This document shows, in pieces, positions 1 to 45,951 of a stretch of 45,951 nt of DNA. Source of the DNA: a virus. The stretch spans positions 1 to 45,951 of the IMG/VR virus record IMGVR_UViG_3300006162_000021. One strand, given 5' to 3'. The number at the start of each line of letters is the position of its first letter. Positions within the stretch are counted from its first letter, which is position 1. The notes beneath the pieces were generated by a model. The model was not told the DNA's origin, made no database searches, and was given only the letters and a program-made list of their open reading frames with translations. The position numbers and the translations under genes are program-made.

Positions 1-1919
1 GTTGTTGCACCAGCTCCAGTTACACTCCAGTCAGCAAAATAATCACCAACAGTCAATGTTCCTGACGGTTGTGGTAGAGCGTTGAAAATTGTAGTCGTCG
101 TCTGCGTTGTTGTGTCTATTAGAGAGTTTGCCAATAAAGGATTGATTGGTTGTGGCTCACTAACAACAGTTGTCGTTGCTAATGGATCGACTGTCCAGTG
201 TACATTATATCCACGCCACGGATCGCCTTGACTTGTTACTGTTGGTTCTAAACGGCGACGGTAAGTATTTGGTGGCGTTGGTGTGTAATTTAACGCGAGC
301 GGCGTTGATGTTGTATTAACAGCAACGACAGTAACCATATTACCAAGACCAACAGCTGCAATTACTCCAGGATCATCGCTACTTGTAATTTCACGATAGA
401 TAGAATAATAAACTTGCACAGCAACAGAAAGCAACTGATCATCTTTAATAGCAAATCGATAACCTGGAACAAATGTTCCAGTCAGATCCATATTAGCTGA
501 TTGATTGCTCTGCAACGTCTGCAGGAACAAATATTGTTCTGTTGGTGATTCATTAAATTGATAGAAACTCTTGATTGGCTCTAATTCAAAGCGTGTTGGA
601 AATGCTGTTACGCTTGCAAATGTTCCACCAGATTGTGCTCGATATTGCCAATTAAAAGAACGCTTTGCCCAAGAGCTTAACTCGAGAGAAGAATTGTATT
701 CAAGAATAGGTATGCGCGCTGGTTGAACTTGACCAGAGTATGTTGCAACTTGTGTTTTATGAATCCACTGATTTTGTTCCATCCACGAATTTGGTGTTTG
801 GATCGAACAGAGTTGTGATAGGTCCCATGAGGATTGACCTGTCGTTGAATTGATGAGAATAGAAAAGCTCGTTTGAACAACGTCCCATGCAGTACCATCA
901 AATTGTTCAAGATTGTCAGTCGTTGTATTATACCACAAAGCGCCCTTTGTTGGTGTTCCACCATTAGCAGCTTCCCACTCAATCTCCGTAGCAAAACTAA
1001 TTTGTGCAAGCAACGATGCGTTCCAAGCAACGGGATTGTCGTCCCAAGGTCCCTGATCCCATCCATACGTTCCACTACAATTGCAGTTTGCTGTTTGTAT
1101 GAACACATCAAGTAAAGGAACCAAGTCAATAACGCCCGATACGATAGATGTAGTAATCGGTGCACTAACTGTAATCACTGTTTGGTCGTTGTTGAAATCA
1201 TATGATGAACCTGTTACTGTCCATTCTTTATTCAATAAAGCAGGATCGGCTGTTTGATTAGTATAGAAAACGAAGTCAGTAACGAATACAGATGTATAAG
1301 AACCAGCAATTGTAAATGTTTTTGCTGCATCGTTAATCCCAACAATTGTTAGAGAGCATGTATTATATGCTGGTGATGCAATGTTTGTAAATTCTGGATT
1401 GATATTGATCAACAATGCACGATAAGATGTTACAGTTGATTGTGCTTGATTGCAACGATTTTCAATTGTAAGGTACTGTGGCGGATCACTAACTGTTGTT
1501 GATCCCCAGAAGTAGTTTTGATAGTTGATCAATTTGTCAATATTAACTGGTGGAACCCAGTTGAACCGTAGCGTACTGCCCCAGTCTGCTTGGTTATCAA
1601 TGTTGACACCGGATAGTTTCAACTGTTCAAGAAATGCAGAATATGATAGAACGAAGTTTTGATTTCCAACAGCTGTATATGCTGTTGGCTGTAGTTGGAA
1701 AGCTTGACGATGAACTGTTGGTTCAACGATCTGCGTTTTGACCAAAGCATTAGGATTGCCCTGACCAATGTAGCCAGATACGTGAACTGTGTTGTCTTTG
1801 GTTAAGTAGCGATTGAACGTGTTTTCAAATAGGCTCACGTTGAGGTCGGAGCGAATGACCTCGGGAATGAGTTTTAAAAAGTTTGTACTTGGTAATGTGT
1901 TATCAGATTCATTTGCCAC
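1..1919 (-). CDS. Large virion structural protein, partial (C-terminus beyond window edge)
   Basis: The reading frame is open from the GTG at 1919 to the window edge, giving at least 639 residues with no stop in the parts I translated. The GTG start is preceded by a strong GAGGAG ribosome site and a late box at 1940-1947. The N-terminus (NTFNRYLTKDNTVHVSGYIG) resembles the start of a large structural protein that I recall from T4-like marine and jumbo phages. One tryptophan motif near residues 323-340 (LWYNTTTDNLEQFDGTAW) matches the repeat array of the protein at 31831. It lies downstream of gp6 in the baseplate operon, so a baseplate, tail-fibre attachment or peripheral tail role is inferred. 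No enzymatic motif was seen. The exact function is unknown. Confidence 0.82.
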   Translation of the reverse strand, partial: MANESDNTLPSTNFLKLIPEVIRSDLNVSLFENTFNRYLTKDNTVHVSGYIGQGNPNALVKTQIVEPTVHRQAFQLQPTAYTAVGNQNFVLSYSAFLEQLKLSGVNIDNQADWGSTLRFNWVPPVNIDKLINYQNYFWGSTTVSDPPQYLTIENRCNQAQSTVTSYRALLININPEFTNIASPAYNTCSLTIVGINDAAKTFTIAGSYTSVFVTDFVFYTNQTADPALLNKEWTVTGSSYDFNNDQTVITVSAPITTSIVSGVIDLVPLLDVFIQTANCNCSGTYGWDQGPWDDNPVAWNASLLAQISFATEIEWEAANGGTPTKGALWYNTTTDNLEQFDGTAWDVVQTSFSILINSTTGQSSWDLSQLCSIQTPNSWMEQNQWIHKTQVATYSGQVQPARIPILEYNSSLELSSWAKRSFNWQYRAQSGGTFASVTAFPTRFELEPIKSFYQFNESPTEQYLFLQTLQSNQSANMDLTGTFVPGYRFAIKDDQLLSVAVQVYYSIYREITSSDDPGVIAAVGLGNMVTVVAVNTTSTPLALNYTPTPPNTYRRRLEPTVTSQGDPWRGYNVHWTVDPLATTTVVSEPQPINPLLANSLIDTTTQTTTTIFNALPQPSGTLTVGDYFADWSVTGAGAT

Positions 1920-1939
1920 AAAATTCTCCTCGCGTCCTT

Positions 1940-1947
1940 TATTTATC
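1940..1947 (-). promoter_or_regulatory. Late promoter box GATAAATA
   Basis: Minus-strand GATAAATA lies 20 bases before the GTG at 1919, in the gp6/structural-gene gap. It matches the T4 late consensus TATAAATA except for the first base. The start point would fall just upstream of the GAGGAG site. Confidence 0.6.
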
Positions 1948-1975
1948 AGGAAGTTTCTCGTTTAAAAACCCCTAT

Positions 1976-4900
1976 TTAAACACCAATTTGTAGCGTTGTT
2001 GGTGTATAGGACGTCACGAGGGTAATTTGATCAACAGTTATATCTGGATATACGATTTCATTCTGATTAACAAGAACTTGATACAACGTACCAAAAGCAC
2101 TCGTTGATGATAGAGGAACAAGAACGACAGAACTAATATCAACGGGCATTTGCTGATGAATTGCTGCTGCTAATTCAGAGAAGTAGAACGTCTCTCCAAA
2201 CTCCCATTGTGTAATATCAAAAAAGTTTTCAATGATCGTTACAATCTGTGTCTTGATTTGGTTAGCTGTCAAAATTGATGTTGGTGTCTGAATTACATAG
2301 AAGTTTGCTTGAACAGATGGATCAGCATTAGGACCAAACAATAACTTTAACGAGCCTGGTTGTAGAACAACCGTATCAGATAACATTGCATTTTGTAGCA
2401 AATAGTTATACGATGTACGTAGTTCTAATGGCGTTGGAAGTGCTGGTTGTGGTGCTCCTTGTGTTAACCATTGTTGTACTGCTAAGTAGTATCCTTTTGT
2501 GATGATCAACATATCAATGATATTTGTCGAAGCAGGATCGACGAGATAGTAGTTTGTTGTGTAATGCTGCCATTCAAAATTCAAACCTGAACGACCCAGG
2601 TTACGTGTATAAAGATTAGAGCCTTGCGTTTGATCTTGCAAGTAAGCAGACATCGATTGATAGTCGGAAGAAATAATTACCCACGGATCTTGGACAGACA
2701 AGCGTGAAAAATAAACATAATCAAGAACTGTAATTGTTAATGATGTATTAGTTGTCCAAAACGCTTGTGGAATAGCTACATAGTTTGTAATGAATGGATA
2801 TGTTGTTGGTGCGGTAGATGTAGCACCAGGCCACCATCCTGATGATACATTACCGGAAATGTCAGAAATGCTATTGCTCGTTACAATTCCATACTCTGGT
2901 AGTAGAGCATACAGTCCAGCAAACCACTTATGCGGTAACGATGGATCATATGTAAATTGTTTCATTGCACTTGAGCCTGAAACTACGAGAACGCTATCGC
3001 CAAGAATTGTCGATTGTAAAGTCCAGTTGCCGAGACTGTCGATGTAATACAAACCATCATTGTTTGAAGCCTGTTGCTGCAAAATAACATAGCTGTTAGG
3101 AACAGGAGCTATTGTTCCATCAATTGCTGGGAAACCAGATAGTACAGGAACGTTTACATTGGATGCTAGATATGCAATCGTCTTGGAATAAGTCGTGCCA
3201 GTAACTACTACATTTGGATTCATAATCTTTGACATAATCGACATATCAGGAACACCAGAGCTGTTGGAATCAACAGGCAAAACACTTAAACGTTGATAGT
3301 CAGGAGTACCGATATTAACTCCTGAATCAACTGTTTGAAGCGTCAAAACAGCAAAATCGTAGTCTTGTGAAAGAGCCGTGTCACGATCATTATCAGGATT
3401 TGATTCAAGAATTACAATCTTATCAAGATCCGAATTTAATGTATCATAGTCAATTACAGTTTGTGAGTTATTTGTATTCCAGAACTGCGTTGTTGGACTT
3501 TGTATGATCAGACGCATTGCTTCCCACGTAATTGTATAGATTGTTCCGCCAACAGTATTTTGCTTGATAGTAATTAATGGCTGAGGAATATAATTTCCAC
3601 CATATGAAAACAAATAGTCAGATATTGGTGATGTGACAGCTGGGCTAAATGTAATTTGTGTCGTTGATCCTACTGCAGCAACGCTGCCAATTGTATATGT
3701 TGATGTTACAGATCCAACTGTAATGGTAAACGTATCGCCAACGATATAATTACTTGCATTGTTGATGTTATTAAAAACAATTAAATTGAGGTTGGAAGCA
3801 TTAATGCTCCAATTTCTATTTGTATATAAATTATATCCCGGAGGAAGTGTTGTTCCTGATGCAGGAATCCATTCTGTTAATCCTTTATGATAGTACAAGC
3901 TAACATTGATGGGACTTGGAGGTGGTGTCAATGCTGTTGTAATTGATGCTGTTTCCGTAGCATTAAAAGTTTTGCGAATTGCTGTTTCTGGAATGCCATT
4001 GCTATATAGTTGCAAGAACATATCTGTTGAAGCAATGATTGGCGTCAAATATGTTGGAATAATTTGTGGACCTGGTGCAGTTGCGCTCAAATTTGTTGTT
4101 GTTGTAGAGATTGTTTGTTGCTGATAGTACAATGCACCGTCGTTGCTGTACAGCTTAACATTTGCATATGATGTTGACGGATCATACCAAGGAATGTAAT
4201 TGCTATCGCCAGCAAATGTTCGATTAATAGCGCGAAGTTTCAAGATTGATGGATCTTGAAGCATAAACGTGTTATAGTCTTGTCCGTTGACCATACGGTC
4301 TTGCGAGTAATATACAGCAGGTGCATTTACACGGACGCTATCAATTGTTTCTGCTGCAGATGCATTTTGTAAAGCGCTGATTAGTGAGAAGTTGAAGCTT
4401 AGCGTTTGAGCATTTCCTGTGCTATCCAAATATGCAAACGATTGCGTTTGATTGACAACAGATGTTTGTGGAACTGTTAGATCAACGTTAGCAGATGTAC
4501 GAACCCAGATGTCAAACGTTCCAGATGGAATATCAGCAAATTCGCCATCGCCAAAAATAATACGAACACTGCCATCTGATAGTGTTTCAAGTTCATACTT
4601 ACTACGCTGTGGATTTGTATTGAAAATAATATTTTGTGCTGCTGCAACGTCAACCTCGACCCAGTCACCATATATTGTTGTCGGTGCCGTAACATAAGGA
4701 ATATTATTAGCACTAACGATTGGTTGATTTGTTACTGGATTGATATTGTTCAACCATACGTCTGTTTGGTTTGTGTTTGGCGCTGGAACGTCATATGTTT
4801 GGTTTGGTGTAATACCATCAAATGTTGTACGGAAACGTTGCAACGTTCCTTGCTTCGTGTAGATAAAGAAACCTGTCATTGGTGAGCTATCACCAAGTCC

Positions 4901-5614
4901 ATCATTTGCATACATCAATGTAAATTCAGCATTTAGTTGAGGACGCGTCTCCGTAATGCCATTTGTTGTGTCATACGACACCGGAACAAGTTCCATTGGA
5001 TATGTACTACCAGCAACTGTAATTGTATATGGAAGAACACCAGTTGCTGTTGGTTGATTGTTCAATGCATAAATTTCAAATAGGACATTTTCAATTTGGA
5101 AGCGATCGTTTGGAGTAACAGTACCAAACGATTGTGCAAGAATACGATTCATTACGAGCAAGAACTGCTCCTTCCAAAGTGTGTTAGAAGGATCATTCCA
5201 ATTGATAGGAACGTTGGCAAGATTGTTTCCATTGATATCAACAATATTTTCTGTTGTTTGAATTGTTGTCAACTTTACAAGACCACGTGCAGGAATAATA
5301 CGCGATGGTGTATATGAAACTAACTTTGCAAGACGAAGAACACTATCTGTACGCTGTGCTGTTGAAATGAAGTTTTCATGAGCATCTAAGTCATAACGAT
5401 AGGCGATCAATTCGCAAACATATGCAAATGATTCAACAAGAGCAATAAACTCTGAACTTTCAATATAGTCATTGAACGTTTCTGGATAGTATAGCTTGAT
5501 GTAATCAAGAACGCTTTGTTTGATTGTGTTATAGTCAAACGCTGCAAAATTGATGTTAGTCATTGCAGTATAGATATTTTCCCAGACATCAGAGGCAGCA
5601 ACGAGACGCGACAT
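1976..5614 (-). CDS. gp6: Baseplate wedge protein gp6-like
   Basis: This is a 1212-residue protein, about twice the length of T4 gp6 (660). The N-terminal 150 residues have the gp6 pattern of a helical region in which each subunit segment starts from a small-residue core (IESSEFIALVESFAYVCELI, then LVSYTPSR). A FGDGEFADIPSGTFDIWVRT stretch near residue 355 is the conserved FGDG motif of gp6 and baseplate J proteins. gp6 forms the inner ring of the baseplate wedge with gp25 and gp53. ATG 5614 lies 3 bases after the gp25 stop, and its ribosome site AAGGAT is inside the gp25 end, so the two are probably translationally coupled. The extra length is in the middle and C-terminal beta-rich regions and may carry decorations. 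Confidence 0.88.
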   Translation of the reverse strand: MSRLVAASDVWENIYTAMTNINFAAFDYNTIKQSVLDYIKLYYPETFNDYIESSEFIALVESFAYVCELIAYRYDLDAHENFISTAQRTDSVLRLAKLVSYTPSRIIPARGLVKLTTIQTTENIVDINGNNLANVPINWNDPSNTLWKEQFLLVMNRILAQSFGTVTPNDRFQIENVLFEIYALNNQPTATGVLPYTITVAGSTYPMELVPVSYDTTNGITETRPQLNAEFTLMYANDGLGDSSPMTGFFIYTKQGTLQRFRTTFDGITPNQTYDVPAPNTNQTDVWLNNINPVTNQPIVSANNIPYVTAPTTIYGDWVEVDVAAAQNIIFNTNPQRSKYELETLSDGSVRIIFGDGEFADIPSGTFDIWVRTSANVDLTVPQTSVVNQTQSFAYLDSTGNAQTLSFNFSLISALQNASAAETIDSVRVNAPAVYYSQDRMVNGQDYNTFMLQDPSILKLRAINRTFAGDSNYIPWYDPSTSYANVKLYSNDGALYYQQQTISTTTTNLSATAPGPQIIPTYLTPIIASTDMFLQLYSNGIPETAIRKTFNATETASITTALTPPPSPINVSLYYHKGLTEWIPASGTTLPPGYNLYTNRNWSINASNLNLIVFNNINNASNYIVGDTFTITVGSVTSTYTIGSVAAVGSTTQITFSPAVTSPISDYLFSYGGNYIPQPLITIKQNTVGGTIYTITWEAMRLIIQSPTTQFWNTNNSQTVIDYDTLNSDLDKIVILESNPDNDRDTALSQDYDFAVLTLQTVDSGVNIGTPDYQRLSVLPVDSNSSGVPDMSIMSKIMNPNVVVTGTTYSKTIAYLASNVNVPVLSGFPAIDGTIAPVPNSYVILQQQASNNDGLYYIDSLGNWTLQSTILGDSVLVVSGSSAMKQFTYDPSLPHKWFAGLYALLPEYGIVTSNSISDISGNVSSGWWPGATSTAPTTYPFITNYVAIPQAFWTTNTSLTITVLDYVYFSRLSVQDPWVIISSDYQSMSAYLQDQTQGSNLYTRNLGRSGLNFEWQHYTTNYYLVDPASTNIIDMLIITKGYYLAVQQWLTQGAPQPALPTPLELRTSYNYLLQNAMLSDTVVLQPGSLKLLFGPNADPSVQANFYVIQTPTSILTANQIKTQIVTIIENFFDITQWEFGETFYFSELAAAIHQQMPVDISSVVLVPLSSTSAFGTLYQVLVNQNEIVYPDITVDQITLVTSYTPTTLQIGV

Positions 5615-5617
5615 ATC

Positions 5618-5992
5618 TTATCCTTGTTCAAAAGTAATATTCAGATCAATTGTGCCTGTCAAGTTTAACTCAACATAATACACAAGAGCTGCAACCGTCA
5701 AAGTATTTGTATCGTAGCTTGGTTGCACTTGCAAATTCAATAATTGTACTCGGGGATCAAAATTGATCACTGCCGTAATGTCATCAACAATAATGTCAAT
5801 CGTTGCTTGATCGAGTGGTTCAAATGTCATTTCTGGAATACGTGTTCCAAACGTTGGCATCATTACACGTTCGCCGCGCTTCGTAAAGATCTGATTCAAT
5901 AAATCAGACTTGACAAGATCAAGGTCCGATATACCAAACTGACGTGTTGTTTGGTATTGGAAGCTTGAATATCCACGATAGAGACCGGCCAT
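5618..5992 (-). CDS. gp25: Baseplate wedge protein gp25-like
   Basis: This 124-residue protein is close to T4 gp25 (132). It contains the gp25/GPW signature: DLLNQIFTKRGERVMMPTFG followed by a FEPLD motif. gp25 links the wedge core to the first sheath ring. It has its own late box at 6018-6025 and a ribosome site AAGGAA before ATG 5992. It is immediately followed by gp6, as expected for two interacting wedge subunits. Confidence 0.92.
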   Translation of the reverse strand: MAGLYRGYSSFQYQTTRQFGISDLDLVKSDLLNQIFTKRGERVMMPTFGTRIPEMTFEPLDQATIDIIVDDITAVINFDPRVQLLNLQVQPSYDTNTLTVAALVYYVELNLTGTIDLNITFEQG

Positions 5993-6017
5993 TGTTGTTT
6001 TTCCTTGTTATTCCAGT

Positions 6018-6025
6018 TATTTATC
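6018..6025 (-). promoter_or_regulatory. Late promoter box GATAAATA
   Basis: Minus-strand GATAAATA lies 26 bases upstream of the gp25 start, in the short gap after the proline-rich gene. Confidence 0.6.
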
Positions 6026-6042
6026 AGTTTAGGTACACCAAA

Positions 6043-7209
6043 TTATATGTGGGGTACAGAGGGCGCTGATGGAGCTTTTGGTACCTTGATAGTTGGTGGT
6101 TTTGGAATCGTTGGAATCTTAATTGGCATGCACAATGGAAAAATAAACAAGCTGGCTATCTTCAAACCAAATATATCCAGCAATGGTTGCAAAAGTTTAT
6201 TAATTACATACGTCATTACTGCTTGTGATAGCTCCTGCGTGAACACTGTGATCATCATTGGTATGTTAATTGATGGTGTTACGAAAGTGTAAGGAAGCTT
6301 TGGAAGCGGCGGTGGAAGTATTGTTGGAAATGGAAACGCAATGACGGGTATTAGCTTTAAAAATGCTTGTGTTAGTATTTCTGAAATGTCATATGGATAT
6401 GGAACTTTGTCTATTAAAGCCTCTAAATCTGGAACGTGTGCCACCTGCAGTATCATTGCAATAATTTCTTGATACGTTGGAATTGGCGGGATTGCAGGAA
6501 TTGTTGGAATTGGTAATTGAAGATTATTGATGATGTTTTCGATTTTAGCAATAAAGCTTGTTGCAATTTGAACTGCCGTCATCCAATAATTTGATATAAA
6601 CTGTTGAGCAATATGATAGGCATCAATGTATGGATTTAAAATAGTTGGGAAGACGGGAAACGAAAACCAAAATAAAACTCCCTTTGCTATTGCTGCTTGA
6701 ACTGCTGCTACAATTTTTTGAATATTATATTCAAGCATATCTGTAAATTTTACAGCAATTCCATATAACTTTTCTACTTCAGCATCAACAAGAGCCCATA
6801 TTTGATCAATAGAAAATCCTATTCCAGGAATCTTTGCAATCATTTTGAATACGGCATTCATTACCATTGATTGAATTCCATTCATATATGCAGTCGCCAT
6901 ATACACGGCATCATAGCTTGGTAGCTTGTACTTAGGCATCAAAGGATCGGGTAGCGTCAAGGGAAGAACGGGTATTAGAGGCTTAGGTATCTTTGGAACT
7001 TGTGGAATGTACTTTTTTGGATCAATATTATATCCAGGAAGAAGTGGCATTGTGACAGGATTGAATGCTGCAGAGACGACAGACGTCAAACCATTCATTG
7101 TTGGCATTAAACCTGTTACGCAAATTTTTAGCGTGTCGCCTGAAAACGATAGTGCCATATTTGCAGGGATAGGAATAAACAATTTTGGTGTTGATGGAGG
7201 TGTAGTCAT
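6043..7209 (-). CDS. Proline-rich hydrophobic structural protein
   Basis: This 388-residue protein has proline/isoleucine-rich segments at both ends and in the middle (for example IPTIPAIPPIPTYQE and VPKIPKPLIPVLP). They are separated by helical hydrophobic stretches without a clear signal peptide. The ATG at 7209 overlaps the spike gene stop (TAATG) with a GGAG ribosome site, so it is translated with the spike gene. Its place between spike and gp25 suggests a baseplate or central tail component. I do not recognise a T4 counterpart. The repeated short PxIP-type motifs could form extended strands or polyproline struts; that is inference. Confidence 0.75.
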   Translation of the reverse strand: MTTPPSTPKLFIPIPANMALSFSGDTLKICVTGLMPTMNGLTSVVSAAFNPVTMPLLPGYNIDPKKYIPQVPKIPKPLIPVLPLTLPDPLMPKYKLPSYDAVYMATAYMNGIQSMVMNAVFKMIAKIPGIGFSIDQIWALVDAEVEKLYGIAVKFTDMLEYNIQKIVAAVQAAIAKGVLFWFSFPVFPTILNPYIDAYHIAQQFISNYWMTAVQIATSFIAKIENIINNLQLPIPTIPAIPPIPTYQEIIAMILQVAHVPDLEALIDKVPYPYDISEILTQAFLKLIPVIAFPFPTILPPPLPKLPYTFVTPSINIPMMITVFTQELSQAVMTYVINKLLQPLLDIFGLKIASLFIFPLCMPIKIPTIPKPPTIKVPKAPSAPSVPHI

Positions 7210-8711
7210 TATCGTCTCCAGAATTGGCCACGTGAAATACCAACACCGCGCTCAATCTTATTAACATTAGGACTATCGTAAGAATATTCTGGATCGTGCG
7301 TGAAGTCATTCTTTGTCATTGTACGAGCCCAAGGCTCGTGCTGTGGAACACGATCTGTCCAGAATGCTGGTTGAGGACTTGCAGTTCCTGCTGCAGTTCC
7401 TGGTGATGCTGGTGGTCCGTTGATGCCAATGTTGGCACCTGTCAAAAGAACATCACCAGAACCAAGAATGTTAACACCACCTGCTAGTGCAGTAATGTCA
7501 ACATCAGATGTATTTGAATACAAGCTAACAGTACCAGATCCTGTTAAATTCAATACACCACCAGAGTTGAGATTGAAATCACCAGATGTTTGAATATTTG
7601 CTTGTGTTGCACTCGCCTGAAGATTTCCACCAGCAATGATATTGACATCAGCAGCAGATTGCATACGAATATCTTTTCCAGATTTCATGTGAATTCCATT
7701 TGCAGCTTGCATACGAATTGTATCGTCAGATGTCAAATTGATTTCTTTTTGAGCATGAATACTGACACGTTTTGTTGTGAACATATCAATGTTTCCTGCT
7801 TGATCGATTTCGATCCAATTGTTTCCTTGAGCAGTTTGAATATAAATTCGTTCGTTTGTATCATCCATAATGATTTGATGACCAGCCGATGTACGGAAAC
7901 GCACACGACAGTTTTCCATACGATCATCCATTGAGAAAGCGTGGAAACCAGGCGTCGTGATTGAATGAACAGATGAATCGTAAACACGACCTGTATCTGG
8001 TGATGTTTCGTTTGGATCAATACGATTTGTTTCATATCCTTGACGGCTAACCCAACCAGTCGTTGGATCTGTATAATCCTTGTCATCGGGAACTCGACTA
8101 TAAATTTGGTTCAGCATCGATGGATCAACTGCTGTTGCTGTATAGTCAGCAGCGCGCGTTTGCCATTCGAAGTTTGGTGCTGCCTTACTACCAAATGCTT
8201 TTTGAATATTTGTTGCTAATGGCTCAATAAATTTTTCACTTGTGGAATATGGTCCATATGGTGCTGCATCCGATCCTGTCTTCTCGAGGAAGGGACTATC
8301 ATCATACATAAAACGACCATGTGGCATTGTGTGCGGTGTTTGTTGACTGTACACGGTAGCTGTGTAAACACGTTGATTGATGTTTCCGTCGAGACATTGA
8401 ATTAATACTTGTGATCCAACTTTTGGAATGAACCACATACCATAGGAGACAAACCCTTCTGTTTCTTGTACGCCTGGACCGCGCGTTGTGTTTGCAAGGT
8501 GTCCTGCGAATGGTGATGCATATAATGCCCAAGGAAGTTCGTTGATAGGTGTGTCAAACGTATCGCCGAGCTTCGTACAGACAGCACGAATTCGACCCAT
8601 CTGTTGTGGATCGTTTGTATCTACAACAATTCCTAACGTCATTTGATCGTAAGTTTTTTGTGGATTTGTCGCTTGTTGCAACCTCATGCCTTGCTTTGTG
8701 GGGATTCCCAT
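7209..8711 (-). CDS. gp5: Baseplate central spike, gp5-like without lysozyme domain
   Basis: This 500-residue protein has an N-terminal OB-fold part (about residues 20-130: MGRIRAVCTKLGDTFD, then WFIPKVGSQVLIQCLDG) typical of gp5/VgrG spikes. From about residue 265 to 420 it has a run of short alternating segments of the triple beta-helix type (for example SDDTIRMQAANGIHMKSGKD). T4 gp5 has a lysozyme domain between these parts. No lysozyme-like segment is visible here, and the lytic domain appears instead on the adjacent hub protein. It would form the membrane-piercing needle at the centre of the baseplate. The ATG at 8711 has an AAGGAA ribosome site. Confidence 0.87.
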   Translation of the reverse strand: MGIPTKQGMRLQQATNPQKTYDQMTLGIVVDTNDPQQMGRIRAVCTKLGDTFDTPINELPWALYASPFAGHLANTTRGPGVQETEGFVSYGMWFIPKVGSQVLIQCLDGNINQRVYTATVYSQQTPHTMPHGRFMYDDSPFLEKTGSDAAPYGPYSTSEKFIEPLATNIQKAFGSKAAPNFEWQTRAADYTATAVDPSMLNQIYSRVPDDKDYTDPTTGWVSRQGYETNRIDPNETSPDTGRVYDSSVHSITTPGFHAFSMDDRMENCRVRFRTSAGHQIIMDDTNERIYIQTAQGNNWIEIDQAGNIDMFTTKRVSIHAQKEINLTSDDTIRMQAANGIHMKSGKDIRMQSAADVNIIAGGNLQASATQANIQTSGDFNLNSGGVLNLTGSGTVSLYSNTSDVDITALAGGVNILGSGDVLLTGANIGINGPPASPGTAAGTASPQPAFWTDRVPQHEPWARTMTKNDFTHDPEYSYDSPNVNKIERGVGISRGQFWRR

Positions 8712-8721
8712 ATATTATTCC

Positions 8722-11700
8722 TTATACATGCTGGTTATGCAATGGATCCTGTGATGGAGCCGCTTTTGGATCTTGCGTTGGAGTCGTTGGTGCTTGATTC
8801 TTGCAACCTGGCTCCTGTTGTTTCTCGTTTTTAACGGTTGCTTGCGAGCAAGGATTTGTTGCTTGTCCGAGTTTTTGAGCAGCCGTTGGATATGTTGGCG
8901 TCGTTGCAACGGTACCATGCGATGTTGTACCGTGAACGATTGCTTGTCTATTCAATGCTGAATTTGTTGACGTCTGGTTGTTAACAATAGGATTTTGTGG
9001 TGCTGACTGTGCTGTTGATGGCGCCGTTAGAGTCAAGCCGCTATACACTTTATTTGCGGCCCATTGACGGAAGTCACTAACAGTTTGAACGCCAGGATAT
9101 GGATTCAACAATTCAGGATTTGCCTTAACAGTTTTAGCCCACGTGTCGGGAAATATGTTTGCCATAATATCACCGCCACGACCTTCATTATCAAATGCTA
9201 TCACACGCTTTGCACCTTCTGTTCCATAAAAGTGAGCAAGATAGACATCTCCTGGGCACGTTGATTGAATTGCAAGTTCATTTGTTTGCAAGAAGCATGC
9301 GCCTGCAAGAGCAGCCCACTTAGGATTAGTTCTTTGTTCAAGAACTTGATCGGCTGTCAAGCCATCTTTTTCTTGAGGAATTGTACTAGATGCTATTGGA
9401 TGCTTACAGAGGACTTCTTTCCACGTATCAGGAATGAATTGGAACAGTCCAAGAGCGCCTGATGTCTTAGATGGTACACCAGGATTAAATGTACTTTCAA
9501 GGTAAGCAATAAGAGCAAGCGTTCCTTCATCAACGCCAACTTTACTTGCTGCATATGATATTGCCTGCTGAACGGCAGGGCTAGCCTTTTTATATCCCTT
9601 AACATTATTTGGATCAATAGGAAGAATGCTTTTATTACACGTCAAAGATGTAACATCGTTAAATGACGTTGGTGGTGTATCACTATTGACGGGTGCATTG
9701 TTGGGAAATACTGTTGTTTGAACGCAAGGCTTATTGGCAGGAAGATCAAAACAACTTGATGTTGAGATGTTTGTCATATTTTTTGTTTGATTGCCGTTTC
9801 CAACAGGAAGAGGCGTTGGAAGAGGAAGAATGTCTAACTCTTGCGTAAATGTTCCATCTGCAAATATGTTTTCAATTCCAACTACATAGTAATATCCTTC
9901 ATACCAGAAAGATTTTCTATATTGCGGCGTGTTAGATTTGTTAGCACCTTCAAAAAAACTCAAATCGTCATTAGATGCAGGCATAAAAATGTTTAGCTTT
10001 ACTAACATTGGAAAGCTACCAAATGAAGATCCAGGACCCGTAAGAGCTTGTTGTCCAGTTCTTTGTTCAAAATGTGGAATGTTAACAGGTCCTGTCACTA
10101 ACGTGTTTTTAATTGAGTATGATTTTGTAGCACCAGCCTTTGTATCAATATCTTCTAGTGTTGGAATGATGTTTGCAGGGCAAGCAACATTATTGATTGA
10201 CGACAGTAGATTATAGTTTCCGACAATTTTTAGTTTTGAGTCAAATGATTCAAGTGAAGAATATTTGTTCAACGTGAAGTGCGATGAAGCAGTCTCAAGA
10301 ATGTTTGTTGTGTTTTCCAATCCGCGGAGTTTTGCACCAAAGAACACAGGAACCTGAACGCCAGGATCTTTTTGAGATGTTGAGGCTGCTTGGTTGGCTT
10401 TATCAAATGCTTTTGTATCAAATTTACGGAATGGATCATATGTTGGATCAACAACGATTGAACTTGCTGGAATTACTGATAACTGATCCTTCAAGTTGTT
10501 TGACATTGAAGCAAGTTGAAAATATGTTAAGCCAGCATTCATTTTCATACTGTACTCTAATACATCAATATTTTTGCCAGAATAGATATAGTCAAATTCT
10601 ATGCATTGTTTCTTAGCTTGTTGCTGAATGTACTGAGCACTAGAAATATCGCTTGGTGTTGCAGTACTTGTTTGTGTCGTCGTTTGTGCCTTCATTACTT
10701 CTTCTAATGTTACGTTAGTAACAACAGGGATTCGACGAACAAAGTAATAGACAATAAATGAACGTGTTTTTGCCGTTGCTGTTGGTGATACACTTGAAGA
10801 TGGTGATGTATTTGTTATACTCTGCAACGTTGTAAAAATACGATATTGATAACGTTGTCCTCCAACTCCTTCTGTTGCTTCTTTCTGAACTTGAACAGAT
10901 CGCTTCATAATCGTATGAATAGCATCTTCAATTGTGTAGCCTACAGGTTGTTGTGCTGTACCTGTTTGAGGGTTGCACGTTGCTGTATTTGCGTACTGTG
11001 GATCTTGGTTTGTTGTTGCTTTATCATCGTAATAACTATCCCAGAATATAGCATATGTTACTGGTGTTAGTAAACTTGCCTTAGATGGATTATCTCTTAG
11101 TATTTGAGAGAATGCACAAGAAAAATATCGATCATATCTTATATTAATATTAACAGCTAAGTCACGCAACGAAATACCAATCGTTTTGCTAATAGGAAAT
11201 GAGAATCCGTCTGCAACGCGACAGTATTGTGGCATTCGTGTTGATCCAAATGATAGTGGAACATACTCACAAGTATAAACAGCACCATTTTCATTGTATT
11301 CTGCATCTAAACTGATTAATGTTCCAAACGTTGGAACAATATTTCCAATGAACATTGTTCCTTTTTCTTGCGTAACGCCAGCAGTTGTTGGAGCAATGCC
11401 ACCAGAAGGTGCTTGTGTTGTGTCTCTTTGTGTTGGCGATAGTTCATCGACATATCCAATAAAAAATGTCTTGATCATAAGAACAGCTGTCGATGGATCA
11501 ATGTTCAGTGCTTTTGCACATAGAACAATTGTATCCATAAATGTTACACCACGTGGTTCAGATACTTTGAATGAGCCTTCAATTGCAATCGATGTTCCAC
11601 TATCTGATTGGACAACATATCCACCATTGATAGCAGAAAATTTGAATTCTGTAATAATAAAATCGGCATCGGTTGCACCGTTAATGATTACACAGTACTT

Positions 11701-11949
11701 TCCTTGTGTTCCTACTCCATTTCCTGCTGGAAGTGTTTTTGGAGCATATTTTCCTAAGAATGGACCAAGAGGACCTGCAGCTTGAATTTCTGCATACGAT
11801 GGATGTTGCCACACAGGACTGCCATTATTAACTGTGTAGGCAGGATTGGTTGCAAGTGCTTGTGCAACATCAGCATCAGCACACATTATCAGGACGTGAT
11901 AATAGCTCGACGAACGATAAGCAGCCAGCGGATTTTCTGGTTTTGACAT
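8722..11949 (-). CDS. Baseplate hub protein with C-terminal lytic transglycosylase domain
   Basis: This 1075-residue protein has a hub part (about residues 1-730). Its segment FWYEGYYYVVGIENIFADGT followed by FTQELDILPLP resembles the hub proteins (gp27 type) that hold the spike trimer. From about residue 795 to 930 there is a SLT-type lytic transglycosylase domain: AYLESTFNP with the probable catalytic Glu818, then GALGLFQFIPDTWKE. The last 130 residues are Thr/Gln/Pro-rich and low in complexity. The enzyme would open peptidoglycan during injection, a job done by the gp5 lysozyme in T4. The gene lies directly upstream of the spike gene (10-base gap). The start follows a weak GAAAGAAG site. 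Confidence 0.87.
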   Translation of the reverse strand: MSKPENPLAAYRSSSYYHVLIMCADADVAQALATNPAYTVNNGSPVWQHPSYAEIQAAGPLGPFLGKYAPKTLPAGNGVGTQGKYCVIINGATDADFIITEFKFSAINGGYVVQSDSGTSIAIEGSFKVSEPRGVTFMDTIVLCAKALNIDPSTAVLMIKTFFIGYVDELSPTQRDTTQAPSGGIAPTTAGVTQEKGTMFIGNIVPTFGTLISLDAEYNENGAVYTCEYVPLSFGSTRMPQYCRVADGFSFPISKTIGISLRDLAVNINIRYDRYFSCAFSQILRDNPSKASLLTPVTYAIFWDSYYDDKATTNQDPQYANTATCNPQTGTAQQPVGYTIEDAIHTIMKRSVQVQKEATEGVGGQRYQYRIFTTLQSITNTSPSSSVSPTATAKTRSFIVYYFVRRIPVVTNVTLEEVMKAQTTTQTSTATPSDISSAQYIQQQAKKQCIEFDYIYSGKNIDVLEYSMKMNAGLTYFQLASMSNNLKDQLSVIPASSIVVDPTYDPFRKFDTKAFDKANQAASTSQKDPGVQVPVFFGAKLRGLENTTNILETASSHFTLNKYSSLESFDSKLKIVGNYNLLSSINNVACPANIIPTLEDIDTKAGATKSYSIKNTLVTGPVNIPHFEQRTGQQALTGPGSSFGSFPMLVKLNIFMPASNDDLSFFEGANKSNTPQYRKSFWYEGYYYVVGIENIFADGTFTQELDILPLPTPLPVGNGNQTKNMTNISTSSCFDLPANKPCVQTTVFPNNAPVNSDTPPTSFNDVTSLTCNKSILPIDPNNVKGYKKASPAVQQAISYAASKVGVDEGTLALIAYLESTFNPGVPSKTSGALGLFQFIPDTWKEVLCKHPIASSTIPQEKDGLTADQVLEQRTNPKWAALAGACFLQTNELAIQSTCPGDVYLAHFYGTEGAKRVIAFDNEGRGGDIMANIFPDTWAKTVKANPELLNPYPGVQTVSDFRQWAANKVYSGLTLTAPSTAQSAPQNPIVNNQTSTNSALNRQAIVHGTTSHGTVATTPTYPTAAQKLGQATNPCSQATVKNEKQQEPGCKNQAPTTPTQDPKAAPSQDPLHNQHV

Positions 11950-11963
11950 ATATTACTTCTTTC

Positions 11964-12329
11964 TTATGTTGATACTTGTTGCTGCGGCTGTTGAGCTAGA
12001 ATTTGTGTCATAACTCTATCAACCGTTGGTACATATACTGTACTTCCTTCTGCAAACTCTACGTTAAGATCAACAATGTTGTTCATCTGTAATATGATCC
12101 ACATATATGACGAGCGTCCATATACGTCATATGCAAGTAGATCAGGACGTCCTGCATAACGCTTATCGATAATGATTGTTACATCATCATATGAACGTGG
12201 AATAATATTGCGTTCCCACCAACCAAGACTTGTAGGATTAATTGTTGTAATGCCGCCCTTGTTATATCTCGTATTTGGTTGATCAGTAGACTTTGTCGTT
12301 GAGAGTGGTTGTGTTTGTTGTGTTGCCAT
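11964..12329 (-). CDS. gp53: Baseplate wedge protein gp53-like
   Basis: This 121-residue protein has the pattern of a small wedge or LysM-like protein: RPDLLAYDVYGRSSYMWIIL, a short turn, then FAEGSTVYVPTVDRVM. This is the arrangement I associate with gp53-type wedge proteins (a residue-poor N-terminus, YG-x-x-x-YWWI helix, VPS/VPT strand). T4 gp53 is 196 residues, so this would be a short version. It lies between the hub gene and the tube-cap-like gene. gp53 clamps gp6/gp25 in the wedge. The assignment rests on motif memory and context. Confidence 0.6.
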   Translation of the reverse strand: MATQQTQPLSTTKSTDQPNTRYNKGGITTINPTSLGWWERNIIPRSYDDVTIIIDKRYAGRPDLLAYDVYGRSSYMWIILQMNNIVDLNVEFAEGSTVYVPTVDRVMTQILAQQPQQQVST

Positions 12330-12338
12330 TGCTTATCC

Positions 12339-13088
12339 TTAGAAGTTCTTTAGCTCACCGAGCTTGAACATTTGTAGAGAGAATTGTTCATACTCACGCG
12401 GTGAATGTGTTTCGATTAGATTTACAGATATTTCCATTCTTGTTGGGAATGGTTGACCACCCAGCGTTGGAATATAATCAACGTCATCCGGATATGTAAT
12501 ACTCAATTCTGTCATAACAACAGGAATTCGATTTATATTCAGATAGTAGTTCAAGTTTCCACGGTTATCGTCTTGGCTGCTTGAATATGCATACAGGAAT
12601 AGAATTTCTGGAGGAGCACCGAGCAATTCTGAACTTGAAGCTTTAAGAATCGACTTACGATTTATTTCAGCATTTGTCATCGATGATACGGTCGAACCGG
12701 GAGTATTACCGTCTTGATTTGTTTGTGTCTTTGTTTTTTGTGTACCACCTCTTGTCTGAGGATCGACAACTGTAGAGCTGTTTGCACCAAAGAAAGGAAG
12801 ACGCCAACTTTGTAGTGTTTGAAGCTTACCAATGTTGTCAGACGCCTCGTGACTTGTGCGAGAGATTAGTTTTGCATTGATTCCAAACGTACGTGACTTT
12901 GTTCCTTTGTAAACTTGAATTTCACCAGGCATATGGACCAGCGAAACAGAAGAATACTCAACGCCACCAGACTCACTGACCGTTGGAGTTGTGTCGAAAT
13001 ATACTGTATCACCCCCTGCAAGAGCGGATACGAGTCGGACTTTGAATTTATTCTTTACTGGTTGCGTGTTTGATGATTCATTGGCCAT
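12339..13088 (-). CDS. Baseplate tail-tube cap/adaptor-like protein
   Basis: This 249-residue protein has LQTLQSWRLPFFG, then PPEILFLYAYS, INRIPVVMTELSITYPDDVD and MEISVNLIETHSPREYEQFS. The order (solvent loop, PPE-lx-l-x-Y, V-x-S/L-x-x-x-YP, L-x-E-x-x-SP-x-E) is that of tube-fold baseplate proteins of the gp48/gp54 type, or the LysM adaptors of simpler myophages. It is the first gene of the minus-strand baseplate operon and starts 35 bases after a late box. It probably caps the hub and begins the tail tube. Which of gp48 or gp54 it corresponds to cannot be decided from the sequence alone. Confidence 0.68.
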   Translation of the reverse strand: MANESSNTQPVKNKFKVRLVSALAGGDTVYFDTTPTVSESGGVEYSSVSLVHMPGEIQVYKGTKSRTFGINAKLISRTSHEASDNIGKLQTLQSWRLPFFGANSSTVVDPQTRGGTQKTKTQTNQDGNTPGSTVSSMTNAEINRKSILKASSSELLGAPPEILFLYAYSSSQDDNRGNLNYYLNINRIPVVMTELSITYPDDVDYIPTLGGQPFPTRMEISVNLIETHSPREYEQFSLQMFKLGELKNF

Positions 13089-13122
13089 TCTGACATCCTC
13101 ATAAATAAGAACCTGCAGTTTC

Positions 13123-13130
13123 TATTTATG
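13123..13130 (-). promoter_or_regulatory. Late promoter box CATAAATA
   Basis: Minus-strand CATAAATAG lies 35 bases upstream of the first baseplate gene (ATG 13088). It probably drives the whole baseplate operon late in infection. Confidence 0.6.
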
Positions 13131-13154
13131 CTGTTGACTTTCCGTGAAAAACTC

Positions 13155-13160
13155 ATTATA
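13155..13160 (-). promoter_or_regulatory. Possible -10 box (TATAAT) for the leftward operon
   Basis: Minus-strand TATAAT lies immediately beside a strong inverted repeat and mirrors the rightward TATAAT at 13204. No good -35 box is visible at 16-18 bases, so it is a weak or regulated promoter at best. Confidence 0.3.
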
Positions 13161-13192
13161 CTTGCGTTGCTAGTGCACGATTAGCACGCAAG
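13161..13192. repeat. Inverted repeat between divergent promoters (candidate operator)
   Basis: CTTGCGT-t-GCTA pairs with TAGC-ACGCAAG: an 11-base-pair stem with one bulged T and a 9-base loop that contains the palindrome GTGCAC. It overlaps the -35 box of the gp55 promoter. Neither side has a T-run directly after the stem, so it is less likely to be a terminator than a protein-binding site. Confidence 0.55.
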
Positions 13193-13209
13193 CAATAAGT
13201 GGGTATAAT
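13181..13209 (+). promoter_or_regulatory. Sigma70-like promoter for gp55
   Basis: -35 TTAGCA (13181-13186), 17-base spacer, -10 TATAAT (13204-13209, perfect). It lies 21 bases before the gp55 ATG and suits an early or middle gene. Confidence 0.6.
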
Positions 13210-13229
13210 AACAACAATAAAGGCTACCT

Positions 13230-13952
13230 ATGCAAACAAAAACAACAAAGGCCGCAAAGGCCAAGAAAGCTATTGCTGCACCAAAGAAGGTCGTAGCAAA
13301 GAAGAAGGCAGTTAAGCAAGCGAAAGTAAAGACAGTAAAGGCCCCTCCTACTCCCAAAGTAGCAAAAAAGGCAAAGCCAAGCAAGCCAGTAGTTAAAAAC
13401 CCTACTGTATCCGTTCCTCCTGTCCTCCAAGTTAAAAAGGTCAAGACGGTCGTTAAACCTGCTGTGCCCGCTACTGCACCTGTACTTGCTCAAAAGAAGC
13501 CAGGTGAATATTTGAGCAACCGTGAGCTTTACGAAGAGATCAAACGATGTCTTGTTAAGCAGCAGATGAGTGATCGTCTTGCAAAGATGTTGCAGTTGTT
13601 GTGCAGTAAGTATGCAAAGCGTGGAAATTTCATTAACTATTCATACAACGAAGATATGCAGTCGTATGCTATGTTTATGTTGGTACGCACGTGGGCGTCG
13701 TTCAATCCTGCAAAGTCAAACAATCCGTTTGCGTTCTTTACACAATGTATTAAGAACAGCTTCATTCAGTTCCTAAATCAAGAAAAACGACAACGTGTTA
13801 TTAGGGATACTATGCTTGTCGATCAAGGCTTGAATCCTTCTTATTCGTTCGGGGATACAGGAGCAGGGGAAGAGTCAGGAGAAGTTAGTATAATTCCTAC
13901 ACAAGAATATACTGAAGGAACAAGCGACCAATTCGAGGTAGATGTTGACTAA
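13230..13952 (+). CDS. gp55: Late-transcription sigma factor gp55-like with Lys/Ala-rich N-tail
   Basis: This is 240 residues long (T4 gp55 is 185). The core from about residue 90 has the gp55 pattern: YLSNRELYEEIKRCLVKQQM, MLQLLCSKYAKRGNFINYSY, then AKSNNPFAFFTQCIKNSFIQ (T4: nPhAYiTqacfNaFvqrI), ending in an acidic DQFEVDVD tail that may contact the sliding clamp. gp55 directs host RNA polymerase to TATAAATA late promoters, which are abundant in this window. Residues 1-88 are almost only Lys, Ala, Pro and Val, like a histone H1 tail, and are absent from T4 gp55. The ATG at 13230 has AAAGG 7 bases upstream and no later Met is available before residue 113, so the tail is translated. Confidence 0.85.
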   Translation: MQTKTTKAAKAKKAIAAPKKVVAKKKAVKQAKVKTVKAPPTPKVAKKAKPSKPVVKNPTVSVPPVLQVKKVKTVVKPAVPATAPVLAQKKPGEYLSNRELYEEIKRCLVKQQMSDRLAKMLQLLCSKYAKRGNFINYSYNEDMQSYAMFMLVRTWASFNPAKSNNPFAFFTQCIKNSFIQFLNQEKRQRVIRDTMLVDQGLNPSYSFGDTGAGEESGEVSIIPTQEYTEGTSDQFEVDVD

Positions 13953-13968
13953 TTAAGGAGAAAAATAA

Positions 13969-14151
13969 ATGTATATCATAGAAGCAAATTTTGAGTATGG
14001 TGATGACGATCAAATTGAATCATGTGAAGTTAAATATAGAGACGGCGCTGGCACGGTTGTAAAGACATATACAACACAAGAAGATATTACTGCTATTCAA
14101 CGTCAGGTGATGGAACAACAAAACGCTTGGTCTTCACAACAAACGCATTAG
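13969..14151 (+). CDS. Small acidic hypothetical protein
   Basis: This 60-residue protein starts with MYIIEANFEYGDDD and is acidic, with a predicted beta-hairpin then a helix. A good ribosome site (AAGGAG, 13956-13961) precedes ATG 13969, 16 bases after gp55. It is co-transcribed with gp55. No family was recognised. Confidence 0.7.
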   Translation: MYIIEANFEYGDDDQIESCEVKYRDGAGTVVKTYTTQEDITAIQRQVMEQQNAWSSQQTH

Positions 14152-14153
14152 AG

Positions 14154-14183
14154 TTGACTAATCCTTATTGTTTCCGTTATCAT
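14154..14183 (+). promoter_or_regulatory. Sigma70-like promoter for gp47/gp46
   Basis: -35 TTGACT (14154-14159) and -10 TATCAT (14178-14183) with an 18-base spacer, each five of six matches. An 8-base-pair inverted repeat (CTTATTGT 14164-14171 / ACAATAAG 14190-14197) spans the -10 box and could be an operator. Confidence 0.6.
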
Positions 14184-14212
14184 AGTTAGACAATAAGAGG
14201 ATAACTATAATA

Positions 14213-15277
14213 ATGAAGACCCTACGAAAGTCTGCTCTACTGACGGATATCCACTTTGGTAAGAAAGCTAACTCAACAGTTCACAATGAAGATTGCTTGA
14301 GATTTCTTGATTGGTTTTGCGAACAAGTAAAAAACGATCCAGAAATTGATCACGTCGTCTTCTTGGGAGACTGGAATGAGAACAGAAGTTCGATTAACGT
14401 CGCAACTCTGAATTATTCTTACCAAGGCGCGAAAAAGCTAAACGAACTCGGACTCCCAGTTTATTTCTGTGTTGGAAACCACGATCTCTATCACCGACAC
14501 ACACGCGAGTTGCATTCAATCGTTCCATTCCAAGAATTTTCAAACTTCAAGGTAATCGATCAGCCGATCGTTGATAAAAACGTTGGTGAAGGTGTCCTAT
14601 TTGCTCCGTATATGTTCCACAATGAATATCCAACCCTTTCACAATATAATAAAATTCCTGTGTGGATGGGTCACTTTGAATTTCAAGGCTTCGTTATTAC
14701 TGGATACAACCAACGAATGCTAACTGGTCCTAAGGCCGATCAGTTTGAAAATGTCCGAAAGATATTCTCTGGACACTTCCACAAGCGTCAATCGCAGGGA
14801 AATACACATTACATCGGTAACTGTTTTCCAATGGACTTCTCTGATACTGGTGACGACGAGCGTGGAATGGCAACGTATGATCACGTCAAAGGAAAGACAG
14901 AATATATCAACTGGGAAGATTGTCCAAAATATCTTCGTGTCAATCTAACTGATCTTCTCGATGAAACGGTTCTAATTCCAAAGCACGCACGTGTAAAGTG
15001 TGCTGTTGATACCGCTATTACTTTCGAGGAAAGTGCGTTTGTAAGACAGAAGTTCCTTGAAGACTTTGAATTGCGTGAATTTACTCTTGAAGAGTCGAAA
15101 GAAATTATGAGTGCATTAAAAAACACACAAACAAATGTTGTTGATGAGGATGGCGAATTCAAGCTCGACAGTGTCGATGAACTTGTCACACAGATGTTGC
15201 AAGATATCAACTCTGATCACATCGACAACAATATGCTGATTCAGATCTACCGCGATCTGCGGATCGAGGTTAAGTAA
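14213..15277 (+). CDS. gp47: Recombination endonuclease subunit gp47 (Mre11/SbcD-like)
   Basis: This 354-residue protein is close to T4 gp47 (339). It shows the calcineurin-like phosphoesterase motifs in order: DIH (residues 12-14), GDWNENR (about 52), GNHDLYHR (about 87) and GHFHKR (187-192). With gp46 it forms the nuclease that resects DNA ends for recombination-dependent replication. Its TAA overlaps the gp46 ATG by one base (TAATG), so the two subunits are translationally coupled. AGAGGA precedes ATG 14213. Confidence 0.94.
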   Translation: MKTLRKSALLTDIHFGKKANSTVHNEDCLRFLDWFCEQVKNDPEIDHVVFLGDWNENRSSINVATLNYSYQGAKKLNELGLPVYFCVGNHDLYHRHTRELHSIVPFQEFSNFKVIDQPIVDKNVGEGVLFAPYMFHNEYPTLSQYNKIPVWMGHFEFQGFVITGYNQRMLTGPKADQFENVRKIFSGHFHKRQSQGNTHYIGNCFPMDFSDTGDDERGMATYDHVKGKTEYINWEDCPKYLRVNLTDLLDETVLIPKHARVKCAVDTAITFEESAFVRQKFLEDFELREFTLEESKEIMSALKNTQTNVVDEDGEFKLDSVDELVTQMLQDINSDHIDNNMLIQIYRDLRIEVK

Positions 15278-17043
15278 TGATCAATTTCACAACTCTTTCA
15301 ATGCGAAACTTTTTGAGTTATGGAAATAACGTAACTCAAGTCAATCTTGACCGAACAGGTACAACAATGATTCTCGGCGAGGATCTTGACAACACATCAA
15401 ACGGCGAAGGTGCTAATGGTGTTGGTAAGTCAAGTATTCTCAATGCACTCGTCTATGCGGTGTACGACAAGCCGGTCTCGAACATTTCAAAAGATAATCT
15501 TGTCAACAATGTAAACAAAAAGAATATGGAAGTTGCTGTTGAATTCAACGTTCACGGCAAGACATATAGAATCGTTCGCACTCGTAAAATGAAAGCAGGT
15601 GCTGCAGGAAATACTGTTCACTTATATGAAGGTGAGCACGATATTACACTTGATAGTGCATCTGCAACAAATAAGCTAATTGAACAAATTATAGGAATCA
15701 ATTATGAGCTTTTCTGTCGGATTGTTGTGTTTTCAGCTTCTCATACTCCTTTTCTTGATCTTCCAGTTACATCACACTATGCAACTAACCAAAAAGATAT
15801 TATTGAGGAACTATTCGGTCTCACGTCAGTATCTGCAAAGGCACAGGCACTAAAGGATGTTATTAAGGATACAGAAATAAAGATCGATTCGTGTAAGATT
15901 CGTATTGAGATGTTGGAGAAGGAAAAAATTCGTCATCAACAGCAAATCATCAAGGCGAAGGAGCGAGTTGATACGTGGACAACACAGACAAAGGACAGCA
16001 TTAAAAAGCTAAAGTCTAAGTTGAAGCGCGTTGAAGAGGTTGATGTTGAGGAACAACAAAAGCAGCATATGTTATTATCACAGGAAGAAGATAGACTTCA
16101 GATTTCTCTAAACAATCAAAATACGTACGAGAAGCAAGTTCGCGAATTATCAAAAGATATCAAGAAGAATGAAGCAGAGCTTGAGCATCTTCGTGATGCA
16201 AAATGTCCTCGTTGCTTGCAAAAATATGCAGATGCTGCAAAAGAAATTGCAACTGCTGAGCAAACGTCAGAAAATCTTGCTAACGCTCTTGCTCAAATGT
16301 ATGAGAAAATTAATGCTGAGAAGCTTGTTATGAGAGATGTTACTCGTCATATTAAGACTATCAAAGAATTAATTGTTGTCGAGGATATTGAGGAGCTTTT
16401 AAAGATTAAGAGTGATAGTGCGTTGATTCGTCAGAAGTTGAACGACTTGCAGTCAGCAATTAATCCTCACTTGGAGACGTTGCAGGAACTTGAGGAAACA
16501 AAGCTCGATGAAATTAACTATGATGAAGTTAATACGTTGACAAAACTCGTCGAGCACCAAAAGTTCTTATTAAAGCTTCTTACAAAGAAAGATAGTTTTG
16601 TACGTAAAGCACTATTAAATAAAAACATTCCATACTTGAATGGTCGTCTCCAGCACTATCTATCAATTCTTGGTTTGAGTCACAACGTTGAGTTTACACA
16701 CGAAATGACTGCAAGAATTACGCAATTTGGAAATGATCTTGATTTTGGCAACTTGTCTGCTGGACAAAAGGCTCGCGTTAATATCGCTCTATCGTTTGCA
16801 TTTAGAGATGTGCTGCAAAGTTTGCACACAAAGATTAATGTTTGTATGCTTGACGAAGTTCTTGATGTTGGTCTTGACGTTGTTGGTGTCCAGGCTGCTG
16901 CTCGTATGTTGAAGCGTAAGGCGCGTGATGAAAAGATTTCATTGTATGTTATCAGCCACCGTGAAATTGATAGTGCGTTTGATAGAGTTATGACAATTCA
17001 GTTGTCGAAGGGATTCTCTTATATTAAAGAAGAAGTTGAATGA
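15277..17043 (+). CDS. gp46: Recombination endonuclease subunit gp46 (Rad50/SbcC-like)
   Basis: This 588-residue protein is close to T4 gp46 (560). Walker A GANGVGKS is at residues 45-52. Long Lys/Glu-rich coiled coils flank a zinc hook CPRC at residues 310-313. The ABC signature LSAGQKARVNIALSFAF lies near residue 495 and Walker B VCMLDEVLD near 523. It is the ATPase partner of gp47, organised as two coiled-coil arms with a hook for dimerisation. Its stop overlaps the next ATG (ATGA). Confidence 0.95.
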   Translation: MINFTTLSMRNFLSYGNNVTQVNLDRTGTTMILGEDLDNTSNGEGANGVGKSSILNALVYAVYDKPVSNISKDNLVNNVNKKNMEVAVEFNVHGKTYRIVRTRKMKAGAAGNTVHLYEGEHDITLDSASATNKLIEQIIGINYELFCRIVVFSASHTPFLDLPVTSHYATNQKDIIEELFGLTSVSAKAQALKDVIKDTEIKIDSCKIRIEMLEKEKIRHQQQIIKAKERVDTWTTQTKDSIKKLKSKLKRVEEVDVEEQQKQHMLLSQEEDRLQISLNNQNTYEKQVRELSKDIKKNEAELEHLRDAKCPRCLQKYADAAKEIATAEQTSENLANALAQMYEKINAEKLVMRDVTRHIKTIKELIVVEDIEELLKIKSDSALIRQKLNDLQSAINPHLETLQELEETKLDEINYDEVNTLTKLVEHQKFLLKLLTKKDSFVRKALLNKNIPYLNGRLQHYLSILGLSHNVEFTHEMTARITQFGNDLDFGNLSAGQKARVNIALSFAFRDVLQSLHTKINVCMLDEVLDVGLDVVGVQAAARMLKRKARDEKISLYVISHREIDSAFDRVMTIQLSKGFSYIKEEVE

Positions 17044-17318
17044 AAGTCTTAAAGGAAAATACGGAGCAGATACACGACACGATAGAGCATATGGTGCTGG
17101 GAGACTATGATCAAGCAAACGGTGATATGTTTCACGGTGATCCAAGTAATGTGTATGGTTCGTATGAAATTCAAAAGACAAACGACTCTGGTGACCAAGC
17201 TTGGTATAACGTAACTATTTTGAACGGCGATGGAGCATACGATGCTGTTTATAATGTTCACGTCGACAAAAAGAATATTTTTGAGAAGCGATATAATAGG
17301 GCAATGAAAGTTTGCTAA
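17040..17318 (+). CDS. Small hypothetical protein downstream of gp46
   Basis: This 92-residue acidic protein (MKVLKENTEQIHDTIEHMVL...) starts with the ATGA overlap at the gp46 stop, so its translation is coupled to gp46. A segment SYEIQKTNDSGDQAWYNVTI is predicted to be a beta sheet. No family was recognised. It may be a cofactor of the gp46/47 complex, by position only. Confidence 0.72.
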   Translation: MKVLKENTEQIHDTIEHMVLGDYDQANGDMFHGDPSNVYGSYEIQKTNDSGDQAWYNVTILNGDGAYDAVYNVHVDKKNIFEKRYNRAMKVC

Positions 17319-17331
17319 TACCCTAATTTCT

Positions 17332-17351
17332 GTTGATATATAATAGTCAAC
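17332..17351 (+). promoter_or_regulatory. Possible promoter with flanking inverted repeat before ruvC
   Basis: TATAAT (17339-17344) sits in the loop of GTTGA/TCAAC (17332-17336 and 17347-17351). The -35 region is poor (TTGCTA at 17312 is 21 bases away). The CGGAG ribosome site for ruvC follows directly. Confidence 0.35.
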
Positions 17352-17361
17352 GGAGATAAAA

Positions 17362-17874
17362 ATGGCAACAATTATTGGAATCGATCAATCCTATACTTCT
17401 TGTGGTATAGTAGTAATACAGGATGGAACGATGGTACATCACGAACGTGTGGTAACGCCGATAGCAATGGACGTGTATGATCGTGCAAACTATCTTGCTC
17501 ATCATATCAATGGTGTTGTTGGAAACTACACGAACTTTGATAACGATCCAACGGTGTGGCCAGTGATAGGAATTGAAGGACTAGCATTTGGAATGCGTGG
17601 TAATGCAACGCGTGATCTTGCTGGTTTATTATTTGTAATTATTACGACATTGCGAAATTGCAATGGTGATTTGAAGATTGGAATTGTCTCTCCTCTAACT
17701 GTCAAGAAGTTTGCGACAGGAAAGGGAAAGGCAGATAAGAAGCAATTATATGAAAAATTACCAGACGATGTTAAGACAATATTAGAAACGAACTATAAAA
17801 AGACCACAGGCTTGTACGACCTAACGGATGCATATTGGATAGCGAAATATACTGAAGCGGCACAAGCAAAATAA
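17362..17874 (+). CDS. ruvC: RuvC-like Holliday junction resolvase
   Basis: This 170-residue protein matches the size of bacterial RuvC. The RNase H-fold catalytic residues can be placed: D8 in IIGIDQSYTSCG, E72 in VIGIEGLAFG, and D153/D156 in the C-terminal YDLTDAYWIAKY. It would cleave branched DNA before packaging. In T4 this role belongs to the unrelated gp49, so RuvC is a replacement typical of some jumbo phages. The CGGAG site is at 17351-17355. A terminator-like hairpin follows about 165 bases downstream. Confidence 0.85.
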   Translation: MATIIGIDQSYTSCGIVVIQDGTMVHHERVVTPIAMDVYDRANYLAHHINGVVGNYTNFDNDPTVWPVIGIEGLAFGMRGNATRDLAGLLFVIITTLRNCNGDLKIGIVSPLTVKKFATGKGKADKKQLYEKLPDDVKTILETNYKKTTGLYDLTDAYWIAKYTEAAQAK

Positions 17875-18037
17875 TACGGCAGATAGGCACTTCCAGACAC
17901 TCAGTAATAAACTCCCAGACAAACACCTGAAACAAAACAGGAACAAATAGAAACGCAGCTCGACACACCCTTACTGTGAGCGGAGAGACGGACCACGCAG
18001 ATCTATCGTGCCATCGTCTTAAAATAACAATACTTGG

Positions 18038-18085
18038 GAGCAGTCTACTTGTATGAAGAAAACTGCTCTACCACTCTTTTTTCTT
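18038..18085 (+). terminator. Terminator-like hairpin after ruvC
   Basis: GAGCAGT (18038-18044) pairs with ACTGCTC (18062-18068) across a 17-base loop and is followed by CTTTTTTCTTCTTTT. The loop is long, so strength is moderate. Confidence 0.45.
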
Positions 18086-18160
18086 CTTTTCGCTTTGTGT
18101 AAGTTACCCAATAACTGAGGGGGTTTGTGTTTTGTTGTTTTTTACCGAAACGTGGAAAGA

Positions 18161-18200
18161 CAAAAAGAAAGAGCTCTCTGACCAACGGGAAGAGAGCTCT
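18161..18200 (-). terminator. Rho-independent terminator of the gp26 unit
   Basis: A perfect 10-base-pair stem (AGAGCTCTCT 18170-18179 / AGAGAGCTCT 18191-18200) with an 11-base loop is followed on the minus strand by TTCTTTTTG. It lies 33 bases past the stop at 18233. Confidence 0.8.
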
Positions 18201-18232
18201 ACGTTCCATCCACTATATCGCCTAAGGAGAGT

Positions 18233-18514
18233 TTAGAAATTTGGATGCATCTTCTTTGATTCTGCTTCAAGACGGTCCTTAATAAATTCTGTCACAATAT
18301 CTCTTTCAAGCGGTGACATATCAAGTAAGTCTTTGTACTGCACAGAACCTCTCATAAAATATGCTAAACTAACAATTCCTTCGAGTAATCCTCGTTGCGT
18401 GTCTTTCAGTCGCCCGAACATTTTTTGGATGTCGGGAACCGAACCAGCCTTAAGCGTTATGTAAAAAAACTTACTGGATTTGCTGATACCTGGATAGGCA
18501 TTTCCTGTTTGCAA
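18233..18514 (-). CDS. Frameshift extension of gp26 (tail-assembly-chaperone-like C-terminal part)
   Basis: The -1 frame relative to gp26 is open from 18517 to 18233. The only upstream start is a TTG at 18514 with a ribosome site too close to work, and the first ATG (18421) has none. The frame meets gp26 at the slippery heptamer 18463-18469. A -1 slip would read ...SFF-YITLKAG..., adding 76 residues to give a 335-residue fusion. The extension is helical and charged (LLDMSPLERDIVTEFIKDRL). This matches the G/GT arrangement of tail assembly chaperones in other long-tailed phages, and may be the counterpart of T4 gp51. Expression by frameshift is inferred. Confidence 0.65.
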   Translation of the reverse strand: MQTGNAYPGISKSSKFFYITLKAGSVPDIQKMFGRLKDTQRGLLEGIVSLAYFMRGSVQYKDLLDMSPLERDIVTEFIKDRLEAESKKMHPNF

Positions 18515-19239
18515 TCCTTACAAACTCGAGTAACTGTAAAATCGGTTCCCCAGTCTGTCATACCATCGACCTTTTCTTGAATCATTTTCTTCCACTTAAT
18601 CGGAAGTTGGCCGAACCATTCAATAATCTGTTCACGGTCAATAACATTGTCAACAGATTCAATGATTGATGCAAACGTGTGAGACGTAATGCTCATAAGT
18701 TGTGCTTCTGTTTGTTCATCTTCACGTTGCATTGCCTGCTCATGCATAACCTTTACAATATCACCAAATGACATTGGCTTCATCTTGATGACTTGTCCAT
18801 TTGGTAGTGTCAATGTAAATGCAGATCCAATTGTTGTTGGATCAATTTGTTTAGAGTTCCGAACAATTTCTTGAACATTGACATCGTATGTTCGTTCTTT
18901 AGCGCCTTCACAATTGTGCTTATATAGCACGTCGATGTTATCACCAAAGGATACTTGACGAAGTGCAACCATTAGATAATCAACATCTTTAGCGAGAAGA
19001 TCGAGTGGCTTCTTTACTTGTGGAATGCAACGACCAAATACCTCTTCGATTGCTTTCCCAGACATTAGCTTATCAGGCATCGACAAAGTAAATTCGTCGA
19101 TTGTTGTTAGTGGAAATACTTCAACTTCACCATCCTTGACGGAAGGATCAAGCTCGCCGCTGTGATAAAATAGTCCCTGAGATGGCATTCGATATGTAAT
19201 ACCAGGGAGACGTATTTTTGCTAGTAGTGGATTATCCAT
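18457..19239 (-). CDS. gp26: Baseplate hub assembly protein gp26-like
   Basis: This 260-residue protein matches the T4 gp26 type (208 residues; T4 baseplate family): an N-terminal ITYRMPSQGLFYHSGEL, a central ETMNR-like helical part, and a C-terminal CKDCKQEMPIQVSANPVSFF ending typical of this family. I chose ATG 19239 because AGGAGA lies 8 bases upstream; a longer open frame to 19344 lacks a ribosome site and runs through the late box. It is encoded opposite the tape measure gene. In T4 it belongs to the hub assembly set (26, 51, 27, 28, 29). Confidence 0.78.
   Translation of the reverse strand: MDNPLLAKIRLPGITYRMPSQGLFYHSGELDPSVKDGEVEVFPLTTIDEFTLSMPDKLMSGKAIEEVFGRCIPQVKKPLDLLAKDVDYLMVALRQVSFGDNIDVLYKHNCEGAKERTYDVNVQEIVRNSKQIDPTTIGSAFTLTLPNGQVIKMKPMSFGDIVKVMHEQAMQREDEQTEAQLMSITSHTFASIIESVDNVIDREQIIEWFGQLPIKWKKMIQEKVDGMTDWGTDFTVTRVCKDCKQEMPIQVSANPVSFFT
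18463..18469 (-). other. Candidate -1 ribosomal slippery site T TTT TTT
   Basis: On the minus strand gp26 reads AGT TTT TTT ACA TAA. The heptamer T TTT TTT allows both Phe tRNAs to re-pair in the -1 frame, four bases before the gp26 stop, entering the open -1 frame that ends at 18233. Confidence 0.65.
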
Positions 19240-19277
19240 ACTATTTTCTCCTAATGAAAACTTCTTGTAGCAACAGC

Positions 19278-19285
19278 TATTTACA
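19278..19285 (-). promoter_or_regulatory. Late promoter box TGTAAATA for gp26
   Basis: Minus-strand TGTAAATA, two mismatches to TATAAATA, lies 38 bases before ATG 19239. It is back to back with the rightward late box at 19300. Confidence 0.45.
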
Positions 19286-19299
19286 AAATAAAATAAAGG

Positions 19300-19307
19300 G
19301 ATAAATA
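19300..19307 (+). promoter_or_regulatory. Late promoter box GATAAATA for the tape measure gene
   Basis: GATAAATAC lies 24 bases upstream of ATG 19332. Confidence 0.6.
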
Positions 19308-19331
19308 CACGATATTCAACGGGGTAAATTA

Positions 19332-21863
19332 ATGGCTGATACATCAGACGTCCAACAATTAAAACAAATGACTCAACAGATGATGCAGCAGTTTCGAGAG
19401 CAATCGATGCTGCTGAGTGGAGCCATTCGTGATTCGGGAGCTGTTCTTTCCGACTTTGCGACCAATGTCGATCACCTCAATAAAGTCACATCAGATTCCG
19501 TCAAGGATCTCGTCGGACAGTCAAAGCTATTCAAAGAAGAAACTAAGAAGCAACAGGAAGAACGTGAAAAGCTATACGCTTTAAAGCGTGAGCAATTAAA
19601 GCTTCAACGCCTTCGTGTTGAAATTGAAGAAGAGATGATCAAGCAATCTGGTGGTGCTCTTGATAAGAAAAAGCTCCAAGCAATGACAGATGATGCAATT
19701 CAAAAAATGATCGAAGAGAATGAGAAAAAATTCGAAGAAAACACTAAAGAACTTGCTGAAAAAGTTGCCGGTGCTGATAAAACAATTACTAATCTGACAG
19801 AGAGTTTAGAGCTTGCTGGTAAGATTGGTGGCGAAGCATCAATTGAACGCCAGCGTCAGTTGTCGAATCAAATTGATGATGCAAAGAAAGAAAAGCAAGA
19901 GAACATGCAAAAGCTTGCTGATGCAACAAAAGCAAATGCTCAAATCCAAGGAACAGCAAAGAGATTTGCAGACATTAATAAAGCAATGGCAACATATCCT
20001 GGAGCCATTAATGACTCTATTACTGCATATAAAAAGCAAGGCTCTATTATGGCACGCGCCAACGATGCTGTTGAGAAAAATATAGAAAAGTATTCTTCTC
20101 TTGGTGCTGTATTGACTGCTGTTGCCATTGCTGCTAACGCTCTAATGAAGTCATTGCAAGCACAAATATCTGCTGGTGGTGGTATCATCGATGAAGGGTT
20201 TACAGGAATAGTTAAGAACTTTGGTCGTGTCTTTACGCTGGGAATTCAGCCAGAAGAAATGGCTAAGATGGCTGCAGAAAACCGTCAGGCTATTAATTCC
20301 GTTGGTGGACTCAGTAAAGCACTTGATGAAACAAATCCTCTTTTTAGTGAATTGGCTGCTCGTACAGGATCAACGACGGAAGCACAGAAGATACTACTGA
20401 AGCAAATGACTCAGTTTGCAAGTGTTGGTGTTAAACCGTCGACAGAAGCTTTAAAGAAATATAATGATGATATAGCAACGTTATCGGCAACTACTGGAAT
20501 GTCAACGGAAGCCGCAACAGAATTTTATCAATCTGTTGCAGGAGATGCTGATACTATCAATCTTCTTCGTAAAGCTCGTGAAGGAGAACGTGAGCAAATC
20601 TTAGCAAACCAACGTGCGATGATCCAACAAAACATTGCACTTGGTATGACAACAGAGCAAGCTAGAGAAGCTGCTAAGATGTTAAATCACATGGTTGCTC
20701 AGAAGCCCATTGATCGTATTAAACAAGCAGCAAAAATGCAAGCTCTTGGCGGTGCTTTGGGTGTTAGTGGTGGTGCAGAGGCAGCAGCTGCTTTACGTGC
20801 AGGAGCTCGAGCAACAAAAGAGCAAAAAGAGCAACTTGCCAAATATCAAAATAGTCTAGCTAATGCTGCCGATCAAATGCGAGCATCTGGTGAAGGTGGT
20901 GAAATTGTTGCAACGCAACTTGTAGACAAATTGGGACTTGATCAACAGTACGGACCCAACTCTCCATTTTCATCAACCTTGGGGACTCAACTTGCGCCAG
21001 GTGTAGAATTGGCTAAAAAACAACTAGAGCAAAACGATGTCGCTAAAAGTGAAACACTTCAAGCATTAAATAGAATTCAACAATCAATTGCTGGCATCAT
21101 GGGCAATAACGTATTCGGTACGCTCGCAACGGCCGCTATTGCGATTGCAGGCTTTGTAAAGTTTGGTAAGCCACTGCTTCAAGGTACTGGAAAGATAATG
21201 AGCAAGCTTGGTGGCAAAGGCGGTACGGGTGGTGCAGCAGGACTCGCTGAAAACGAAATTGCAAAGACAGCTGAAGGGGAGGTTGTGAAGGGAGCCGAGC
21301 ACGCCGCGGTCGACGCTGCTGGTAAGGTTGCTGTCAAAGGTGGGGCAGAAGCTGCTGCAAAAACAGCAGGAAAAGGAATTGGTAAATCTCTTCTAAAGAA
21401 GATTCCATTAATTGGTCTTGGTGCTGGAATACTGTTTGGTGCTCAACGCCTGATGGAAGGTGATATGTTAGGAGCAGCTGGTGAAGTTGCTTCTGGTGCT
21501 GCTGGAACAATTCCAGGCGTTGGAACAGCAGCGTCTATTGGAATTGATACGGCACTTGCAGGTCGTGATATCTATAAAGCAAGTCATCCTGATACAGAAG
21601 AAAAGAAGAACGAAGCTTCTGATGCAACAAATAAGCAAACTGATGAAATAGCAATGAGACAGAACGAACAGACGCAACTGTTCTCACAGCAGCTTGCTGC
21701 CCTAAACGACCAAAGTATGAAGTTTGATAAAATGATTGACCTCCTTTCGAAGAGCAACGATCTTGCCGAAAAGCAAATTGAAGCGATTGGCGACCCTAAG
21801 CAAGTACCAAAAATCGTTGCTGACATTTCACAGGGTGGTGCAAGATACGCTAACGTAGGATAA
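19332..21863 (+). CDS. gp29: Tape measure protein, gp29-like
   Basis: This is 843 residues long (T4 gp29 is 590). Residues 1-240 are long charged and Gln-rich coiled coils. The middle is Ala/Gly-rich and helical with hydrophobic stretches (VLTAVAIAANALMKSL about residue 262; VFGTLATAAIAIAGFVKFG about 595; IPLIGLGAGILFGAQRL about 697). The end is again Gln-rich and charged. This composition, together with its place before the portal and opposite gp26, is that of a tape measure. At about 1.5 angstrom per residue it would specify a tail near 125 nm (inference). The ribosome site is weak (CGGGGT). Confidence 0.82.
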   Translation: MADTSDVQQLKQMTQQMMQQFREQSMLLSGAIRDSGAVLSDFATNVDHLNKVTSDSVKDLVGQSKLFKEETKKQQEEREKLYALKREQLKLQRLRVEIEEEMIKQSGGALDKKKLQAMTDDAIQKMIEENEKKFEENTKELAEKVAGADKTITNLTESLELAGKIGGEASIERQRQLSNQIDDAKKEKQENMQKLADATKANAQIQGTAKRFADINKAMATYPGAINDSITAYKKQGSIMARANDAVEKNIEKYSSLGAVLTAVAIAANALMKSLQAQISAGGGIIDEGFTGIVKNFGRVFTLGIQPEEMAKMAAENRQAINSVGGLSKALDETNPLFSELAARTGSTTEAQKILLKQMTQFASVGVKPSTEALKKYNDDIATLSATTGMSTEAATEFYQSVAGDADTINLLRKAREGEREQILANQRAMIQQNIALGMTTEQAREAAKMLNHMVAQKPIDRIKQAAKMQALGGALGVSGGAEAAAALRAGARATKEQKEQLAKYQNSLANAADQMRASGEGGEIVATQLVDKLGLDQQYGPNSPFSSTLGTQLAPGVELAKKQLEQNDVAKSETLQALNRIQQSIAGIMGNNVFGTLATAAIAIAGFVKFGKPLLQGTGKIMSKLGGKGGTGGAAGLAENEIAKTAEGEVVKGAEHAAVDAAGKVAVKGGAEAAAKTAGKGIGKSLLKKIPLIGLGAGILFGAQRLMEGDMLGAAGEVASGAAGTIPGVGTAASIGIDTALAGRDIYKASHPDTEEKKNEASDATNKQTDEIAMRQNEQTQLFSQQLAALNDQSMKFDKMIDLLSKSNDLAEKQIEAIGDPKQVPKIVADISQGGARYANVG

Positions 21864-21894
21864 GGGTGCAATTGGGCACTGGACAGTAACTTGC

Positions 21895-21902
21895 TATAAA
21901 TA
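21895..21902 (+). promoter_or_regulatory. Late promoter box TATAAATA for portal
   Basis: A perfect TATAAATA lies 29 bases before ATG 21932. The sequence TAAATATTGTATC recurs at the gp17 promoter (44627). Confidence 0.7.
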
Positions 21903-21931
21903 TTGTATCACCGCGAAAGAAAACAACAATA

Positions 21932-23629
21932 ATGGCAAAGTTATCATCATACTTTAAAGTAGTCACTTCGAAACCTAACGTCACATCGATGACGGATAGC
22001 CAGAACATTGGCGATCAAGGAACGTATGCTAACTACACTTGGTATCAACGTCTGATTCAAGGTTCTGCTTCTCGTATTACACGTTATCGTGAATACGATT
22101 TGATGGACAATGACGTTGAGGTCGCCCGTGCTCTTGATACGATCGCAGAAGAAATGATCGGCAATGATGAAGAGACTGATCTCCCACTAGTTCTTGATAT
22201 TGATACAGAAAAAACAGAAGAAGTAATGTCATCAACAGTTATGACATTACGTGCAGCTCTAAGATATTGGAGCCACCTACATAAGTGGCACATTCGTTTA
22301 TTTAAACTATGCCGTGTTGCTATTAAGTATGGTGATTGTTTCTTCATTCGCCACAGCGATACAAAACAGTGGGAATACATTCATCCAAAGAACGTTGTTG
22401 CAGCTCTTGTTGATGAGCATGACATGACAAAGGTCGTTGGATGGCAGATTAAGAAAGAAATTCGCGCTCCTAATAGTCCTTACAATCAAGCAGCTGGTCA
22501 ATATGGAACGGCTAATGAGAACACAGTTGATATCTATCCTGCATCAGCAGTTGTTTGGTTTACATTAAACGATGATATTTCTGAAACGGCTCCTTTCGGT
22601 GAGTCCGTTCTTCGCGCTGTATATCGTGCACAAAAGCAAAAGGAATTGTTGGAAGATGCTATTATCATCTATCGTATCCAACGTGCTCCAGAACGTCGTG
22701 TATTCTACATTGACGTGGGCAAGATGCCGCCAAACCGTGTTAAGACATATCTTGAACAAATCAAGAATGAAATTCGTCAACGTAAGATTCCAACATTCGG
22801 TGGTGGACAGGATCAAGTTGACAGCACATACAATCCGCAAGCAATGAATGAAGACTTCTTCTTTGCACAGCGTCCAGAAGGTCGTGGTTCTAAAGTTGAA
22901 GTCCTCCCAGGTGGAGCAGGACTTGGTGAACTTGCTGACTTGGAATATTTCCAAAGTAAAGTATTCCGCGGCTTACGTATTCCTCTCTCGTATATGGAAG
23001 TTGGAGCAGAAAAAGGAAATCCAGGACCAGTATACTCTGACGGTAAGACAGGAATGGCTTACGTTCAAGAATTACGCTTTGCTCTTTATATTGAACGTCT
23101 ACAATCACACGTTGAAGAAGTTCTTGATACAGAATTCAAACGTTATCTACACGCAGCAGGTATTCACGTAGATACATCCGTTTTTCAAATTAGACTCCCA
23201 GCACCAGAAAACTTTGGTAAGTATCGCGAGCTACAACTATCTTCCGAGCAGTTGAATACTCTCGGATCTGCTGCAAGTGTTACGTATATGTCAGCTCGCT
23301 TTAAGTTGATTAAGTATGGTCAACTTACAGACGAAGAAATTCTTCTTAACGAGCGGATGCTTCGTGAAGAGAAGGGACTTAACGTCAATGGCGGCAAAGA
23401 AGATCTACCTGCTCTGTACGGACCACCACCAGAAGAAGGTGGACTCGGTGGAGGTGGTGGCGGAATGATGGCAGGCTTAGGCCCTCCAGGACCAGGTGGA
23501 ATCCCAGGCGAGGAAGGTGGCGAGCTTGGTGGGGAAGGTGGTGAGCTAGGCGGTGGTGATATGGGAGCTGGTGCTCCTCCAGGCGGCGAAGAAGGTGGGG
23601 CACCTCCAGGACCAGCTGCAACCATCTAA
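21932..23629 (+). CDS. gp20: Portal protein gp20-like
   Basis: This is 565 residues long (T4 gp20 is 524). Features seen: RYREYDLMDNDVEVARALDT near the start, DDDISET-like VWFTLNDDISETAPFGESVL, then RIQRAPERRVFYIDVGKMP, and SKVFRGLRIPLSYM. These are the conserved gp20 segments (portal stem and clip region). The last 75 residues are a low-complexity Gly/Pro/Glu tail that T4 gp20 lacks. The portal ring is the DNA entry channel and the terminase and neck docking site. It has its own late box but only a weak ribosome site (GAAAGA). Confidence 0.93.
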   Translation: MAKLSSYFKVVTSKPNVTSMTDSQNIGDQGTYANYTWYQRLIQGSASRITRYREYDLMDNDVEVARALDTIAEEMIGNDEETDLPLVLDIDTEKTEEVMSSTVMTLRAALRYWSHLHKWHIRLFKLCRVAIKYGDCFFIRHSDTKQWEYIHPKNVVAALVDEHDMTKVVGWQIKKEIRAPNSPYNQAAGQYGTANENTVDIYPASAVVWFTLNDDISETAPFGESVLRAVYRAQKQKELLEDAIIIYRIQRAPERRVFYIDVGKMPPNRVKTYLEQIKNEIRQRKIPTFGGGQDQVDSTYNPQAMNEDFFFAQRPEGRGSKVEVLPGGAGLGELADLEYFQSKVFRGLRIPLSYMEVGAEKGNPGPVYSDGKTGMAYVQELRFALYIERLQSHVEEVLDTEFKRYLHAAGIHVDTSVFQIRLPAPENFGKYRELQLSSEQLNTLGSAASVTYMSARFKLIKYGQLTDEEILLNERMLREEKGLNVNGGKEDLPALYGPPPEEGGLGGGGGGMMAGLGPPGPGGIPGEEGGELGGEGGELGGGDMGAGAPPGGEEGGAPPGPAATI

Positions 23630-23655
23630 TTTTCTGAAGGTTTTCATAGCTCGTT

Positions 23656-23663
23656 TATAAATA
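23656..23663 (+). promoter_or_regulatory. Late promoter box TATAAATA for gp67/gp21
   Basis: A perfect TATAAATA lies 56 bases before ATG 23720. The leader contains CATTGT/ACAATG pairing around the AGGGAG ribosome site (23699-23724). Confidence 0.65.
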
Positions 23664-23719
23664 AAGGTGCACACCCATTAATGTGGGAATTTTAATTTCA
23701 TTGTTCAGGGAGCAATACA

Positions 23720-24013
23720 ATGGCAAACAAGAAGCAACTACTACAAGCAGTAATCGAAGGCATCATTAATGATGACAGCGCCGCTGCTGAAAAGTCACTC
23801 CACGAGTATCTTCGTTTGAAGGTTCGTAGCGTTATTGGCGAAGGCGAAGAAGGTGATGACGGCAAACCAATGTCTGATTCTGATTTCAAGCCAAAGGCAG
23901 AAGACGGCGAAGAAGATGAAGAAGACGGCAAGAAGCCAGCTTGGCTAATAAAGGCTGAGAAGAAGGCAGAAGGCGAAGACGAAGACGAGGCAGAAGAAGA
24001 TTGCGAGATGTAA
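23720..24013 (+). CDS. gp67: Prohead core protein gp67-like
   Basis: This 97-residue protein is close to T4 gp67 (80). It has a helical N-terminus (LLQAVIEGIINDDSAAAEKS) and a strongly acidic C-terminal half rich in EDGEEDEEDG. This is the gp67 arrangement, and it sits between portal and protease as in T4. gp67 is part of the scaffold core and is cut up by gp21 during maturation. The AGGGAG ribosome site precedes ATG. The stop is one base before the gp21 ATG. Confidence 0.82.
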   Translation: MANKKQLLQAVIEGIINDDSAAAEKSLHEYLRLKVRSVIGEGEEGDDGKPMSDSDFKPKAEDGEEDEEDGKKPAWLIKAEKKAEGEDEDEAEEDCEM

Positions 24014-24014
24014 G

Positions 24015-24659
24015 ATGAGCAATCGTTCACCACTTATTCTTGTTGAAGAGCTTCGTCCTAACGAAGCTAGCTTGATTGAAGAGTCATCACCAGACGGAAA
24101 GTCGTTATGGCTTTCTGGTATCTTTATGCAAGCTGATCTCAAGAATCGCAATGGTCGTAACTACCCACTAACAGAGATCAATGCTGCTGTCGAAACAGCA
24201 AAGCAGCGCATTATGGAATCTAACGGTATTATGGGAGAGCTTGATCACCCACAATCGCTCCAAATTAATCTTGATCGAGTATCCCACGTTATCACAAAGT
24301 TGTGGATGGAAAATTCCAACGCGTACGGAAAAGCAAAACTACTAGACACACCAATGGGCAACATTGCTCGCGAATTGATCAAAGCAAATGTAAAGCTAGG
24401 TGTTTCCAGTCGTGGAGCAGGAAACGTAAATGAAAGTGGTGGAGTAACACAGTTTCAGTTCGTCACAGTAGATATTGTTGCACAACCATCTGCTCCCAAT
24501 GCATACCCAGGCACAGTATACGAAGGCCTTCAAATGGCTCGGAACGGAAGTCATATCATGACCCTCGCCGAGTCAATGAAGCACGATCCTGCAGCCCAAA
24601 AGTTTTTGAAGAAAGAAATTCTAGCTTGGCTTAGCACGAATATTTTCGCAAAGAAGTAA
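24015..24659 (+). CDS. gp21: Prohead maturation protease gp21-like
   Basis: This 214-residue protein is close to T4 gp21 (212). The catalytic pattern is visible: His78 in IMGELDHPQS and Ser131/Ser132 in KLGVSSRGAG, followed by the strand VTVDIVAQPSAP. It cuts scaffold, gp67, capsid N-terminus and internal proteins after (I/L)-x-E. Several such sites occur in neighbouring proteins of this window. Confidence 0.94.
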   Translation: MSNRSPLILVEELRPNEASLIEESSPDGKSLWLSGIFMQADLKNRNGRNYPLTEINAAVETAKQRIMESNGIMGELDHPQSLQINLDRVSHVITKLWMENSNAYGKAKLLDTPMGNIARELIKANVKLGVSSRGAGNVNESGGVTQFQFVTVDIVAQPSAPNAYPGTVYEGLQMARNGSHIMTLAESMKHDPAAQKFLKKEILAWLSTNIFAKK

Positions 24660-24750
24660 AAAACTGAAAAAATTCGGGGCGGCTAACTGTTTGATTTATG
24701 TGGTAATTTTCATACGAAAAATAGTTTTTCATATGGATTTCATAATAGCA

Positions 24751-24758
24751 TATAAATA
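24751..24758 (+). promoter_or_regulatory. Late promoter box TATAAATA for gp22/gp23
   Basis: A perfect TATAAATA lies 38 bases before ATG 24797 in a 137-base AT-rich gap. The gap also contains a small GAAAAA/TTTTTC hairpin (24714-24730 region). Confidence 0.7.
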
Positions 24759-24796
24759 TTTTTACACCTGTTGAATCAAAGATTTAGGAGATATCG

Positions 24797-25789
24797 ATGG
24801 ACGAACTACTCAAAAAATTGTTGGCCGCAGATTTGCTAACAGAAGAGACAAAGAAGGAACTCGAGTCAGCTGTAAAGAAGCAACTCGAAGAAGCTGTAAC
24901 GAAGGCTAAGGACGAAGCAGCTGCTGATGTCCGTGCTCAGTTGCACGAGCAGTGGATCAACGAACGTGATGCATTGATCTCAGCTCTTGACGACAAAGTA
25001 TCAGCATTCCTTATGACAGAAATGAAAGAGTTGCGTGACGACATCGAGCGTTTCCGTGATCTTGAAGCAGAATATGCAGAGAAGCTAGTTGAAACAAAGT
25101 CAGAAATGGCATCCCAGCTAAAGTCTGATATGGCACAACTAGTTGAGAAGCTTGATGCATTCTTGGAAGTTCGTTTGACAGCAGAAGTTGATGAGCTCCG
25201 CGAAGACATCACAGAAGTTCGTAAGAATGATTTCGGTCGTAAGATTTTCGAAGCATTCATCAGCGAATACAAGAAGTTTGCAGCAGACGACGATTCTATC
25301 GAAGGTCGTTTGAATGAGACAGAAACAAAGTTGGAAACAACTGTTGCTAAGTTGACAGAAACACAGAAGGAACTTTCAGGTCTCCGTCGTGCCAAGAAGT
25401 TGAGCGAAGTTCTTGCTCCACTATCTGGTCGCTCACGTGAAGTTATGGAAGCAATTCTGAAGAACGTCAATACAGAACAACTAGATGAAGCATATAAGAC
25501 ATATATTGGTCGTGTTATTAAGGAGTCCGCTCCAACAGAAACGACAAAAGAAGTAATCAAAGAAGCAAAAGCAGCCCCAGCCACACCAGCAGAGAAGGAA
25601 AAAGCAGCAAAGTCAGCCAAAGTACTAGCTGAAGGTGATAAGAAGGTTACTAAGGGCGTCGTCAAGAGTGGCGACAAGCGAGTTGAGCTTGATGAGCAAG
25701 CAAGGCTCGAGGAATCAACACCATCAAATACAGGTCTAAACGAAGCTCTTGAGTGGGCACGTAAGATCGGTGGCGTTGTTCGTCAGTAA
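24797..25789 (+). CDS. gp22: Prohead core scaffold gp22-like
   Basis: This 330-residue protein (T4 gp22 is 269) is almost entirely charged helix and coiled coil, with a conserved-looking RKNDFGRKIFEAFISEYKKF segment (about residues 147-165) that I associate with gp22. A Lys/Ala/Pro-rich linker near residues 260-290 precedes the C-terminal EALEWARKIGGVVRQ. Several L-x-E sites offer gp21 cleavage. It forms the core around which gp23 assembles. TAGGAG lies 6 bases before ATG. It lies directly upstream of the capsid gene, as in T4. Confidence 0.9.
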   Translation: MDELLKKLLAADLLTEETKKELESAVKKQLEEAVTKAKDEAAADVRAQLHEQWINERDALISALDDKVSAFLMTEMKELRDDIERFRDLEAEYAEKLVETKSEMASQLKSDMAQLVEKLDAFLEVRLTAEVDELREDITEVRKNDFGRKIFEAFISEYKKFAADDDSIEGRLNETETKLETTVAKLTETQKELSGLRRAKKLSEVLAPLSGRSREVMEAILKNVNTEQLDEAYKTYIGRVIKESAPTETTKEVIKEAKAAPATPAEKEKAAKSAKVLAEGDKKVTKGVVKSGDKRVELDEQARLEESTPSNTGLNEALEWARKIGGVVRQ

Positions 25790-25822
25790 CTAGATTTTCA
25801 CAATCAGTAAAAGGAAACTAAA

Positions 25823-27277
25823 ATGAACGAAATTTTTGAAAACTGGGGCGAAGTTAAGACAGCCCTTCTAGATGGTCTAACACCACAGCAAGCTAAGGTT
25901 GTTGCTCCATTGCTAGAAAACCAAAAGAATCAGCTATTGGCTGAAACAGCAGCTGCTGGCGCAGTGTCCGCAAACGACATCGCTGGCTTCCGTAAGATTT
26001 TGATCCCAATGATCCGTCGTATTATCCCAGGCACGATCGCAACTGAACTCGTTGGCGTACAGCCAATGACAGGTCCAGTCGGCTTGGTATACACGATGCG
26101 TTACAAGTACGGTGAGACAGTCAACGTTCCAGCAGCAGGTACAGCTGGCAACCCATTTGGCGCCTTCCCAACAGGTAACGACGGTGCAATCACAGCTGGC
26201 AACGAATTGTTTGGTAACAATCCAGTTCTACGTCAGTTCTATTCATCACAAGCTGGTTCAGTCGTTGGTACATCCAATGCACAAGTTCCAGGTGCATCAG
26301 GTATTCACGATGCAGGTGATACGACAGGCACAATCGATCCAAACGCAAATCCAGGTGCATGGCCATCAAGCTTGCCAGCTTATAACACAAGCAACTTTGG
26401 TCCATATAGCTCAACGCCAGGTGGTTTGACATCAGGTTCATTGTACGGTGGTTCAGGTTCCTATCTTGAAGGTTCCGGTGGTCGTACAGTTAAGCTTGAA
26501 GTTGTATCACAAGCTGTTGAAGCTGGTACACGTAAGTTGCAAGCAGGTTGGACAGTCGAAGCAATGCAAGACTTGAAGAGCCAGCACGGTCTTGATCTTG
26601 AGTCAGAATTGACACAAGTCGTTTCCGCAGAAATCGTTCAGGAAATCGATGCAGAAATCATCGCCGATTTGATCGCTTTGGCAGGTACAGTCTCCGCATA
26701 CGACTATTCCACAGTTGCTACAGTTGGTTATCAGCCAGCATACTTGGGTGACCGTTTTGCTAACTTGGGCGTTGTTATTAACGCAGTAGCAAATGAAATC
26801 GGCCGCAAGACACGTCGTGGTGTAGGTAACTACATCGTCGTGTCTCCAATGGTTGTTTCCATTCTTCAATCCGCTGCTAAGTCAGTGTTTGCTCCAGCTG
26901 TTTCCGGTTCATTCAAGGGCCCAAACAACACAATGTTGGTTGGTACATTGAACGGTTCCATCAAGGTATACAGCTACTTGTTCAACCAAGTATCGACATT
27001 TGCAGGTCCAGGCGGTGTTCCACCAGGTGGTGCACAGTCAGACACAATCTTGGTCGGTTACAAGGGCGGCAACGGTGAGACGGATACAGGTTACTTCTAC
27101 TGCCCATACATCCCATTGATGTCAAGCGGTGTTGTTATCAACCCAACAACGTTCCAACCAGTCATCTCCTTGATGACACGTTATGGTAAGACAGCATTTA
27201 CTGCAACCCAGTCTTCTTTGGGCAACAGTGCTGACTACTACGGCAAGATCAACCTCGCAAACTTCAACTTTGCTTAA
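25823..27277 (+). CDS. gp23: Major capsid protein gp23-like
   Basis: This 484-residue protein (T4 gp23 is 521) has the gp23 start (WGEVKTALLDGLTPQQAKVV) and the block AGFRKILIPMIRRIIPGTIA followed by VGVQPMTGPVGLVYTMRYKY. A gp21 site LLAE-T at residues 38-42 would release a 41-residue delta piece, as in T4 where 65 residues are removed. The Gly/Ser/Asn-rich insert at about residues 110-220 may form the surface-exposed domain. AAAGGA precedes ATG. It is co-transcribed with gp22 and ended by a strong terminator. Confidence 0.95.
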   Translation: MNEIFENWGEVKTALLDGLTPQQAKVVAPLLENQKNQLLAETAAAGAVSANDIAGFRKILIPMIRRIIPGTIATELVGVQPMTGPVGLVYTMRYKYGETVNVPAAGTAGNPFGAFPTGNDGAITAGNELFGNNPVLRQFYSSQAGSVVGTSNAQVPGASGIHDAGDTTGTIDPNANPGAWPSSLPAYNTSNFGPYSSTPGGLTSGSLYGGSGSYLEGSGGRTVKLEVVSQAVEAGTRKLQAGWTVEAMQDLKSQHGLDLESELTQVVSAEIVQEIDAEIIADLIALAGTVSAYDYSTVATVGYQPAYLGDRFANLGVVINAVANEIGRKTRRGVGNYIVVSPMVVSILQSAAKSVFAPAVSGSFKGPNNTMLVGTLNGSIKVYSYLFNQVSTFAGPGGVPPGGAQSDTILVGYKGGNGETDTGYFYCPYIPLMSSGVVINPTTFQPVISLMTRYGKTAFTATQSSLGNSADYYGKINLANFNFA

Positions 27278-27310
27278 TCCACAAAGTTAGTTTTGAGAGT
27301 GCAGTACAAG

Positions 27311-27340
27311 AAGGGAGCAGAAATGCTCCCTTTCTTTTTG
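27311..27340 (+). terminator. Rho-independent terminator after gp23
   Basis: AAGGGAGCA (27311-27319), GAAA tetraloop, TGCTCCCTT, then TCTTTTTG. It separates the high-expression capsid genes from the accessory cluster. Confidence 0.88.
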
Positions 27341-27362
27341 CCTGGTGTAATGTGCTGCTATC

Positions 27363-27370
27363 GATAAATA
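27363..27370 (+). promoter_or_regulatory. Late promoter box GATAAATA for the accessory cluster
   Basis: GATAAATA lies 16 bases before ATG 27386, so a late transcript would have a leader of only about 10 bases. Its last bases form the 5' arm of a hairpin over the ribosome site. Confidence 0.55.
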
Positions 27371-27387
27371 TAGGTGGAGACCTATAT
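27368..27387 (+). promoter_or_regulatory. Hairpin sequestering ribosome site and start codon
   Basis: ATATAGGT (27368-27375) pairs perfectly with ACCTATAT (27380-27387), with GGAG in the 4-base loop and the AUG at the end of the 3' arm. RNA starting at the late promoter (about 27376) would lack the 5' arm. Confidence 0.5.
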
Positions 27388-27691
27388 GAGACAAACTTTC
27401 AAACAATTCCTTGCTGAAGAAACAGATGCAGAAGTAGAGATATATTCTGGCTTGATGGAATACATTAAGAAAGGACTTACGTTTTGGCTCCAGAGATACA
27501 TAACTCAAGCGTTTAATATTAAACTTGGAGAAGGCGATACAATGTATGCTGCAATCGCAACTCTTCGTCGTCATGGTAAAATAAAAGCTAAAGGAAAAGA
27601 TGCTTGGGACAATATTGATATTGGCGATTTTACTATCAATCAACGGATGGCTTACAATGCGATTGTTAAAGTTGGAATGAAATATCTATGA
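27386..27691 (+). CDS. Candidate packaged internal protein A
   Basis: This 101-residue protein begins MRQTFKQFLAEE. The FKQFLAE stretch resembles the T4 capsid-targeting sequence (MKTYQEFIAE) of the injected internal proteins, which gp21 cuts after the Glu. The rest is basic and helical. The C-terminus DFTINQRMAYNAIVKVGMKYL is shared in pattern with the next gene (DFTFAQRQAFNRMVMLGKKYL). I chose ATG 27386 (AGGTGGAG upstream) rather than an in-frame GTG at 27374. Its place right after capsid genes and late promoter fits packaging. The function after injection is unknown. Confidence 0.75.
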   Translation: MRQTFKQFLAEETDAEVEIYSGLMEYIKKGLTFWLQRYITQAFNIKLGEGDTMYAAIATLRRHGKIKAKGKDAWDNIDIGDFTINQRMAYNAIVKVGMKYL

Positions 27692-28005
27692 TCTCATTTA
27701 AACAATTTCTTGCCGAAGCTGATGATCCTATATGGGACGAGCAAATTGTTGATCGTTTAAAATATGTTGCACAAACAGGAATAATTATATCATTGATGGG
27801 TGTAATTGAAAAAGCATTCCCACACCTTTCATTTAGAGAGACACGGGATCCTTGTTGTGCAGCATTACTGCATTTACGTAATATAGGAAAATTAAATATT
27901 CGTTTTGGAGGTAAGCCTTGGTCAAATTTTGATCCGGATGACTTTACATTTGCACAGCGACAAGCATTTAACAGAATGGTAATGTTAGGAAAGAAGTATC
28001 TATGA
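27688..28005 (+). CDS. Candidate packaged internal protein B (paralog of A)
   Basis: This 105-residue protein starts MISFKQFLAEADD, again with a gp21-type LAE site at residues 8-10. It is a diverged copy of the preceding gene: a similar length, a hydrophobic helix in the middle (GIIISLMGVIEKAF versus LTFWLQRYITQAF), an LHLRNIGKL/LRRHGKI pair, and a shared C-terminus. ATGA overlap with gene A suggests coupled translation. Together they look like a tandem duplication. Confidence 0.75.
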   Translation: MISFKQFLAEADDPIWDEQIVDRLKYVAQTGIIISLMGVIEKAFPHLSFRETRDPCCAALLHLRNIGKLNIRFGGKPWSNFDPDDFTFAQRQAFNRMVMLGKKYL

Positions 28006-28337
28006 AACTAAGCTTCAAACAATATCTTGAAAGCAAGGAACAGCTGTGCAAAGCAATAGCTGAAACTCCTGTCGCTGTTAATGAGTATGAAGTTAAGAAA
28101 TATTGTTCGTTGAAAGTCGGTGAGAGTAAAGTTGATGAACAAAATATTTCATTGAAGCCGAAGCATAAAGTGATCATTGAATGGCGTTATGATAATCCTA
28201 ATGATCCAACAGTAATGTCAGTAAAATTTGTTGGTCTTGATCAAGTTGATGAAACATTCACATTTGCAACTTCCTGGACGGGAAAAAAGCTTCAAAAGTG
28301 GCTCCAACGCCACGCGAAAGATAAAAATGAAGTATAA
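28002..28337 (+). CDS. Candidate packaged internal protein C
   Basis: This 111-residue protein starts MKLSFKQYLESKEQ, close to the A/B leader but with YLES in place of FLAE. A gp21-type IAE site occurs at residues 19-21 (KAIAET). The body is a basic, beta-rich domain (HKVIIEWRYDNPNDPTVMSV) followed by a Lys-rich helix. ATGA overlap with gene B. No known fold was recognised. Confidence 0.7.
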   Translation: MKLSFKQYLESKEQLCKAIAETPVAVNEYEVKKYCSLKVGESKVDEQNISLKPKHKVIIEWRYDNPNDPTVMSVKFVGLDQVDETFTFATSWTGKKLQKWLQRHAKDKNEV

Positions 28338-28773
28338 TGAATTATTTGATAAACCACCTGCTCCAGGACAAACAGTTCCACCTTCATATCAATTCTCATC
28401 ATTTTTTCAAACGATGATGCAGATACCAAAACCTATGTATGATGTAAGTGCAGATATACCGGGACATCAACGTATTGAGAGTATAATCAGCAAGCTACAA
28501 GACGTGTATCGAATTGAACGCAACGAGGCGTTAGATGTGTGGGATGCTGTTGTTGCAACATTAGCAAAACGACTCGTCGCTCATGGAAAAGAAAAACAAG
28601 CCTCAAATTTGCTAACGTGGAAAAAGAAAAGATTTATTACACAACCAGCTGTTGATTCTTTGGATACAGCATTAGATGCTCACCAAGGAGTTGTTGATGC
28701 AGATATTGCAGCGCGTGTAATGCGAATGGCTTACAATCAGCTATTAAAGGCTGGAATACGAGCAATAAAATGA
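28327..28773 (+). CDS. Hypothetical accessory protein with C-terminal RMAYN motif
   Basis: This 148-residue protein begins MKYNELFDKPPAPGQ. I chose ATG 28327, 11 bases inside the previous gene, over an upstream in-frame TTG because the region before it is a shadow of gene C. The helical basic body ends AARVMRMAYNQLLKAGIRAIK, which is shared in pattern with the proteins ending at 27691 and 44608. ATGA overlap at its stop with the next gene. It is possibly another packaged protein, by context. Confidence 0.68.
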   Translation: MKYNELFDKPPAPGQTVPPSYQFSSFFQTMMQIPKPMYDVSADIPGHQRIESIISKLQDVYRIERNEALDVWDAVVATLAKRLVAHGKEKQASNLLTWKKKRFITQPAVDSLDTALDAHQGVVDADIAARVMRMAYNQLLKAGIRAIK

Positions 28774-29396
28774 AGCTAAACGAAACAAGATACAAATACT
28801 TTGGCGGAGGTCGTTATGATCCTGAAACGAATGCACTTCGTCAGGAACTCCTTCACATGGGCGTTAAAGATTTCAAAATAAGAGAAGATAAAACTGTTGA
28901 TCTTGTTAATAATACAACCTGCAATCCTTCATACTCAACAAAAGAATTGATGGTTCAATTTGGAGAATGCCACGGAAACTTTCAAATGACACATAACATG
29001 TTAACAACTTTAAAAGGTTGTCCAACACACGTGTATGGTGAGTTCAATGTTAGCAATACTCAAATAACTTCGTTTGCTTATGCTCCCACGTTTGTAGAAA
29101 CAAATTTCATTGCAATGAATTGTCGTAACTTGAATTCTCTTCATGATATCCACAAGCAAGTGAAACACATCGGAGGATGTTTTTACTTAGCACATCCCGG
29201 TGAACCAAATCGTCTTGGATATTCTCATCCATCGCATATTCTTGGATTGTTGCTAATTAAAGGATTGAAAGAAGTTTGCATAGATAATGGAGCAATTGAT
29301 GACATTATCAACCACCATCTTCAAACAGATCGTGATGTCCATTTAGCACAAGATGAATTAATTGATGCGGGGTTTCGTTGGCAGGCAAAACTATGA
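28770..29396 (+). CDS. Leucine-rich-repeat-like accessory protein
   Basis: This 208-residue protein starts MKLNETRYKYFGGG. Residues about 65-125 hold two to three repeats of the type F-x-x-x-x-N-x-L/I-T-x-L/F (NFQMTHNMLTTLKGCPTHVY, then FNVSNTQITSFAYAPTFVE). These resemble the short leucine-rich repeats common in large phage and protist-associated proteins. The C-terminal part is helical. A protein-interaction role is inferred. It belongs to the ATGA-coupled accessory operon behind the capsid gene. Confidence 0.7.
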   Translation: MKLNETRYKYFGGGRYDPETNALRQELLHMGVKDFKIREDKTVDLVNNTTCNPSYSTKELMVQFGECHGNFQMTHNMLTTLKGCPTHVYGEFNVSNTQITSFAYAPTFVETNFIAMNCRNLNSLHDIHKQVKHIGGCFYLAHPGEPNRLGYSHPSHILGLLLIKGLKEVCIDNGAIDDIINHHLQTDRDVHLAQDELIDAGFRWQAKL

Positions 29397-30040
29397 AGCT
29401 GAAAGAACTTTTAGAAAGTGCTATTAAACCTACTTCAAAGCAAGTTGCTTCTGCTCTTGCATATGTCAAGCAGTATGTTCCATATCACAGCGTTCGACAT
29501 GCATCAGCAACAATGGCAAAGAACGTAACTGATCCTGATGTCGTTGAACGTTTAAAATATTGCTATCAACTTCTTCGAGCTGCAGATCCAACGTTAGGAA
29601 TTAGTTCAATACCAGTTCAGTTTCTAACATATGATATGTGCGTACAGGATGTTAAAAAAGCATGGCAGATGTTTGAGTATGTTCCTTACAAGTTTATCAC
29701 ACAAGAAATTTGCGAACTGGCTATTGAAGGAAACGGTAGTGCACTATCGTGGGTTCCTGATAATTTTCAAACGCCAGAGATGGTTGAACGAGCAGTTGAA
29801 GAGGATCCTAGTGTAATACAAGATGTTAAACCAAGTTTAGTAACAAGAGACTTGTGCCTATTAGCTGTTGAAAGAAATGGTTTAGTGCTTGAATTTATTC
29901 CTGATCGGTATAAAGAAGATCCTGAAATTTGTGTTCAAGCTGTCCTCTGTGATCGCAGTGCAATGTCACATGTTCCATATCTTATGAGGAATGAAGTTTC
30001 ACATCTTGTAAAACAACATCAACAAACATATTCAGGATAA
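29393..30040 (+). CDS. DUF4116-like repeat protein
   Basis: This 215-residue protein begins MKLKELLESAIKPT. From about residue 90 to 200 it has at least three helical repeats of the form L/C-x-x-A-x-x-x-x-G-x-x-L-x-x-V/I-P-x-x-x (LAIEGNGSALSWVPDNF, LAVERNGLVLEFIPDRY). The repeat matches my memory of DUF4116, a module found in secreted effectors and large-virus proteins. I use ATG 29393 (ATGA overlap) rather than an upstream TTG. A role as an injected effector is speculative. Confidence 0.7.
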   Translation: MKLKELLESAIKPTSKQVASALAYVKQYVPYHSVRHASATMAKNVTDPDVVERLKYCYQLLRAADPTLGISSIPVQFLTYDMCVQDVKKAWQMFEYVPYKFITQEICELAIEGNGSALSWVPDNFQTPEMVERAVEEDPSVIQDVKPSLVTRDLCLLAVERNGLVLEFIPDRYKEDPEICVQAVLCDRSAMSHVPYLMRNEVSHLVKQHQQTYSG

Positions 30041-30052
30041 CGTTGGGCAGCG

Positions 30053-30081
30053 TTGATCTCCAATGGGGTGTTGTATAGAAT
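30053..30081 (+). promoter_or_regulatory. Sigma70-like promoter inside the late block
   Basis: -35 TTGATC (30053-30058), 17-base spacer, -10 TAGAAT (30076-30081). It is placed before ATG 30108, where no late box exists. Confidence 0.4.
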
Positions 30082-30107
30082 GGCTACCTCTACTACGGGG
30101 AGCAACA

Positions 30108-30731
30108 ATGTACAATCTCAATCAAAAGGCTATTGCATTATCTCAAGACGGAATTGTCAAGTTTGCAAAATTGACCTCATTACGTCAAAATCCAATTGAA
30201 ATGAAATGGGTTCAAGATGAACTCGATGTTATCTTCTTCCTGGGAATCGTCAAGGATAAATTCCGCCAGACTCTCCCTATGATGGGGAAGACGAAGTACA
30301 AAGGGACTACTGAGTTCGATTTTATCCGCGATGTCAAGGAAGAAATTGAAGAAGTATTGTTCGGTGGTCGTGAAAAGCGTGACCAGCTGTTGAACAAGAA
30401 GCGTTACCTTATGATGTATCACCTCGTTATTGAACCTATCATTGACTTGTTTCAAGGTCTTTCGCATCAAGAAGCTGTTATCCACGCCGACACAATTATC
30501 GATGCTGTGATCGAACGGATCAAGGATTGCGATGCTGTTGCTTCATACGACGATGCGCTCGTATGTCGTGAAATTGTTCGTAAGCAAATTGAAGTTCGTG
30601 AAGAAGCGCGTCGTATTGCGGCTTCAAAGCGTCGTCGTAATGTCAAGAAGAAAGATCCAGTTAAGGAGCTGCTCAGTGAAATTGCTGTCGAACCTGTGGA
30701 CGAAGTTGTCGAACCTTTGGTTTTCGAATAG
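30108..30731 (+). CDS. Hypothetical charged helical protein
   Basis: This 207-residue protein starts at ATG 30108, which has GGGGAG 6 bases upstream; an in-frame ATG at 30063 lacks a ribosome site and overlaps the promoter. It is helical, with a basic segment near residues 163-187 (RRIAASKRRRNVKKKDP) and an acidic end. Nucleic-acid or polymerase binding is possible but no family was recognised. Its codon use is more G/C-rich than the preceding accessory genes, and it has its own sigma70-like promoter, so it may be an early gene inserted among late genes. Confidence 0.75.
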   Translation: MYNLNQKAIALSQDGIVKFAKLTSLRQNPIEMKWVQDELDVIFFLGIVKDKFRQTLPMMGKTKYKGTTEFDFIRDVKEEIEEVLFGGREKRDQLLNKKRYLMMYHLVIEPIIDLFQGLSHQEAVIHADTIIDAVIERIKDCDAVASYDDALVCREIVRKQIEVREEARRIAASKRRRNVKKKDPVKELLSEIAVEPVDEVVEPLVFE

Positions 30732-31026
30732 ATTTGTTCAACGTATTATTGAGATATGGGAGGCGACGGATGAGCCAATCAATCCGTCGTCTATTCCTCA
30801 CGTCACTGTTTCTCTCACTCCAAAAGAGATAAAGATGCACAAACACTGGACGATGTGTATGAAATTATATCGTTCAAAACAAGGAGCATACTGGACAACA
30901 CAAGATGAGACACAAATAGAGCATGCAAAGTATGTTAGGCAAAGAGTAGAAGAGCAAGACAATGATGCAATGATACGAAGAGTGTCGAGATACGTTACTG
31001 AAAGAAATGCAAAAAGGAAAATGTAA
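30706..31026 (+). CDS. Small paralog family member 1
   Basis: The protein would be 106 residues if TTG 30706 is used, or 63 from ATG 30835. I favour the longer form because its N-terminus (NRFVQRIIEIWEATDEP) lines up with that of member 3 (FTKLKNWWRKFREP). The core KHWTMCMKLYRSKQG ... DETQIEHAKYVRQR fits a four-member family pattern (K-H-x-M, L-Y, then D/E-x-E/D-Q and H-x-x-Y-A). The start is uncertain. The stop overlaps the next ATG (TAATG). No function is known. Confidence 0.5.
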   Translation: MSNLWFSNRFVQRIIEIWEATDEPINPSSIPHVTVSLTPKEIKMHKHWTMCMKLYRSKQGAYWTTQDETQIEHAKYVRQRVEEQDNDAMIRRVSRYVTERNAKRKM

Positions 31027-31295
31027 TGACTTTCGGTTCGTTTCCTATTCCAAAACAACTTACTATACGTGAGAAATTTTCTTCTTTGTTTAAGAAGAAA
31101 GAATCTCTCCCAACACAGAAACAATATAAACACGCTATGATGGTTCGTCGGTTGTATGAATTTGAAAATCGTACAACTAGCATTACGCTCGGAAAGCCAT
31201 CAAATGATCAAGAACAATACAATCATCTTGAATATGCTAATGATATATTTCGTCGATATAAAATAACGTCAAGAGACTGGGCAGGTCCAAAATGA
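31026..31295 (+). CDS. Small paralog family member 2
   Basis: This 89-residue basic protein contains YKHAMMVRRLYEFENR and DQEQYNHLEYANDIFRR, the clearest version of the family motif. It starts with TAATG overlap and ends with ATGA overlap, so the family is read as one coupled unit. No homology to known families was recognised. Confidence 0.68.
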   Translation: MTFGSFPIPKQLTIREKFSSLFKKKESLPTQKQYKHAMMVRRLYEFENRTTSITLGKPSNDQEQYNHLEYANDIFRRYKITSRDWAGPK

Positions 31296-31591
31296 TATTC
31301 ACTAAACTTAAAAACTGGTGGAGAAAGTTTCGTGAGCCGCTACAGCTGCAATCACTCAGTTTGAGTCAGCACGATGCCAATGAGCCATATAATACATATA
31401 AGCTTCGTAAGCGTCAAAAGAAGCTCAAGCATTCAATGATTGTTCAGCAGCTCTATGGAAATAATTTTCGAAGCGATCAAGCTTGCGGTGGTTTTCGAGG
31501 ATACAACATTCTTGATGACGATCAAGCAAAACACTATGATGAATGCTGCCATTATCCAATACGATCATCAACAGCAAACGACGATTTATGA
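31292..31591 (+). CDS. Small paralog family member 3
   Basis: This 99-residue protein has a Trp-rich basic start (MIFTKLKNWWRKFREPL), then KLKHSMIVQQLYGNNF and DDDQAKHYDECCHYP. The second motif has drifted and carries two Cys and several His, which could bind metal (speculative). ATGA overlaps on both sides. Confidence 0.65.
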   Translation: MIFTKLKNWWRKFREPLQLQSLSLSQHDANEPYNTYKLRKRQKKLKHSMIVQQLYGNNFRSDQACGGFRGYNILDDDQAKHYDECCHYPIRSSTANDDL

Positions 31592-31773
31592 CAAAAAGAG
31601 ATAACCAACACAAGCGTTCAATGCACGCTGATTTTGTTGTCAAGATTTATTCATTCAATCCAAAGCGCGATCGCGAGCAAAATGATCACTTAGTATATGC
31701 AAATCACATAAGAAACGAACGCGTTACGCAGATTTTAGCCGAACTTCGTAAGAGACGCACAGACAACAAATAA
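31588..31773 (+). CDS. Small paralog family member 4
   Basis: This 61-residue protein starts MTKRDNQHKRSMHADFVVKI. It contains REQNDHLVYANHIRNER, the family's second motif, but lacks the longer N-terminal part. It uses ATG 31588 (ATGA overlap with member 3). It is the last gene before the late promoter at 31797. Confidence 0.62.
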   Translation: MTKRDNQHKRSMHADFVVKIYSFNPKRDREQNDHLVYANHIRNERVTQILAELRKRRTDNK

Positions 31774-31796
31774 CACTTCTATTCTCGCAACAACCG

Positions 31797-31804
31797 GATA
31801 AATA
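31797..31804 (+). promoter_or_regulatory. Late promoter box GATAAATA for the neck genes
   Basis: GATAAATAC lies 26 bases before ATG 31831. A ribosome-site hairpin follows at once. Confidence 0.6.
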
Positions 31805-31821
31805 CTCGTATAAAATACGAG
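31805..31821 (+). promoter_or_regulatory. Hairpin between late box and ribosome site
   Basis: CTCGTAT (31805-31811) pairs with ATACGAG (31815-31821), whose end overlaps the GAGGAG ribosome site. Late RNA starting near 31810 would lack most of the 5' arm. Confidence 0.5.
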
Positions 31822-31830
31822 GAGTATCAT

Positions 31831-34800
31831 ATGTCCGGTTACAATCTTTCCACAGGCGCCCCAGGTTTATTGCGTATTGAAGCGCTGAACATGACCGTTT
31901 CGTTCCAGCGAACGAGCGAAACAACTGGCATCGTTTCGTGGAACATTCCAACACCAGCGACTGGCTGTGCTGCTGGAACGCAAGCATACAATGGCATTTT
32001 AATTACGCTTGATACAACTCCCTCTAACATCGAGAAGTCTCCTGTTGGTGGTAGCGGATGTGGTGGTTCGTGTCCTCCAAGTGGATCCTCGCAGCAAGTG
32101 TATATTGCAGATCCAACAGCAGATCCAAATCTATTCACAGGTAGCATGATTGGCACGGCATTTGTTATTGGTGCATTCTATAATGACCTAACGACAGTGT
32201 CGCTAACTGTTACGGGCTTGATGCCAAACACAGCTTACTATGTAACAGGCTTCCCTGTTGATGCACAACTAAACTATTTCTATGAAGGTGTTCATGCTTA
32301 CTCGTTGACATATGAGAACGATAAAGTCAAAGCAACGCACGGTCGTTATGTTGTCCAACTTGGTGGTGGATCAAATAGCACAATTGCAACACCAACAACG
32401 TTCACAGGACTGTCTCCTGGTATTCCATACGATTTTTATGTCAATCTTGGAGCTATATCTGTTGAGTATTTCTTGAATGGCTACGATTTAATGACACGTG
32501 GAAAGACGTTTCATATTACTATTAACGGAACAGATGCACAAACGTATCAAGACCTTGTCAATCAAATCAATATTCAGTTTGCAAAACAATCACCGTGTCC
32601 ACAAGGCCCCCAACCACCAAATGCTGGTGGATATTACTGGGACGTTCAAACACAACAGTTATACTTGTGGAACGGTTATACAAATACTTTATTAGCAACA
32701 ATCATTGACGCAACGCAACCAAACTTACTAACAGTTGGTTCTACGTGGTATGATCCAGCGACAAATGTGTTGAAGACTTGGAACGGTATTGCGTGGGTTA
32801 TTACTCCTTTCATTACATATCCAACACCACCAACGCAGCCTGTATGTGATAGCACAGTTTGGTTTGATACGAGCAATAACACAGCATATCGTTGGAATGG
32901 CATCACGTGGTGTCAGACAACTGTCTATGTAACAGGAACTGATCCTTCACAGCCAATCGTTATTGCTTGTGGTTCTTATTGGTGGAATACATCAACAGAT
33001 CAAATGTTTAAGTGGGACGATGCTCTTGATATGTGGGTTGTTGTCATGCCTATAATTTCTGCAGCAGATCCAACAACAATTGCAGGAAGCTCAGGACCAC
33101 TGTACTGGGTTAATCCAACAACAAATGTTGCTTACTGCTGGAATGTTCCTTCAAATGGTTGGAACGTCATTGGAGGAGTCGTTGTTTCGACGACACAGCC
33201 AGCAACACCAATTGTTGGTAACTATTGGTACAATCCATCAACAATGATCCTTGCACAATTCAACGGATCAACGTACGTTGATCTATATGCATTCATCTAT
33301 ACAAGCGATCCATCTATTCGTAATTCTTGTGATATATGGTGGAATACAACAACGAACGCTGTGTTTGTGTGGAACATCGAAACAAGTATGTGGGTTCCAG
33401 CAACGACGTTCTATCAACAAGCAACTGATCCAATGACACCACCAGCAATGACTGACGGAACTTTGTGGTTTAACACAACAACCGGAATAATGCAACAGTG
33501 GAAAAACCAATGCTGGGTTACAATTCCTATTATTCAATATCCAGGAACACCAACTGCAGCATTCCCGTCTGGTATTAATACATTAACGGCACAAGTGTGG
33601 TATTCAGGAACAGCTTGGTATTATTTTAATAGTCCAAATTGGATTCCTTTTGCTCCTGTCGTAACAACATCTGATCCATCTGTTCTTCCAGCAGGAACAT
33701 ATTGGTTTAATTCAACGAATATGCAATTGTCACAATGGAATGGCGTTGCTTGGATGACATTGTTATACTCATTAACGTCATACGTTCCAGTCCTCAATCA
33801 ATGCTGGATGAATACAACAACAAATACAATTATGACGTGGAATGGAACAACGTGGGTTCTTGGTCGTCCTATAGCAACTGTTGAACTTGATCCAGCAGGA
33901 AACTTGTTATTTACAAATACACTACTTGGAAGCAACTCAACAATTGTTATTAACAACTATGCAAATAATCCTGTTGTTAATTCAACTGATCCAGGTTATG
34001 GAACATTGTTCAATGCATTGAGTGCCTATCGTAACAATACAATTACGTTTGGACCACAAGTTGTTGGTCAAGACGGCAATGATGGAACACCGTCATACGA
34101 ACGTCTCGGTGTTGGAACAAACGGCTCAATGGCAGAACGTTTAAGAATGAGCAATGAAATTCGTCAAGCTCTTGGAAATCCTTCTGTTACTGTTCAATTG
34201 ACACCAGAGCAACTTGATCTTTGTATTACAAAGTCGTTGGAAATTATTCGCCAAAAATCTGGTATTGCTTACAAGGCTGGATATTTCTTCTTGAAGATCA
34301 ATCCAGAGCAGCAAAAGTATCGCTTGTCAAATTGCACACGTAAAGAAGAAACAATCATTCAAGTTATGAGTGCATTCCGTTTGACATCTTCGTTTTTAAG
34401 TTCAGCAATGGGTGCAGGCGTATATGGACAGATTGTTTTGCAACATTTGTACAACATGGGAACATTTGACTTGCTAAGCTATCACATTATGGCTGACTAT
34501 ATTAAAGAGTTGGAAATTTTGTTTGCATCACGTTTGACATATACGTTCAATGAAGATACACGTGAGTTGCATTTTCACAATCGTTTCCCGTTTGGTGAAG
34601 TTGTTCTTCTTGAAGCAACGGTTGAACGAACGGAACAGAATATTATGAAGGATCGTTATATTCGTCCTTGGTTGCGTCGTTGGGCAACAGCAGAAGCGCG
34701 TTTGATGTTGGCAGAAGTTCGTGGTGCATATAGTAACTTACCAGGAGCGGGTGGTAGCGTTACAATGAATGCAACTGATCTTCGCCAAGCAGCGCAACAG

Positions 34801-34890
34801 GAATTTGAATTGCTTACAAAAGAGATCGAAGACTTCCTTGCAGATAATCCAGAAGAATACGGTGTCTATGGTCAATTGACGTTTGGATAA
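31831..34890 (+). CDS. Neck-region structural protein with tryptophan repeat array
   Basis: This 1019-residue protein has three parts. Residues 1-250 are beta-rich with fibronectin-like features (TGLMPNTAYYVTGFPVDAQ). Residues about 265-690 hold eleven tandem repeats of about 40 residues, with cores such as STWYDPATNVLKTWNGIAW and TVWFDTSNNTAYRWNGITW. Residues about 760-1019 form a conserved T4-like neck/connector domain (LTPEQLDLCITKSLEIIRQK; IRPWLRRWATAEARLMLAEV). Its place two genes before gp15 is that of T4 gp13, so it may combine a gp13-like role with surface decoration; that is inference. Confidence 0.75.
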   Translation: MSGYNLSTGAPGLLRIEALNMTVSFQRTSETTGIVSWNIPTPATGCAAGTQAYNGILITLDTTPSNIEKSPVGGSGCGGSCPPSGSSQQVYIADPTADPNLFTGSMIGTAFVIGAFYNDLTTVSLTVTGLMPNTAYYVTGFPVDAQLNYFYEGVHAYSLTYENDKVKATHGRYVVQLGGGSNSTIATPTTFTGLSPGIPYDFYVNLGAISVEYFLNGYDLMTRGKTFHITINGTDAQTYQDLVNQINIQFAKQSPCPQGPQPPNAGGYYWDVQTQQLYLWNGYTNTLLATIIDATQPNLLTVGSTWYDPATNVLKTWNGIAWVITPFITYPTPPTQPVCDSTVWFDTSNNTAYRWNGITWCQTTVYVTGTDPSQPIVIACGSYWWNTSTDQMFKWDDALDMWVVVMPIISAADPTTIAGSSGPLYWVNPTTNVAYCWNVPSNGWNVIGGVVVSTTQPATPIVGNYWYNPSTMILAQFNGSTYVDLYAFIYTSDPSIRNSCDIWWNTTTNAVFVWNIETSMWVPATTFYQQATDPMTPPAMTDGTLWFNTTTGIMQQWKNQCWVTIPIIQYPGTPTAAFPSGINTLTAQVWYSGTAWYYFNSPNWIPFAPVVTTSDPSVLPAGTYWFNSTNMQLSQWNGVAWMTLLYSLTSYVPVLNQCWMNTTTNTIMTWNGTTWVLGRPIATVELDPAGNLLFTNTLLGSNSTIVINNYANNPVVNSTDPGYGTLFNALSAYRNNTITFGPQVVGQDGNDGTPSYERLGVGTNGSMAERLRMSNEIRQALGNPSVTVQLTPEQLDLCITKSLEIIRQKSGIAYKAGYFFLKINPEQQKYRLSNCTRKEETIIQVMSAFRLTSSFLSSAMGAGVYGQIVLQHLYNMGTFDLLSYHIMADYIKELEILFASRLTYTFNEDTRELHFHNRFPFGEVVLLEATVERTEQNIMKDRYIRPWLRRWATAEARLMLAEVRGAYSNLPGAGGSVTMNATDLRQAAQQEFELLTKEIEDFLADNPEEYGVYGQLTFG

Positions 34891-34893
34891 AAT

Positions 34894-36462
34894 ATGGCAA
34901 ACACTTGTACAACACTTCCTAACGGCTTAGTGTCAACGTCACCAAATAGTCCATCTTGTACTACGTGGAGTCTTTCAACCGACCCAGCACAAACGATGAT
35001 GGATGGTGTCAATGCTCAAACGCTTGCAATTGCAGGTGCGACTATCAACGTTCATAAACTTCTTGGTGTCCATGAGCAAACAAAGCTAATTGATCTTGTT
35101 GGTCACGGTACTCCTATTTCTGGCGGTGATGCTCCTAACTATCCCGCCTCAAATGCATTTACATCTTTGAAGACGGAATGGCGTTCTCGTCAGGTTGGTA
35201 GTCAATTACTTGCTGAAGGCTATATTGGATATGACTTTGGTTATATCAAACTGCCAGATGGACAAGCACGGTATGGTATTGATACGAGCGTTCGTCATCA
35301 AATTACAACCATCAAGATTAAACAGAGCAAGAATCCAAATAGTCGTGTAACATCCGCTCGCATTGAAAGAAGTGAAGATGGAAAGCAGTGGTATGGTACA
35401 GCAATGATTACACTGCCAAATAATGATAGCTTAAACACAATTAGCTTTAAGAACTCTTCACCAATGCGATATTGGAGACTTCGTCCTATTACATTTGTTG
35501 GCGGTGCTTGTGATAGCTGGGGAGTTCAAGCTCTTGAGATGAGCAACTGGAATCCAACAGCATTAAATAATATTCAAGATAAGATATTCCTTGAGAATCG
35601 TGATCGTGATTATTCTGGTGCTCCAATTGCTATCAAAGGATACTATCAACTCCCAACGGTACAAACAGACTTAACAAGATTTGGTATTGAAATCCCAACA
35701 GGAAATTATCAGATTCAAGTTAATTTCAATGCAACAGTTGCAGCACTTGGACGACCAATTGTCATTGGCGATATTCTTGAACTTCCAAGTGAACAACAAT
35801 ATACACCAGAACTAACACCAGTCAAGCGTTATCTTGAAGTTACAGACGTTACGTGGGATCCATCAACATATACACCAGGTTGGTTTCCTTTAATGCTATT
35901 GGTGACAGCAACACAAGCTCTTGCAAGTGAAGAAACGCAAGACATATTTGGTGATCTTGCGAAGCAAGTCGATACATCTGGTTTGTTTAGTACCGATGAT
36001 GGAAATAATCCTATGTACCAAGATTTTTCAGATATAGAACAGACAATTAAAGCGGAGGCATTAGATGCTGTTCCAGAACGTGGCAGCGAAGGTGCACGCG
36101 TCGTTCGACAGTTTACACCAGAAGAAATTGCACAGGGAGCTTCTGTTGGTGCAAACATTGCTGGAATGAGTTATGCACCAACGCGTCTATATGTTGAATG
36201 TGCCTTGCCACCAAACGATGAACCATACACGACGGGAGAAGTTCTTCCTGCTGCGGGCGTTGATAAACAATGGTTTAGATTGATATATACAGGAGTGGCT
36301 GCAGGAACACCTGCACGTTTATATCGTTGGTCAGCAGCAAAGAATCGTTGGATTTGGTTAGAGACAGATAAACGTGAACAGTTTAACCAACAAAAACAAA
36401 TTCTTGATGAGTATCTAACAAGCCCAACAGCAATTTCAGCTAAAAAGATAGGACAAGCATAA
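34894..36462 (+). CDS. Neck-region structural protein with discoidin-like segment
   Basis: This is 522 residues long. Residues about 85-215 have a pattern like an F5/8 type C (discoidin) domain: SNAFTSLKTEWRSR, VTSARIERSEDGKQWYGT, then MRYWRLRPITF. Residues about 290-350 (RPIVIGDILELPSEQQYTPE, then KRYLEVTDVTWDP) resemble a connector/neck strand pattern of T4-like phages. It lies where T4 has gene 14. The start at 34894, 3 bases after the previous stop, is weakly supported by GGA. It is coupled to gp15 by TAATG. Confidence 0.7.
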   Translation: MANTCTTLPNGLVSTSPNSPSCTTWSLSTDPAQTMMDGVNAQTLAIAGATINVHKLLGVHEQTKLIDLVGHGTPISGGDAPNYPASNAFTSLKTEWRSRQVGSQLLAEGYIGYDFGYIKLPDGQARYGIDTSVRHQITTIKIKQSKNPNSRVTSARIERSEDGKQWYGTAMITLPNNDSLNTISFKNSSPMRYWRLRPITFVGGACDSWGVQALEMSNWNPTALNNIQDKIFLENRDRDYSGAPIAIKGYYQLPTVQTDLTRFGIEIPTGNYQIQVNFNATVAALGRPIVIGDILELPSEQQYTPELTPVKRYLEVTDVTWDPSTYTPGWFPLMLLVTATQALASEETQDIFGDLAKQVDTSGLFSTDDGNNPMYQDFSDIEQTIKAEALDAVPERGSEGARVVRQFTPEEIAQGASVGANIAGMSYAPTRLYVECALPPNDEPYTTGEVLPAAGVDKQWFRLIYTGVAAGTPARLYRWSAAKNRWIWLETDKREQFNQQKQILDEYLTSPTAISAKKIGQA

Positions 36463-37295
36463 TGGCAGTCGGCATTCCAGAAAATGGATATTTTTACGAT
36501 AAACAGATCAAAAGTCTGATTATTCAGTTTATGGCTGTATTCACAGGTCTCCAAGTTAAAGTTGGAGCTCGGAAGACTGGTGCCGTTGACACAACAGAAG
36601 ATTGTGCAGGAAATGTTACAGACGTTCAGCCAGTTATTGAACCACCACGTTTAATCAGTGTTCCAATCCGCTACTCATCTTCAGATCGAGTTGTTGCCTC
36701 GTTGCTTGGAACAAACACACAAAACAAACCACTTCGTCTTCCAACGATGAGCGCATATATGACTGGAATTGAAATGGCTATGGACCTTTATAAAGGAATT
36801 GGAACGCAGCGCCGCAACGTTTATACGCCAGTTGGTGGAGTTATTCCTGACGATACACGAGTTGTATATCAACGTATGCCAGTTCCGTACCGCTTAAATC
36901 TTGATCTGAATATCTATGCAAGCAATACGGAACAACATCTTCAAATTCTTGAGCAAATTCTTGTTTTGTTTGATCCAACGGTACAACTTGAAACAGACGA
37001 TGCTCTTTTTGATATGGCAAAACTAACAAAATTGACATTGAAAGGTATTCAACTGTCAGAAAACTATCCCGTTGGTGTCGATCGTCGAATTATTCAATCT
37101 ACGTTAAACTTTGAAATCATTGCATATCTAATGATTCCAGCGCAAATTAAAAAGAACTTTGTTGAACAAGTAAAAGTCCGTTTAGCGATGGTTTCTAACG
37201 TCGAAGGAACCGATCAAGAAATCATAGCACAGCTTGATGCGCTTGGAATTGACTACGAAACTTGGCAGGATGTCAATGATTTAAACTTCCAATAA
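36462..37295 (+). CDS. gp15: Tail sheath stabilizer/completion protein gp15-like
   Basis: This 277-residue protein is close to T4 gp15 (272). It shows the family pattern: YFYDKQIKSLIIQFMAVFTG at the start, VPIRYSSSDRVVASL, LPTMSAYMTGIEM, and PYRLNLDLNIYASNTEQHLQ before EQILVLFDP. gp15 caps the top of the finished tail and joins it to the neck. It directly precedes the sheath gene. Its TAATG overlap with the preceding neck gene keeps the neck proteins co-translated. Confidence 0.83.
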   Translation: MAVGIPENGYFYDKQIKSLIIQFMAVFTGLQVKVGARKTGAVDTTEDCAGNVTDVQPVIEPPRLISVPIRYSSSDRVVASLLGTNTQNKPLRLPTMSAYMTGIEMAMDLYKGIGTQRRNVYTPVGGVIPDDTRVVYQRMPVPYRLNLDLNIYASNTEQHLQILEQILVLFDPTVQLETDDALFDMAKLTKLTLKGIQLSENYPVGVDRRIIQSTLNFEIIAYLMIPAQIKKNFVEQVKVRLAMVSNVEGTDQEIIAQLDALGIDYETWQDVNDLNFQ

Positions 37296-37320
37296 AATTC
37301 ACGGAATATTGGTCTTGAAT

Positions 37321-37328
37321 AATAAATA
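37321..37328 (+). promoter_or_regulatory. Late promoter box AATAAATA for sheath
   Basis: AATAAATAC, one mismatch to the consensus, lies 32 bases before ATG 37361. A TAGGAG ribosome site is at 37348-37353. Confidence 0.55.
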
Positions 37329-37360
37329 CCCTCACAAAGCAACATAATAGGAGTAATACA

Positions 37361-39688
37361 ATGTCAAACCTAGTCAGTCCTGGCGTATCAGTAACGATCA
37401 TTAACGAGAGCTTCTTCGTTCCAACGTCGGCTCCTACTGTGCCTCTAATTTTTATTGCAACGGCTGCTGAAAAGTATCAGCCAGATGGCGTTACACCAGC
37501 CGCAGGTACATATGAGTCCAATGTTATCGAGACAGTCACATCATTGACACAAAGTACGCAGCTTTATGGTATTCCAAACTTCTTGACAGACGCTTCCGGT
37601 CTTCCACAAAACGGCGACTCACGCAATGAATACGGTCTATTTGCTCTAAACCAATTTCTTGGTATCGGTAGCAAGGCATATGTTATTCGTGCAGATGTTG
37701 ATCTTAATGACAACTATGCAGATACAGTTCAACAGTGGAATACGCTTGCAGGAACATCTGCTTCTGATCTTGAAACACTAGTTACAAACTACATCAACCA
37801 GTATAATGCATCATTTGGTTATACAGGTTCCGCATCTGGTTATCAAGTTATGCAATTTCCAACAGCAATCACAGGAACGACGTCGACTGGTCTTGGTAAT
37901 ACAGCATACACAATGACAGTCGCAGTTGATGGTGGTGCACCAATTAACATCACTATTCCTCCTGTTACATCTATTTCTGGATTGAATCCACCAACAGCAG
38001 GTAGCCTATACACAAATGGCACATATCTAAATGTCCCATTGACCGGTGGTACAGGTACTGGTGCAACAGCAAACATTGTTGTTGCAGGCGGTGGTGTCAC
38101 AACGGTTGCACTAGTCAATGCAGGCTCAGGTTATGCAGTTGCTGATTCACTAACCGCCCTATCATCAAACATTGGTGGTACAGGATCAGGGTTTGCAGTT
38201 ACAGTTGCATCCGTAGCGTCTGTAACATCTGCACCAACATTCAACGCTTTGATTAATCTTGTTAATACGCAATTGGGTGGCACGAGTGCTCCTGCAGTAA
38301 TGACAATTCCTGTGTCTGGTCCAGGCGCTGGCAACCTCGTAGTTACGAGCAAGACTGTTGGTCTATCATCAACAGTCCTAATGACAGCAGGTACTTTAGT
38401 TCCAGCATTAGGTGCAACGCTACAAGCACCAGTTGCAGGAACACCATATAAAGTGTCGGTCAATGCATCAGAACTAACAGCACTAATGACAACAGCAACA
38501 GCACCAATTTGGGCAACATATTCTTTCCGTACATTACAAACAACATTCTTTGCAAATTGGACATTGACACCACTACCAGTGTTTGGTAATGGCTTCAACT
38601 ATCCACCAACAGGAAACTTCCTTGGCGTCGGCGGTGCAGAGTTGACATGGATTGGAGTATATGGTGCAGGTGAATGGTCATCAGCAGAGGCAGGAACATT
38701 TTTCTTGACGTTGGCTAACCAGTTTGAATATACACAAGAGTTCTTTAATGGTACACAACTTGGTGCAAACGACGCAGCCCGTCGTACAGCCATCGTTGCA
38801 GCATTGAATGCATCGATCAACAGCAACACGTCAATCTTGTCCGACACGTATCAGTACAACTTGATTTGCTGCCCAGGTTATCCAGAGACAGTCGCTGCAA
38901 TGTTGAATCTTTCTGTTAACATCCAAGAAGAAGCAATGGTTATCGCTGACGGCCCAATGAATATGACAGAGCCACAATTTGCTGCTTGGGCTGCTACAAC
39001 AGCTCGCGTAAACTCAACAGACGTCGCATACTACTACCCAGCTGGTTTGGCAACAAATCTTAACGGTGCAACAGTTATGTGTGCAGCAGCTGGTATTGCT
39101 CTTCGCACAATTGCATACAGCGACAACGTTTCTGAAGTTTGGTTCCCACCAGCAGGTTTCCGCCGCGGTGTTGTAAGTGGCGTCATTTCTGTTGGCTACT
39201 ACACAGGAACACCAGGCACAGCAACGACATACGTTGAATTGGATCTAAACCAAGGCCAGCGTGATGACTTGTACAAGTATTTTACAAACATCAATCCAAT
39301 CACATACTTCCCAAGCCAAGGCTTGGTAGTCTGGGGACAGAAGACTTCTGCACCACAAGCAAGTGCTCTTGACCGTGTCAACGTTGCACGCTTGTTGATG
39401 TATATCAAGCGTCAGTTGCGTTTGAACTCAATGAACTTTGTGTTCGAGCCAAACGATCAATTAACACGCAACGATTTGAAGGCATCTGTTGATGGATTCT
39501 TACAATCGATCATGATTAAGCGTGGTTTGTATGACTTTGCAACAGTTTGCGATGCAACAAACAACACACCAACCGTTATTGATAATAATGAGATGTACAT
39601 TGACGTTGCTGTCCAGCCAGTAAAAGCAGCTGAATTTATCTACATCCCAATCACTGTTCAAGCAACGGGTGCTTCACTCACACAGTAA
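37361..39688 (+). CDS. gp18: Tail sheath protein gp18-like
   Basis: This is 775 residues long (T4 gp18 is 659). The N-terminus (SPGVSVTIINESFFVPTSAP) and the C-terminal domain are typical of sheath: FRRGVVSGVISVGYY, a helical core RLLMYIKRQLRLNSMNFVF, then FEPND and AAEFIYIPITVQATG. Between about residues 165 and 375 there is an extra beta-rich Thr/Gly insertion with a GTGTGATANI...NAGSGYAVAD module. It is the contractile outer tube of the tail. Confidence 0.93.
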   Translation: MSNLVSPGVSVTIINESFFVPTSAPTVPLIFIATAAEKYQPDGVTPAAGTYESNVIETVTSLTQSTQLYGIPNFLTDASGLPQNGDSRNEYGLFALNQFLGIGSKAYVIRADVDLNDNYADTVQQWNTLAGTSASDLETLVTNYINQYNASFGYTGSASGYQVMQFPTAITGTTSTGLGNTAYTMTVAVDGGAPINITIPPVTSISGLNPPTAGSLYTNGTYLNVPLTGGTGTGATANIVVAGGGVTTVALVNAGSGYAVADSLTALSSNIGGTGSGFAVTVASVASVTSAPTFNALINLVNTQLGGTSAPAVMTIPVSGPGAGNLVVTSKTVGLSSTVLMTAGTLVPALGATLQAPVAGTPYKVSVNASELTALMTTATAPIWATYSFRTLQTTFFANWTLTPLPVFGNGFNYPPTGNFLGVGGAELTWIGVYGAGEWSSAEAGTFFLTLANQFEYTQEFFNGTQLGANDAARRTAIVAALNASINSNTSILSDTYQYNLICCPGYPETVAAMLNLSVNIQEEAMVIADGPMNMTEPQFAAWAATTARVNSTDVAYYYPAGLATNLNGATVMCAAAGIALRTIAYSDNVSEVWFPPAGFRRGVVSGVISVGYYTGTPGTATTYVELDLNQGQRDDLYKYFTNINPITYFPSQGLVVWGQKTSAPQASALDRVNVARLLMYIKRQLRLNSMNFVFEPNDQLTRNDLKASVDGFLQSIMIKRGLYDFATVCDATNNTPTVIDNNEMYIDVAVQPVKAAEFIYIPITVQATGASLTQ

Positions 39689-39691
39689 TTG

Positions 39692-39699
39692 AGTAAATA
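39692..39699 (+). promoter_or_regulatory. Weak late promoter box AGTAAATA for tube
   Basis: AGTAAATA lies 32 bases before ATG 39732. The gap also has TTTAAC/GTTAAA pairing that places AGAGGA in a hairpin loop (39709-39726). Confidence 0.4.
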
Positions 39700-39731
39700 G
39701 AGAACAAGTTTAACAGAGGAGTTAAAGTATA

Positions 39732-40337
39732 ATGAGCACAATTAATGATTTCGGAATCCCAGGCGTTGGAATGAGTTATGCTCACCCAAAGCAGAAGAAC
39801 CGTTGGCGCATAACGTTTGGTAACATGGGTAACAGTGCTATTAGCTCCCAACCTGTTTCCTCACAGGCCGTCACGGTTAGCAAGCCAGCTTTGAAATTTA
39901 ACGAAGTAGTTCTACATCGTTATACATCAATGGCGTACGTTGCTGGTAAGTACGAGTGGGAACCACTAAAGCTAACTCTTGAAGATGACGTCACGGGTGC
40001 AGTATCAACAGTTCTTCAGCAGCAACTCCAAGCTCAGCAGTGGATCGTTGGTGCACAAGGACAGTGGATGGCAGCGGCTGGCGAAGCATCACTTTATAAG
40101 TTTGCAACATATCTTGAAACGCTTGATGGTAATGATCAAGTTACAGAGCGTTGGGCATATGAAGGTTGCTGGATTACAGACATCAACTATGACGAACTTG
40201 ACTATGCATCAGGCGAACAAGTCAAAATCTCTTTGACAATTCGTTTTGACAATGCTAACCAGACAATCGGTGGATACGCAGATGGTAAGGGCGTTGCACT
40301 AGGTGGTCAGGCCAAGGTTGGTCCAAATAATACGTAA
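39732..40337 (+). CDS. gp19: Tail tube protein gp19-like
   Basis: This is 201 residues long (T4 gp19 is 163). The order sheath-tube is kept. It has the tube-fold pattern: KNRWRITFGNMG, VVLHRYTSMAYVAGKYEWEP followed by LKLTLEDDVTG, then ERWAYEGCWITDINYDELDY. It forms the inner tube through which DNA passes. A strong UUCG-loop terminator follows. Confidence 0.9.
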   Translation: MSTINDFGIPGVGMSYAHPKQKNRWRITFGNMGNSAISSQPVSSQAVTVSKPALKFNEVVLHRYTSMAYVAGKYEWEPLKLTLEDDVTGAVSTVLQQQLQAQQWIVGAQGQWMAAAGEASLYKFATYLETLDGNDQVTERWAYEGCWITDINYDELDYASGEQVKISLTIRFDNANQTIGGYADGKGVALGGQAKVGPNNT

Positions 40338-40354
40338 GATATATAAGCATTAAA

Positions 40355-40386
40355 GAAGAGCCGTTTTCGAACGGCTCTTTTCTTTT
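40355..40386 (+). terminator. Rho-independent terminator after tube gene
   Basis: GAGCCGTT (40358-40365), UUCG tetraloop, AACGGCTC (40370-40377), then TTTTCTTTT. The T-tract runs directly into the next late box. Confidence 0.9.
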
Positions 40387-40393
40387 ATAAATA
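40386..40393 (+). promoter_or_regulatory. Late promoter box TATAAATA
   Basis: A perfect TATAAATA lies 21 bases before ATG 40415, sharing its first T with the terminator tract. Confidence 0.7.
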
Positions 40394-40414
40394 CCAAATA
40401 TATCCGGAGCGGCT

Positions 40415-41800
40415 ATGCCTAGTAATCCTATTACAAATATTCTCAGTGGTGTTGGTTTTAACACTCCAGCAGGAGGTGTTAGTGCTACTACAATTCAGGA
40501 TTCACGCAACCACACTGCATTAATTAAAGGAAGCACAGGAAACGTTGTCGCTGGACTAACATCGCTTGCTCAAATTGCAAGTTCAATTCGTACCGGATGT
40601 GGAACGCTTCCCTCGTCGTTGACAAGTACTCCAACAGCAGGCCGTGACTGGGTTTTACAAAGCGTTGGCATTCCTCAATCATATCTTGGAGCTGTTGCTC
40701 AATTTAATCCGCTTGTATCAAGTGCAGCAGCAACAACCGCGACAAATATTTTTACAAATGTTGTATCGGGACACTTTACGATAGGCAACATTAATGCAAG
40801 TGTTGGTCCCTTGCAGAACCTTTTCAATCACGGAAAGAAAATTTATAAACCACCAGTTAATTCACTACATTCATCAACGAGAACCGTTCAACCATACGCA
40901 ATGGACTTGATACTTCGTGCACCTAAATCAAAGTTTTTGTATGTTGTTGCTTTTCAATTTAAAGATGAATATACAGCTTTAACAGATGCAGACTTTGCGT
41001 TCGTCGTTAAGCACACAACGCGTCCATCAACAAAGTTTGAAATGGAAGACGTTAACTATTACAACTTTCGTACAAAAGTAGTAACAAAAACAACATTTGA
41101 AGAAATGAATATGACGTTTCACGATGATGTGCGAGATACAGCATATACATTCTATCGAACATATATGCAAGCAAGCACTCCAATTACAAACTTTGTACCA
41201 TCACAATCAACAGATGCGTTGTGGGAGGAACAAGGTATGGATTGGGACGGATCGTTGAACGGCGGAACGACAGCAGGAACAGTAAACCGTCAGCCAGATG
41301 CAACAATCACAAATACGCCAATGGCTGATGTTATTCAGAATGTAAACACAACAAAATATGCTGCTACGCGTGGTATATTAGACAACGATGATCTTTCAAT
41401 TATTAATACAGTCACTTTATATCACGTTTTCTACGATGGTGCAACGAGACAATATCTTGTTAACATTACAACATTTCTTCGTCCTCGAATTACATCATTG
41501 CAGCTTGACGAAGTTGACATGTCTGTCGGCAATGAAGGAAATCAGCTAACAATGACATTCAATTATGACTCAATGTATATGGAAACGCAAACAATGGAAA
41601 ATATTAGCACAAGCCAATTGTTCCCGGCATCTCTTGCAAGGACAGGAACAACAGGTTTGCAGTATATTGCTCCAACGCAACAGTCCACAAATGGTTTGCC
41701 AGGTCAGCAACATCCAACGCCGACAAATACTCCAAGCTGTGCAACAAACCCATTGAACACAGCAAATCCTATCACATCAACCATAAAGTCGATATTATAA
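40415..41800 (+). CDS. Tube-fold tail protein, possibly gp54/gp48-like
   Basis: This is 461 residues long. The central and C-terminal parts have a tube-like pattern: RTVQPYAMDLILRAPKSKFL, KTTFEEMNMTFHDDVRDTAY with TFYRTYMQAS, and a later ITSLQLDEVDMSVGNEGNQL. This is seen in proteins that begin or end the tail tube. The N-terminal 130 residues are Ser/Thr/Ala-rich. It lies between tube and head-completion genes. A CGGAG site precedes ATG 40415. It may be the tube initiator or a tail-terminator; the sequence does not decide. Confidence 0.65.
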   Translation: MPSNPITNILSGVGFNTPAGGVSATTIQDSRNHTALIKGSTGNVVAGLTSLAQIASSIRTGCGTLPSSLTSTPTAGRDWVLQSVGIPQSYLGAVAQFNPLVSSAAATTATNIFTNVVSGHFTIGNINASVGPLQNLFNHGKKIYKPPVNSLHSSTRTVQPYAMDLILRAPKSKFLYVVAFQFKDEYTALTDADFAFVVKHTTRPSTKFEMEDVNYYNFRTKVVTKTTFEEMNMTFHDDVRDTAYTFYRTYMQASTPITNFVPSQSTDALWEEQGMDWDGSLNGGTTAGTVNRQPDATITNTPMADVIQNVNTTKYAATRGILDNDDLSIINTVTLYHVFYDGATRQYLVNITTFLRPRITSLQLDEVDMSVGNEGNQLTMTFNYDSMYMETQTMENISTSQLFPASLARTGTTGLQYIAPTQQSTNGLPGQQHPTPTNTPSCATNPLNTANPITSTIKSIL

Positions 41801-41801
41801 A

Positions 41802-42242
41802 ATGGCATCAAGATTCGTACAAGGCTACTTCACTCCTAAACATCCTGAAAAGTATGTTGGGAAGAATGTTGGAAAAATTCGCTATATGAGTTCGTGGGAA
41901 CTTCATATGCACGAATTTCTCGACAACAACCCGAATGTTTTAAAGTGGAGCAGTGAGTCAACACCAATTCCTTATTTAAAGCCCACAGATGGTAAAGTAC
42001 ATATGTACTATCCCGACTACCAAGTTCAGTATGTCAATAAAGACGGCGAGATTATCAACGAAATAATCGAGATAAAACCACACGAACAAACACGCCAATC
42101 TCGTTCCAAAGACGTTGGAAATAAGCTGTATGAAAACTTGCAATTTGCTGTCAACATTGCTAAGTGGCAAGCAGCTCAAAAATATTGTGATCAGCACGGA
42201 ATAAAGTTCCGTATTATCACACAGAAAACTCTATTCAAATAG
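41802..42242 (+). CDS. gp4: Head completion protein gp4-like (PD-(D/E)XK fold)
   Basis: This 146-residue protein is close to T4 gp4 (150). It has the family start (GYFTPKHPEKYVG, then RYMSSWELHMHEFLD) and the nuclease-like motif D72 in MYYPDYQV with E90-x-K92 in IIEIKP. gp4 acts after packaging and before tail joining. ATG 41802 is one base after the previous stop. Confidence 0.9.
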   Translation: MASRFVQGYFTPKHPEKYVGKNVGKIRYMSSWELHMHEFLDNNPNVLKWSSESTPIPYLKPTDGKVHMYYPDYQVQYVNKDGEIINEIIEIKPHEQTRQSRSKDVGNKLYENLQFAVNIAKWQAAQKYCDQHGIKFRIITQKTLFK

Positions 42243-42263
42243 TATTCCTCCTTCCTGTTGCTC

Positions 42264-42271
42264 CATAAATA
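42264..42271 (+). promoter_or_regulatory. Late promoter box CATAAATA
   Basis: CATAAATAC lies 28 bases before GTG 42300 and may drive the terminase cluster (gp16 onwards). Confidence 0.55.
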
Positions 42272-42299
42272 CAAAATAAGTGTATTGAGGGGTTCTGCC

Positions 42300-42740
42300 G
42301 TGCATAATGAAATCGAAAGGGTAAAAGCAGCCGCCACTGCGCTAATTCGTGGCGATACGTTTTATGACGATGGTTATGGCGACCGAGAACAGACGTCTCA
42401 AATACTAACGTGGTTAATAAGTCGATACGCTGACAATTTGACGATTGAAGATTTAATGGCATTTTTTCCAAGACAGCCTCGTTTTCGAATTATGTTTTGT
42501 CGCTTTGTAGAAGCTGTTGCATTAAATGAATTAGTCAATCGACAAATGATACCCAACAGCGTTCGTGATGAAATTTTCGACGATGCTGTTGGTGAAATGG
42601 ATCGTTTTAAACTTGCAACATTAAAATCGACAATTTTTCAAAGGCAGCCTTCACAAGTTGCACTGGCAGCAAGAATGGCAGTAAATCATATTATTACTAT
42701 TGTCAAAAGAGTAAGTAAAGAATTACAAACGAAGGAATAA
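42300..42740 (+). CDS. Hypothetical helical protein between gp4 and gp16
   Basis: This 146-residue protein starts at GTG 42300, with GAGGGG 9 bases upstream; an in-frame TTG at 42258 lies before the late box. It is helical (FFPRQPRFRIMFCRFVEAV) and ends LAARMAVNHIITIVKRVSKE, a pattern loosely like the RMAYN ending of several accessory proteins. No family was recognised. It is located two bases before the small terminase gene and transcribed with it. Confidence 0.72.
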   Translation: MHNEIERVKAAATALIRGDTFYDDGYGDREQTSQILTWLISRYADNLTIEDLMAFFPRQPRFRIMFCRFVEAVALNELVNRQMIPNSVRDEIFDDAVGEMDRFKLATLKSTIFQRQPSQVALAARMAVNHIITIVKRVSKELQTKE

Positions 42741-42742
42741 AA

Positions 42743-43201
42743 ATGACTCAAATTGTCAAGAAAACAAAAGCAACAGAACATCCACTTGAAGAAGTGTTTG
42801 ATATTACTCCAAACACAACAATGGTTGAGTATAAGGAAGTTGTTGCTGTTGATCCTGTTATTCCAGCTGACTATGACGAAAAAGATAAAGACATCGAAGT
42901 CAAGCTTGAAGAGATCTATAATATGGCTATTGAGCAGTCAGAAAACATTGGCGACTCTATTGGTAGTGTTGAAGGAAAGTATAAAGCACGAATGGGCGAA
43001 GTTACAGCAACAATGTTGAATGTTGCTCTTGGTGCTGTTCGTGAGCGTCGTGAATTAAAAAAGCACAAAGACGGAATGCGCGTTGAGCAAGTCGGGTTGA
43101 CTTATGACGCAAATGGTAAGACAGTCACGAATAATAATTTAATAGTCGCTGATCGTAACGAAATTCTTGAAATGCTCCGGAAGAAAAACGAAAGCAAGTA
43201 A
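42743..43201 (+). CDS. gp16: Small terminase subunit gp16-like
   Basis: This 152-residue protein is close to T4 gp16 (164). It has an acidic linker with DPVIPADYDEKDKDIEVKLE, a central coiled coil (IYNMAIEQSENIGD through MLNVALGAV), and RRELKKHKDGMRVEQVG, the pattern I associate with gp16 of T4-like phages. It forms a ring that recognises DNA and stimulates gp17. AAGGAA precedes ATG. Unlike T4, gp16 and gp17 are not adjacent: two genes intervene. Confidence 0.82.
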   Translation: MTQIVKKTKATEHPLEEVFDITPNTTMVEYKEVVAVDPVIPADYDEKDKDIEVKLEEIYNMAIEQSENIGDSIGSVEGKYKARMGEVTATMLNVALGAVRERRELKKHKDGMRVEQVGLTYDANGKTVTNNNLIVADRNEILEMLRKKNESK

Positions 43202-43202
43202 A

Positions 43203-44153
43203 ATGAAGCTATGTGAAGTCCTTAATGCAGGTGTTCCTTTTGAAGTAGCTCCTACAATCGACGATGTTGAGGATTTCTTGCGAAAAAATCTTGGACTAAC
43301 AGAATTTAGAAGGATGTCGTCTAAAACGATTGCTGTTCTTACTCCTAACGAACGAACAGCAGTATTAAAAAATATCATTGCAATATTGCCTGGTGCAAAG
43401 TATGATCCAAATGGCTCTCACATTGGCAGAGCACTCTATAGTGGGTTTACAATTTATGTAAAGCCAACGCCAGGTACTGTATCAAACAGAGTTCAGCAAG
43501 GAACATTGGCTCAAGACTCAGTCGTTAAATGTCTTCGTAATGTTCTTGGTGATAGATTGCAAGTGTTGTCAGTAGCATCAACGGGAGCAACATCATCGCA
43601 AGGTGCTTGTGATGTCTTAATAACAATTGATGGAAAAAGAACTTACCAATTAGAAGTCAAGAGCTCTAAAGCAGGGTTGGGAGCAGTTATTACTTTATAT
43701 GATAGAACCGTATCACGAACAAAACCAATTGCAGAAATTGATCAGTACGTTGCTGCTATAACAGGCAAGAAAAATGATACTCTTGCAAAATATGTCGATC
43801 GTCAACGAAAAAAAGATCAAACGCAAGGTTATCCAGGAGACGTTGGAGTTACAAACGTATCTGGTAAAGTAACTCAGTTAAGAATTGACCGCACGCATCC
43901 AAACATGGCAAATGTGTATGAATTAGTTAAACAACATTTCCAAGCTAATGGTGACGATTATCTTGTCGTTCACGTTAGTGATACAGAAATAGAATTCTTT
44001 CGCGTTGATGAAAAACAACCTCCTATTACTAAAGACTTAAATGATCCATTGCCATTGCCAGCATTCATAGAACTTCGCACATATGGTAGTGCTCGTCCAG
44101 GGAAAAATGGTATTGATGGAAGAATGCGTATAGCCGTCAAAATTAGATTATGA
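43203..44153 (+). CDS. Putative PD-(D/E)XK nuclease between terminase genes
   Basis: This 316-residue protein starts at ATG 43203 (one base after gp16), MKLCEVLNAG; an upstream in-frame ATG lies inside gp16. The stretch from residue 134 has the nuclease-like core D137 in GACDVLITIDG and E151-V-K153 in YQLEVKSS. The N-terminal part RMSSKTIAVLTPNERTAVLK and GFTIYVKP resembles a domain I have seen in large marine phages. The MKL start resembles the accessory genes after gp23. A nuclease in packaging, host-DNA attack or resolution is possible. Confidence 0.75.
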   Translation: MKLCEVLNAGVPFEVAPTIDDVEDFLRKNLGLTEFRRMSSKTIAVLTPNERTAVLKNIIAILPGAKYDPNGSHIGRALYSGFTIYVKPTPGTVSNRVQQGTLAQDSVVKCLRNVLGDRLQVLSVASTGATSSQGACDVLITIDGKRTYQLEVKSSKAGLGAVITLYDRTVSRTKPIAEIDQYVAAITGKKNDTLAKYVDRQRKKDQTQGYPGDVGVTNVSGKVTQLRIDRTHPNMANVYELVKQHFQANGDDYLVVHVSDTEIEFFRVDEKQPPITKDLNDPLPLPAFIELRTYGSARPGKNGIDGRMRIAVKIRL

Positions 44154-44608
44154 AACTTGATCAAATAAAAGAAACAGAACAACCAACTCTTCCACAGTCG
44201 CTGGCAGATCATTTTCGTTTCTATCTTGACGATTTAAAAGATGGATCTGGTGCCGGCAAAGTTAATATAATAAAGTGGATCCGTAACAAATATGGACTTG
44301 GTCTCGTTGAATCACTACATGTTGTTGATGCTGTCTTGAATAAACTAAAAAAAGATTCAACAACACCATCTAAAATTAAATTGATATTAACGTGTCGTGA
44401 TAGTGATATTGCAATGCAACAGCAGTTAAATGGCGGTATAGATAGATCAAAGCACAACTTAGACTCATTACTTGCAACAGCATCGCGTATTGATAATCTC
44501 CCACACAACGGAAAACCAACACCTACCAAGAATCGTGAAATGGTAGTTCGTATGGCGTATGCTCAATTCCTCAAGACCGCTCAACGAGTTATTAAAACGT
44601 ATAGGTAA
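44150..44608 (+). CDS. Hypothetical protein with C-terminal RMAY motif
   Basis: This 152-residue protein starts MKLDQIKETEQPTLPQ with ATGA overlap on the nuclease gene. It is helical and basic, and ends NREMVVRMAYAQFLKTAQRV. This ending matches AARVMRMAYNQLLKAGIRAI of the protein at 28327 about 16 kb away. No known fold was recognised. Its stop is followed by the gp17 late box. Confidence 0.7.
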   Translation: MKLDQIKETEQPTLPQSLADHFRFYLDDLKDGSGAGKVNIIKWIRNKYGLGLVESLHVVDAVLNKLKKDSTTPSKIKLILTCRDSDIAMQQQLNGGIDRSKHNLDSLLATASRIDNLPHNGKPTPTKNREMVVRMAYAQFLKTAQRVIKTYR

Positions 44609-44624
44609 TGCCCCTGATTCTTTC

Positions 44625-44632
44625 AGTAAATA
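44625..44632 (+). promoter_or_regulatory. Late promoter box AGTAAATA for gp17
   Basis: AGTAAATA followed by TTGTATC, as at the portal promoter (21897-21909). It lies 18 bases before ATG 44651, with GGAGGA as ribosome site. Confidence 0.5.
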
Positions 44633-44650
44633 TTGTATCTGGAGGAAAAT

Positions 44651-45951
44651 ATGGCTCGCGCGAACAAAAATCCAAACTTAAAGAAGGCTAATCAGCAACA
44701 CGGCTATGAGATCGACCAGATCAAAGAGCTAGAACGATGCATGGAAGATCCTGTTTATTTCATTACACATTACTGTCAACTTCAGCATCCTATCAAAGGC
44801 GCCATTCCGTTTGAGATGTATCCGTATCAACGGAACATGGTTAATGCGTTTAAAGACAATCGTTATGTTATTGGATGTCTTCCTCGCCAAGTTGGTAAGT
44901 CTTGGAGTTCAGGTGCGTTTTTACTTTGGTATGCTTGTTTTCACGACGACAAAACAATTTTAATTGCATCAAACAAAGACACAAACGCACAAGAAATGAT
45001 TGGTCGTATTCGATTTATGTATGAGCGTATGCCTCACTGGCTCAAGCCTGGATTGACTGCAGACGGCTGGAACAAACACAGCGTTGGATTTGATAATCGT
45101 AGTCGTATTATATCAACAGCAACATCAGAAGATAGTGGTCGTGGTCTTTCCATCTCACTATTATATCTTGACGAGTTTGCATTCGTTCGTGATTCTATTC
45201 AAGAAGATTTTTGGTCTTCCATTTCACCTACACTATCTGCTGGTGGAGCTTGCATTATCACATCTACACCAAACGGCGATACGAACATCTTTGCTGAATT
45301 GTGGAGAGGTGCATTGCTTGGAGCAACTGCTGCTGGTATTGGCAGCAACGGGTTTATGCCTGTCCAGGTTGCTTGGAATGAACCACCAGGACGAGACGAG
45401 AAGTTCAAGCAAGAACAAATATCAAAGATTGGTGATATCAAATGGCGTCAAGAATATCTTTGCGAATTCTTGTCAAGCGATCCACTGCTATTCAATACAA
45501 TTTCCGTTGCTAATTTATACGGACAAGTAAAAAATAATAAGCCAATCAGCACACAAGGATATTGGAATTTTTATAAGATGCCAAAACAGAATGGAACATA
45601 CATTATTGGTCTTGATCCTGCAACTGGCACTGGAAGTGATATGACAGCAATACAGATATTTGAATTTCCATCACTTGAGCAAATAGCAGAATATCGCAGC
45701 AACACGACATCATCTGTTACTGCATATGGTGATCTAAAACGAATATTTCGTGTCTTTGAAAAGATGCAGTGTACAGTATATTTTAGCGCAGAGAACAATG
45801 GTGTAGGTGAAGGTGTCATTGCATTGTTTGAAAATGATGAAACGCAAAGTGAAATCGTTGAGATGGTAAGTGAAACAGGAAAGACACGCGTTGGTATGAC
45901 AACAACTGGTAAGATTAAACTTGCTGTTTGTCAGTCAATGAAGGAAATGGT
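44651..45951 (+). CDS. gp17: Large terminase gp17-like, partial (C-terminus beyond window)
   Basis: At least 433 residues lie in the window (T4 gp17 is 610). ATPase motifs: adenine-binding PYQRNM near residue 57, Walker A LPRQVGKS with K83, and Walker B LLYLDEF with D174/E175. ITSTPNG follows as coupling motif. The RNase H-type nuclease part begins at GLDPATGTGSD with D322, followed by AENNGVGEG. It drives ATP-dependent headful packaging and cuts the concatemer. T4 gp17 carries about 80 more residues before Walker A, so this is an N-terminally short form. Confidence 0.94.
   Translation, partial: MARANKNPNLKKANQQHGYEIDQIKELERCMEDPVYFITHYCQLQHPIKGAIPFEMYPYQRNMVNAFKDNRYVIGCLPRQVGKSWSSGAFLLWYACFHDDKTILIASNKDTNAQEMIGRIRFMYERMPHWLKPGLTADGWNKHSVGFDNRSRIISTATSEDSGRGLSISLLYLDEFAFVRDSIQEDFWSSISPTLSAGGACIITSTPNGDTNIFAELWRGALLGATAAGIGSNGFMPVQVAWNEPPGRDEKFKQEQISKIGDIKWRQEYLCEFLSSDPLLFNTISVANLYGQVKNNKPISTQGYWNFYKMPKQNGTYIIGLDPATGTGSDMTAIQIFEFPSLEQIAEYRSNTTSSVTAYGDLKRIFRVFEKMQCTVYFSAENNGVGEGVIALFENDETQSEIVEMVSETGKTRVGMTTTGKIKLAVCQSMKEM

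Follow-up and report, generated by a model that had tools for sequence, protein, structure and literature searches.

The slippery heptamer of genes G and GT in bacteriophage lambda is GGGAAAG. These genes yield short and frameshift-extended tail assembly chaperones, frameshifting being of low efficiency, and T4 was for long listed as the exception to this otherwise conserved feature of tail chaperones (PMC5009743). The E/E+E′ system of bacteriophage P2 is annotated with a −1 frameshift. Its short open reading frame has the heptamer T TTT TTG towards the 3′ end, is followed by a small −1 extension and adjoins the tape measure gene. Frameshifting is reportedly conserved in several groups of T4-like phages, while T4 itself is said to use genes 26 and 51 (Vladimirov, Gautam and Davidson, Virology 2022, doi 10.1016/j.virol.2021.11.003). 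A passage of PMC10885494 credits Vladimirov et al. 2022 with separate short and fused long tail assembly chaperone (TAC) genes in some T4-like phages, and another, in PMC12846349, credits the same work with poly-T signals for −1 frameshifting in the TAC-N genes of T4-like phages. Both T4 proteins, gp26 and gp51, figure in a list as chaperones of hub assembly, and gp51 is needed although it is not part of the particle (PMC3004832).

The locus that we consider here belongs to a stretch of 45,951 nucleotides, all of it named the window in what follows, to which the coordinates refer. A single gene of this stretch, from a jumbo phage related to T4, very probably encodes both tail assembly chaperones by way of a −1 frameshift. 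The likeness with lambda G/GT, a short and a frameshift-extended chaperone, is one of logic; the heptamer differs. That with P2 comprises the type and the position of the heptamer, the small extension in the −1 frame and the neighbouring tape measure gene, but not the sequence of the extension, which compares with E′ at the level of shuffled sequences. The TAC locus of Vandenendeviridae/Andersonviridae (phage Adele), as presented in a passage of PMC12846349, likewise has, in the TAC gene of a myovirus, a poly-T signal for −1 frameshifting; the motif is a different one, GTTTTT, and the phage group is another. The T4-like TAC-N/TAC-NC genes of Vladimirov et al. 2022, as far as the passages that cite them go, belong to the same gene family and follow the same short/long logic; what the window brings is new sequence, that of a jumbo lineage known without cultivation. 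The initial annotation knew of no such frameshift described in T4-type phages, and the same passages of PMC10885494 and PMC12846349 tell otherwise. The concept is thereby known already, and the window locus is to be seen as a clear new example of it in a jumbo lineage. The presence of these chaperones in T4-type phages, a view already published, gains support from further lineages with this locus and its relatives: many lineages would frameshift, and T4's own group has the two forms split into genes 26 and 51.

Organization of the locus

The gene of interest, read on the minus strand from the ATG at 19239, was identified as gp26 by its match to Pfam family PF12322 (E 3e-16, 60.1 bits for a cut-off of 24.5), by phrog_150 ('baseplate hub', E 4e-20) and by an AlphaFold model that matches T4-like gp26 proteins in BFVD; a sequence search of the PDB with the gp26 profile gave no match. 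Its 3′ end reads AAT CCA GTA AGT TTT TTT ACA TAA, so that the slippery heptamer announced by the initial annotation is indeed there, in X XXY YYZ phase and one codon ahead of the stop (Table 1). Among the 73 open reading frames of the window with at least 100 codons, gp26 alone has, within its terminal 60 nt, any heptamer of the form XXXYYYZ that leads to a −1 extension of at least 50 residues, and runs of seven Ts are some eight times rarer in the window than expected (4 seen, about 32 in shuffled sequences). The coupling of T TTT TTT to a −1 extension at gp26 is confirmed as real and not due to chance. The four seven-T runs, on the minus strand, are at 9952-9958, 18463-18469, 43808-43814 and 44347-44353.

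Table 1. Features of the gp26 locus, in coordinates of the window
Feature	Coordinates	Strand	Remarks
Shine-Dalgarno AGGAG of gp26	19248..19252	minus	upstream of ATG; read from sequence
gp26, probable short tail assembly chaperone (TAC-N, 'G'), PF12322	18457..19239	minus	260 aa
Slippery heptamer T TTT TTT, in gp26 phase	18463..18469	minus	from sequence; same site in relatives
gp26 stop TAA	18457..18459	minus	3 nt (one codon, ACA) past heptamer
Predicted −1 extension (TAC-C, gp51 C-terminal type)	18233..18463	minus	76 aa + stop; joined by slip to gp26 residues 1-259
Candidate stimulatory stem-loop, weak	18397..18448	minus	begins 14 nt past heptamer; spacing longer than usual
Terminator-like hairpin (AGAGCTCTC...GAGAGCTC then TTTCTTTTT)	18161..18200	minus	just 3′ of extension; read from sequence
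Divergent neighbour, likely tape measure/virion structural protein	19332..21863	plus	843 aa; from position and PHROG

Open from position 18517 onwards, the −1 frame closes with the TAA at 18235-18233, and its sequence past the slip site runs from YITLKAG to MHPNF. The only start codon that precedes the conserved part of the extension is the TTG at 18514, which abuts AAGGA with zero spacing, and the first in-frame ATG, 48 nt downstream of the first base of the heptamer, has no Shine-Dalgarno sequence; the extension is, as first proposed, devoid of a usable start of its own. Most ribosomes would stop at the TAA, making gp26, the short form, akin to lambda gpG or P2 gpE. A minority of them would slip back by one base on T TTT TTT, both Phe tRNAs re-pairing with TTT, and would go on to fuse gp26(1-259) to the 76-residue C-terminal domain, producing a long form akin to gpGT or P2 gpE+E′. 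The pair would presumably bind the tape measure protein, recruit tail tube or hub subunits, then leave; by analogy with lambda G/GT (PMC5009743), coating of the tape measure may fall to the short form and recruitment of the tail subunits to the long, rarer one. In this scheme, slippage in vivo, its rate and these binding roles are what we infer.

A position between the tail tube and tape measure genes is usual, not universal, for chaperones of the G/GT type, and HTVC008M displays this canonical order (tail tube, gp26, extension, one open reading frame, tape measure). In the window, gp26 is not located between these genes. Its divergent neighbour, the PHROG matches of which are limited to the C-terminal region, has the same position as the divergent gene beside gp26 of RaK2, annotated as similar to tape measure. 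The G/GT layout beside a tape measure gene, as read initially, is to be corrected in that gp26 is divergent from the tape-measure-like gene and not directly upstream of it. The surroundings also comprise a SbcD/SbcC nuclease pair of the genes 47/46 type (14213-17043, plus strand), a RuvC-like resolvase (17362-17874) and a portal protein (21932-23629).

Conservation of the slip site and of the reading frame beyond it

A tblastn search with gp26 matched 44 phage records, all of them below 60% identity. The arrangement was tabulated, besides the window, in 18 loci, namely two from IMG/VR and those of 16 named relatives: XacN1, 121Q, RaK2, PAC2, Atu_ph07, RAS14, Phosso, Kaldavass, XaC1, SCTP-2, Vibrio 2.275, YB07, N34, D527, HTVC008M and cyanophage KBS-M-1A, a set that spans jumbo phages (the first five and others) and Menderavirus as well as Rhizobium and Vibrio phages. 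All 18 have T TTT TT[TCG] at the equivalent Phe-Phe codons (Phe-Leu in N34), followed by a −1 open reading frame of 56-80 codons. With a marine gp26 as the query, IMG/VR yielded 80 cyanophage-like loci, every one with T TTT TTC, then one codon, then the stop, and with a −1 open reading frame of 59-68 codons (two of these truncated at contig ends); the gp26 of XacN1 had no match in IMG/VR. The codon before Phe-Phe always ends with T, whether it specifies S (AGT or TCT), A, N, H, R, D or Y. Taking codons as independent and with their own usage, the chance of this invariant T would be about 10^-12 for 19 mostly divergent loci and about 10^-22 for the 65 marine loci below 90% identity, values that overstate the case because the loci share descent. 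The pattern extends, still, over phages the gp26 of which are some 20-40% identical. Comparison between loci, called for from the outset, shows here that the slip site is conserved wherever the arrangement was tabulated.

Could the break between frames be a flaw of the DNA sequence? A single additional T, making a run of eight, would join the frames in one continuous gene. Yet over 95 other loci break the frame at equivalent codons, some of them in genomes of isolates with T6C, and a second IMG/VR contig (L002), which may come from the same sample, is identical to the window locus over 6780 bp. A homopolymer base-call error is already refuted by these comparative data, and we give it practically no weight. 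Slippage of RNA polymerase on the T run, some messengers gaining or losing a base, would produce exactly the same fusion from the seven Ts that exist in the window. Transcriptional slippage in bacteria usually needs longer runs. Most relatives carry only T6C, and neither the X XXY YYZ phase nor the fixed second Phe codon, TTC in 65/65 of the non-redundant marine loci while it makes 29% of the Phe codons elsewhere in the gene, would be explained, so that we hold this origin of the fusion to be very improbable.

The −1 frame itself tells how it is read. In most loci a stop in this frame is found 0-8 codons upstream of the heptamer, and there can therefore be no initiation in the −1 frame from upstream. 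The motif FF[RYQ]xx[LI][LMK] is conserved directly past the heptamer, ahead of any start codon, and in XacN1, RAS14, XaC1 and locus L122 the −1 peptide is conserved across 30-33 nt where the 0 frame also codes, without conservation of the latter. Comparison thus shows conserved −1 reading across the slip itself. This is where the idea that the extension is a separate small gene, with its own start or re-initiated after the gp26 stop, has to be weighed. It is what database annotation holds in 121Q (gp595), KBS-M-1A and HTVC008M; an ATG overlapping the stop, or nearly so, lies 9-21 nt downstream of the first base of the heptamer in seven relatives (121Q, Atu_ph07, Phosso, Kaldavass, YB07, N34 and D527), and stop-start overlap is found without the canonical heptamer in Ackermannviridae and Cygsa01. 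A separate gene would, however, leave the invariant heptamer without a reason; the window, XacN1, RAS14, RaK2, PAC2, XaC1, SCTP-2, HTVC008M, KBS-M-1A and many marine loci lack any usable start ahead of the conserved residues; and in T4 the extension domain is fused in frame. We consider it unlikely, if somewhat less so than polymerase slippage. A programmed −1 frameshift of the G/GT kind, the reading proposed at first, is supported by a heptamer universal in the relatives with the arrangement, by −1 conservation spanning the junction and by collinearity with gp51. Relatives that have both the heptamer and a nearby ATG could also make a free C-domain. Loci L005, L006, L007, L010, L104, L106 and L110 display this combination, with the ATG overlapping the gp26 stop or just at it.

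As to possible stimulators of slippage, 83 nt on the 3′ side of the heptamer in the window would fold with −22.2 kcal/mol (11 of 200 shuffled sequences doing as well, z −1.95), and a search upstream of the heptamer found no strong stimulator resembling a Shine-Dalgarno sequence (duplex energy −3.9). The marine loci have a mean z of −1.5 for downstream RNA structure, with no consensus in the alignment. They also have GAGGG some 9-14 nt upstream of the heptamer, and strong pairing with the anti-Shine-Dalgarno sequence is found there in 71% of them, as against 12% of control windows; the window does not have this GAGGG. This stimulator is only suggestive because a conserved Glu-Gly pair accounts for the GAGG, which is not clearly more frequent there (20/29) than at other Glu-Gly pairs (6/11, p 0.47).

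Relation with gp26 and gp51 of T4

Genes 26 and 51 of T4 are adjacent and divergent. Their products both match PF12322 (9e-64 for gp26, 4e-52 for gp51) and phrog_150, the match of gp51 extending about 45 profile positions beyond that of gp26. The profile of the predicted fusion aligned end to end with the gp51 family of the T4 group (pairwise HHalign, 244 columns, E 3.2e-18), the slip junction being in register with ...VFKLLVNPDEI of gp51. In a comparison of the kind proposed at the start, the extension alone matches the C-terminus of T4 gp51 at the family level, with E 4.9e-8, these HHalign values being single-comparison E-values; controls made of the reversed extension and of eight column-shuffled ones gave E 0.22-0.73, and T4 gp26 gave 0.26. 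With extensions of jumbo phages only, the match to gp51 has E 3e-4 and a probability of 39%, and it becomes strong only once marine sequences are included. A comparison of the gp51 model with PDB folds gave no match, so that ancestry shared with the chaperones of lambda, P2 and HK97 would be conjectural.

From these profiles, T4 gp51 is a gp26-type domain followed by the extension, a long form that would be made in frame. Because the fusion is collinear with gp51, we can understand T4 gp51 as the long form and T4 gp26 as the short form; the fusion of the window would then be the orthologue of the former, and its short product that of the latter. The comparison shows homology with gp26 and gp51 alike, and the conjecture of the initial annotation, that the two T4 genes descend from a G/GT-like arrangement, is borne out to that extent by the collinearity and by the PF12322 domain common to both. 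While the PF12322 domain and a gp51 collinear with the fusion are shared by the two systems, T4 differs in that its two forms are separate, divergent genes, without a slip site.

Lineages without the canonical heptamer, and annotation of the extension

Ackermannviridae (the Vi01 group and BX-1), Vibrio K351 and Cygsa01 have kept the extension while the T TTT TTY heptamer is absent; all have NTT TTY, frequently together with TAATG. Ackermannviridae and similar loci (L103, that is Vi01, L105, L107, L020 and L125-L142) have NTT TTY before the stop, usually with TAATG; loci of the Kuttervirus type read TAATTTTTG, with no ATG at all. We may tentatively entertain, at somewhat less than even confidence, that the long chaperone is made in at least three ways in T4-type phages: by a −1 slip on T TTT TTY in jumbo, marine, Vibrio and Rhizobium phages; by duplication followed by in-frame fusion in the T4 group; and, in Ackermannviridae, by stop-start coupling or else by a slip of one tRNA, as in T7, at NTT TTY. 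In this view a free C-domain might be made in addition by several of the lineages with heptamer and ATG. In an uncultured megaphage (L014:1477-2497, LR756508.1), an extension-like open reading frame overlaps gp26 in the +1 frame and not in the −1 frame.

A practical consequence bears on annotation. In database entries the extension is given a late start, at an internal Met, and its conserved first part is lost (L019:3232-3369, L102:1753-1890, L003:2343-2525), and the extension of cyanophages and of HTVC008M is named 'baseplate hub assembly catalyst'. In most cases, the small open reading frame that follows gp26, be it labelled 'hypothetical' from a late start or given that name, ought to be annotated as one with gp26.
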